Source: Imbricaverruca yamaguchii (Eukaryota > Arthropoda > Thecostraca > Neoverrucidae). Taken from it: a stretch of DNA of 64,000 nt. Below the pieces are notes generated by a model. It was not told the DNA's origin. It ran no database searches and was given only the letters and a program-made list of their open reading frames with translations. Within the stretch, counting starts at the first letter, position 1, and the number at the start of each line of letters is the position of its first letter. Where the stretch lies: contig JAOTOL010001565.1 of the NCBI GenBank assembly GCA_034440575.1, positions 372,001 through 436,000 on the forward strand, read 5' to 3'. This document shows positions 1 to 64,000 of this stretch, one piece after another. Both the position numbers and the translations under genes were made by a program.

Positions 1-285
1 CTCCGCGACGCCTCCCCTCCCCCGCGCGTGCGTCGTCCGGCATAGTAATAGCCTGCCTACTAAGTTGCATCTTCGATATGTTGAATTATGCATGATATGC
101 TGACTTATAATTACGGCTTTACAAATGTCAGATAATATGTGTTATCAACAAAAGGGGAAGCCAAGATCCATGTTCTGGTCTTATCTGGGAAAACCATGGA
201 TGAGACGGAGACGTGGTATGAAGACATTCAGAAATATGGAATGTCAAGGATGTGGGTATATTAACTGTAGTAAAACAGACGAACT
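1..285. other. non-coding, nothing recognised
   Basis: The first 50 bases are CpG-rich and the rest is AT-rich. I see no exon, RNA gene or repeat that I can support here. Confidence 0.4.
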
Positions 286-318
286 CTTTCAGTTCAACAA
301 TTAGTGTTGAACTGAAAG
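286..318. repeat. perfect hairpin, 14-bp arms
   Basis: Arms 286-299 and 305-318 are exact reverse complements (CTTTCAGTTCAACA and its complement) around the 5-nt loop ATTAG. It is too short for a transposon and has no T-run that would suggest a terminator. It belongs with the other perfect snap-back sequences at 25570, 41823 and 62812. Confidence 0.8.
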
Positions 319-394
319 TGACGGCATGGTTCGGTGGTTTGGCATCACTTCAATACTTCTCGTCCTCATAAGGTCAACAAAGGATGGGCGATCG

Positions 395-850
395 GTAACC
401 GAAATATGTTCCAGAATACCTTTACTAGGGCTGGTCACTGGGGCCGTAGGTTGTGCCGCTTCACATCAATTATCGACAGGGAATGCTGCACCGCTTTGCA
501 CTTAGGTGTCACATGACAGTCTACCAGGTTGACCACGAACCAGCGTCCCAACCACAGAAATTCGTTTGTGCGGTCGTCACTTGGCAATTTGTCCTGCAGA
601 GGTGAGAAACACGGGTCTACGCTGTTCCCGCCTTGCGGCCAAACACCATTGGCAGTTCAGTGAGCGGGCTACTAATGTATTCCTGTTGACAAGCAACGAT
701 TAATCGCTATGGATTTCTGACTTCAGCAGCACAGAATGAGCTTGAAAGGCTGGAAGGAGCTCGGTTGCAAAGATGTAGAAAAAGAAGAAAGAAGGTTTAT
801 GATGTTAACGAAACATTTTCTTGTCCTAAAATAATTATATAATTTCTACT
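395..850 (+). repeat. left arm of a large inverted repeat
   Basis: This stretch reappears, diverged but alignable, in inverted orientation at about 2755-3250. Shared landmarks include CCGAAAYATGTTCC, a block around TGTCACRTGACAGTCTACCAGGTTG (here near 509-533), GCGATTAATYGYT, and the inner end near CTTGTCCTAAAATAAT. The two arms enclose about 1.9 kb. They may be two independent insertions of one repeat or the long terminal inverted repeats of an old DNA transposon. I found no coding sequence that decides. Confidence 0.65.
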
Positions 851-892
851 TTGCACTTTTTGGAAACTTAGTGCTAAATCTTCCCGGGGTTG

Positions 893-1165
893 CTATTATG
901 GGCCGGGATCTCATTGCTAAGCAGAGCTTGTTGAGTGAAGCCTGGCCGAACCACCCGATCCATGAATTTCAGTTCTATGTTAGAAATTTGGTCGAACGCT
1001 TCACGTGTCATCAGTGCACGCACACGGCCATCCCGGTAGCTCGTTCTCGACCTTGTCAGGCCAGTTGCCAACTGATCCCCCCAGCTGGGAGCTAAGTGCG
1101 AGCGCGTGAGGCGACTCGAACCCCGTCTATCCGGGACAGGAGAGACCAGTGCAACAAGCGCTCAC
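893..1165 (-). mobile_element. tRNA-derived SINE, family D, copy 1
   Basis: The stretch beginning ATTGCTAAGCAGAGCTT matches 10825-11100 over its whole length. Read on the minus strand, the right end carries a good RNA polymerase III B box (GGTTCGAGTCGCC, complement of about 1110-1123), as expected of a tRNA-derived SINE head. The copy lies between the two inverted-repeat arms. Boundaries are approximate because I see no clear target-site duplication. Confidence 0.6.
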
Positions 1166-2754
1166 TTATTCGTAGTGGAACAGTTTAGCTGGGATATTAA
1201 AACATACGTGTCTTTTTAAGCCAAAGCTCTAAATTTGTCGCCGAGGTAATCTCACATAATATGAGCAGACTTGGATATTGAGCCATCGCGCAACTGCCAC
1301 CTGGCGACCGCTGCGGCTAATTTCCAAAATATCAGATTCATGGCTCTGGCTGATGACACGGGTGCTGTTCTGTTGTCGAAAAATAACAAACGTAGAAGGA
1401 AATGCTACTCCACCATTTACTGGCTTACTGTGGGTTACGGAAGATTAGCTGACTTGCTATAAATATTTTGTGTGCTAAACAATGTATATTAACAAAGTAA
1501 CTTCAACATGCATCTCCACGCCCTGTCAGCTCCCTAGCCTACAAAGGGGAGGCGTCGCGTGGAGACTGGACCGCTCCCCGCCGTCGCCGTCTGAGCTCTG
1601 CCAACCGGTGCAGTTGATGCTCCCCAAACACCCAGCAACCGATCAGCCAACCCCGCACACTGCCGAGAAGGCTCATGTGGGCGGGACGAGCGGGAATGGC
1701 GCTGGCTGTCCGAGACTGGAGGTGGCATGTATACCGGTCTCAGGAGGACTAGATTAACAGTTCACACCGGCAGCCGGTGTACGGTGTACGGTCTTAGCAC
1801 AACTGGCCGAGTCGCTCCATGCGTTTGATCCTCACATATCCGGCTTGGATGGCCAGTTGCCAACTGGCACGTGAATTTTAATTGCGTACAGTAAGTTTTA
1901 ATTGCATTCAGACTTAAAAGAATTGCATTAACGTAATAATAAAACGCAACGCTAAGTGTTATGTCTACGCCATACTGGATTACAGTAATATTTGATTCAT
2001 GAGTGTTAATCGCACCGTGTAATAACCTTATATTATACTGTTCCTTAGGGTAGTGAACTTCAGAGAGTCTATTTGATATTCATTCCAATAACTTCACTGG
2101 CCACACCGACACCCTCACCAACACCCACGCACACGCATACGTACACGCCGTCGATGTATACATGCGATTTTATCTGGAAAACGATCCGGTTCGTGTAGGT
2201 TGGTTGGTCATTGTTCCCGACATTTCTTAAAAGTACAGCATCGAAGTCGGTTCAGCTTTGGTGCAATATAAATTTCCGGAATGCCGGTTGCACTGAATTG
2301 CACACGGTCGACTTCGTGTTGGCAGAAATATCTAGAATGATCTTGGTCCTGGAAAGTATTCCATCAGCCCCATGGAGCGTTATTGAGCCTGTCCATGCTG
2401 TAATGCAACGTGCAAAATATGTAATTAAGTTCTCCATCTTCAAATAATGAAAAATAATTTTACACAAGGAATGACGGACGGACCGGCGGTATTTGGCGCT
2501 GAAGCAATTTATACTTATTGCTTTGCCCCTAATTGTGAATTAAGTTGGATGGTATCCGCTTAAACATATTTTGACTGCACAGAAATCTGAATATCTCCCT
2601 TGCCACATAATGCACAATACATACAATGGCATAATATACATGCTGCATATGAAGTTCACCTAACAAACGTGTTTCCTAAATGAAACAGGTGTAATGTTGT
2701 GAAGTAATTCATCGATTTGTCAATAAATCAGAAGTAAGCAAGCAAGCGTAAACG
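1166..2754. other. interior of the inverted repeat, no gene seen
   Basis: Mixed composition with a CpG-richer stretch at 1530-1760. Short open frames occur but none shows a recognisable domain or splice-flanked coding pattern. Confidence 0.4.
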
Positions 2755-3250
2755 TTCTAAATTATATCATTATTTTAGGACAAGAGGATGTTTCATTGAC
2801 ATTATAAACCTTTCCTCCCCTTTCGCTACAACCTTTACAATCGAGCTCCTTCCAGCTTTTCCAGCTCATTTTGAGCTCCCGAAGTTCGAAATACATAGCG
2901 ATTAATTGTTTCTTGTCGACATGAGTCCAGTGGTAGCCTGCTCACTGAACTGCGGTGTTAGTTGTACAACTGAGGCATGCAAGGCAGGAACGGCATTGAC
3001 CAACAGCATTGCCATTTTCCACTCACTGCATGGCTACAGAGCAAATGATGACGTGATGACCGCGAACACGAATTGCTGTCATTGAACATCGGCCCGTGGC
3101 CAACCTGGTAGACTGTCACGTAACGCCCAACTGTGAAGCGGTGCAGTATTCCCTGCCAATGATTGCTGTGAAGCGGCAGCGTACGTTCCTTGTGGCCAGC
3201 AATAGTAAAGGTGAACTGGAACATGTTTCGGTGGTCGGTTGTACCATCAG
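2755..3250 (-). repeat. right arm of the large inverted repeat
   Basis: Reverse complement counterpart of 395-850. Its inner end (ATTATATCATTATTTTAGGACAAG) matches the inner end of the left arm. Divergence is substantial, including indels, so the pair is old. Confidence 0.65.
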
Positions 3251-3269
3251 CATATGTATAATTGGCGTC

Positions 3270-3445
3270 ACAAATGGCTTGGCAGTAAGTTAGGACGTCC
3301 TGGCATCTAAATATCACATATAGGAGGCTATTTCCCACCACACCAAGGTACCATTGAAGTCACAAATCACTTCGCAGTAAGACTGAGCGTCCCAGCACCT
3401 GGATTTCTTGCATAGGTATAATGTTTCCGAGCACACCTATGCCTA
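3270..3445. repeat. two diverged tandem units of about 87 bp
   Basis: A block containing GTCACAAATGGCTTGGCAGTAAG near 3269 recurs as GTCACAAATCACTTCGCAGTAAG near 3357, each followed by a similar run ending with CACACC. This is a degenerate direct duplication with no coding signal. Confidence 0.5.
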
Positions 3446-3839
3446 AGCAGTATGTTAAGCTGTCAGGGCGCCCAATCTAACTGCCAAGCTATTTGTCACG
3501 TCAATAGTACATGGAGGTACGTTGTCGCGTGCCATTTTCCGCTAGACGCAAGAAACCGGTGACAACCACATCCCTGTATGACGGGGGATATGAAATGCAT
3601 TAGATGATATATCTTAAGAGCATGCGTTTATATTTTATGAAAATCGAACATTGTATGCTATGCTTGGTGAATGTGAGGAGAGCAATCACCAGAAATTTCC
3701 TCTCTCCGGTTCCACAACCAATCAATCAAGTACGTCAAATCAACCAATCCATGTTCCCAAGCATTGGCATAAAACGTCGGCAACATCTTCCGACATCTTC
3801 ACAATTTTCGACGGTTTACGGCAGACACGACGCCTCACA

Positions 3840-4180
3840 AAATCTCCGCCCGAGCCGGAGCTGTGGCTGCTCGGCAGCTGCGGCTGCTGCAGCAGCTGCG
3901 GCTCCGGCAGCTGCTGGTGGAGAGCCGTGGGACAGAGCGCGTATTGATCGCGGCGACTCCGCTCGGCCGGTGAGTCACCGGCTGGATGACGTCATGCCCC
4001 CCCCCCCCTCTCCCCACCGCCACCAGGGCAGGCCGGCGGGCGGGGCGGGGCGGGGCGGCCGTGACCGCTGCCGTCGGCACAGATCGGCCCCGGTGAACCC
4101 AACGGGCCGAGTCACGTGCTGGCCGACCAAAAAGCGACCCTGTCTGGTGAGGTCGCGCCACACATCCGGAAGGACCTATA
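3840..4180 (+). promoter_or_regulatory. CpG-rich block, possible promoter and non-coding first exon
   Basis: Strongly GC- and CpG-rich compared with its AT-rich flanks. It contains a GCTGCGGCTGCTGCAG-type triplet stretch, a consensus donor GTGAGT at 3970 and a perfect CRE palindrome TGACGTCA at 3987-3994, followed by a run of C. The alanine-rich frame through it is a by-product of the GCN repeats. The block could be the promoter and 5' untranslated exon of the plus-strand USP gene starting at 14.1 kb, but nothing in the sequence links the two. Confidence 0.35.
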
Positions 4181-4210
4181 CTAATCTGGACGACGCGGAC
4201 GGCCTCAATA

Positions 4211-4244
4211 ACACAAACACACACGCACACACACACACACACAC
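4211..4244. repeat. (AC)n microsatellite
   Basis: Interrupted CA/AC dinucleotide tract. Confidence 0.9.
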
Positions 4245-4720
4245 CAACAGATACAACCTGTCCAGCCGACAACGATTGGAACAGATCCTGACTTGTTCCA
4301 GCAGATCTGCACCGACAAAACGACTTAGGTCATATGAACAGGTCAGATTCTGACTGACCTAGGCGCCAAACCAGGGCTGGCAAAAAGTGAACAAAATAAG
4401 TTGTGGCCATGCATGTGGCCACACTGAATTTTTACTAGTTTTAACCGGCCAGATCCAGCCAAAAACCAGTCAAAACTGGCCAAAGCAGGCAGAAGCTGGC
4501 CAAACTAAAACATCCATTTTGAGAAGCGTGCCCATTAAAATAAGCTCCAATGGTTGGGAGTAGATAGGTGTACCTACAAATAAACTGAATTGAGGATAAA
4601 ATGAAGGCAAATACTCGCGTTCAAATCATCCAAATATGATAACTGTCATTTCCGGCTAAAATTATGGCATATATTTCATAAACTCCCATCATGTACATAC
4701 CGTACACGTAAGTACATCAG

Positions 4721-5040
4721 TAGGGACAAAACTATTGAAATGCATGCTGACTACGGCTATCGTCAGTCACACTTTACACCTCTGTTGCCATAAATAGGGA
4801 CAAAACTATCCATATGCATGCTGATCGCGGCTATTGGCGGTTGGTTGGTTAGTTATTGGTTTTACGACACAGCGGCCGTTAAATCATGTCGCGTCGCCAA
4901 TCTCTCACGCCGATTGGTCGCGGACGAAGAGTAGCGACAGGTGAGACTCGAACCTTCAACCTTTCGACTGTGAGACGAGCAACTTACCCCTAGACTGCTC
5001 GTCCCCGGCTATTGGCAGGCAGACTTCACAGATGTGCTGC
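4721..5040. repeat. 74-bp tandem duplication split by a SINE
   Basis: The block beginning TAGGGACAAAACTAT at about 4721 is repeated at about 4793. Both share ATGCATGCTGA and CGGCTAT. The second unit is interrupted at 4839-5005 by a family B SINE and resumes afterwards (GGCAGACTTCACAGATGTG against CGTCAGTCACACTTTACACC). The duplication is therefore older than the SINE insertion. Confidence 0.7.
4828..5016 (-). mobile_element. tRNA-derived SINE, family B, copy 1, with target-site duplication
   Basis: The body 4839-5005 is flanked by a perfect 11-bp direct duplication CGGCTATTGGC (4828-4838 and 5006-5016), which shows retroposition. On the minus strand the head reads as a tRNA-like polymerase III promoter: A-box-like TAGTCTAGGGGTAAG and B box GGTTCGAGTCTC. 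The 3' tail is AATAACTAACCAACCAACC. A second copy lies at 31256-31396. Confidence 0.9.
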
Positions 5041-6799
5041 CATATCTAGTATGGGTGGACATATTGTATGAGTACGTTTAGGACTAGGTGTATGGGTAGG
5101 AGTACATATATCGGAGGAACACAGCTAGGGTCTGACATACGCATATTTACATGCATATTGGACGAGGGCAGGTAGTTGGCTATGTTGTTCATCAGCAAGA
5201 AAGTGCGCCACTCCTCGTCTGCATAGTTCTCATTTAGGGTAGCATGGTCAGTGTCACGGCTGAATACGTGAATGGTATTGTCTTAATGAATTTACGTGAA
5301 TTGGCCTGTCATGCTGAGGATGCTACTTACTCGATTTGCTTTAAGAAACAGTCATTCTATTAGCATTTGTGGAGCATAGGCGTAGGAACATGCGACATGG
5401 GGACGTGGCCCACCCACTTTTCAATGTGGGGCAACAATGGCACCTGGCCCTCCCACTTTTGAGCCATTTAAGGCTCCTAAAATGCAGAGTTTTGCACATT
5501 CGAATATGTGAAAAATTACATGAATTCCTTGAATAAGTAAAAGCTGTACATATCACATTGTAGCACTTCACTTCTTAAATCTGCTCACTTGGACGTGGCC
5601 CTACAACAATGTAACTAATTCAGGGGTTGATGTAATACAACTGATGTGTGGATCTTCACACCTTGCATTGTTATGAAAAGACTATAAGGCAGATAATATG
5701 TCACCCAGTACCAAAATACATTCATACTAGGATTTCACTGTTTCTTTTTACTGTTAACATATTTAGCATCAATGTCATTAATATTCCCTGGAGTAGAAAA
5801 CTGTAAAGGCTGAGGGCAGCAACGTAGCACATTCAAGTTAAGACATGCAATTTGCAGGTGCAATTTCCTTGCCTTGATATTACAGAGCTATGTATTGTAT
5901 ACGGCCTTCGTCCTAGCTGTCATACACTTCATCATTTACATGTATTTTGATTACTGAAGCATACAAATTACTACCACGACTGCGTGACTGCACTATGGAA
6001 TAGAACGTAAAATTTTCCACATTTGAATGGATTTTCACATTTTGGCAGAGCACACAAATATCTAACCGTTTGATTGAGACGCATGGGTATTATCGGTGCT
6101 GAACTCCAATATACCAAAATACTTATTTATATCATTAATTATGGTAGTATAAATACAATAATGAAGTTCACACTATTATATCAACTTCATGAGCGAGAAC
6201 GCCTCTCATGATCTTAAAATCCCAGTGAGGATTAGGCGCTCATGATGCGACCTCCTGACAAGGTCACATGAGGAATGATATGAAGAGCGATGCTGTAACG
6301 GTAACCAGTGATGCTTGTATGACCTGAGAATGCTCATGACGAGCATGGCGACTGACCAGAGTGCATCTTCAGCTGGGTAACTGTGTAGTAGAACTGACAG
6401 CACGTTAAAGATTTAATTAAAAATATGTCGTTCAACAGACATGGTGAGCTAAGATGGTGGGCCAATTGTATATGTAATAATATCTTCCTAGTATAGACTC
6501 TGATCCCATAATCTAGTCAATGAAGACATTTAGATTATGAGCATTAAAGCACTGAAGTACAACGGAGACCACTACCAAGGCTTTCATCGTCCAGTGATGT
6601 GTGCGTTGAGGCTGAGATTTAAGAGCCCCGAAGATAATTGGATGAATTTACGCCAATTGCAGTGTGTATATTTCTGAACACTACATGCAGCTAATGCTAA
6701 TGCAGTTAAACTACAAACAGTTAAATGAGCATAGCAAAGTACATTGTGTGCGATGTACTCCATAGATGTCACTGTTAAACTACACAATCATTGGGACGT
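5041..6799. other. AT-rich non-coding stretch
   Basis: I see no splice-flanked coding segment, RNA gene or repeated block of note here. Short open frames lack recognisable content. Confidence 0.4.
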
Positions 6800-7960
6800 G
6801 CGCAATGGCGTACCGAAGGGGGCACTGAGGCAGTCCCCTCCCCATGAGAGGCTGTGGGCCCACGATATTGCGCCGAGGTTCGGAAATCATAGCCAGGCTC
6901 TCAAAATTTTGCTAGTGTCCCCAACAATCGCACCGGGGAACATAAAAATATATTTAGGGCCACAACAAATCATGCAGGGGTCCATGAAAATGACGATGGG
7001 GCTCCTAGAATCCCACAAAGCACCCTGAAAATCGCATTGGGGCTAAAAAAATCGTTCCGGAACCCTACAACTCACGCTGAGGGCTGCAAAATGTTGGACC
7101 GGAAACCTCAAAATACAGCCGGGCCTCCAAAAGGTCGCGCCAGAACCCTGATAAATTGCGCCAGGGCCCTAGAAGATCACGATAAGGCCATAAGAGGTCG
7201 GGCCGGACACCTGAAAATCACGCTGGGGGCTTTAAAAGTTCGCAACTGAGCCCGGAAAATCAGGCAGGGGATCGAAAATGTCGTGCCGGGGTCTTGAAAA
7301 TCACAATGGCGACTCAAAAAGATTTGGCCGGGCCACTGAAAATCACGCCGAGACTGAAGGCACCGAAAAGTCGCGCCCGGGCCCATGCAAATCACACTAG
7401 GGGCTCGATAGGTCGCACCGGGACTCGAAACGTCTGATCAGAAACACCCAAGAAATGAAGCTGGGGCAACGAAAAAAAAACAGTCTGAATATGGAAAATC
7501 ACTCTGGTGTCCCAGCAATTATTTCAACAGAAATAAAAACGTGTTGGACACCAAAACCAGTGTCGAGGCCACTAAAACTCGCGATAGGCATCCGAACAAA
7601 GAAGACAGGGTCAGAAAATCTCATTTAGACCAAAAAACGTAGGGCCGCTGCCCTTGGAAATCACTGTGGCCGACAAAGTCGCGCCGGAGCCCCACAAGTC
7701 GCAGCTACCTTCTCAAAAATCAATTCCAACCCGGAATGATACTCTACGGCCAAAAAAAAATTGCGTCAAACTCCAAAAATGCGTCGGGTTTCGGAAAAAG
7801 CAGCACGTTGGAGGACTGAAAAAAAATGCACTGGGAGCACGAAGAATCGCACCTAGACCCAAAAATATCGCACAGGAGGCTCAGAACGAAAAACAAAATC
7901 CGACTAAAAAGTGCAAAAGGACTCCTTTATGTCGACCTCAGCACCGGAAAACTCAGAAAA
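6800..7960. repeat. highly degenerate tandem array, about 21-bp period
   Basis: From about 6840 onward the sequence alternates units resembling GGCCCTGAAAATCACGCCGGG and GGCTCCAAAAGGTCGCGCCGG, mostly 19-22 bp long. The clearest stretch is about 7020-7430. Because 21 is a multiple of three, long open frames arise on both strands (for example 6744-7249), but these are consequences of the array. Divergence between units is very high, so this is an old satellite or minisatellite that is no longer homogenised. Confidence 0.7.
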
Positions 7961-9842
7961 GGTCTTGAAAGAAAGTTCTCCTAAGGGACTTTTTGCTCTG
8001 AAGGTTGCCATCGGCCAATGGAACCCACATAATTTAACAGTCATGACTTGAAGTCAAGACAGTTTCTGTCGCTATTTCTAGAACCATGCCAAGTTGAAGA
8101 TGTACGAGCACGACATCGCCTCGCCACCAAGTCCATAGCCCAGCACCAGTGAGGCACCGCCCTTGAACATTGGATGCCGAAATGTGGGAAAATACCGAAC
8201 ATCCCACTGACGCAACAGTGACTAACCCACCCAAAATGTCGGCGGCATGACCTGCCAGCATTCCTGGAAGGCGCCAGCTTGAAGCCGCTCAACCGTCGAT
8301 CCGTCGGGGAATCTGCCGCACAACCACGACCGGATGGCGTGCAGCCGCCGCACCCGTTCAGCTGACCTCACGTGACCTACTATAAGTGCACTTAGTTCCC
8401 GGCACCCGCACGAGGTCTGCCTTACTCAACGCCAACGGCTTGGAAGGAGGACTAGTTTTGGCCCACAGGTGGCACTCGTAGTTAGTGAGATTAACGGACG
8501 CTCTGTTCCATACACGACCGCCGCCGCAGGTATTCTACGGCCAAGTTGGGACGGGCCATAATATCATTGGAACTGCGCATCAGCCTCAGCCATCAATTAG
8601 CGAAACGCCTGGCTGTGAATCACGCCATGGACAACTGGAGTCTAAATCTTTGTGGACACAGGGCAGCATTGGTTTCCTTCGGCGATGAAACCAGCTGGAA
8701 AAAAAATAGCAGGACCTTGTTCGCTAGTACCTTGCCATGACTTGCTTGTGTTTAAAACAAATTATACAACAGAATAACCCATTGGTGATTTTATGCATAC
8801 GATATGTTATGTAACGATATGGAACGATATGTATTAATACGGTATGCAACTAGACCCAAGGATTTCTTCAAGATTTAATGCAGTGCCAACGGAAGTCACA
8901 AGTTGGGAATGTAACTTGTTTACTGGAATTCAGGGTGAATGGAATTAAAACAATTACAGAAATGGCCAGAAGCATTTGCTTGGCTTTCATGTAAATACAT
9001 GTGACTGCAAAGTATATCAAAGCATGAAAAGATTGCTTTTTTACCTGCCGAATATGTTAAACTATAATTCCAGAAGACTAGTGCTGTGAACGGGTGCTGC
9101 ACCCTGGCGTAGCGCAAGTGCTGCCATCGGACGTTCTAGTTCTCTCAAAAGAATGGAAGGTTCCAAGTATCTGAACGTCATCAGGATTTGTAAGGTGTGG
9201 TGGAGTTACCAACTCAGGGATGTCACCAGGAATTGTGTTCAAACTGGTGATAACAGATGATGAGACATGACCCAGGGAAAATTCCGATGAACTGGAAAAA
9301 TTTCAAGCGATTTTGTACCCATGAGAGGGTACGATTTAGGGGAACATCTAAATCGGCATCCACGGCAAATAAATTCACCGGCAAGCTGACAATTTGATAC
9401 CACAATATTTTGTGTGAATGAAAATGAGCTTACAGAGTTGTCTTGTGCTCCGAATCCAGCCGTGAAATTATTAGCTTCATCATAATGGCATAAGAGTTAA
9501 AACCTTCGGATTTTTTTTAGATGTCACCCTACAAGTGTGTCTTCAACTTGATCCTGATATGAGATCTTCATATCTCCTTCACAAACAATTGTAATTACAA
9601 TAATCATTACAATTTTGAACTGAGAAACATCACATAAATATGTTGGTTACATGATGTATTCCATTTCTTTCCATTTTGACAAAATACCTCATGACCTGAG
9701 GTCACATGACCTGCAGTGACATCTGGTACATGAAAGGTTGTGCATTTGGCTGCATGGAAATTAAGATCCACCATGTACATACTGAATCAAGAGTTACACA
9801 TACATATATAGATATGATATGACATGACATGGTATGATGGAT

Positions 9843-9844
<2 letters not shown>
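7961..9844. other. non-coding; possible TATA-type promoter near 8380
   Basis: The sequence around 8367-8400 has a CACGTGA E box followed by CTATAAG and then a GC-rich segment. This spacing resembles a core promoter, but I see no downstream exon, so it stays unassigned. The remainder is AT-rich without recognisable genes. Confidence 0.25.
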
Positions 9845-9845
<1 letters not shown>

Positions 9846-9909
<64 letters not shown>

Positions 9910-9918
9910 GTATATATC
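9846..9918. repeat. (TA)n microsatellite
   Basis: Nearly pure TA tract of about 65 bp ending in TATGTATATG. Both strands are open across it, so short Tyr/Ile frames here are artefacts. Confidence 0.95.
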
Positions 9919-10439
9919 TGCTTCTATATACCCATAGCACTAGCTACACCCTGTTATCCATCCTATTTCCTTGAACAGCAAGTTTCTTCATTCTTTGAGG
10001 TCAGCTTTGGTCAGTGTGTCATGGGATCCCTTCATGTTTCTGTGCAAGCCTTTGTGATGAATTTTCTTTCACAGCACCAGCACTAAAAAATGGCACCCCC
10101 AATGTTGCCAGGTAAGTCTGCTGGACATTTCTTTGTAACATCACATTTCTTTGTCTGCACACCTGTCAAATAAATGAGCCAAGTCATACATGGCATGATC
10201 ACCTGTGCATGAAAATGTCCTCCCTCTATTTTATTGTATTCACAAATTATTATCCACATACAAGATCACAAAGCACAAATCCAACCCTGGACATACATCA
10301 TTGAAGTATTTTTAATTATTCTGGGATTCACAGGCATCTGAGCCAATTCTACAAGTATAATTACAAAACCCTCATGCTGTCCTGGCAACATCCAATCTTG
10401 AAGAATGTTTTTAAGTGGAGAATGGATAAGCATTTTTAA

Positions 10440-10545
10440 TGATTAGGTAGGTACCCCTGGCTAGGTCTAGGAGTGCATATTGTCTAGTACCTGCTTACCT
10501 ACCTAGAAATACCTAGCAGGTTTTAGGTAGTTGCCTAGGTAGAAT
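10440..10545. repeat. TAGG/CCTA-rich palindromic low-complexity tract
   Basis: Runs of TAGGTAGG and TACCTACCTAG alternate, giving many self-complementary GGTACC and CCTAGG cores. The same tetranucleotide family occurs at 12295-12325, 12460-12560 and 43125-43160. Confidence 0.7.
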
Positions 10546-10814
10546 ACAATTTGCTTCATGGATCTTAACAAACTAACAAGAAGCTGCGAATTCACACATC
10601 AAACTCCCCCCAGTCAGAGGTGTCAGTTCATAGGTACATCAATATGCTATGGGGAGGCACTGGCTCCTCAATCATTAACTTAGCCCACCTCACAGGCTGA
10701 AGCTTAACCATTGGGTCTATGTATGTGCACTAGATACAACAAATGCTTTTCAGGAAGCTCTGCCCATCAACAAGGTCATTCCCCCACCCCCTCCCAAAGA
10801 ATTGTACTGACCTG

Positions 10815-11100
10815 GGGTTCTATTGCTAAGCAGAGCTTATTGTGTGAATCCTGGCCCACCAGCCAATCCATGAATTCCAGTTCAACTGCAGAATTTTAAC
10901 TGAAAGGTTAATGTGCCATCAAAGCACCAACATGGCTGCCAAGTAGCTCATCCCCTGCCTTATCAGGCCAGCTACCAACTGACAACTGACACTCAGCCAG
11001 GAGCTAAATGAGAGCTCATGAAGCAACTTGAAACCTGTGCTGCCAGGACAGGGAAGATCAATGCAAGCCAACACTCCAACCAACTGAGATACCAGGGCAA
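10815..11100 (-). mobile_element. tRNA-derived SINE, family D, copy 2
   Basis: Aligns with 893-1165, sharing ATTGCTAAGCAGAGCTT and the TATCAGGCCAG and AGCCAGGAGCTAA blocks. Read on the minus strand it starts CCTGGTATCTCAGTTGG, a recognisable tRNA-like A-box head, and has a decayed B box (GGTTTCAAGTTGC). This copy is more complete at its tRNA end than copy 1. Confidence 0.65.
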
Positions 11101-11139
11101 TATGATTTAATCTTTGTAAGATCTAAATAAATTGGTGTA

Positions 11140-11330
11140 TTACAGTTTTAGGTAACCATGAGACAAGTTTTACACACATTCCACCTCCATGAAGGGGTTA
11201 GGTTTTGATAAGTTAGGTTAGGTTAAGCTTTTGTTGTAGGTGAGAAGAAAAATCCAAACAAATTTTGTGATTGAAAACAAAATTAAATCCAGGCTAGCTT
11301 ATGTCAGATTAGGCCAGGCTAGGTATTTAA
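11140..11330 (+). repeat. interspersed repeat family E, copy 1 (TTAGG-bearing)
   Basis: Shares GGTAACCATGAGACAAGTT, the CCTCCATGAA block and GGGGTTAGGTT with copies at 43172 and 47563. Each copy carries short GTTAGGTTAGG-like tracts, similar to the arthropod telomere motif TTAGG, at an internal position. Confidence 0.65.
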
Positions 11331-12459
11331 TTTGCAATTTTTCTAAGAAAAAATTGTTTTGGGAATTTTTAATTTAACAATGACACAATATTCGATACAG
11401 ACAATATTATTCTGCATCTTTTTCTTTATTTTCAACCTTACTTTTTATGTTGCATTACCTATTCAACTGCGAGCCACTGCTTGGGTGTTATTTTTCCTCC
11501 CAATTGAAATGCGTGCATTTGCAGAGGAAAAGAGTGGACACATCATACTCAGAACATTCATGAACATTAATTAAAACATCCAAGAAATCTGAAATTACCA
11601 TAAACTTCAAACTGACCAGCAAATCAACCATTTTTAAGGAAAAAAACTTATTTTGGTTTAGGTTGGTTCCAATCCAAGAAAAAGCCAGAACTGTTATGCC
11701 AATTGTCCCTGATAGCGGCTAGTATCTGGCACTCAATATATTTATTGACTTACCTCTGTCGATCTCAAATCCCGTAGTAAACTCCTTCCCAGTAATTATC
11801 AAGGCCAAACACCAATGAAATCAGCTTCCGTGTACACCGACCTGGAGAGGGCGTGAGACAGACAGGACGCATACTCATGCTTCTACAATAATGACCCTTT
11901 CATCGCTTTGAAACCGTAGGAAGCTAAGCTTTTCTTACGTTGCATGATTTCTTCTACTACAGCTATCGGAGGTTGAAGTATCATTGGAATTGTCTCAGAA
12001 GCGCAAAAGTTGAACATACTATAATTCCACCGATATCACTTCGTTCAGTTTGTTGAATTACGTCACGTGCATACGATTGAGCGTTGGTGTTTGCTCTGCT
12101 GAAGTGGTGAACTAGGTGGTTTGATCTTGAGGAATATACCGAAGATATTGTTGTTAATTGTATTGTGTGCTCATGGGTTGCTAGTATCCAAATCCAAATT
12201 GCATAAAATGGGGTAGATTTCAAGAAGAAGCTGTTCGAAAGCTGTGGGTGGGTGAAGTGGATGATCTACTTTGCAAAGGTGCGTCCGACCTATGTGTCTA
12301 CCTAGGTAGGTACCTACCCAGCTACCTCTGCAATAATACTTATCCAATACCAAGATACTGCTGACACATGATGATTAGGCATCTTGGTTTTATTTGGTTG
12401 TGTGTTATTGTCCACATTTACACTGCTTTTATGCTTAAAAGGCCCCAGAATGTTCCTAG

Positions 12460-12560
12460 TTAGGTAAGCAGGTAGGTACCTATTTAGATAGGTAGGTAGG
12501 TACCTTATGTTCTGTCAAAGTAGGTAGGTACCTACCTACATACCTACCTGCCTACCTTGA
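12460..12560. repeat. TAGG/CCTA palindromic tract
   Basis: Repeated TAGGTAGGTACC and its complement, so the tract folds back on itself with GGTACC centres. Confidence 0.7.
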
Positions 12561-13197
12561 CCTATTTTCTTTTGATCAAGTTGAAGTAGGTTTTTCACCT
12601 CCCTGGAAACTTAGTTACCTGAATAAGCTTGTAAAAACTTTTATGACACTTTTATGGACATTTATGAAAGTCTGAGATTTCTATGACACACATCAATATT
12701 GATTTGTGGGAAGCCTATCAATATTTATTCTGGCAGAACCTTGGCCAGTCAAAATTGTTCCACTGTTACTAGGTAATGGTGGGTTGCATACCTAAAACCT
12801 TATGGATGCCATGTTGATGTTGATGTGTAAAACCTGGAGATGTTAGAATGTATAAACACTATGGCCAAGATTGTGTGCCAAGCTTGCTGTATGAATTTGG
12901 TCTCCATTGATGTTTTGCCAAATATTGATACCATGAGACATATTTTTGGGTATTGTAGGTATACCTTGATATTCTGTTTGTAAATACACATCTGAGTTCT
13001 ATGGAACAGGATTATTTATGATTTGTGAATTGGCAAGCAACTTTTGCTAGCAAATCACATCACAATAACTCAACTGTAGTAAAATTAGCCACATTTAATT
13101 GCATACCAGTTGCTTTGGCTTCCATTATAGTCAGTAGGATTTCCTTAAGCCAAAGCTTTGTTGATCTGCTTATGCTGCATTGCTTCAATGCTTAGTT

Positions 13198-13251
13198 AGT
13201 TAGTTATTTGGGTATTAGGGTGCATCAACTGCAGTGGTTATACAGTGCCCA
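13198..13251 (-). mobile_element. ultrashort hairpin-tail retroposon, copy with perfect TSD
   Basis: A 54-nt body is bracketed by a perfect 14-bp direct duplication TTCAATGCTTAGTT (13184-13197 and 13252-13265). In sense orientation (minus strand) the body starts TGGGCACTG, continues through complementary AACC and GGTT segments to GCACCC, then ends in a CAAATAACTAACT tail. The duplication defines both ends, so the element appears complete at about 54 nt. Its A residues at two CpG positions fit decay of a GGGCGC/GCGCCC stem. Confidence 0.8.
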
Positions 13252-14094
13252 TTCAATGCTTAGTTCTTCATGAAATAGAGTAGAACATACCACTTTCTGA
13301 GCACTCAATTGATATCCTAGAAGTTTTTATATCTGCTCCTGGATGCATGCTTATGAAGTCTTTATGCCTCCTTTCTAACAGTATCTCATTTATAAGTATC
13401 ATGTCTGTACTCTTGATAAAGAATGGTGGTAAATGAACCTTTTGCAATGCAATTTCAGGTAAATGGATTACCTATGATGTGATATGGAATACCATGCCAG
13501 TTTATAGCATAGGTATTATTATCTCTATCCCAAACATAGTTCTTTCAAAGTTATGAATCTGAAAACCAATGATGAAGGTACAGTCATGAGTACACCTGAG
13601 TGAAAGGCATCAAGTGCATTTTAAATGACACTATTTGCATTGCAAATGTTGACATCCTACTATCCTCATTTCAGCATCTCACACCTAGTGAAAAACCATA
13701 ATTTTAGCACTGCCTTGCTTTCTTACTCAAGGTAGATGTTGAGTGCAGCATGCCATTTCAATGTGTATATAAATGGAGCATATGTGATGTGTAATATAAA
13801 CACTTCTATATCATAAGAAATGTAACATTTGCACACCTAATGCAGCATGCTATTTGCCTTCTTGCTCTGTGTTTTTACATGTGTTCAGATCCAAATTATC
13901 TTGCAGGAATAATTGCAGTGAAATGAAATGATGCTGGAGCATGCATTCTTGACATGGTGAGATGTCATTATAGGGGCCTTGTGTGGGTTTGTACAAGACT
14001 AGACAAGACATGAATTTGAAGATGTATTACATATTGCCCCATATCAATGTTATTCGGCACATTTTCTTACTGACCATGTTTTGTCCTCTTTCAG

Positions 14095-14146
14095 GAACTG
14101 TAAGACAGCCATCCTGTGTACTCAGCTGTTTCATCAGCTGAAGATG
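14095..14146 (+). CDS. USP46: USP12/46 exon with probable start codon
   Basis: The acceptor TGTCCTCTTTCAG ends at 14094, and ATG (14144-14146) is followed directly by donor GTAAAT. Splicing to 15332 gives a protein beginning M-G-A-N-A-S-Q, which matches the start of insect homologues. The frame is open through the whole 52-nt exon, so a longer amino terminus from an unseen upstream exon is possible. I chose this ATG because of the match to relatives. Confidence 0.7.
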
Positions 14147-17100
14147 GTAAATATTTTGAATTTGTCTCAGAGACAGTATGTTGTGTATCAGAATGTATCT
14201 TTCAGATATACAGTTATCATTTTGAATGTGATTCTATGGTTTCCCTTTATGGATCTGAGTAAGTATATAGAAGCCCCTAGCCCATGTTAGGCCAAAGGTA
14301 TGTTCTTGATATGATTTGTATGTTAGGTATGCCTTCTGATATGATTTGTATTAAATTGGGATTCATTTCTTTTGAAAATGACATAATTTCAAAATATATG
14401 CAATTCAAGTTGAGGTATTTATATCTCAGTGAAGTAGTTATTTTACCAAGGAAGGAATGTAAAATTAATTTACTAACATTCAGAAGCATCAGAAAACATT
14501 TTTTGACAATGCAAGTACATGACACTCTTCTCTCCAACAAAAAAGGAAAAGTGTGGGAGAAGGTGAATTTGTGTGGAGTAATATGATGAAGAATAATGCA
14601 AAATTGCAAAATAGCCTAACATAATCTACTGATTGGTCACTTAAAACCTATGTATATTTGATCTCATATGACCAATGGATAATTGATCACCTAAAGCCCA
14701 CAAATGTTGCATCTCTTAGAACTTACAAAAGGTGGAAGACCTAAAGCCTACAGATGTGGGTCATCTAAGATCCATGAATGTTGCATTATTTAAAGCTTAC
14801 TGATGTTGGTTTGTCTAAAGCCTACTGATGTGATTTGATATATATGTATTGCCTACCTAAGTTATTATGTTGCCTCTTTCCAACTTTTGTAGGGCCTTTT
14901 GCTAATATAATGTTTAATATATCATTTTGAGCCTTAACATGGAAAATGATAGTGTAACTTGTAATTTCATTGACAAATTATGGCACATGACAATCATCAT
15001 GTCATCTACTGGACATAATGTTTTCAACCATGATTTAGTGTAATCAACCCATCAACCCCACCAATAAACTATGACAGTGCAAGAAGCTTAGGATAATGCA
15101 TGACAGCATGATTCATCAGTGCTCTAAAAATATGCCAAAGTAGTGTTAAGACTACCATGACATGTTTGTTGTTCTATGGCTGTCTTTGCATGTCATGTGT
15201 TGAAAGTAATCTCAAGCATCGAGTGTTGGGTGATGAATTACATCATTCAAAACTCAAGGCTGTTTATCACTTCCAAATTGCTTGGGTCAAGCTGTTTGTG
15301 TGAAGTATGTGACATTCTTCTATGTCTACAGGGAGCAAACGCTTCCCAGCTGGAGAAGGAGATCGGGTCAGACCAGTTCCCTATCAACGAGCACTACTTT
15401 GGCCTGGTGAACGTGAGTATTGCTTTGAGGTGTGGTGCCTGGCTGTGCCATATTTTGAATGTGTTCAGGTAGGACAGGCTGATGGATAGCATGGTTTGGA
15501 CAGTGCACATGATGACAGACAAAGGAAATATTGCTTAAGATATGTAAATATTCCATGCAAGGTGTAAAGTGGGATACAGTTCTTAAGAGCTTGCAGTAAA
15601 GTATCTATGGATGAAAAATGAAGTGCCATGCAAGTATAATGTGCATGCATTTTATCTCTTTTATTTTACATCCTATCTTTTTAAAAGCCTACTGGATACC
15701 GGTGTTTGACATGATGGCTAAGCATAATGGTGTGAATTGATCTGGACCCAGGTTTTTAACTTGAAAAGATTTCCATACATGCCTACTTTCCTACAGCCTT
15801 CCTACATACATGTTTGGATAAGCAGATTATTCGTGAATTTTGGCATCCAAAACATTATGCTCTACAGAAACTTGTCCTCTCATTTCTTCCCATTTGGATG
15901 TCAAACGCTCCTGTTTGGCAATGGACTGCTCTGTGATAAGTCCTAAAAAAATAACTGGAAATTACCAGTTGAGATTCTGATATCATGGGTTTTAAGAAAA
16001 ATATTCTCCATATTTGGTCAATACAAAAATATCATCCTCATCCAGGATTACAAAGTAGATATCCAACCCTGCTTCTATATCACCCTGCCTCCATAGTTTG
16101 TTTTATTTCAACATTATTTGCTTAGCACAACATGCAATATGCAGCAGTTATTGTGTGAATGCAGGAGCAGACATGGATGTTTTTTCTTTGTTTTTGAAGT
16201 ATTCAGCATTGGCAAGTGCCAACCGCTGGAGTTGGAGCCATTTCAACCTTAAATCTTGCATGTGATTCAGCTTTTAGTGGCACAGCAGCAATGATGCACC
16301 AATGGACAATTTTGCACTCTTGCATCAGCATGTCTTTGGGCGTCTGCTAACCCCGGTCTCTGGGGTTGTTTGGATAAATTAATTAACTGAATCCAGGTGG
16401 CACAAGACATAGACAATGCTAAATATCCAGTGAATAAATTTGGTGATTCTCATCTATGGCCACTCCATGTACATTAAATGTGCCATGCATTCTCAAGTGT
16501 GTGGTTTGTGCATGTAGGGAATGTATGTCTTCCATTTCTTTCTATACATAATAGCACAATTGAAACTCGAACTGCTTCCAGTTTGGCAACACATGCTACA
16601 GCAACTCGGTGTTGCAAGCTCTCTACTTCTGCCGGCCGTTTCGGGAGAAGGTGCTCGAGTACAAGGCGCGCAACAAACGCACCAAAGAGACCCTGCTGAC
16701 GTGCCTTGCAGACCTCTTCTATAACATCGCCACCCAGAAGAAGAAGGTAGGCGTGTGAAGTTTGTGCGGTTTCAACGAGAGTGATGCTTTAACCTAGTTT
16801 GTATTAATTCCATCTCTCATAGAATGTAATCAAACCGCTGTATGCACTGCGCCCATATTCGGCAGAAAGTTATTCCGATGTAGCACATTGTTTCATGTTG
16901 GTAGTGATGGGTTCATTACTTTCCATCGATCAGTTGTTAAGCCAGTAGGTAATAGTTCGTAAATATATAACAAGACACAGACACCAGCTTACACACACAT
17001 GTACAAACTTATCTCTTCTATGAAATATCAGCTTTCCACACAATGTATTAGTGGCTGTTGCGCTTTCTGAGGTTAATTCGTAGCTGTTGTGGTGTACGTG

Positions 17101-18534
17101 TAATTATCTGCAGAGGTGACGTGTTCTAAACCACTATAATCGATGCAGCTCGTTGGTTTTGCCGATAGCCAGTCGCTATCACTAGCAAGTCTGAAGGCTA
17201 AATACAGTTTCAATTAGCAGTCAAGAATCAATAAAACCGAGCTGCATGGCCAACGCAGTCCATGCGTCACGAAGCCCAAATCAATCGAACGGCCAGGCCG
17301 ACCGTCCCTATTCTGATGCTTTATGGCAGGCTTATAACCTTTTAACCACATACTATAGAATTGCACAGTAGGAATGTAAATGGAGCTCTGAAGGTTGGTG
17401 CACTTTAGTTTACGAGGCTCCGTGTCTTATTCTTGCCCCCACATTAGTGATAAACGTACAGTAAACGCAGCGATGGATATGAACATAGCACTTCGTGTTG
17501 TAATCCCGGTTCCTATGTGGTGGTATGCAACATGCTGAGATGGGACTTACTGGAACTGTTTCAAGCATCTATTGTGCAATATTAGGTAGTCTTTACTTTA
17601 ACTGTGGTTGCTGCATTATGTGGGAAGTGTACAAGGCGAACTAAACATACCGGTAACCATTGCAGAGCCCTACAAAATTGTAAGAGGTGCAATTGACTAT
17701 TCCGCGCTCGCGATCTGTTCAACGACCTCTCCTGTTTATTGCATATTCATCACCTTACACTGTATGTGTCATGGGTGTGCTGGATCACTGCATCTATACT
17801 ATAAAACATGCCACTTCCCACCACTTCTGTTTTTTTTTATTTTGTTTCTGAATGTTCCTGATGACAGAAATCGAAGTATGCACAGAAGCTAGTCATTGGT
17901 TTATGAATTCCTTTGATTGAATGTACATTGGCACTATGACAAACACTGACCTCTACACATCGCATGCTTCATGTTTGAGCTGTAAACAAAGCTTAAAATA
18001 CCGATTGTGGCGGATTTTCGCAGATGTACCGTTACTACGTCCCCGTTTTATGACGTATGCCATATTTCATGAACTTGGAGTACTGAGTAGGCATGGTACA
18101 TCGCCGTCTTCAAACTGTAGACGTGTATCGAACGGGGCGTTTCACATTTAAGCCCAAGTAAACACGATTACAATCATTTGTGGTGAGTTATCATTTGTGT
18201 GTGGAATACAAATATTGTATGTTGGGCCGTATTGTTCATGGTTCAGAGTATTGTAAAGATAGGTGTTATATTAACGAGCGACGACTTCCCTGCTCCGTTT
18301 CTTTAGTAATGATTTCCGGGAAATATCGTTACTTGTATGATGATTGCAAATCCACGCATGCGATGCATTATCGTTCGACATTTCTGCTACTATTATTTTA
18401 TCACGTGAGGACACACCATGTTATATCTTTGTTAGGGCACTGATTCCCAGTGCTTATGAGCGTGTGATGCATCCTAATACAAATATATGTTGTTCGGCCA
18501 TGCATACATGCAGCATCAGGGCATGCACTGACCT

Positions 18535-18610
<76 letters not shown>

Positions 18611-21600
18611 AGGTATCAGCAGACGCCCGGTGTATGGCAATGACGCAGCAGCAATGCCAGCCATATGCTGACGTGCTCAACGTGCCAACGTTTGTTGTTT
18701 ATTGGGTTGTTCTCGACGTACTTTATGCACGACCACGGCTAATGGCGCCGCGGAATTGGGAAATGTCCCGAGTGGTGTGAGTGTCTAATCCGAGACCTTT
18801 GGTACCCAGAGCTTAACACCTTTACCACTCGGCCATCCCCGACCCACCATACCAACGTGGCCAATTGACGCAGCCGTACTTCTACTGTGGTGTCGAATTG
18901 TGTGTCGCAAGCGCTGGACGTTTGTGAACATTAGTATGGTGTGTCGAACACATTGGCACTGTTAAAACAGTTTGAATGATATTGAACAGAGTTAGAGCGA
19001 GGCGCAATATGACCAGATCGTCGAAGCACCCGAAAGCTCAAATAACTAACGAGGAAGAGCGAGTTCTTCAAAGGTCGGTAGTTTTGTTATCGACATGACT
19101 ACTGGTTTGGCCGTGAGCCATAGTGGGGTCTCATCCTCTAGTCTGACACGTTCCACGGTCACGTTGTGTACACTGACAAATCACACTGTCGCGTCCTGTA
19201 CAGTATGTCACGTCAGACTATCATGTTCTGCACACTGACATGTCCTGCTGTCACGTCCTACTGTTACGTTTTGCACGCTGTCATGTCCTGCTGTTACGTC
19301 CTACTGTTACGTTCTGCACACTGTCATGTCCTGCTGTCAAGTCCTACTGTTACGTTCTGCACACTGCCATGTCCTGCTGTACGTCCTGCTGCCACGCCTA
19401 CTGTTACGTTCTGACACTGTCATGTCCTGCTGACACGTCCTACTGTTACGTTCTGCACACTGTCATGTCCTGCTGCACGTCCTACTGTTACGTTCTGACA
19501 CTGTCATGTCCTGCTGACGTCCTGCTGCCACGTCCTACTGTTACTTCTGCACACTGTCTGTCCTGCTGACACGTCCTACTGTTACGTTCTGCACACTGTC
19601 ATGTCCTGCTGTCATGTCCTGCCTACACGTCCTACTGTTACATTCTGCACACTGTCATGTCCTGCTGACACGTCCTGCTGTCACGTCCTACTGTTACGTT
19701 TTGCACGCTGTCATGTCCTGCTGTTACGTCCTACTGTTACGTTCTGCACACTGTCATGTCCTGCTGTCAAGTCCTACTGTTACGTTCTGCACACTGCCAT
19801 GTCCTGCTGTCACGTCCTGCTGCCACGTCCTACTGTTACGTTCTGCACACTGTCATGTCCTGCTGACACGTCCTACTGTTACGTTCTGCACACTGTCATG
19901 TCCTGCTGACACGTCCTACTGTTACGTTCTGCACACTGTCATGTCCTGCTGACACGTCCTACTGTTACGTTCTGCACACTGTCATGTCCTGCTGACACGT
20001 CCTACTGTTACGTTCTGCACACTGTCATGTCCTGCTGTCATGTCCTGCCTACACGTCCTACTGTTACATTCTGCACACTGTCATGTCCTGCTGACACGTC
20101 CTGCTGTCACGTCCTGCTGCCACGTCCTACTGTTACGTTCTGCACACTGTCATGTCCTGCTGTCATGTCCTGCCTACACGTCCTACTGTTACATTCTGCA
20201 CACTGCCATGTCCTGCTGCCACGTCCTACTGTTACGTTCTGCACACTGTCATGTCCTGCTGTCATGTCCTGCCTACACGTCGTAATGTTACGTTCTGCAC
20301 ACTGCCATGTCCTGCTGACACGTCCTACTGTTACGTTATGCACACTGTCATGTCCTGCTGACACGTCCTACTGTCACTTCCTGCACACTGTCATGTCCTG
20401 CTGACGCGTCCTACTGTCACTTGCTACACTGTCATGACCCGCTGATGCGTCTCATTGTCACGTTATATACATTGACCTCGACATGTCTCACTATCGCGTC
20501 GCGTCCTGTACACTGTCACGTCCCACTATCACGTCCTGTGGAACGTCGCACTCCACTGGCATGTCCCACTGACACCATGTGCAGTGTCACCATGTAACTG
20601 TCCCACTGTCACGTCCATTATGGTTGGGAGGGTTATAAGGAACAATACTACAACTACACTACACTAACAAGAACAACACAATATTACAACTGCAATACTA
20701 CAATGCCGCCGAGCCGATCAATATCATTGCCCACTTGACGCACGAGCATGAGTTGATCCTTCCGCTCCCAAAGATCGGTCGAACTTTTTTATGAAAAACG
20801 AGCGACTGAGATGGTTTGTAGCAGAGCTGAGCAACAACATTGGACATGTTGTGTTGGTTTCCAGGTCGGTACGATAGCGCCCAAGAAGTTTATCGCTCGC
20901 CTGCGAAAAGAGAAAGAAGAGTTCGACAACTACATGCAGCAAGATGCGCACGAGTTTCTCAACTTCCTCATCAATAATATCAACGAAATCATACTTGGTA
21001 GGTCGGTGACCATGCGCATGCCCGAGCGTGAGGAACAGATATTAACGTGGCGGGTCAGCGCCGTGGGCTGTTCATCAAAATAGAGACAGGTATCTCTGTG
21101 TGATTCCATTCTGCTTCGCTCTTACTTCCGTGACAGTAATGAGATGTTGACGCAGGTCGATATGGTAACTGATGATATGTTAGCTCTCGTGTGGAGGAAT
21201 AGTGAGCGTGCAGCGTCTTTATTAGTCTGTCTGTCGGTTGTCGGCAAGTATTTGTTCTGGTACAGGAGTAGACGTGTATTTACTGTGATGAATTCAAGCA
21301 TGGTGATTGCTAAAAATTGATGAATTGCTGTAAAATTAGTAGAAAATGTACTTGTGCATTGCTACGTGAACTTAATGTTGACTGATCAGCGCCATTATCA
21401 CTTTCATGAGACAGCACTGTGTTATTGTTACATTTTGAGTTCATACAATGTTCCTATCTCCGACACGGATGTTTCCATGATATATTTTCTTGATTGGCGA
21501 ATGTGAAATTGTATCCAAGGAATGATTCAATGGGTACATTTGGTGAATGATGCTAACATTTTAGAAGGGTAGCTCAGTGGGTCAGTACGGATTATAGCAC

Positions 21601-24600
21601 GTAATTGGTCGGTGCGGTGTCCAGGTGTAAGATCGTTCTGCATGTATTCTTCTTTCGTTCTGATGTGAAGAAACCGTAAATTTTGATTCAGAAGACCGGA
21701 AATCATTCCTTGCAACGAAATTGACGAGCGATTTTTTAGTCTGCTACGAGATGTTTAAAATGCCTCTCGCGCCAGTCGTGCCACTCATAAAGTTGGGTGA
21801 CGGACAGATTCGTTTATCGGCTTTTAGAAGTATAACTTTGGTTGATTGCGGCTGTTCTCAGCTGAACGATTTGCGGGATGTGATTTCACCTGGTCTGAAA
21901 GGCACCTGGTATCTTTTCGGTAGATGTGTGTACATTACAGGCGCATCAATCAATGACAGCACATTCCTGCAGCAAAGCATGTTGGAAATGTGTTTTAGGA
22001 TGACATACTGCTAATGTTCAACGTCCTGTGATCAGGAATTCTGGTCATAATGAGATGTTCATGTGGGTTCAGATGCATAGGTGCAGGTTCCAATGCTGTG
22101 CTTCTGCTTTCACTCGATTCCCTCGCCTCCCCCGATCCGCTACAGGAAACTTGGGGTGGAGAGGCTGTGGCGACGGGATTTTTTCCTTGAGGATGGATAA
22201 CCCTAGAAATAGAATGAACATAGGCTGTATCAGATGTGGCGATATGCCACGCATTCGTCGATGTACTGTGGTGTGTATGATCGGTGTGACGGTGCAGTAT
22301 TTGGGCGGCGTTGGTATACCACGGTTTTGTCGCTGTATTGTGGTGTGTATGGTCGGTGTGACGGTGCAGTATATGGTCGGTGTGACGGTGCAGTATTTGG
22401 GTGGTGTGACGGTGCAGTATTTGGGCGGTGTGACGGTGCAGTATTTGGGCGGCTTTGGTGTCACGCATTCGTCGGTGTACTGTGGTGTGTATGGTCGTCA
22501 TGACGGTGCAGTATTGGCCATTGGGGCGGCTCTGGTCGCGTGCTCACAGGGCCGTGTCGTTCCTCTGAGACGCAGCCTATCCACAGCCGAACGAGCCACC
22601 TCCGTCACGAACGGCAAGGGCCGCACCAGCGACAGCGAGGGCAGCTCTTCCCTGCAGCAGGAACCCACCTGGGTACACGAGATCTTCCAGGGCATCCTCA
22701 CCTCGGAGACGCGCTGTCTCAACTGCGAAACGGTACGGTCTGTGCACGCGCTGTGGGTGTTGCCAGGCGTGTGTAGTCTCGCGCACAAATGATTCACATG
22801 TTGCCTGTGTCCTGCAATGGGTCGCGGTTGAAGAAATAGGCGCGGGTGCTCGACCGAAGTCGATGGATGCTAAGTAGGCTCAAGGCCGACTCTGGTGTTC
22901 GAAGTCTTAGGGTGTGGCAAAGCGGGGCGTGAGACCGCCGTGGTAGACGGGCGGTTCGATTCCCACGCAGCGCCCATTATTGTCCCGTTAAGCACTGCTG
23001 GCAGCCGGTCGGGCAGGGTCTCGGATGACTGGGCTGTGATGGGGCATTGACGACACGTGCAGTAAAAATCAACCGTTGAACTGGAACTCTCTAATCGGGT
23101 GGTGGGCTCGGCGTGGTTGCGGTGAGCTGCATTTTTCGGTGTCCTTTCCTTTCATTAACTAACCAAACACAATGTTTTGATTATTTTCCCAAAAGAAGTC
23201 TATGTACAGCTATCACCCAAAGAAGACTCAGATGTTTTAAGCATACTGAAAGTTGTGGCTATTGAAGAAGTTACGACTGCTAAGGGCGCCCATGCCCGCC
23301 CAGATGAGGCAGCTCTCTCATATTTGTGTATGGTTCTTTGCTTGTGTGGGTGTATGTGTGTGAATGCGTTGTTTTCCCGCTTGTTGGTGTCTGCTGTCGG
23401 TTTTCTGTCTAATGTATGTTATTCATTTTCATTACAATCGCCATTTTTAACCATGGATGTTTAGTTGCGTTTCTCCCACATAATGCATAGCTGCTGTGCA
23501 TTCCCCCGTCTCTCTGCTTTGAGACGAAATAGCAAAGCAGAGAAACAGGTTTCAAGCTACTGCAGATGTCAAGACAAAACATAAAACTGGCTCAGACGCC
23601 CTCCCTCCTCAGTTCCCAGTGGTGGAGGGGGTAGCTGTCTGGTCCGTATGCAGTCATGCTCGACTGACCTGGTATCCGCCTCGGCCGCCAGATCAGCAGC
23701 AAAGACGAGGACTTTTTCGACCTGCAAGTAGACGTGGACCAGAACACCAGCATCAGCCACTGCCTGCTGCGTTTCAGCGAAAGCGAAACTCTCTGCGGCG
23801 ACAACAAGTTCAAGTGCGACGTCTGCTGCTCATACCAAGAAGCCCAGGTAGGGTGTATTGCAGTGATGCATTAGTCGTAGAATATGGTTTAATATATCAC
23901 TTTCTGAGCACTAAATAAGCATACATTCCAAAGAAGTATGGGCATCATACTTGGTCATGTTTACTGTTGAAGTCTCCATGACTCGCTTCTAAGAGTATTT
24001 CGTGTGTAAGTATCATGCAATGCTCACCATTATGGATTGTGATAAACAAGCAACTCGTAGCACAATTCCAGGCACGAAGATTATATATGATGCGGTCTGC
24101 TAAGCATCTGCTGATAGCATGGTATTGCAATAGCTATCGTTAGCATAGGTATCCCTATATTAGGTGTACCACAAATTAAATGAAGCACATGCAATTATGA
24201 GTGCACTGTCAGCTCAACATTGAGTTTGAAGAACAGGAACGACATTTTAAATGGCATGCATCCATGACAAATTTCGACATATTACAGTACTAGTTTGAAT
24301 GTCTCCTAACAAACAAAAAACAAAACAAAAAACATGATTTGAACCCTGATGCAGTGGCACATTTGCCATTGCTGAGATGCATAGCAAGCTTGCCGATTAC
24401 AAAACTCGATCCGGATCTAAAAGTCCGGAGTAGACAAGGGACTTTTTCAAATTGTCGTTGAGTTTCTTCGAAAATTTTCAACTACGCTGTACTTTTTTTT
24501 TCAAAGCCTTGATCATTTTAGTATACTAGCCCTTTTTGAATGGAATATAAATTCCCTTCTGGTTGAGTCTCTCCTGGTAGGGAACGATAAAACTATTTCG

Positions 24601-27600
24601 CCCTTCCCCTGACGAAATTCTGGTATCAACGCCAGATTAGAATAGCTATAATTTTACCGTGCTCAAAACTGAATGAAGTTCTGCCACCTATTGAGTGTTC
24701 TATTAAGTTAAGCTTGTATTCACCTGTTAAAATAGCTGATGCTAAAATCCATCAGCCAACTGCTTGTTGGTAAAGGTGAAGATTATTTGCTAGCTTGGCT
24801 GGGGTAGCGAACAAAATCCTGACTTTGTGTCCGCAGGGCCTTCCTGTATTCGAACGGTCTGTCACCTCATACTATTTTACTGTAATATCCCACAGCAAAA
24901 CTAATGAAAGGCAACAGAATGCCCACTGTCCAAACATCAACAACTCTGGAATATAGTTTGGGTCTCCATGAATATTGTGGATTTTTTCAGCTCTCGTCGT
25001 TTGGAAGCTCTTGAAACTGCGTCGCTTTCCATCGTTTTTATTTTGGTGTTGTTTGTTTTGTTTTGTTTTTGATATTTTGCTTCAATTTCTGAACATTCTG
25101 ATCTGATGCATGTGTGGTTGCATGCAGCTTATGTCTTGGGGCCTGTAATTTAGACAAACTGAGTTCATCTCACTGGCAAAATGCCTTGTTGTCAGGCTTA
25201 CTGTTATGTGCATGCCTACCGACGCACGAGTGACTTATCGACGAGTAGCCGATCTGGTGGACCAGGGGCGCATGCCTTACTCAGTCTCTCCGCCGCTGAC
25301 AAGCCGCCGTTGTGTGTCGGAGGTGCACAGGTAGTCCAGGGCCCGCCGTGGTGACGCCTGGCACGTTTGAGTGGTTAGCATGGTGTTGTATGGCGACGGC
25401 ACGGTGAAGCAGGTGTGTGGTACGAGACACGTTGGAGCGGTGTGTATCTGTCAGCTACTACTTTGACGGTACTTGTCTTGTCATGCGGTGTTTTGAGCTG
25501 ATGTCTCGCATCAGTGCCTGCTGAGGTGTTATATCTTTGGAGGTTTGGTGGTCACTAGGTGTCCTGGCTCCACCATGGAAGATGTGCGTTTAGCACATCT
25601 TCCATGGTGGGCTTTCTCTCGCCCAAGGTTAAGTTGCTCTGACCCCCACCATCTTGTCCAGTTGACCATTTATTCTGTTTCAATATTCCCTTACCACCAT
25701 CATTTTCACTGTATCCATCCCACTTGAAAGAACACTTCAAGGTAGTCCACGTATCACCAATCCCACCTCCACGAGACGTTCATCATCGCTGTCTCGGCTC
25801 CTCGACCTATCTTTGCTGTTTTGTTTATGATGTGTGAGCTCATGACCAAGTACAGTCGACGCTCCCGCAAGTCCCAATAACCAATCAATCGATCCCAATC
25901 ACCTCGCTGCCCGGTCGTTGCAGAAGCGGATGCGCGTCAAAAAGTCGCCGACAATCTTGGCGCTGCACTTGAAGCGGTTCAAGTACATGGAGCAGTACAA
26001 CCGGCACATCAAGGTGTCGCACCGGGTGGTGTTCCCCCTGGAGCTGCGGCTGTTCAATGTGGTACGTGCCGGCTGGGCTGCGGCGGCCCGATGAGGGGTG
26101 AGGGCTGAGCTGTGGCGGCCCGATGAGGGGTGAGGGCTGGGCTGCGGCGGCCCGATGAGGGGTGAGGGCTGAGCTGCGGCGGCACGATGAGGGGTGAGGG
26201 CTGAGCTGTGGCGGCCCGATGAGGGGTGAGGGCTGGGCTGTGGCGGCCCGATGAGGGGTGAGGGCTGGGCTGCGGCGGCACGATGAGGGGTGAGGGCTGA
26301 GCTGTGGCGGCCCGATGAGGGGTGAGGGCTGGGCTGCGGCGGCCCGATGAGGGGTGAGGGCTGGGCTGCGGCGGCCCGATGAGGGGTGAGGGCTGAGCTG
26401 TGGCGGCCCGATGAGGGGTGAGGGCTGAGCTGTGGCGGCCCGATGAGGGGTGAGGGCTGGGCTGCGGCGGCACGATGAGGGGTGAGGTCTGCGCTGCGGC
26501 GGCCCTATGAGGTGTGAGGGCTGGACTGCGGTGGCCTGATGAGGGGTGGGGCTGGGCTGTGGTGGCCCGTATCCGCTCGCCCTGGCTCCGGTGTGCGTGC
26601 TACTATCCACTGGTAGACTGCGGGTGTGGCTTCTGCTCGTCTTTGCTGTCACACGCGAGCAGTATGAGGTCTCATTCAGGCAGGGGTGCTGTTTTGTGTA
26701 CTTTTGGTAAGGTCCAAGCCCCACCAATATGATGTTGGGAACTACCAAACGTTCTTGAGCCCTACCAATGTTTATAAAGTTATTACGTAATTCATCTTCT
26801 TATCTAACTAGCTCGTCACTTCACATGTCACAATTTCAGAATCGTGGACATAATTTGGCTGGGACATACAGCAGTTTAGTCGTTACTTTATTTGTATGTG
26901 TACGTGGTGTCGTAATGGGCCATACTTAAGCGGTCGTAATATGTTACCGAAGCAAAAAAACAGGAATTTTGAATATTTGAGGAAACAAAATATCGAGAAG
27001 ACAATATATATGTTTCGAATTATGAAAAAGTAGCTGGAATACGTGAAGATGTTAGCTTTTACGCGCCTCTCCCCTTATGAAGTCCTAGCTACGCTCACTA
27101 GTCAAAACCTGGGCCCCATGCATTGGTTTCGTGAAGTACCACACCCATTCATTCAAGAGTTGTGTGAAAGCACGCGTCACTTGTGTTTGCTTTGCTTTCC
27201 GGTGGTATTTTCTGTATACGCCACTCTCGGGAGCCCACTAATCGCCTACCGGAAATATTACCTCTAGGATGTACGCTCCATCTGGTCACTCGGCGTGGCG
27301 TATCGCCCGGATTGATCGCGTGATGCACCTATGCCATCCTTGTGATGTGACCTGAGCTAACCTCTGGTCTAACTTCGAGGTGTTATTGGACCTTGTGCGG
27401 GGCATAATCCACACGATGTCTCTGAACCATCTGTACAACCAGATCGTGCCGGACATTCCTCCCCCTTCATCTGATTGCTTGAGTCTGGACCGTCGGTATG
27501 ACATGTCCTGTCCCGACCTGCCCCCAGTCGGATGACGTCGTGACCCCGGACCGTCTGTATGACCTGGTGGCGGTCGTCGTCCACTGCGGGTCCGGACCAA

Positions 27601-29815
27601 ACCGCGGTCACTACATCTCCATTGTGAAATCGCACGGCTTCTGGCTCCTCTTCGATGATGATGTGGTGGACGTGAGTATTCCCCCAATGACTGTCGTGGG
27701 AAGCAAGGTACATCAACCAGTCGCATCGAAGGCGGCATTAATCGCAGGCTGAGTTACGACACGGTCTGTGTAGTACTTCGAAAGTGAAGTTGGGTGCTGA
27801 AGCCCTAGCATTCCGTTGCTGGTTTCCGCCAATTTTCTTCGTTCCGTGACTCGTCATAGTGGACCATACGTCAGTATGGTATTGAATTGATTTTGCATCG
27901 CTGTGGCAGTTCGACATGTGGCTACTGGGCGGCTGCTTGGTGACATCGCTGGAAGCCGTTCAGCTGTTAATGTGCCTGAACCAGTTCTTGTCGTCTGGGC
28001 CACGTTACATAGAATGCGGTTTGTAAAGAAGCTTGTTGTGAAACCCGTTTAGCTGCCTGGCAGTGAGTGCAGGTTCGGCCTCTGTTTATTCGAAGCTTTG
28101 CCTCTGCCTTTGTCTTTTACGCAGTGATCTAAGACTGATGGAATCGGCTGGCTTTTTGGCATGCTACAAAAAGTTTATCTGACGTTCGTGGCATATTCTA
28201 CTTGTTTATTCTTGCATCGTGCAAGGCGCGCTTATTGAACGTTGCGGTATTTTGAAAGGTTTGGAGCAATTTAACTGCGCATTCGCCACAGATGCTCACA
28301 TATTATGATGACTGTATGTAGTATAGCGTATAATGGCTGTCCTTCGTGTACTGACTGTCGTGGAAATCAGCAATTCGTTCATTACATCATCTTGACCATA
28401 AGCATGTGGCCATGGGCAGGGCATAGCATATGGCCATGACCTTAGCACTTAGCACCTAAACATTTTGCGATCTTGAGAAATAGCGATCTTATATGAATCC
28501 TGCAAACAGTTTGGTATCCCCCTTTACCAGTGGAATGACCAAGCAACCAATTAATTCAACCATGATTGAGTTGTACAGGTAACGGTCGTTACAAATTGTG
28601 CATCCTTTGGCGGCATTGTCGTTTTCTTGAGACAAAATTGAACGGGTACACTAAATTCATGTAACCCGAATACGGTTGGACTCTTTTCAACCTGAATCTG
28701 GAGGCAGGTTCCGACCCCGCCCCCTAAGATCTCGGCATATATTTGGCCGATTTCAAAACGGAATAACTCAACCGAGTTCTACTGTTCTAGTCGAAAGTTT
28801 TAGAAGGCCAAACTCGTTTAATTTTGTGAATAGCGAAGTCAGAAAGAAATAATTGAGGACATTTAACGGAACCATTCAGGGCTCTATTTAGCTGTATAAT
28901 TTAAGAGTGCAATTTATATCCACTGGCTCTGGATATATGCTCGAAATTGATATGTATTTGTGGCAATACAGTTCTTATGCTCAAACCCGTGCAGATTTAT
29001 TAACATGCTGCCCAATTATGGCCCCTGGATACGCCCATGGTGTCGTATACAACTTGTGCTATCATCTCTGAAGCATAATTTGAGCAAGGATATGCCAGGT
29101 GAATCATATTCGAATGGCAACGTATGATTCCGCTTTGGTAAAACCTTCCACTTGGCCATTTTCTTGCTTCCCGATGGATCCGCCTCTGATAAGATTAGGT
29201 TCCAAATAAGCATTTCCGTAGATTAGTAAGGTTTTTAGCAAGTAGCAAACCATTAGTTATGGGCGCTAAATGACCACACCTGGTCGATGCGCCATAAAAC
29301 TCAAATAACCAACCAACCAAGATTAGCAAGGTAGTAACACATGTGCACCTACAAAGTTGTACAAAACAATATTTGAGCTGTTTGGTTATTTTGGCCAATG
29401 GGCGCGAATGACCGGTTCTGGTCGAGGCGCCCTAAAGCCCACATAACTAACTTATGTTTGCTAAAATTGTTAACTCTGAACACCATGGGTCGCGTCTCAA
29501 AATCCGACCCAGACTACTGTCATCTGCTCAGCATGACATGGTCTCATATTATTACATTGTATGTCATTGACTATGCTGGTGCATTATATGCCTTAGTTTG
29601 AGTAGTGATTTCGTTCGCTATCTACCGAGGCATGCAATTTCTGACATTGCTGTTGAATTTTCAAACGGATCTTTTTACCTGATGCCATCCCTGCTATATT
29701 CTGGCAGAAAATCGACCCATCCACGATAGAAGACTTTTTCGGCCTGACCTCAGACATCCAGAAGTCGTCAGAGACGGGCTACATCCTCTTCTACCAGTCG
29801 AGAGACGCCGCCTGA
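14095..29815 (+). CDS. USP46: USP12/USP46-type ubiquitin carboxyl-terminal hydrolase (whole gene)
   Basis: Joined exons 14144-14146, 15332-15412, 16582-16746, 20865-20997, 22587-22732, 23692-23847, 25924-26061, 27528-27671 and 29708-29815 give an open frame of 357 codons plus TGA, close to the family's 360-370. All junctions are GT-AG and the reading phases agree. This is a cysteine protease that removes ubiquitin; known relatives are activated by the WD-repeat partners WDR48/UAF1 and WDR20. Catalytic Cys33 lies in GNTCYSNS, His302 in NRGHYISIV, and the acidic partner is in the Asp cluster 317-319. Zinc ligands are Cys171/174 and Cys218/221. Invertebrates usually have one gene for vertebrate USP12 and USP46, so the symbol stands for the pair. 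Introns are minisatellite-rich. No canonical polyadenylation signal was found in the first kilobase downstream. Confidence 0.95.
15332..15412 (+). CDS. USP46: USP12/46 exon, residues 2-28
   Basis: 81 nt, phase 0 at both ends, acceptor TCTACAG and donor GTGAGT. Encodes the segment containing [10 protein letters not shown] and NEHYFGLVN, which precedes the catalytic Cys box. Confidence 0.93.
16582..16746 (+). CDS. USP46: USP12/46 exon with catalytic cysteine, residues 29-83
   Basis: 165 nt, acceptor CTTCCAG and donor GTAGGC, both junctions in phase 0. Begins F-G-N-T-C-Y-S-N, with the nucleophilic cysteine at codon 16594-16596, and ends IATQKKK. Confidence 0.95.
16747..18535. other. USP intron, first part, no gene seen
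   Basis: Intronic sequence between catalytic-Cys exon and the (TA)n tract. Some short frames are open but none is splice-flanked with family similarity. Confidence 0.5.
18536..18610. repeat. (TA)n microsatellite
   Basis: About 75 bp of TA with one TG interruption, inside the USP intron. Confidence 0.95.
18691..18846 (-). mobile_element. tRNA-derived SINE, family A, copy 1
   Basis: On the minus strand it starts GGTCGGGGATGGCCGAGTGG, a clear tRNA Ser/Leu-like A box, then continues through a decayed B-box region to GCGCCATTAGCCGTG and a tail containing CCAATAAACAACAAA. It matches 39799-39983 along its length. The tail contains the AACC/AATAAAC motif common to SINE families here. Confidence 0.85.
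19002..19050 (+). mobile_element. ultrashort hairpin-tail retroposon with imperfect TSD
   Basis: The 49-nt body starts GCGCAATATGACC and ends CTCAAATAACTAAC. It is flanked by GAGTTAGAGCGAG (18989-19001) and GAGGAAGAGCGAG (19051-19063), 11 of 13 bases alike. The left duplication may overlap the expected GGG of the element. Confidence 0.7.
19160..20600. repeat. 43-bp minisatellite with higher-order repeat
   Basis: The unit contains TCATGTCCTGCTGACACGTC followed by CTACTGTTACGTTCTGCACA; spacing between identical units at 19861 and 19904 is 43 bp. A block beginning near 19243, with the variant GTTTTGCACGCTG, recurs near 19674, about 430 bp or ten units later. Another variant, GCCTACACGTC, recurs at about 19621, 20047, 20171 and 20270. 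Units decay towards both ends, the right one near 20400-20600. The Cys/His/Leu frames across it are artefacts. It ends about 260 bp before the next USP exon. Confidence 0.95.
20865..20997 (+). CDS. USP46: USP12/46 exon, residues 84-127 and first base of 128
   Basis: 133 nt, acceptor GTTTCCAG and donor GTAGGT, leaves in phase 1. Contains the family signature [13 protein letters not shown] and ends at the helix EIIL. Confidence 0.95.
20998..22229. other. USP intron, no gene seen
   Basis: Moderately AT-rich intron sequence without recognised repeats or exons until the array at 22230. Confidence 0.5.
22230..22520. repeat. 24-bp minisatellite just upstream of a USP exon
   Basis: Four consecutive units of GTGTGACGGTGCAGTATTTG plus GGCG-type ends begin at 22356, 22380, 22404 and 22428. 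They are flanked by longer diverged copies containing CTGTGGTGTGTATG. The array ends about 65-130 bp before the acceptor at 22586. Confidence 0.9.
22587..22732 (+). CDS. USP46: USP12/46 exon with first zinc-ligand pair, residues 128-176
   Basis: 146 nt, acceptor ATCCACAG, donor GTACGG. It completes the split Ala128 codon and leaves in phase 0. The first 25 residues are a Ser/Gly/Thr-rich variable linker, as in relatives. Then come TWVHEIFQG and the CxxC of RCLNCET (Cys171, Cys174). Confidence 0.95.
22908..23170 (+). mobile_element. tRNA-derived SINE, family C
   Basis: Contains a good B box GGTTCGATTCCCA near 22951 preceded by an A-box-like GTGGCAAAGCGGGGCG at the expected distance. A 3' tail ATTAACTAACCAAACAC follows about 200 bp later. 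The tail motif is the one carried by families A and B. Only one copy is visible in the window and I see no clear target duplication. Confidence 0.6.
23171..23691. other. USP intron, no gene seen
   Basis: Sequence between the SINE and the next exon; no supported features. Confidence 0.45.
23692..23847 (+). CDS. USP46: USP12/46 exon with second zinc-ligand pair, residues 177-228
   Basis: 156 nt, acceptor CGCCAG and donor GTAGGG, phase 0 at both ends. Encodes [20 protein letters not shown] and the second CxxC in FKCDVCC (Cys218, Cys221), ending YQEAQ. Confidence 0.95.
23848..25569. other. USP intron, no gene seen
   Basis: Mostly AT-rich intron. No splice-flanked coding similarity on either strand. 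Confidence 0.45.
25570..25610. repeat. perfect hairpin, 18-bp arms, 5-nt loop
   Basis: Arm 25570-25587 (CCACCATGGAAGATGTGC) is exactly complementary to 25593-25610, with loop GTTTA. The absence of any mismatch suggests a recent origin. It lies in the USP intron 300 bp before an exon. Confidence 0.9.
25924..26061 (+). CDS. USP46: USP12/46 exon, residues 229-274
   Basis: 138 nt, acceptor GTTGCAG, donor GTACGT, phase 0 at both ends. Encodes [20 protein letters not shown], the hydrophobic LALHLKRF core of the palm, and [11 protein letters not shown]. The downstream intron begins directly with minisatellite sequence. Confidence 0.95.
26062..26560. repeat. 32-bp minisatellite beginning at the splice donor
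   Basis: About 15 units of CGGCCCGATGAGGGGTGAGG plus GCTGGGCTG or GCTGAGCTG, period 32 bp (identical positions at 26091 and 26123). The first units start within about 15 bp of the GTACGT donor. Three unit variants (GCTGCGG, GCTGTGG, GGCACG) alternate. Pro/His/Ser-rich frames on the minus strand are artefacts. Confidence 0.95.
26561..27527. other. USP intron, no gene seen
   Basis: Single-copy looking intron between the 32-bp array and the His-box exon. Confidence 0.45.
27528..27671 (+). CDS. USP46: USP12/46 exon with catalytic histidine and aspartate, residues 275-322
   Basis: 144 nt, acceptor GCCCCCAG, donor GTGAGT, phase 0. Contains [20 protein letters not shown], the His box with His302, and FWLLFDDD with the catalytic acid at 317-319. 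Confidence 0.96.
27672..29259. other. last USP intron, no gene seen
   Basis: No supported features until the two hairpin-tail elements at 29260 and 29399. Confidence 0.45.
29260..29320 (+). mobile_element. ultrashort hairpin-tail retroposon
   Basis: Starts TGGGCGCTAAATGACC, then TGGTCGATGCGCC and the tail CAAATAACCAACCAACCAA. GGGCGC pairs with GCGCC(A), and GACC pairs with GGTC. Flanks ATTAGTTA and ATTAGCAA are a weak possible target duplication. Confidence 0.7.
29399..29451 (+). mobile_element. ultrashort hairpin-tail retroposon
   Basis: Starts TGGGCGCGAATGACC, then TGGTCGAGGCGCCC and the tail CACATAACTAAC, 53 nt in all. Both stems, GGGCGC/GCGCCC and GACC/GGTC, are intact. Flanks TTATTTTGGCCAA and TTATGTTTGCTAA agree at 10 of 13 positions, consistent with an old target duplication. 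Confidence 0.7.
29708..29815 (+). CDS. USP46: USP12/46 terminal exon, residues 323-357 and stop
   Basis: 108 nt including TGA at 29813-29815, acceptor CTGGCAG. Encodes [18 protein letters not shown] and the family's carboxyl end [10 protein letters not shown] plus two alanines. Confidence 0.95.
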
Positions 29816-29949
29816 GAGTCGGGATCGGCGCCCGCCAGCCTGGCCCTGCTCATGTGTTCTGTACGGCCCGCCGAGCGCGATGCCGACACTCGTATTATTT
29901 TCAGATGTTGATGATCATGCCATATGTTTTTCTCAAATTTAGCTCGTTC

Positions 29950-31200
29950 AGTGATGTGGGTTGGGTGCGAACGCGGGTGCTGGCGGGCGGCGATATGGGG
30001 GCACCGTCGCCGGCGGCAGCGACGACGACGACGACGACGAAGTCTCAGGAATCGAGTTTGGCCAGGCCCTGCTCCGGTTCGGCCACGCTCTGAGCGGCCG
30101 TCGTGCCGGCACGGCGGCGCCGCTCGGCGTCGGCTCGGGTCACCCCAGTGCGCGGAAAATGTTTATGTGCGTGTGTGTGTGTGTGTGCGTGTGTGTCACG
30201 CAGTGGGAGTGTTCGGCGGTGGGGAGTGTCGCGGCGCGCCATCACCCGGTCGTGGCGGGTGACGACGCGCATCGCGCTCGGTTCGGTTGTGTGATGTGAA
30301 GGGGCAGAGGTTGGAATGGACTCTGTGATAGACTGCTCGTGGACGTTTTGGTTTTGTATAAACACGGTGATAGGCGCCCTACGAACCAGTGGAACTAACT
30401 CCCGTCAGCTGTTGGGTGCTCAGCCGCTGCCGCAAAACGTGCCCCGGCGATTGTGTAAATACGTGGGCGTAACGGCCAGCTATACGGCTGGGCTGCCACC
30501 TGATGCGTTGCGCACATCGATACAGCGTGCCCATATTGTGCCCCTTGTTCTTATCGTGGACGTTATCCATTCGCCAGTCGCGGCGCGTCTCGCGCTGCGG
30601 GCTGCGTCGATTGGCCGTACTTTTACCACGTCGCGCCGGTTGTTGGTCGCCAGTACGGTGGGTTTGTGGCCGCGCTCCCCGGAGCAGGGCTGCGTGCGTT
30701 CCGAGGTGTGTCGTTTCCACGGACGCCGTCCACTGGCTGGCCGCGTGTGTTGGCGCCGGACGTGCTCTCCGGCGAGCGGTGGACGCGGCGGCGGCGGCGA
30801 GGCGAGGCGTGTCGAGACGAGGACGCAGGCGTGTCGAGACGCAGCGGGCGGCGGCGTCCGCTGCGCGGTTCCCCGCACGTCCGCGCCACGACGGCGTCCC
30901 GGCCGGCGCGGACACTGTTATTGTTGATGTGTCGTGCGGCGGCGGTGGCCGGCCGGCGAGCGCCCCTCCCGTCAGCCGACGTAGACGTCTAGTCTTTCCC
31001 GCTCTCGAACCCGCCCCTGTCGAAATCGGGTGCAAAGCGACTGTGCCGGCGGCGGTCGGGCGCGATGTCTATTTATTGCGCCGTCCGTGCACACCGCCGC
31101 CACCGGGTGCCACGTTGGCCGCCACGTTGGCCGCGTGCTTATCCGGCCCGTGCGGCCCCGCCGGCGGCCCAGTTCAGATTTGCGCTGTTTATGCCAAGCA
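29950..31200. other. CpG-rich block downstream of the USP gene
   Basis: Very rich in CpG with long overlapping open frames on both strands (for example 30316-30927 plus, 30503-31216 plus, 30379-31035 minus), rich in Arg, Ala and Pro. Such frames are expected from stop-poor CpG-rich DNA, and none shows a recognisable domain. It contains a GAC triplet run near 30020-30042. It may be the USP 3' untranslated region, a CpG island of an unseen gene, or both. Confidence 0.5.
30167..30196. repeat. (GT)n microsatellite
   Basis: Short GT tract with two GC interruptions inside the CpG-rich block. Confidence 0.85.
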
Positions 31201-31238
31201 GCTGCTAGCAATATAGATATGGCAAAGATTGTGTCTGT

Positions 31239-31413
31239 TGGCTGAGGCAGTTGGGGACGAGTAGTCTAGGGGTAAGTTGCTCGTCTCACCCGTCGCTACT
31301 CTTCGCCCGCGACCAATCGGCGTGAGAGATTGGCGACGCTACATGACCCGACGGTCGAACCCAACGGTCAATGTGTCGCAAAACCAATAACCAACCTGGC
31401 TGAGGCAGTTGGG
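31239..31413 (+). mobile_element. tRNA-derived SINE, family B, copy 2, with perfect 17-bp TSD
   Basis: Body about 31256-31396 is bracketed by TGGCTGAGGCAGTTGGG (31239-31255 and 31397-31413). It matches copy 1 (minus strand) from GACGAGTAGTCTAGGGGTAAG to the AATAACCAACC tail. It lacks the roughly 29-nt segment holding the B box, removed exactly between two CTCAC repeats. That deletion may have come after insertion, since loss of the B box should silence polymerase III transcription. Confidence 0.9.
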
Positions 31414-34400
31414 CGTGGTTGAGTTCTTTGGAGCGTGCCCCTAGCCGTTAGGTTCTAACCAGCTTGTACGAACTGGAACTTGTATGGCGGCCTTCTGGTC
31501 TCGGGAGTCACAGCAATCTACCATTATGCGATACTATTCCGATTAATTATCGAAATTACTATTCAGTGTGGTACAATTAGTTTTACGTCATCCAAAAGCT
31601 GCTCTTGATTGAGCCTTACGTTGACTTCGGTCTAAGCAGATGATTCGTGCATGGGTAGTACATTGTGTCCGGATGTCTTCGGCACTCCATTGCTGCCTGG
31701 CGCCTGCCTCCAGTTCAGCAAGTTTTCGTTGACTGTGAGCCAGCTACAACGGTAAGCTGATGTTAAAACAAGACCAATGGTAAATCCCGTCCTCACTTGA
31801 CACTAATAATCATGAGCTTCTTCTTGCCCCCAGTAGCAATTTCGTACGTTGTCTCCATAACCTTAAATTTATTGTAACAGGTGGCCAGGACCGTGCTAAT
31901 TGGACATTTCATTTCGAAGCTCCGCCTTTTCCCGTGTTTTTGCAGATAATACCTGTGTCTGGCAATTGGCACGCATTTGGATGAGTTCTCGTCCGCGAAC
32001 GGTGCTCGTAGAGCGCCAGTGTTTTTCAGAGTGATACTTTCTGAGCATTGTTCTACTGTCAGGGATTTGTTGAGGAGCTTCGGATAAATTTGCTTGCATT
32101 CAGGTAAGGCATCGGAAGAGCGGGTTGTGGGGAAACGGGCTATCCCGAAAGTAGGCGAATGAGAAATCTAGTGTACCATATTCGGCCTTTTTCACTCAAC
32201 ATTAGCAAACATTAACATCATCAAACATTATCAACATCAACAAACAAACATTATCAACATCATCACAAACATCACAAACATTAGCCATCACCCCCCCCCC
32301 CCTGACGTTTCTCACCGTTTTTTTTAATCGGAGGCGGAGACATCATCCCTCGCCATTTCGTCCACAAGGTCCATACAAATGCGGAACCAGCGCGTGATGT
32401 GCCGAACAAAATACGATGTTTGTCTAAATTTGTGTTTCGTGTTCGATTTTTATCAAAATGTCTACACTTTCGAGCAGCCAGTGGCCCTTCAGGGATGGTC
32501 GAAGGTCAAAGTTGTCGAGAGCTGGCATCGGCCAGTTCGGCCTACTACAGCGGCAGCTGAGTGTGCCCTGGGTGTACTATGGGTTCGTGAAAATATTGGT
32601 GGCATCTCGCTTAATCGCATAATACGCGTGGTTGGTATGCCAGGTCAAGTCAAACCGCCGGCGGATCTACATACCAAAGCTGGTCCAACAAGAATTTCAC
32701 GACATTTGCACACAAAAGCTGATTTGCTCGCCGTCCGGTAATATCCTATGTCGCAAATGTTGCCTCGGGACATTCAACTCGACGTAATCTATTCAAATCA
32801 AAGGGCTTCTCAGAACGTAAGTGAACTTAACTCGATTTTCCTCCCAATCAGAATTTCTGAATCTCCCTGTGCGTTAAATGCTCGCAGTTAGCGTCAAGCG
32901 TGATATGCAATGATGTATGAACTAAAATACTTTTATTTGGGGTATGGGGTCTCTGCCGTAGGTGGGATGTCTGTGAGGGGAGCTGTAGCTACGGTTCCAC
33001 TTGGGTTCCGTAATAGAAAACAAAAAACTCTCCCTTGCTTTTAGCGCCAGAGTGTTATTGTTGTATTTGATCTCCCACTACCTCCACTGCCCATTCCCGC
33101 AACTCCAGCCGGTTTGGTGGCGTGAGAACTAACCTAACACGTATTTATATAGAGCGAGGTCAAAGTTTTGGAAACACCATGTAGGCAAGTGAGTGTCACC
33201 AGATTCGAAGGGATAAAGTCCGTAAGAAAGTTCATTAGTATTTATTATTCAGTAGTATTAGTAGTATTTTTATTCAGTAGTATTATTTATTATTCAGTAG
33301 TATTTGATCATTCCGTGTTTTAAATTGCTTCCCCCCAGTTGGAGCTTTTTGGTGCAAATAGTGGCAACCATAATTTTCTGTCGTACGGTACGAACTATGC
33401 GCATGTGATGAGCCCCAGGTAGCTTCTGATGGTCCTTACAAATTCCTGACTCATCCATTCTGGTCATTCGCTCACGTTCGTTCGTCCCAATAACTCCTCT
33501 GATTAATTCACAAAATGATGTGTCCCCAATTTGATTCCCCCTCCCCCAGTGGTGCGCAAGCACACATGTCGGCTGACCATTGCTCTATTTTGGAAATTAT
33601 GTGGGCCGAATCTGTAAACCATTCACTGTCAATCATAGCTGACCTCGCCATTATTGGTAGACGTTCATCAACTGTATAAGACCTGAATGTTACTATGGGG
33701 CTAATTTACTACCTCTGAGGGCTTATATTAGTGTTCTGGTGTCCATGACCGACCTGCCTAATTATGTAACAGTATATGCCCCACCGGGCCTTATTCGATG
33801 GAAACGTGCGGCCAGCCCTAGGGATCCCTACCACGTTGGGTACGTCCACTGGTTTAAATACTCCAGCCCACTCTACCATATCAGTATCGTACTTGCGGCA
33901 TGCCAAACCCGTCCTTGCATTCCCCAAACTACTGCACAATGCTTTCCCCACGTACAGAGAACAGAGGTGAACTAATTACCTGACAGTGTTTTTCCTCCAT
34001 CCTACTGTCCGGGGCAGACTGAACGATGAATGGCAATGCCTGCCGTTGTGACTCTACATAACTACTGTGCTAGAAGGCCGTCTGCGTCCCTGCATCACAA
34101 GTGCCAACCGGTTTTTTTGCGGTCAAAGAACCGTTTCGTTCGAGCTAATTCTTCAGAATTGTTCATTTCATCGCTCCCTTTCTCAGGTCAAAAGTTGACC
34201 AACGCAGACTATATACAGCAATATTAACATTCTGCACAATTTGCACTGTTTTGGACCCTCACTACCATCACTCGGAAACGCTTGGTCCCTAAGAGGCCGG
34301 CTCGCGGGTCGGCTGTCTCGCTTATCAATTTACTTGTCTACTTTATATAGCAAATACATTACAAGATAACATTCAATCATAATAGGTGAATTACCACTTG

Positions 34401-34787
34401 CCAAGCTGGGACTGACTCAATTACACCGTGTGTACTCTTGCACACACGGTACTATATCCACGTCTAACTGTCGGTTTCTGGTGACACTATCCGAGCGAAA
34501 GGCGCGACGCGTGCCCCCTCGGTCCCCGAGGCACGGCCCGTCATTCATCGCAGACGTGAATAGCTCTCCCCTGACCACCAGGTCGCCTGGGAATGTCCTA
34601 TTCTATCGTCACCTGTCTTGGAAGGTCGTTTTTCTGCCGTCATCCTCGGTTTGCGCTGATCTCCACAGAGGGTCACCTGGCTTGGCGGGGACCAAAGGGC
34701 GAAAGCTCGGTTCACGGGTGCAACGAATCCGGGCATTTTTTCCAGTAAGGAGGGACACCTTGCCGGTGGGACGGGCCCGATCCTGAG
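31414..34787. other. intergenic, low-complexity tracts only
   Basis: Contains a CATCAACA-type low-complexity tract ending in a C run (about 32215-32302) and a short tandem of TATTCAGTAGTATTA units (about 33240-33305). I see no exon with family similarity; the frame at 32379-32741 is unrecognised. Confidence 0.4.
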
Positions 34788-36106
34788 ACCATGACACCCA
34801 CACCAGCGCCTATCGCCCGCTCAACACAAGGCGCCTATCTATTAGTCACCAATACTGAGCCTCAGAACACCATCACGCGAGAGTTTTCCTTCACCCTCGC
34901 ACAGACACTGCACCACATACTGAACTCGCCACACTTCACTATCAACAGACACACCACTCACATCATCGTGTGCACGTCATCGCACAGAGCGGCGCTGACA
35001 AACTCTAGCAGACACACAGACACTGAACAACCAGCGCTGTTCATTCACACTACACCGCGCATTTAACGCCTGCCGGCGATACATTTTCGCTTCAGAGCTG
35101 GAATACCTACCACTGGCCAATATCCCTGCACTGTTTGACGCCACAGCCCTCCTCGGCGCCACAGCCACAGTAGACAATATTAGACGGGAGGAAAGACTTG
35201 CATGCAGCATCTTAGTACTGGCATTCAACTCACTACAGCTGCCATCATACATACACAAACACGACGAACCGTGCTAGGTAAGTCATAACCTACATCTACC
35301 ACTTCGGTGCCGCCTCTGTCTGCGTTAAAATGGACGCTAAATGACCAAACCTGGTCGACGCGCCCTAAAATGCAAATAACCAACCAACCATGGCCATGGT
35401 GAACGCGCATGCGAGTTCGCCAGAGCTACGCTGCAGCCAGTGTGCTGAACACCACACTGCATCCGGCTGCACATCATCCGAAAGGAAATGTACGGCCTGT
35501 GATGGGCGGTATGTGGCAGCTTACAGCGCGCCACATACGACAACACGCCAGCACGCAGCACCTCCTCCTCCACCCACATCCATTCCAGCATCAGCACCCA
35601 CCCACCCTACCGTCCCTCCTCCCTCCTCAACGCTCCACCGATACTCGACGTTGCCCATCCCCCTCACTCCTTCCAACGCCACCCCATCACGGACACGGCC
35701 TCCTCCTACACCCGCCTCACCGCGGACCCAGCCTCCTTTCACATCCACCCCACCGTCCACCTCCACTCCTACCTCGGACACGACCTCCTCCCAGACGATG
35801 CACAATTCGAACAGCACACCAAAACTGTCGACAGTACTTTGCGTAAAAATTCAGTAGTTTCACCCCTATTGCAGAACCTGGGACCTGATGAAACGCCACT
35901 ACCGGTTCCCTTTCTCCAGCTGACGATGAAAGGACAGCACATTACTGATCCACAACATGTAGACCACTTTAAAGTACACTACGTCTAACACGGCGTCTCT
36001 TGCAACAACACATACGACACCACCGTAGCAAACTCTCTGGACGCCCTTGCCACCACTGCAAATTTAAACTCTAACAACACTAAAGACTACAACCAACCAT
36101 TGATTA
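34788..36106 (+). pseudogene. Jockey-type LINE, 5' part (ORF1 and pre-RT linker), broken
   Basis: Frames resembling LINE ORF1 run from 34791. A zinc-knuckle-like Cys/His cluster follows (residues RCSQCAEHHTASGC near 35420-35465, then a CTAC pair), with a Pro/Thr/Ser-rich tail to about 35830. The part from about 35870 to 36106 resembles the linker that precedes the reverse transcriptase in ORF2. There is no room for the endonuclease domain, so an internal deletion is likely. Frameshifts and stops are present, and a hairpin-tail element sits within ORF1 at 35331. The RT part continues at 38111 after an inserted transposon. Confidence 0.6.
35331..35390 (+). mobile_element. ultrashort hairpin-tail retroposon inside LINE ORF1
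   Basis: Starts TGGACGCTAAATGACC, then TGGTCGACGCGCCC and the tail GCAAATAACCAACCAACCA, 60 nt. It lies between two coding-like parts of the LINE ORF1, which fits insertion into the LINE. Target duplication not evident. Confidence 0.7.
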
Positions 36107-38110
36107 CACTGGCCTGCGTTTCAAAACTTTTTTTTCTCAAAAGGTCTCAAGTTTCTGAGCTGTTCTAATGCAAGTTTCGTGTGCTGAATCCGAAAATACT
36201 ATGCATTTTTTTCTCGATTAGCTGAAGATTTCACACTACGTCAAAGATAACAACTCACACACTGATGTATCAGTATGCATACTGCAGTATGATATATCAG
36301 TAGCGGAGAGAAGTGAAAAGTGTGAAACTTGGTGATCAGGACAAGCCGTTTGTCCCTCATATCTGCTGCAAGTAATGTATGGAAGGCCTACGAGCCTGGA
36401 AGAACAAGACCCGGAAATCCATGCCCTTCGGCATTCCCATGGTGTGGCGGGAGGGAAAGGATCATACCATCGACTGCTATTTTTGTATGACAGATCTGAA
36501 ATGAGTAAATCGAAAGAAACAGAAGCATGTAAAATATCCGGATGTGCCATCAGCCACCAAGCCAGTCCCCCATGGTCCAGATGTCCCCATCCCGATGTCG
36601 ACATCCAGTCATCTTCCGATTCTAGTGGGGATGAAATGGACGTAGACGCGTCTGGTGCATATGAACCGACTGAGAACGATCGACCGGTACCGTTGAACCA
36701 AGCTGAGCTCAATGACCTAACGAGGGACCTGAACTTGTCCAAGGAATCTGCTCAGCTGCTGGTTCACGGCTCCGTGAGAAACGTTCGCTGGTGCATGAAA
36801 CGACATTCTGTTGATAACGGAATTGCGAAAAAGAATTCAGAGAATACTTTACCTTCAACAAAGAACATTCTCTAGTCTACTGCAACAACATCGCGGGCCT
36901 AGTAGAAGCAATGGGTGCACAGTACAACCCGGCAGAATGGAGGCTGTTCATAGACTCCTCGAGTAGGAGCCCGAAGGCAATTCTTCTGAACAGCAATAAG
37001 TTCGCGTCGATTCCTGTTGGACACTCCGTACAACTGAGGGCAACGCATAACAGCAAGGAACTTTTGTTGTCTGCTTTGAACTACAAAGAACATGGTTGGC
37101 TGATCTGTATTGACCTCAAGGTAGTAGGTCTCGTCCTTGGGCTGCGGGGCGGCTACACGAAATATCCATGTCTTATATGCCTCTGGGACAGTCGGGCCGA
37201 CAAACAGCACTATGTACAACGCGACTGGCCATCCAGGAATGCACTTGAACCAGGCTCCCACAGCGTGCAGTCACGCCCCTTGGTTGAACCACAGAAAATC
37301 CTACTTCCACCACTCAATATCAAACTCGGTTTGATGAAAATTTTGTGAAAGCACTGGATAAAGAACGACGAGGATTTACATTTTTGTGATAACAATGTCC
37401 TCATGTGAGCAGAGAGAGCTGAAGGCTGGTGTATTCGACGGTCCTCAGATAAGAGAGCTCATGAAGGATACTCGATTCGAAGAATGTCTGGAACAGTTTG
37501 AGCTCTCTGCATGGCTGGCCTTGAAGTCAATCATCACCAATATCCTGGGTAATCACAGAAGTGCGGAATACGTGAAGGTCGTCGATGAGTTGACGGACAG
37601 TTTTCAGCAACTTGGTGCTCGAATGTCGGTAAAAATGCACTTCCTTAGGTGCCATCTAGATTATTTCCCAGATAACTGTGGAGATTACAGTGAAGAGCAG
37701 GGAGAACGCTTCCACAAAGACATACGGGTGATGGAAGAGCGTTACCAAGGTCGGTGGGATGTGAACTTTCTGGCGGGCTGTTGTTGGTGCCTGAAGAGGG
37801 ATATCCCATCCGCTCAACACAGTCGGAAATCCATGAAAATGTAATTATTCCGCAGTAGTGTGCACTGTTGGGATGCGTTCTGAATACACTTATGGTCCAT
37901 ATGTTTGGAGTTTAAACCTTTATTTATGCTTCTGTCGGATTCACTAGTAAACTAGTCAGAGCAATGTTTTGGTTCATATGAGTGAAATAATATATTTTAG
38001 AAAATCGAGCTAATCAAGCAAAACGGATGCCATTTTCCGAATCAGCATGAAAAAAACTGACCTAAAAACAACTGAGACACCCTTGACCTTATAAATCACG
38101 CAGACCAGTG
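36107..38110 (+). mobile_element. DNA transposon, 2.0 kb, copy 1, with TTA duplication
   Basis: Ends are inverted: CACTGGCCTGCGT at 36107 and the complement of CACTGGTCTGCGT ending at 38110. Similarity continues imperfectly for about 110 bp inward, with landmarks such as GCTGAWTCSGAAAATRSCAT and GATTAGCT. TTA lies directly outside both ends (36104-36106 and 38111-38113), giving a 3-bp target duplication. The CACTG terminus and 3-bp duplication suggest the CACTA/EnSpm group, although a TTA target is also typical of PIF/Harbinger. It is inserted in a LINE. Confidence 0.8.
36375..37844 (+). pseudogene. decayed transposon protein, copy 1
   Basis: Three successive frames (36375-36875, 36911-37348, 37386-37844) belong to one ancestral protein. 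An acidic Ser/Asp-rich amino region is followed by blocks with NPAEWRLFIDSS, SIPVGHSVQLR and CLICLWDS, and then EEQGERFHKDI and MEERYQGRWDVN. Frameshifts separate the blocks. I remember these motifs as a multicopy, transposon-associated family in arthropods, but I cannot name the domain with certainty. The carrier's inverted ends support a transposase or accessory role. Confidence 0.7.
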
Positions 38111-38545
38111 TTAGTCACGAACTACACTTTCGCCTCAGCAAGTGTGGAAACACGTCTGTTGGGCCGGACGACATTCATTACCAGTTTTTCGAACATCTCA
38201 GCAAAATTATCTATCGTACCTACTAGAGGACATTCACGACCTGTACCAAAGTGACGCCTTTCCTGTCTCATGGTGGGAAGGTGTAGTCGTCCCGCTGCCA
38301 AAGCCACATAAGGATCTTTCCGCCACCAAATGGCTTAGGCCTGTCTCACTTACTAACTGCCATAGAAAGCTGGTCTGGTGCATAGTCAACACACGATTGC
38401 GACATTTTTCTAGGACGCAAAGACCTCCACGAATTTCAGTGCGGCTTCCAGCATCAAAAATCAACCACAGACAATCTTATGACTGTGATTGCTTAGTTGC
38501 TTCCGTACTAACCTCACTGACACCCTGCATGGAAGCATGCTCCTA
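38111..38545 (+). pseudogene. Jockey-type LINE, reverse transcriptase fragment
   Basis: Encodes, with at least one frameshift near 38222, the amino part of a non-LTR reverse transcriptase: NTSVGPDDIHYQFFEHLSK, then WWEGVVVPLPKPHKD and LRPVSLTNCHRKL. It continues the LINE interrupted at 36106. It stops well before the catalytic YADD region, so the copy is dead. Confidence 0.8.
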
Positions 38546-38592
38546 CTAACCCACCACTGTTCAACTAACCAACTAACTAACCAACTAACACG
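38546..38592 (+). repeat. AACTAACC tail-like tract
   Basis: Repeated CAACTAACCAACTAAC directly follows the LINE fragment. The tract resembles the 3' tails of SINE families A-C and of the hairpin-tail elements. Confidence 0.6.
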
Positions 38593-39785
38593 AGCCGGCC
38601 GGCGTGATAGGCGATGTGGACCATTACCTTCCTTGTCCGCACGGTAAACACCCCTCGGTATTCTTCGAGAAGACTAGGCTAATGCCGACACCCTGGAAAA
38701 ATCAACTTTCTTGTCACCCCTCCCCCCCCCCCCGCCCACATCCCATTTGCAAATAACCTTGCGGAGGAGTAAAGGAAAACTAACACCATTGTCATTGTCC
38801 TCTTTCATCACCTTCACGTCACATACACATTAACGTAAAACTCCCTTAACATAAATGTACACTTGCCTTTTAATAAATGCAGCTTTGGTGGCCACATTTC
38901 GTCTGGGTCTTCTATCACACTTCTCCTCTATGTAGCACCTATAAAATTGCTACATTGGCATTGAGTCATAGGCAGTACTTACTTAATATCTGGCAGCCTA
39001 CTGGCATTCCTGTGATATTATAGAAACCATCCTGAACTACAGTCTGGGTGGGATGCAAAATGCTTGCGGAATAGAAGATGATCATAAAAAGTAACCAAAT
39101 GTTCATATTAAGCAAAATATGATCAAAAACTGGTCTAATATGTTTAGGGCATGACCCTTCGTCGGAGAAAACAAACCTTCATAATTGTCCTCATGTGAAC
39201 GACATGTATATGTTCGAACCATGATTTCAGTGATGACAGGTGATACAATTAGAACAGATGAAGCCAGCGCACTTCAGACGTTGAAAATTTACAGACGTAA
39301 AATTTACAGACATGATCCTTCAATTCGACTATGCTCAACACAGCTCTTCGCAGCATCATCTGCTTGCGGAATAGGCGACACGTCGGTCCACGGCTAAGGC
39401 AGCAGCTATCCAGAATCGTGTCATTTAGATAATATTGGCTGAGGCTTTGTCTTATATTGCTATCATTGAGCAGAACTTCCCAGTGCTTCAAACTGAGCAA
39501 TGTTTCTCGAAGTTGACACCCTTGGATTGTCGTCATGAAAATGTGCTGCGGTCACGTTTGTGCATCACGCTGTGCCTTGTGTTGAAAATTTCATGTTTTG
39601 TCTCTTTAATCTCGTGGGAAAAAGTGAGCCCTATTATTATACGAACAAGCATTGCATGTTCATCGCAATCATTCCGAGAGGTCAAATGTTTTGAGGATCA
39701 TGCAACGCACCGATGATTTCATATGATGCAATATATGCTGTAGGATGCAATTTAAAGTATTTCAAAGCTGTTTCCATATCGACTT
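38593..39785. other. intergenic, no gene seen
   Basis: Contains a C run near 38720. No supported exon or repeat. Confidence 0.45.
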
Positions 39786-39996
39786 AGAAGTTTGAATGGG
39801 GGCGGGGATGGCCGAATGGTTAATGTGTCGGGCTATGGGTACCATAGGTCCCGGGTTCGACTCTAGCGCCACTCAGGACATTTCCCAATCCCGTGGCCCA
39901 CCGACGAAACAGTGTGGGCGGCGCCATTAGCCGTGAATGTGCATAAAGTGTGTCGTGAACCAACCAATAAACAAACAAACAATAGACGTTTGGATG
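39786..39996 (+). mobile_element. tRNA-derived SINE, family A, copy 2, with imperfect TSD
   Basis: Body about 39799-39983 has the A-box head GGGGATGGCCGAATGG and B box GGGTTCGACTC, then GCGCCATTAGCCGTG and tail AACCAACCAATAAACAAAC. It is flanked by AGAAGTTTGAATG (39786-39798) and AGACGTTTGGATG (39984-39996), 11 of 13 matching. It could be mistaken for a tRNA-Ser gene, but the tail and the second copy show it is a SINE. Confidence 0.88.
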
Positions 39997-40147
39997 ACAT
40001 CAACATCTGGTATCACGCCAAATATTATTGTCAGGAGAACACGCAATGTTTTGTGGAAGATCTATAACTATTTTCTTGTTGCTGTTGTTTTCTGTTAGTT
40101 TGCATTAATCATATGAACTTTTTATCAATAACATGTTTCCCCTGCAG

Positions 40148-40691
40148 ATAGCATTCCCGGAAAATAAGTCACAATGTCATCTCTTACGAAGGGTAAGCAT
40201 ATTGTGAATTTGCATGACTGACATTAGCTTTGATGTTGCACTTTTGACTTTTATGACTGAGATGGATATGTCTTCGCAAATTTCACTTTAATGGCATGAG
40301 TGAAATGTATGCGTAGCCTTTTATAGTAAAGTAAAGCAATATATATACACAGTTTATATATGCCGTGCATTCAAACTCTCTATCTGCTAAATGGCAGTGC
40401 GCGGTCTTTACTCTGTCGGCAAAGACTTTTGCACTGTATTTACTCTCTCCTGTACCGTGTTTACTATGCAAGTGTGCTACATATAATAATGCATGGTGCT
40501 TGGTCACCTGTTTCTTTTCTCCAGGAATATTCATTGTTGGTGCCAAGCGCACATCATTCGGCGCATTATGTGGCAAGTTGTCTGACAAAACCTGCACAGA
40601 CCTCGAGGAGATCTCAGCCAGGGCTGCGCTGAAGGCAGCCAAGGTCAAGCCAGAGCTGGTCGACTCAGTGGTCATTGGCAATGTGCTTTCC
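40148..40691 (+). CDS. ACAA2: 3-ketoacyl-CoA thiolase, mitochondrial (ACAA2-like), first two coding exons only
   Basis: Exon 40148-40192 (acceptor CCCCTGCAG, ATG at 40174, donor GTAAGC) encodes MSSLTK plus one base. Exon 40525-40691 (acceptor TTTCTCCAG, donor GTGAGT) continues in phase with GIFIVGAKRTSFGALCGKLS and ends VDSVVIGNVLS. This is the amino end of the thiolase fold, and the absence of a cleavable presequence is normal for ACAA2. The enzyme catalyses the last, thiolytic step of beta-oxidation, yielding acetyl-CoA. The remaining roughly 340 residues, including the catalytic Cys of the LCGSG-type motif, are not found in the 9.4 kb before the PDH gene. The copy may be truncated or the locus rearranged. 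Confidence 0.85.
40174..40192 (+). CDS. ACAA2: thiolase first coding exon
   Basis: ATG at 40174-40176, seven codons with the last one split (G at 40192). The acceptor just upstream implies at least one earlier non-coding exon. Confidence 0.8.
40525..40691 (+). CDS. ACAA2: thiolase second coding exon
   Basis: 167 nt, completes the split Gly codon and ends in phase 0. Contains the AKRTxFG signature of thiolase family members. Confidence 0.9.
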
Positions 40692-42779
40692 GTGAGTGTA
40701 CTGGTCAGCCTCGGAGCGGGGCGCTGTTGCATCGATTGAAGACACGAAGACCTGGGGATTTATGTAATTGTAGTCCGTGAATAAATCAGGCGTTATGTGT
40801 ATGATGGTCGATATCGCCGCGGATCCTTCCGCGGTATTTCGGTGCCTTGATCTTTATCCTGACTTAGATCGCTGGTTAGTTGCACGGGACTTCGATTCTT
40901 ACATCTCCATGCTAGCGGTCGCACCACGAATCATTTCTGGACATCGCGGACCTGCGGGTGTGGGTCAGTATCCCGACCTCAGTCGTGGTGTGCACGGTGC
41001 GTGCATCTCCCCACCCACGCGTGATACTAGTGCGCCGACTGCTGCGGATGGTGTCAATGTTCAGACATTTGACCTTGCTTTGACCTCAAGCTGGACGTGG
41101 TCTCCTCTGCCCCTCTGTGGTGATCTTCGTGTGTGCCATCGTCTTGATGTCTAACCTGATCGGGTAATCTGAGGTAGTGACTCATCACTTTCGCCGGACA
41201 TGCATGAACACACCTCTGTTTGCCACTTCTGACCGGCATAAAGGAAGACAAGGTCGGCAATGCCGATCAGCTAGAAAAACAGCATAATGATATGGAAGTG
41301 AACAGCCTTAAACCTATAGAATGAGACATAACTCTATTAAAAAAGTGGATGAATGCTCCAGATTACTATCTGCTACTTCGTCGTTTTTCGTTTTCTTTCT
41401 TGGTTTTTCGTTCAATGCAGCTCCCTCTGCAATCTAAATTTGGTTTCAGGCAGCTGAACTCAACCCTCAGGCAGCATTGGGTCTGAAAAATGTACCCGAT
41501 AATACAATACCATGAACTCATGGTTCAGTTATTTCTTTCAAGTTTGCATTTTTTCCTTTGTGGCCTGTAACACGATTCGTGCTTGCCAAAATTCTAACCT
41601 CCAAGCTTGACTCAGTATCCTCCGAAACGAAATTTGTGCCACAACGGTATGATCACTGGCCTAATGAAATGACTTCCTTTCCCACCGGTACTTGATAGAA
41701 CTCTGATCTCCGACATCACCCATTGGCCTACGACGCAACGCAGTCTACAGTCGTCAGAGCTCAGAGCCTAGAGCATTCGTCGGAGGTCTGACCTCTGACC
41801 TGGTTACACTAATGCTTTGGCCTGGCAGGGTGTCAAACCATGGTTTGACACCCTGCCACGGATGTTGATTAAGGAAAGTTGTTGGGGAGGGGGGAAAATA
41901 CATGAAGAGAATGGGCAGGCCAACATGGATTTCTGGGCACACTCCATAGGGTCCCATGTTGAAATTATTGGGTGAGGAGAGCCGGCAGTGAGGGGAGCTT
42001 CCTCCATGAACAATATATAACACAAACCCTTGCACTCTGCTAATGTTAATTTGTCATTTTCCCTACTCACTCTAAAAATATGCTTTAAGGCTTGGGCACC
42101 CCTGGCTTCGTGAGAGACATTCAGCCCCAATGGCAATGCAGCTATACCGTCTGATCGACGTGCTACGTAATGCTACCACTTCCAGTTGTCCGACACTCCG
42201 TCACCTGGTGAATTTCTTTTCGTGAATGCCTTAATTTCAAACCACGCCAATTAATGAACGGAACATCCTAAACCGACCAAGAAACAACGGCGAGGTTCTT
42301 TGATCAATGCTATGTCGATTGTCGTGAAATTCCGATGCAAACTATGTGCAACTGCGAATCCATTGCAAAAGGCAAACACCAAATTCATGCTCCGAACCTC
42401 AATAGGCACAATTTCCGAAACCGATTATTTGCGTACCAGTTTTTTCGAATGCGTTCCAGATTTGTAAATCTCCTAATAAATATATGAGATTAAGATTAGT
42501 TTGTATGTAAACATGTATGTAAATATGTAGCTCCTACGCCCAATAACTGACCACTCCTTTACTATAATCGGCATAAAATGTGTGCAAAAAGTAAACTTAC
42601 TTGAGGTTATGTTAGATACTAACTTTTATCCCATCTAGAAAGTTATTATATCAGATATTCGAAACAAAAGCAAAAGTGAGCTGTAAAACCGCCTAGTAGA
42701 TAACCGAACTCATCTATACGCCAAGATGAGCTTCCTCGGCTTTGTGGCCGAGTGGGACATATAATTACCACAGGAGCCT
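40692..42779. other. thiolase intron or intergenic, no further exon seen
   Basis: I searched by eye for thiolase blocks (LCGSGFQ, GGTESMS, GGAIALGHP types) on both strands and found none. The frame at 40777-41154 is unrecognised. Confidence 0.45.
41823..41858. repeat. perfect 36-bp palindrome
   Basis: TGGCAGGGTGTCAAACCA (41823-41840) is followed with no spacer by its exact reverse complement (41841-41858). There are no mismatches. Confidence 0.92.
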
Positions 42780-42950
42780 TGGCGGCCGCAGACTGACAGA
42801 CTGTATGACGTCATCCTACTCGCCGTTGATTGGACGTCGCTAAGCTCCGCCCCTTTGACCGCGAGAGCCAGGATCTGTTGGCGACCATAGACATCGCAAA
42901 ATCTTGCCACAGAGCGGCAGACAGCCGCGGGTTCGTGGTGATTGTGGTGA
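42780..42950 (+). promoter_or_regulatory. CpG-rich promoter-like block with CRE, CCAAT and GC box
   Basis: Within 50 bp there are a perfect CRE TGACGTCA (42806-42813), an inverted CCAAT box ATTGG (42829-42833) and a GC-box-like CTCCGCCCC (42845-42853). CpG-rich sequence follows to a consensus donor GTGAGT at 42947. This fits a housekeeping promoter and a non-coding first exon on the plus strand. The PDH E1 beta gene, which lacks a visible first exon, is the nearest downstream candidate. The link is inference. Confidence 0.45.
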
Positions 42951-43171
42951 GTCGTGCCCGAACTTTTTCTTACCGTCGGTGCGCCCATTGTGCGTCTTTT
43001 CCCCTTGTGGTCGGTGCGTTTTGTTTACACCCATCGATGCGTCTCGTCTAGCTGTCTGCCATGATTTTCAGATTGTGCATGCTGCTAATCCACGTATTCT
43101 CAACTTACTGGGAAGATCTTGTAACCATCTAGGTAGGTAGGTAGCTAGGTATCTAGATAGAACCATGGTGT

Positions 43172-43330
43172 TATTGTAGTTTAAGGTAACCATGAGACAA
43201 GTTGTATACACATCTCGCCTCCATGAAATATACAATGGGGTTAGGTTAGGATTTTGTTGTAAGCTAGACGGATTTTCAGATTTTTTCTTCTTCAGGAAAT
43301 CTCCCCAAAAATTGATTGTTTTGTGGTAAA
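43172..43330 (+). repeat. interspersed repeat family E, copy 2
   Basis: Shares GGTAACCATGAGACAAGTTG, CCTCCATGAAATATACAA and GGGGTTAGGTTAGG with the copies at 11140 and 47563. A TAGGTAGG tract lies just upstream (43125-43160). Confidence 0.65.
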
Positions 43331-45449
43331 TTTGTCTTCAGTGTCTTTTTAAAAAAATATGATCCTTATGAAAGTGACTGAGATTATAGGACCACTTATT
43401 TTCTGTGCCAATGCTTGCCAGGTTGTGAAAATGTATTGTGATAAAGGGGCTCTTGGGATAGGGTAACATAGTGCATACAAAATGTTTTAAAATATTCAAT
43501 GAAAATGAAACATAGCATGACATCGCCAACAGCACCCTACCTTTGAAGAGAAAAATGTCAAGCAATGTATTTTCTAAACATTTTCACAAATTAAAAAAAG
43601 GAACTCAGCCTAGCCAAGCCTAACATAAGCTAATCTAGCCTTACCTAACTAGTCACTTTTGAAGAAAAAAATAAAGGAAACATGAATATTTTGGGAAACT
43701 TATGTATTATCATGCTTTGAGGTTGGTAGCAAAAGTTTTGACATGCACTTTCCTCAATAAAGCAAACAAATGGGTTAGGTTTGTTTAGATTAGGTTAGTT
43801 TAGTTTGGGATCTTTAAATTGAAAATTTTTCCACAAAAAAAATCCACAGAAAATAAGTGGTCTTATCATCTTAGACACAATTAACACCTTTTAAGACAAT
43901 AATTTCTTTTTCTTCAAAAACTGTTCAGGACAGGTTATGATAGGTTGTTTTTTTTATTAGGACATTTTTTCAGGAGAGAAACTGCTTAGATATTTTTCAT
44001 TAAGGAAGATTGTTTTTGTGCATGGATAGGCTAGGCTTCTTGAAGTTATATTCCCTTTTTAATATTCTGATGATTACTTTTAATCCAGCCTGACCTCTTT
44101 GTTTGCTTTCTTGAAGTGAATCACATGTGAAAAATAGCTTGTGAATACCCTAAACTGCAATAGGCAATACCTAGGTACCAAAACATTGTGGATGTATTTT
44201 AATTAAAGAACTGCACTTTGAGGTCACATGTGCATGTCTGTTTATGCTAGTTACTATATGAGCACCAACATCTGTGGTCTTGTGGACAATGCTTCAGTGT
44301 AAATTCGCAATGCACTGATGCAATACTACACACATGGTAAGTACATGCCACTTTGATGGAAAGCACTTAATATTTGGGTACCTTGCGGTGTGTCACAGCC
44401 AGGACAACATGTCGCATTCTTGAGTGACTAGTGATATGTAGGTCCCATGCTATGGTTTGTTTTAGTGACCTCATGTTGGGGTACTAGGTAAGATCATGGT
44501 AATATATTGCTTACAGCGTATGCAATATGCTGTAAGCAATGTACAGCGTATGCATAGTACAGCGGAGAAAATAAGGAATTAACAGGTGTAAGTGCAAAAC
44601 TTAGAGCATCATAGGCCTAGAAGGGATCTCCAATACATTTTATACATAAATTATACATGGAAGAGTGTGCAAAGCAAGGTAGGACAGGTCAAACATGGCT
44701 GAGAACTAGCATCTTACCATGGCAAAATGCAGTAAGGACATATCTGAAGGGTGGTCATCGCCATGATTGAATCAGGTGGGGAGGGGGGGGTCCAGTCCCC
44801 CCAATCTCCATCAAATTTAGCATTGGGCTTATTGTGCTGCATGTCAAAAGTAATTGGCTGAAAAGCCTTTTAACCCCCTCTATATGTGGCAGTGTCCCTG
44901 ATTTAGGAGACAAGGAAGGGGACAATCATTTTTTTAGATTGACAGGACCACAGGGAGTACGTGAGAGGCAGGCATTCCTTTTATGGGGGCATCTGTGAAC
45001 CTCCATACCAGCTCAGCAACATGGGTGGAACGTCCGGAAAACGATTTGGGGGACGCAATGCCTGGAGGTAACAGGAGAGCTTTCAGTCGAGAGAGGCCCC
45101 ATTAGTGCCACACATTAAAATATGGATTGGGGAGGTGGGTTCACGGCAGTCGTAAGAGGGAGTTGACCCATCCCAAAAGTTTGTAAAATTTCACTCTAGT
45201 TTGGAGGTTACATTCGGCGGATGAACTGGAAAGCCGTCAGATATGGGGAGCAAAAAGCGGTCAGGCATGTATTGGCAGCATTCCCTAGTAATACGTTCAG
45301 AACTAGATTCAGAACTATGTCCTCGTAGTCTAGGTAGTCAGCTTTTGTGCTGGTTTCGGTTCAGAGCATGAATGAAGGATCACAATCAAAGTTTGTGGAG
45401 CAAAGAGACCTTGCATATCGTTCTTTCCGATCAATGCTCATAGGCCTCA
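43331..45449. other. AT-rich non-coding stretch
   Basis: Several TTAGG/CCTAA-like fragments (43600-43640, 43770-43805) may be the remains of more family E copies. A hairpin with 11-bp arms (TTGCTTACAGC at 44507-44517, complement at 44529-44539) is present. No coding signal. Confidence 0.4.
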
Positions 45450-46370
45450 TGATAAATGCAGGCAACAATGGAGTGGCATATGCCACACTTGTTTCATAGC
45501 AGTACCAAAGCCAGTAGCAGTGCCAACTGCCGCGAGGACGGCCATCATAGGAAGCGCCTCTTGTCTGCCACTGGTCACAGCGGCAGCGGCAGGAGCGCCG
45601 CCGACCGTCAGTGGTCACAGTTGCAACAGCAAAACACACCAACAAAGTGGGAGGATAGGGCGACATGAAGCTAATGCCAAGTACCGCCAGAACGGGCAGC
45701 ATAGGAGAAGCCGACAGTCTGCCGCTGGTAACGGTGACATCAACAAACACGGATACAAAGAGCAGAACCGGGCGACACAACATGACACACAGCAGAGACA
45801 GTGACACATGGCCGCCAGTGTGAGGGTGGACATCCTATCGCTGGCTGGTGACATGCTGCGGGTACCTGCCTAGATACCCGCCTCTGTGCTCTGCCAAGCA
45901 GAGTTCTTGCACAACCAGCTGATGTGCACATGCAGCCTAACTCAAGTCATCCTCCATCTCACACAGCTAGCCACACTCCTAGCTTCGGCTGCCGGCTACG
46001 ACGCCCAACCTGCGCCTCACGATGCTGGTGTCGCTTGTGCAAGTTGAGTCCATGATAAAGCAGATATTAGAATTCAACTGGTTTGTCATCGCCATCTACC
46101 ACGGAAGTGGCATGCAGCGCCCGCCGCGACCGATGGTGATTAACCAAGAAATAAACACAATGGCCAGGAGCATCTCCGGTGCTTCAGACGTCGGACAGCC
46201 AAGCGCTGTATTGACGCCTCATTTTGTAGGCGGCGAAGCCGGCAACGAAGGCAAGGCCGTCATGCTCCAGTCCCAGTTTGCTGATGATGGTCGTGTTAAA
46301 ATTCATAATGTGAATCGAAGTGGCATCAAACTAATTGAACTGGCTATTTATTTAGCTATACAAAGATAAG
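45450..46370. other. CpG-richer block, possible decayed coding sequence, unclassified
   Basis: Composition is distinctly richer in CpG than both flanks. Open frames exist on both strands (45361-45807 minus; 46022-46369 plus). The block directly precedes a LINE reverse-transcriptase fragment in the same orientation and may be an upstream part of that LINE. I recognise no domain. Confidence 0.3.
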
Positions 46371-46399
46371 ATATGAACGTAAGATAGGCAGCATATGAA

Positions 46400-47100
46400 G
46401 GCTCCATATTTGATGGCAGTGGCCAAGTACTATCAGTGACTCAGCAGGAGGAGGACTTTGGTGTTATTCTGAACACAAAATTGGGGGCATCAGAACAGAC
46501 AAAATAATCCAGGAAGAAGGCACTGAGAATGCTTGGGGCAATAAACAGGAATGTATTATACAGAAGTGGAGAAGTCGCCAGGAAGCTTTACTGTGCATGT
46601 CAGGACCCATTTGAAATACTGTCCAAGCTCGGTCTCCTAGTTATGAAAAAGATTGTTGGCTTTTAGAGAGTACAAAAGAGGGCTACAAAAATTGTTAATG
46701 ACATAAGCAACCTGGCATATGAGGAAAAATTGAAGAAATTGAATATGTTTTCACTTAGATATAAGAAGTTGAGAGATTTCATTGAGGTCTTTAAATTTGT
46801 TCATGGTCAGGAGGATGGATATATTAGGTAAATATTTTAATCTAACAGAAATCATGCACCTGAAGGTCATCAATTGAAGATTAAAGTTAACTACAGCAGG
46901 GCAAGGTTAAGACAGTCTTTCTTCACCAGCAGGGTAATAGAACACTGGTACCAGCTGCCAAAAACCATTGTCATTAGCAGCACATTGAACATCTTTAACA
47001 CCATAGGAAATTATTAAGAATAGAGAGCTCGCTTAATAAAAATAGTATTCCAGGGATGGCTGATCAACGGATTTGGTGGGCAACTGGTTGAGTGTTCAGA
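46400..47100 (+). pseudogene. CR1/L2-like LINE, 3' end of reverse transcriptase, broken
   Basis: With stops and frameshifts the translation follows the characteristic carboxyl part of these RTs. It reads EEDFGVILNTKL, then RKKALRMLGAINRNVLYRS, RVQKRATKIVNDISNLAYEE, LRDFIEVFKFVHG and FFTSRVIEHWYQLP. The polymerase active site lies upstream and is not visible, so this is a 5'-truncated dead copy, different from the LINE at 34.8-38.5 kb. Confidence 0.8.
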
Positions 47101-49739
47101 ATGCATCCAAGAAGGGCCCTTGTGGCTCATAGTCACCCTGATCTTTTGTGTCTTTATGTCTAAGATGCTTCAAAATGCAGCAAGCATACCAGACAAGCAT
47201 GATTCAACACTCCATACCATACAGATCTGAGATGCAGGTTAATTCATGCAATGACACCAGGAGAGGCAGGTGTTGACACTGTGGCATTAGCTTTGGCTGA
47301 ATCTGTAGCCAGGATCACAATCATCAGAGGTAAAGTGGTTGGAATAAGTGAATGAGCTGGTTGGATGAGCTCCATCAGCTCTCTTTGACTATGTCAACCA
47401 GGTCTTGTATGCATTTTCATCTCTTGGAAACTTAGGCATGTTGGTTGACAATCTCTTCTTTCCATATGCTTCTTCCAGATGTTTGAAAAATATACCATTG
47501 GATACTACACTTAATTTTATGTCACCTTTTCCATCTCAATCATGATACATAAGGGAATCATAATTATTGTAGTTTAAGGTAATCAGCAGAACAAGTTTTG
47601 CACACATTTTAACTCCATGATACATGCAAGGGGGTTAGGTTAAGCTAGGTTAGAGATTTATTGTGAGTTTAAAAAAAATGTCAGATGATTTTTCTTGTAA
47701 CTTAGTTTTTACATTCATAAGCATTGCATTAGAAGACGAAATTCCTTGAAATCGTAAATTACCTAAAACTGCTAATTTACCGGATTAGCGGTATCAGCAT
47801 ATTAGATAGCTAATACCTACGGAACACACCTCAATTTCCATCACTAATTAACGACAGCAAAAGTTACTTTTAACATTGCAACTACACACAAGGTACACCA
47901 CAACACAACACAATGCAATAAAACTACAACTAAAATGCAGATGCATCTAACACAAGGTGTGATAGGAGACATAAACAACCTACGATGGAGCTTTGTAAAC
48001 AACTGCGCTATTTATGATCCAACTGCGCCATCTAAGAATTTGAGAAAAAGCGTGCCCCTAAAACGCTGCATTCGTGATGGTGGTCTCCTAATTCGCAGCC
48101 TAACTGAGGCTGACAAAATAACAGCTGAACATGATTCCAAAAGCACAGACGTAATATTATAAGATTTAGAAAGTGAGTTGAATTAAAAACATTTCATTTT
48201 AAAATGCATGGAACCATTAAAATGACCAAAAAGGGGAACCCCAGATAACGTCATTTTTACCATTGAAGCCGACACGCAGGAAGGCATGGGGGATGACAGG
48301 GGCCTGGATAGGACCATGCTTGGCCACCTTTGGGTACTTGACCTTTTGTCAAAGTTTTTGACACCACCACTGTTTCCTGAGATGCAGGCAAGAGTGCATT
48401 GTGGGTTTGAACAGTTCAGGGCCTGTAGCTGGATAGGATAAGCAATGTTCATTGTCAACCTGCTGTATCAATATAGGGAGAATTCTCCCATGGAAGCTGA
48501 AACTAGGAAGCGTGTGTACTCGCATGAAACTGGACCATGTTTATTCAGATAGTAAATATAATCTCACATGTGTACAATTTCTGTGTATTCCACACCACTA
48601 CAAAATTGTAATTGTGCATTTGTCATCAGCATATCCCACAATAATCTTGCTCTTCCTCTTGCATTATCGATTTTTACAGGGACTAATGCATTAATATATA
48701 ACTGCACATTGAGGCTGCCTTGTCGCAAGATTCACATGATGCACAAACAGCAACGTTTTCAATATGCTGCACACAGTCATGCCTTTTCTTTGGACAGTAT
48801 CAAATGGTAAAATAACAAACTTTAAAGAACAAACTCAAGTTGTTAGGCATAACATCCTCAGGCATGCTCATTACTCATTCATCTAAGGAATTGATATGGT
48901 TTATGATGTTGGCAAAAACTCATCAAATAGTCAGGCAAACTTAACATGAGTCACCTGTTGCATAGATGTAGTGGGTAGTTTGTTTGATGTTCCTCATCAT
49001 GGTGTATGTTATGTTCCAGGGTAATCAATTGATATGCTTACTGTGTAGTATTTCCCTTTGGTACTGCTACTAAAGAAGGTACCTACCAGAAGGTATCCTT
49101 AACCTAACTTTTATAATTCTTGCATTTTTGGATTTCAAGAAATGCTTGCCAGAGGTGCTGTGATGTGGATGGTGAGTATCATTTTCATTACTTCACTGTT
49201 CTCAAATAATATATCATGATAGATTCTTCCATTCTTTCCATTCAAGAAAATAAATTTTCCATGTGTTTGCAATTATTTGCAACATGTCACTTTGAATGAA
49301 TAGACATGCTGTGGTTTTGATTATTAAAAATATATTATTGGAAAATGTCAGAATGGGCCATTTAGGAAGTGCCTTTGAACTGCATAGTTGATAATTATGT
49401 ATGGGGATCATCAATAAGTTATCATCACTAAGCTCCCATAAGGGTCCAATTGTGAGTTAAGATTTAACCCTGTAGGCTAATTCTCTTCTCCCTGTATGTT
49501 GAGCTTCTCCTCATCTGTAGGGGACCAAGCAGTTTTGAAGCAAATCACTCATTCATCATATAGCATGAGCTCGTTTGTTGTGCCCTGGCCCCTTCTGGTC
49601 TGATGTGGTCATCTTCTTTATCCACCATAATCTCACCCATGTGCTACCGGCCTTACACCATCATATTGTCGACCAACGAACATCTAATTTTGTGTGAGTG
49701 TGTGTGTGTACCATCCTCCCCTCCTTCCCCCAGAACCCT
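47101..49739. other. non-coding; one possible tiny first exon
   Basis: Mostly AT-rich. At 49143-49172, after an acceptor-like TTTCAAG, an ATG opens ten codons (MLARGAVMWM) and ends at a consensus donor GTGAGT in phase 0. That phase fits the PDH exon at 50098. This could be part of a transit-peptide exon, but it is too short to claim. Confidence 0.3.
47563..47710 (+). repeat. interspersed repeat family E, copy 3
   Basis: Shares TTGTAGTTTAAGGTAA, GACAAGTT-like ACAAGTTTTGCACACATT and GGGGGTTAGGTTAAG with copies 1 and 2. Confidence 0.6.
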
Positions 49740-50035
49740 CACTCCCTGGGTGACAGTTCCTCCTGCATGCCATATATCCTCACTTGGTCACCACTGTCAG
49801 CTGTTCCTGGTGGCCACTCCCTGGGTGGCAGTCCTCCATATATCCTCACTTGGTCACCACTGTCAGCTGTTCCTGGTGGCCACTCCCTGGGTGGCAGTCC
49901 TCCATATATCCTCACTTGGTCACCTATGCCGACTGTTGTTGGTAGCCACTCCATAGGTGGCGCCCCCTCTCGCACGCCACATAGCCTCACTGGCTCCCCA
50001 CTGCCGGCCGTTGTTGGCGGCCACCTGACGTGCGA
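49740..50035. repeat. 66-bp minisatellite upstream of the first visible PDH exon
   Basis: Units of 66 bp containing TATATCCTCACTTGGTCACC and GGTGGCCACTCCCTGGGTGG. Two central units are nearly identical (about 49785-49915) and more diverged copies lie on both sides, the right one ending about 65 bp before the acceptor at 50097. Confidence 0.9.
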
Positions 50036-50097
50036 GCCGTGACCGACAGCGCGCCTGTGCGCGGCCTCTGAGCACGAGCTCGGCGCGGCCGGCGCAG

Positions 50098-58690
<8,593 letters not shown>

Positions 58691-58988
58691 GACGAGGTCG
58701 GCCGGCCGGCCGGCTGGGCGGCGGTGATCATGATGTTCGACCTTTAGATGAGAACCGATTCGACGATGCAGACGGAGGCCCGTATCGGCACTGTACATGT
58801 CTGTGTTCATCTCCCCGTGGTTGTGGTTGCTTGGAGGTGGTGTTTACGAAACCGAATTCTGATTTTACTCAGGTGCGCGTCTCAAATGCAATGCGGCGCG
58901 AACATGCCAGTCAACTACTTGCCGCGACCTCGGTGAGGACTTTAAGCCATGGTAGTTGGTGGTCGGTGATAGTTGTGGTTGTGCAGAT

Positions 58989-58994
58989 AATAAA
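58989..58994 (+). terminator. candidate polyadenylation signal for PDHB
   Basis: AATAAA 299 bp after the stop codon, the first canonical signal downstream on the plus strand that I saw. Confidence 0.45.
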
Positions 58995-61075
58995 GGTAGG
59001 AGTGCGTACGGGGTATCTGGAATACAGCGATCATGGGGACGTTGGAATCACTCCGATGCAGGTGGAAACATGGACTTACGCTGAATTCCTAGTGAAGTCG
59101 ATATTCCTGACAATGAGGTTGCTGACGTCTCCGCCACCAGGGATCGCCAACTGTCGGCTCTCGTACGACGGATGTGGACACTCGCCCGACCCGCACGACG
59201 AAAGGAAGTGCCAGTCTGATCGCATGCGGAGCACGGCTATCTTTTAACTGGTAGCAATGTTCGAAGACTCCGTACAGTCCAAACCAAATGTTTCGCTACA
59301 CTAACTATGTATATCGCAGTGGTCGGTTTTCCGCTGCTTTAGCCCTTATTCGAATGATATCTTGGGCCTCGCAGCCCAACACGTTTGCGAAAGTGATAAT
59401 GAAGACTCGCAAGTCGTAGCACGTGGCGACATGGCCAGCAAGCACGGTCGTAAGTGGCCCCTAGTAAGAGCTAGTTGAGCTGAACACGGACTTTGAAAAA
59501 TCGCGCTATGGGAGCTTGATGAGCCTGGCAGACTGTGGGCTCTTCAGCCACTCACAATCAGACTGACTACTCGTCACCGAGGCATCTGCCGGGAGTAAAC
59601 GCCTGGTTTGTGCCAACGACGGCACAACATCGGAGTGAAGGGGATGTGTAAGTGCATGAGGACGTCCACGTATGGCCAACGCTAACAAGTACATGCCGTC
59701 AGTCCCTGGCGTGTATTTGTTCTGCGCAAAACTGGCATCCGGAGGTTTCTGCAAATCCGGATATTTTCGCACATTTTCTCGGCGCAGCGCAGTCAATTCC
59801 GTATGCGATAAATGCATTAAATGCTGGGTCATTCGGCGATACCTTGCATGTGTAATGAGGCTTACATCCTTTCGCCGAGAAGTTTTCGATTTTCCCAGCC
59901 GACAGCGCTGAACGACGTCTGAATTGATCGCGCGCCAACAGCTCCTACTATTACGTGCTTGAAGAACCAGCCAAACAGCCGGACTCGAATCACGCGCAAC
60001 TGCGTGGACAATGGCGGGTAGAAAGACCGATCGACTGAAGTCAGCAACGCCTAGGGCGTGGAAATCCCCGATCGTCACCAGTTCCAGCAAAAGCATACAC
60101 AACGGGCAGAAGCAGAACATCCTGAAGCCCCCAGGCGGCATCTGAAAGGGCGTGGCCATAGGAAATTTGAAAATTAAAACGGCACACTGCCGACCAATCT
60201 GCATTCGAACTCTACTCGGAGCCCAGGGAATGGTTGTCTATTAAGGGCCCCAGGGAAAAAAAAGACGAAAACTGTGTGCACAGACATCACGAATGAGACA
60301 GCAGAGTTACTCATCAGCTCACACAGCCGGGACATCCCGAAGTCAGACGCATCGGGAGACAGGGAAAGAGATCGAGTCATGGAGACAGACGCGATAGTTG
60401 TGGGATGAAATGCCGGGCGGAAAAGCAAGTTGAAGTGACTGATCATTGGAGGGGGGCGCAACCACTATCTGACATGTCTGTGCTGTCTGTTATGCACTCC
60501 TTCCAAGCCGTGCCGTACCGACCTCATTTTTACTACTACTGTCTCTTCAACTTTTTAACAATTTCACTTGGTTGAAAGGAACGACCCGCCTTATGCGGGA
60601 ACCTAATAGGCTAAATTCGTGGAGGATGTAGTGTGTCGCGTGTCAATGTGCCGAAATAGAGATGTGGTAAATTGTCATTGGTGCGTGGAGTGGTCATAGG
60701 TTAAAATACCATGCAATATACAACATATAAATATATTGGATTGTGGACGGAAAATGTGTCAGGATATTGAAAGTGGTAGATGCTTGGTAGTGGATAGAGG
60801 GAAAGGGCAGTGGAGAAGAACTGGATACAAATAAGTACGGAGTGCAGCTTGGACAAACGGTCAGGAATAACACAAAAATTGGTTATTATAATCGTTCCGG
60901 CAGGTCTCTCTGGTCGGTGTAGCCGGTACAAGATTCAAATCACACGATCCGAGAGCACGCGCTGGAAACTTCGTCGAATAATTCGTCTTTCCCTCTCCGT
61001 CCAATGCACTCGGCCCTTGCACCAACAGGACTAAAACCATTATAGCCAAGCTATCAAGTACTAAATTATCCTTTT
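58995..61075. other. intergenic; long minus-strand frame of unknown nature
   Basis: A 232-codon open frame lies on the minus strand (60204-59506), but it has no recognisable domain and no supporting splice context. A tRNA B-box-like GATTCGAGTCCGG on the minus strand near 59980-59993 hints at a decayed SINE. Treat both as unproven. Confidence 0.3.
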
Positions 61076-61108
61076 ACTGAAAAATAACGCCCAGCCAATG
61101 ACTGTCCA
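61076..61108 (+). repeat. 33-bp direct repeat, left copy
   Basis: ACTGAAAAATAACGCCCAGC followed by CAATGACTGTCCA. It recurs at 62790-62822 with one mismatch, bracketing 1.68 kb. Confidence 0.85.
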
Positions 61109-61147
61109 TTAGGGTGTGCAATAATTCATTGGCAAAATTAAAGGGGG

Positions 61148-61262
61148 TTGTTTTTTTCCTCTTTTTTTTTTTTTTTTTTCTTTTTTTTTAAAAAAAAAAA
61201 AAATAATTTTTAAAAAAAATTTTTTTTTTTTAAATTTTTTTTTTCTATTATTTATTATTCCC
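61148..61262. repeat. long T/A homopolymer block
   Basis: Successive runs of T, A, T, A and T of up to about 18 bases with few other bases. Such a patchwork may be a real low-complexity tract or a consensus error in the assembly. Confidence 0.85.
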
Positions 61263-61979
61263 AACAACTTTTTTTTTATTTTTCAAGGACCTTTTTTTGG
61301 AAATTGCACTTTGCTTAGTGAAATTATCGTGCAGATCACCTTAAAAAAAACTGGTCGAAACCAAATCGAAATCAAACAATAAACAAAATACGCGACAGGT
61401 CGATAAAGAAACAAATTTGCCGGGCGCCCGGCGTTGAAGTCTCCAGTGATGGCGCTCCGTTGCGATTGGCATCTAACACCACGCGTCCGGCCACCGTCGG
61501 AGCGTCGCCGCGGCGCTGTGACGAAAAACGCGGCAGTCGGTGCTGTGGATGGCTGATGAATGGATTCTGGTGATGAAGTTCATTAATAAAACTCAATGAA
61601 AGTGTTTAGTGGGGTAAAAGGCTTTTGATAAGCACCAGTCGCTTAATAAGTTGCCTGGATATCTGACGCATGAAAGAAAGGTTCACTTTACGTCGCTTGC
61701 TCGTTCCATTTTCAATCAGTAGATCTATCGGCGTATAATGCTAATATTTTCACTTTTGAATGTTTGAACATCTTCAAAATTCCTCGTCCGTTTGCATCGA
61801 AGACCAATTAAATCATTCTGAGACACTTGATATCTTATTGTTATGACAAATAGACCAGGAAAAATCGGCATCATGCTCCGTTCCACTACAACCGAAGGAG
61901 ACGGGCATACAGCGACGTCACCTTTTGTACGAGCGGCCACATTTTTTGTACGAAATATCATTTTATAACTACTATTCGT

Positions 61980-62789
61980 CTACATGCTCGACAGAAAACC
62001 CGACATGAATTCCTTTTTGCTGCTGAGCACTGGCATTGCTGACCTATGTTTCAACTTCGCCACAATGTAACCGTGGCGTGCCTCTTCACCAATTACCTTC
62101 AAAGACGCCTCGGTCACCACTTTCACCATCCTTTCCACCGTCTGACTGTGCACGGGGTATGGCGGTACTTCGAGAGGACTCGCGATGATGTCTAGTATGT
62201 CATCATCGACAGTTGTTGCGTCAAAGACGGCTCGGTTATCGCCTCATTACACCAATCAATCAGCTCCATGATGCTGTTTGCCCCCATATTCACTTTTGGA
62301 AGCTTGAACTTCCGCACTTCGTCAGTATCACTAGCGACTTGAGTTCTGCGACACTGCTGGATTTGAGTGACCGCCCTTTCCCGTGTGGCTTGATCTTGGC
62401 CCGCTGCCATTGCTAGCAGTACTACCTCAGGGGGACACCAGTAGCTGTTGCGCTGTATTACCGGCTGCACCATGGCCGCTATCTCAGGTCGCAAACTTTT
62501 GAGAAGTTGCACGCTGTGCAGCGCATTGCCAGGACCGTCAGAACATTTCCAGTTCTTCTTGATGCAGAACCACATGGGAGTATAGTGGCACACGATGAAC
62601 TCCGCTAGCATTCTCAGACTGTCTGATGGCTGTTCGGTTGATATGCAGAGCCGGAGAATTCGCGCCGCCAGAGTTAGCCACCTGGAGTGGTTTAGTGGAC
62701 CGATCTTCATTTTCGCAGTTCTATCTGAGATACTGAGTCTGGACACTACGCGCCAGACTGTACAGAATAGCCTGATCTGAACTTAGGTC
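61980..62789 (-). pseudogene. frameshifted fragment of a multicopy, transposon-associated protein family
   Basis: On the minus strand three frames join into one decayed protein. They are DLSSDQAILYSLARSVQ (from 62787), the long open part 62746-62192 with GPLNHSRWLTLAARILRL, MVQPVIQRNSYWCPPEVVLL and FKLPKVNMGANSIMELIDW, and the end 62210-61983 with VPPYPVHSQTVERMVKVVTE and GEEARHGYIVAKL. I remember the pattern NHSRWLT-A-RILRLYxS, VIQRN-F-HPE and PxHxQxVER-VKxVTE from repeated arthropod proteins, but I cannot name the domain. At least two frameshifts break it. The start of the similarity coincides with the right 33-bp direct repeat. Confidence 0.65.
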
Positions 62790-62822
62790 ACTGAGAAATA
62801 ACGCCCAGCCAATGACTGTCCA
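62790..62822 (+). repeat. 33-bp direct repeat, right copy
   Basis: ACTGAGAAATAACGCCCAGC followed by CAATGACTGTCCA, one mismatch from 61076-61108. It overlaps the first of two palindromes. Confidence 0.85.
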
Positions 62823-62857
62823 ATGGACAGTCATGAATGGACAGTGTCCATTCATGA
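62812..62857. repeat. two overlapping perfect palindromes
   Basis: 62812-62834 is ATGACTGTCCA, one centre base, and the exact complement. 62831-62857 is TCATGAATGGACA, one centre base, and the exact complement. They share TCAT. Confidence 0.9.
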
Positions 62858-63484
62858 CCCTGACTTACGCTAACATACTACCAATCCCGCCTTTCGATGT
62901 TGACATTCCAAATAAGCTGATAAAAACATCGATGCTGCTCCGATACAAAATAGTCTAATACTGCATCGAATTAGCAGTTGTCGCATAACATCTTGGTATC
63001 CAATTCAGAATCGTTTTCTCCGATTTCATTTCTAGAATTCATTCACAATATTTTAAAGGAACTTGGCAGGTATGCAACAAGATAGTTATAGCTAACATAA
63101 TAGCAAGGCGAAGAGTACTTGTGAATTATGGTGATTTGTTCTTGTTTGGACGAAAAGCATACAAATGCAGATGTCACGAATAGTGTCGACACTTCATTTA
63201 CTGGAACCACCAAGACAATATTCCAAAATACATCAAGATTCCAAGATACAAAATCTTCAGACATCGACTGCATCCTAGAACATGTGTTCATATTGCGCAT
63301 AAAACCGGGAGCGGAAAAAAAAAACACCGATTCCCTCCACAATGTCATCGCATCACGATCCATCATCACCAGCGTGTTAGTGACCAATACCACTATCACA
63401 GTGTTATACCCAGTTACTCTTTCCAGCAATGATAAATGCGCGCGCACATGAGCGTCGCTTCAGTACGGCCACATGTCCGCCTCC
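62858..63484. other. SDR 3' flank, no gene seen
   Basis: AT-rich sequence on the downstream side of the minus-strand SDR. Open frames on both strands are unrecognised. Confidence 0.4.
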
Positions 63485-63727
63485 TCAGCGGGGACACATG
63501 ACGTGTCGTCCGCCGTCGACGGGCAGAGAGACGCCCGTGATGAAAGCCGCCTCGTCCGACACCAGGAAGGCGATGGCGGCGGCCACCTCGGCCGGCTGGC
63601 CGGGCCGGCCCAGCGCGTGCGTGGTGCAACTGCGCTCCAGGAACGCCGCGTAGGCAGCGTCGTCCAGGCCGCCGCGCTTCTGCAGCTCGGTCACCGTCAC
63701 GCCCGGGTTGACGCCGTTGACGCGCAC
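63485..63727 (-). CDS. short-chain dehydrogenase/reductase, FabG-like, last exon
   Basis: On the minus strand the acceptor GGTGTCGGCAG ends at 63728. The exon then encodes VRVNGVNPGVTVTELQKRGG, an Ala-rich helix, GRPGQPAEVAAAIAFLVSD and ITGVSLPVDGGRHVMCPR, with TGA at 63487-63485. The VNPG motif after the active site, the GRPGxPxEVA helix and the GxxLPVDGG carboxyl end are typical of classical NAD(P)(H)-dependent SDRs. The Rossmann nucleotide motif and the catalytic Tyr/Lys lie in upstream exons beyond the window edge. The substrate cannot be inferred. The exon is strongly GC-rich compared with its flanks. Confidence 0.92.
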   Translation of the reverse strand: MRVNGVNPGVTVTELQKRGGLDDAAYAAFLERSCTTHALGRPGQPAEVAAAIAFLVSDEAAFITGVSLPVDGGRHVMCPR

Positions 63728-64000
63728 CTGCCGACACCGTCACCGGTCAGACGCGCCGGCCGCCAGGAGCGATCCGGGCAGTGGTACAGGCAGCGTCCAT
63801 GAGTGCCACTCGATGGCAACACAGTCGCGGTCAACAGCCGCCGTCTGCCGTGTGTGTGTGCGACTTCTGGAGTGCGGCATCATGGCGGGTCTGGGCCGAC
63901 GGAAACTCCGCACAGGTGTCATTCCCAGATCGCTTTTGTGACGACCTTTCGTTAGTGCACGGAAAAAAAGATTTGGTACCCGATTCAAATTGATCGAGTC
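63728..64000 (-). other. SDR intron
   Basis: Sequence upstream of the last SDR exon on the minus strand. No second exon is visible before the window ends. Confidence 0.5.

What the first reader, a model, noticed from the sequence alone, without database searches (positions are those of the whole stretch)
13184..13265. Ultrashort (about 54 nt) retroposon with its own target-site duplications, seven copies in the window
Seven short elements (13198-13251 minus; 19002-19050, 29260-29320, 29399-29451, 35331-35390, 54415-54467 and 54939-54994 plus) share one design. The 5' part is TGGGCGC-n-ATGACC, then TGGTCGA-n-GCGCCC, which can pair as GGGCGC/GCGCCC and GACC/GGTC. A CAAATAACCAACCAACC or CAAATAACTAAC tail follows. 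The 13198 copy is bracketed by a perfect 14-bp duplication (TTCAATGCTTAGTT). The 19002 copy is bracketed by an 11/13-bp duplication, and 29399 by a 10/13-bp one. The duplications lie directly at the element ends, so the whole mobile unit would be about 50-60 nt. That is far below ordinary SINEs, which are usually over 80 nt even when tRNA-only, and it has no obvious A box. How it is transcribed is unclear; it may be copied from a structured RNA or from a LINE 3' end.
Basis: partly seen in the sequence, partly recalled or inferred. Interest (0 to 1): 0.88.

Follow-up and report, generated by a model that had tools for sequence, protein, structure and literature searches.

The report
54-nt mobile LINE tail hairpin
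The tail end of a family of jumping genes (LINEs), a hairpin only about 54 letters long, is scattered through this animal genome as its own insertion with a fixed start point, which makes it an unusually small retrotransposed unit and a natural test of what a LINE needs in an RNA it copies.

Summary
All seven copies are real. Three have duplications flush with their ends: 13198, 19002 and 29399 (P 0.00025, 0.0015, 0.01). Copy 29260 is different: it carries 27 LINE-derived bases, and its duplication lies beyond them.

The genome holds many such copies. A core pattern has 1,656 exact matches (reversed-pattern control 0). Of 82 sampled copies (8 LINE-bearing ones set aside), 54 have an exact flanking duplication of 9 bp or more, against 3 of 409 swapped flanks. 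The best-sampled subfamily has 575 exact hairpins; only 40 (7%) carry the next four bases of the parent.

The parent is an RT + RNase H LINE whose 3' end is this hairpin plus a short repeat tail. Three LINE families, with different loops and tails, yield the same unit starting at the hairpin's 5' edge. So these are LINE 3'-tail mini-retroposons, neither tRNA-type SINEs nor randomly truncated LINEs. Why the 5' end is fixed is open; I favour a short RNA template ending at the hairpin edge over a block during reverse transcription. Ten open-access literature searches listed no description.

The parts
13198..13251 (-). mini-retroposon (loop ACTGC type, AACT tail), full length
   Evidence: 39 other copies at 91-98% identity among the 40 hits scored of 412 candidates
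13184..13197 (-). 3' copy of the 14-bp target-site duplication of the 13198 element
   Evidence: 14/14 identical to 13252-13265
13252..13265 (-). 5' copy of the 14-bp target-site duplication of the 13198 element
19002..19050 (+). mini-retroposon; duplication 18989-19001 / 19051-19063, 11 of 13
   Evidence: P 0.0015
29260..29320 (+). LINE 3' hairpin and AACC tail; part of a LINE copy truncated 27 nt above the hairpin, not a mini
29233..29259 (+). 27 nt, ending in GTTA, that resemble the LINE 3' UTR in front of the hairpin
   Evidence: by eye against L086, L088, L126
29220..29232 (+). 5' duplication (12/13) of the 29260 LINE copy; partner at 29320-29332
   Evidence: P about 0.0125
29399..29451 (+). 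mini-retroposon; duplication 29386-29398 / 29452-29464, 10 of 13
   Evidence: P 0.01
35331..35390 (+). mini-retroposon, AACC tail; no clear duplication
54415..54467 (+). mini-retroposon; only a weak, gapped duplication by eye (not significant)
54939..54994 (+). mini-retroposon, AACC tail; duplication 9 of 13 (P 0.05)
   Evidence: (E 2e-5)
31256..31396 (+). SINE with tRNA-like head (by eye) whose 3' hairpin and tail match the same model (31333-31396); 17-bp duplication 31239-31255 / 31397-31413
4839..5005 (-). second copy of that SINE; 11-bp duplication 5006-5016 / 4828-4838

Best explanation
Shown: the 54-nt elements are the extreme 3' end (hairpin plus short repeat tail) of RNase H-bearing LINEs, inserted as separate units with target duplications of mostly 10-17 bp, which is the mark of target-primed reverse transcription. 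Three LINE families, with different loops and tails, yield units that start at the same point: the 5' edge of the hairpin, immediately after a GTTA that the LINE families share. Inferred: the LINE enzyme recognises the 3' hairpin and tail, so any RNA ending in it can be copied. The usual template here is a short RNA whose 5' end lies at the hairpin edge, for example what is left after 5'-to-3' decay or cleavage of LINE mRNA is stopped by the folded hairpin or its bound protein. The enzyme copies that fragment to its end, sometimes adds a base or jumps to another RNA, and the cDNA is sealed in. The copies need no promoter and are probably dead on arrival.
For: LINE source: copies L094, L111, L127 and L130 share at least 480 upstream nt (95-99.6% identical). 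The ORF ends about 70 nt before the hairpin. Pfam finds RVT_1 5.3e-31 and RNase_H 1.9e-6 in L167. LINE coding remnants lie within 600 nt upstream of 12 of 27 copies preceded by GTTA, but of 2 of 150 others (one of the 2, L086, is a LINE with GTTG). TPRT: 54/82 and 23/39 exact duplications of 9 bp or more vs 3/409 and 2/191 swapped. Fixed end: of 103 copies with duplication score 9 or more (185 rows examined), 79 have 0-3 nt between duplication and hairpin (copies cut inside the hairpin also count as 0 there). 40 of 575 exact hairpins carry GTTA. LINE as the template rather than an old SINE lineage: 26 of 45 minis are identical to the LINE over 48 nt; L077 and L151 both carry 7 LINE nt (TCTGTTA) before the hairpin. 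Template end at the hairpin edge: 20 of 103 have exactly 1 extra nt. The extra stretch in L037 (and its duplicate L038) is an exact copy of the element's own 5' arm; in L046 it is a 7-of-8 match, and in L128:561 its first nine bases match a related arm (the last two by eye). L115 looks like a SINE joined to the hairpin inside one duplication (by eye). Non-templated addition and template jumping are described for R2 RT (PMC8857657, passages).
Against: No RNA data: a 54-nt RNA was never seen. A block during reverse transcription of full-length LINE RNA would give the same DNA. The jump-like cases are few (three independent sites plus L115). L115 could be two insertions. Some copies end inside the hairpin (L100 +10, L139 +5 in the AxCCAT set; 6 of 54 exact cases overlap the hairpin by 4 nt or more) or above it (+7 twice, 46 nt in L070, 27 nt in window 29260). 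82 of 185 rows have no duplication scoring 9 or more. In the mixed census only 15 of 56 have an exact duplication of at least 9 bp (null 5/425).
Confidence: 0.55

Rival explanations
1. The template is full-length LINE RNA, and reverse transcription itself stops at the hairpin's 5' edge: the bound protein or the refolding hairpin cDNA blocks further copying, so about nine in ten insertions end there.
For: Two minis carry 7 LINE nt, and A, which is also the LINE's next base, is the commonest single extra base: 8 of 54 and 4 of 23 exact cases. GTTA in front of the hairpin recurs in different LINE families. In the AxCCAT family, similarity among LINE copies that pass the point runs on for about 0.66 kb to nearly 2 kb. 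The cDNA of the unit can fold back (-11.2 kcal/mol).
Against: A polymerase moving 3' to 5' would be expected to stall on entering the hairpin, on the 3' side or inside, not after passing it (reasoning, not tested). The own-arm extras in L037, L046 and L128:561 look like jumps from a template end. Microhomology at the joint is not prominent: 7 of 54 exact cases overlap the hairpin by 1-2 nt (no formal test).
Confidence: 0.3
2. The minis are a self-standing SINE-like lineage: transcribed on their own from some copies and mobilised by the LINE.
For: They outnumber LINE-extended copies (535 against 40 exact hairpins of one subfamily), have one start and several subfamilies.
Against: No Rfam match at the window copies and no tRNA gene called in the window; no head or A box in the 54 nt by eye. 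In 45 AxCCAT minis the variants seen at least twice are mostly in the tail; the three outside it (columns 7, 18, 35) occur twice each. Loop and tail types follow those of the LINE families. Two minis carry LINE 3' UTR bases.
Confidence: 0.12
3. Chance similarity or a short tandem or palindromic motif, not a mobile unit.
For: Short element, simple tail.
Against: 1,656 pattern matches against 0 reversed-pattern controls; duplications far above swapped flanks; covariation across hairpins.
Confidence: 0.01

Closest known systems
Stringent-type LINE 3' tail stem-loops (UnaL2, ZfL2-1, ZfL2-2) and the SINEs that borrow them
   Same: A LINE protein recognises a stem-loop at the RNA 3' tail, and SINEs share such tails (PMC4176376, passages read).
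   Different: Here the tail hairpin alone, without any SINE head, is the inserted unit, with a fixed 5' end, in RNase H-bearing LINEs (L2-clade LINEs in that paper).
5'-truncated LINE copies
   Same: 3' end of a LINE inserted with target duplications by target-primed reverse transcription.
   Different: Truncation points are normally spread out (recalled). Here most sampled copies start at one base, leaving about 54 nt; among 53 AxCCAT copies none was seen cut between 8 nt and about 0.66 kb above it. In other families such cuts do occur (27 nt in window 29260, 46 nt in L070).
SINEs with a tRNA-like head in the same genome (window 4839-5005 and 31256-31396)
   Same: Same hairpin design and AAC-rich tail at the 3' end, target duplications.
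   Different: They carry a tRNA-like head and body (by eye); the minis have neither.
Tailless retropseudogenes of therian L1
   Same: Insertions from RNA pieces with defined break points and target duplications (PMC5322556, abstract and section list only).
   Different: Those lack tails, come from many kinds of RNA and are mobilised by L1; here the tail is the kept part.

Membership tests
LINE 3'-end derived retroposon (TPRT product) | Sequence identical to the 3' end of an RT-bearing LINE in the same genome | tested here: met
   26 of 45 AxCCAT minis identical over 48 nt; LINE
LINE 3'-end derived retroposon (TPRT product) | Target-site duplications at the ends, above a flank-swap control | tested here: met
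   54/82 and 23/39 vs 3/409 and 2/191
LINE 3'-end derived retroposon (TPRT product) | Empty site in a related copy or individual | tested here: inconclusive
   No allele or sister genome was searched. In L092 the insertion lies in a tandem repeat whose neighbouring unit lacks it, by eye only
SINE | Pol III-type head (tRNA, 5S or 7SL) with internal promoter | tested here: not met
   No tRNA gene called in the window, no Rfam match at the window copies, no head or A box within the 54 nt by eye
SINE | LINE-derived 3' tail | tested here: met
SINE | Own transcript | not testable with these tools
   no RNA data
Ordinary 5'-truncated LINE copies | Scattered truncation points | tested here: not met
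   79 of 103 duplication-bearing rows lie within 3 nt of one point; 40 of 575 carry the next 4 LINE bases. The LINE's own truncation spectrum was not obtained (search did not complete)
Stringent-type LINE tail recognition | Protein binding to the 3' stem-loop is needed for retrotransposition | not testable with these tools
   needs a binding or retrotransposition assay
Stringent-type LINE tail recognition | Conserved stem-loop with compensatory changes | tested here: met
   24 hand-picked hairpins: 7 two-sided cells, 0 of 500 shuffles as high; 91% paired vs 34-45% when slid. Not met within the seven window copies alone

The most novel reading that the evidence does not exclude
A LINE 3' hairpin acts as a natural minimal mobile RNA: cells make discrete RNAs of about 54 nt from LINE messages (a decay- or cleavage-resistant 3' remnant), and these, rather than full messages or SINEs, are the LINE machinery's main substrate in this animal, seeding tens of thousands of ultrashort insertions.
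Probability: 0.4. Interest if true: 0.85.

Novelty: new variant of a known kind. Interest (0 to 1): 0.66.

Why it matters
It suggests, by counts in a genome, how small an RNA a tail-recognising LINE will mobilise: one hairpin and a short repeat tail. It raises a sharp question, why the 5' end is fixed at the hairpin edge across LINE families. That can be answered by RNA 5'-end sequencing and a TPRT assay. Such units are likely to be missed by repeat annotation because they are below usual length cut-offs (inference).

Tried and rejected
Tried without gain. IMG/VR scans for words of the element, the SINE and its tail found nothing (records of the window's own genome may be left out there). The one scan of prokaryote genomes gave 26 stretches with the 17-base word; the model's best match in them was E 0.052, so I take them as chance. 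A protein search with the RT-like ORF 38115-38549 had no hit at E 0.001, and Pfam found nothing in seven window ORFs. A self-cleaving ribozyme (hammerhead, HDV type) was considered and dropped by eye: the cores that I recall for these are not present. A Pol III A/B box was looked for by eye and not found. Self-primed fold-back of the cDNA would leave an inverted tail upstream, which I did not see among the extra bases. An alternative helix (columns 8-12 with 19-23 of A2) covaries too but forms fully in only 2 of 24 hairpins; left as a lead. In one search I wrote that structure three columns off; one search is the corrected one. A2 was hand-picked and its structure comes from the same family, which favours it. 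The organism was not identified (the named relatives of the TE protein are crustaceans and a moth). The LINE truncation spectrum could not be run: the search with L094:1091-1490 did not complete. My TSD callers differ between calls (local alignment in 24, 50, 58, 125; exact runs in 77, 103; runs with mismatches in 72; flush window in 126); counts are given with their call. Rows dropped or doubled: 10 of the 100 places listed were not fetched; one search used 90. One search set aside 8 LINE-bearing loci (82 left); L079, which later showed to have LINE coding sequence upstream, stayed among the 82. For variants one search left out the odd or cut AxCCAT copies L100, L134, L139, L158. The samples hold same-flank pairs (L074/L098, L075/L091, L089/L163, L120/L121; L037/L038, L051/L068) that were not removed from the counts. 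The census omits the targeted copies (except L089:1099, which is the targeted copy again); one search was given 97 of the loci then held. The 185 rows include LINE copies, SINE tails and that double. One search left out 1 of 185 rows for lack of upstream sequence, and its SINE label missed two SINE-like tails (L170:713, L097:387), which count among the 150.

Full report
What was checked first. The seven copies were read and aligned. A covariance model from them was run over the window without filters. It recovers the seven and adds 25833-25886. It also recognises the 3' tails of two SINEs with a tRNA-like head (31333-31396 and, weakly, 4847-4897), so the hairpin-plus-tail design is shared with SINEs of this genome. 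In a test that allows only repeats flush with the element, 13198, 19002 and 29399 have significant duplications, 54939 is borderline, and the others do not. For 29260 the duplication lies 27 nt upstream.

Genome. The window is 64 kb of an assembly of 767,457,503 bases. A search with the 13198 copy and its own flanks gave 412 candidates, of which 40 were scored; the 39 others are 91-98% identical over the aligned part, which is the element. Read with 600 nt on each side, their upstream flanks are unrelated next to the element, except for two same-flank pairs (L037/L038, L051/L068) and one pair sharing 48 nt (L048/L070). Two further short similarities, L036 with L070 and with L053, lie away from it. 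Duplication score 9 or more: 27 of 39, against 0.9% of swapped flanks. Exact runs of 9 or more: 23 of 39, against 2 of 191.

A pattern that fixes only part of the hairpin and leaves the loop free has 832 + 824 exact matches and none for the reversed control. I read 90 of the 100 places listed. The largest subfamily has loop AACCAT and a CACACA tail; others have AACC, AACT or ATC tails. Duplication score 9 or more: 66 of 90, against 1.6% of swapped flanks. With 8 LINE-bearing loci set aside, exact runs of 9 or more: 54 of 82, against 3 of 409; their lengths are 10-17 bp but for two of 23-24.

The parent LINE. Eight of the 90 copies share 200 nt or more of upstream sequence that reaches the hairpin or comes close to it (L094, L111, L127, L130; L146 with these at 69%; L086, L088, L126), leaving same-flank pairs aside. 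A ninth, L079, has LINE coding sequence upstream. Upstream of L094 an open frame with an RNase H domain (PF00075, E 3.7e-7) leads to an ORF end about 70 nt before the hairpin (that copy has a frame break). Longer stretches show similarity among copies ending at about 0.66 kb (L165) and 0.99 kb (L164) above the hairpin, with nearly 2 kb shared by L166 and L167. L167 carries RVT_1 (5.3e-31) and RNase_H (1.9e-6), and L164 RNase_H (1.3e-11). In these eight the four bases before the hairpin are GTTA, except GTTG in L086. Over all 184 usable rows, coding remnants of the LINE's end lie within 600 nt upstream of 12 of 27 GTTA copies, 2 of 150 others and 0 of 7 SINE tails. Downstream of the element such remnants occur in 5 rows, as expected of nested repeats.

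The fixed end. Of 53 AxCCAT copies, 4 are LINE copies, 2 carry seven LINE bases (TCTGTTA) before a clean duplication, 2 are cut 5 and 10 nt inside the hairpin, and 2 are odd (L134, L158). Of the remaining 43, the duplication called by the script puts the start within 3 nt of the hairpin edge in 33. In five more (L089, L163, L092, L101, L108), four of them in repeats, I place it within 2 nt by eye. The last five (L083, L116, L120, L121, L155) are 5-8 nt off or unclear. Genome-wide, 575 exact hairpins of this type exist and 40 carry GTTA in front, so 93% lack the LINE's next four bases. Among 103 of 185 rows with duplication score 9 or more, the gap between duplication and hairpin is 0 in 48, 1 in 20, 2 in 7, 3 in 4 (cuts inside the hairpin count as 0 there). 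The same edge is used in the AACC-tail family (L132, L156, L128, L153, L145) and in the AACT-tail family. For both of these, LINE-extended copies also exist (L086, L088, L126; L048 with a coding match).

Abundance. In 40 kb taken at round coordinates of ten large contigs, the model has 11 matches at E up to 1, ten of them at E below 0.002. Of these ten, three have exact duplications of 11-14 bp within 3 nt of the hairpin edge, three have GTTA in front (two of them with LINE coding remnants), two are SINE tails, and two are short or unclear. Three minis in 40 kb would be some 57,000 in the genome, with a Poisson range of roughly 12,000 to 170,000 (worked by hand), so this is an order of magnitude only. 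In the mixed census of 56 rows, which includes LINE copies, SINE tails, diverged copies and the window's own, 15 have exact duplications of 9 or more, against 5 of 425.

Structure. Across 24 hand-picked hairpins, helix 2-7/30-35 and helix 13-16/23-26 are 91% paired, and 7 cells have changes on both sides (0 of 500 shuffles as high; the number of pairs with such changes was reached by 29 of 500). Sliding the partners drops pairing to 34-45%. The unit folds at -19.8 kcal/mol. Within the seven window copies alone there is no such signal. A second possible helix also covaries in part and could mean an alternative fold.

How it works. That the insertions are TPRT products of LINE 3'-end RNA follows from identity with the LINE, duplications and the LINE-derived bases of L077 and L151. 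Recognition of the 3' stem-loop by the LINE protein is taken from other LINEs (PMC4176376, passages). What sets the 5' end is inferred. I prefer a template whose 5' end is at the hairpin edge for three reasons. A polymerase coming from the 3' side would stall before or inside the hairpin rather than just beyond it. Single extra bases are common. And the extra stretches in L037 (exact), L046 and L128:561 (close) resemble the element's own 5' arm, as if the enzyme had jumped at a template end; L115 looks like such a jump onto a SINE RNA. Non-templated addition and jumping by a LINE-type enzyme are described for R2 (PMC8857657, passages). A block by bound protein or by refolding is the main rival and explains the extra LINE bases well.

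Known or not. Ten full-text searches of the open-access library listed no account that I could recognise of a unit of this size made of a LINE tail hairpin alone. I saw only the listings, plus passages of three papers and the abstract and section list of one. Subscription journals are mostly absent there, so this is not proof of absence. It is not a SINE by the promoter criterion, and not ordinary LINE truncation by the scatter criterion. I file it as a new variant of LINE-mobilised retroposon.

Noticed in passing
window 36123-38003 and 52748-54394: Two diverged inverted copies (pieces 89-96% complementary) of one repeat carrying an ORF with 358 database relatives; named ones among the 120 listed are crustacean (Hirondellea, Petrolisthes) and a moth (Eumeta). 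The 54415 mini lies just outside the second copy.
   Followed up: partly
window 38115-38589: An ORF that looks to me like a piece of LINE reverse transcriptase (no Pfam or database hit), followed by an AACTAACC repeat without the hairpin.
   Followed up: partly
L115:429-1003: A SINE with tRNA-like head and a hairpin unit (CACC tail) lie head to tail inside one apparent 13/14 duplication, as if copied in one event (by eye).
   Followed up: partly
L037, L046, L128:561: Between duplication and element sits a partial copy of the element's own 5' arm (exact in L037, close in the other two), 8-12 nt.
   Followed up: partly
alignment A2, columns 8-12 with 19-23: A second, overlapping helix with two-sided changes, best formed in some 5-nt-loop hairpins; it cannot nest with the conserved inner helix, so it may be a switch or pseudoknot.
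   Followed up: partly
L166:904-2743: Four copies of the hairpin in two pairs about 1,267 nt apart, so probably part of a larger tandem repeat.
   Followed up: no
window 19206-20446, 25970-26647, 56664-57345: Minisatellites with units of about 43, 32 and 64 bp.
   Followed up: no
window about 40600 and 57490-57664: Short ORF pieces that resemble a thiolase and a pyruvate dehydrogenase beta exon (recognised from memory, not searched), so the window is probably genic animal DNA.
   Followed up: no
window 17237-17286: A weak further match to the hairpin model (E 0.17), possibly an old copy.
   Followed up: no
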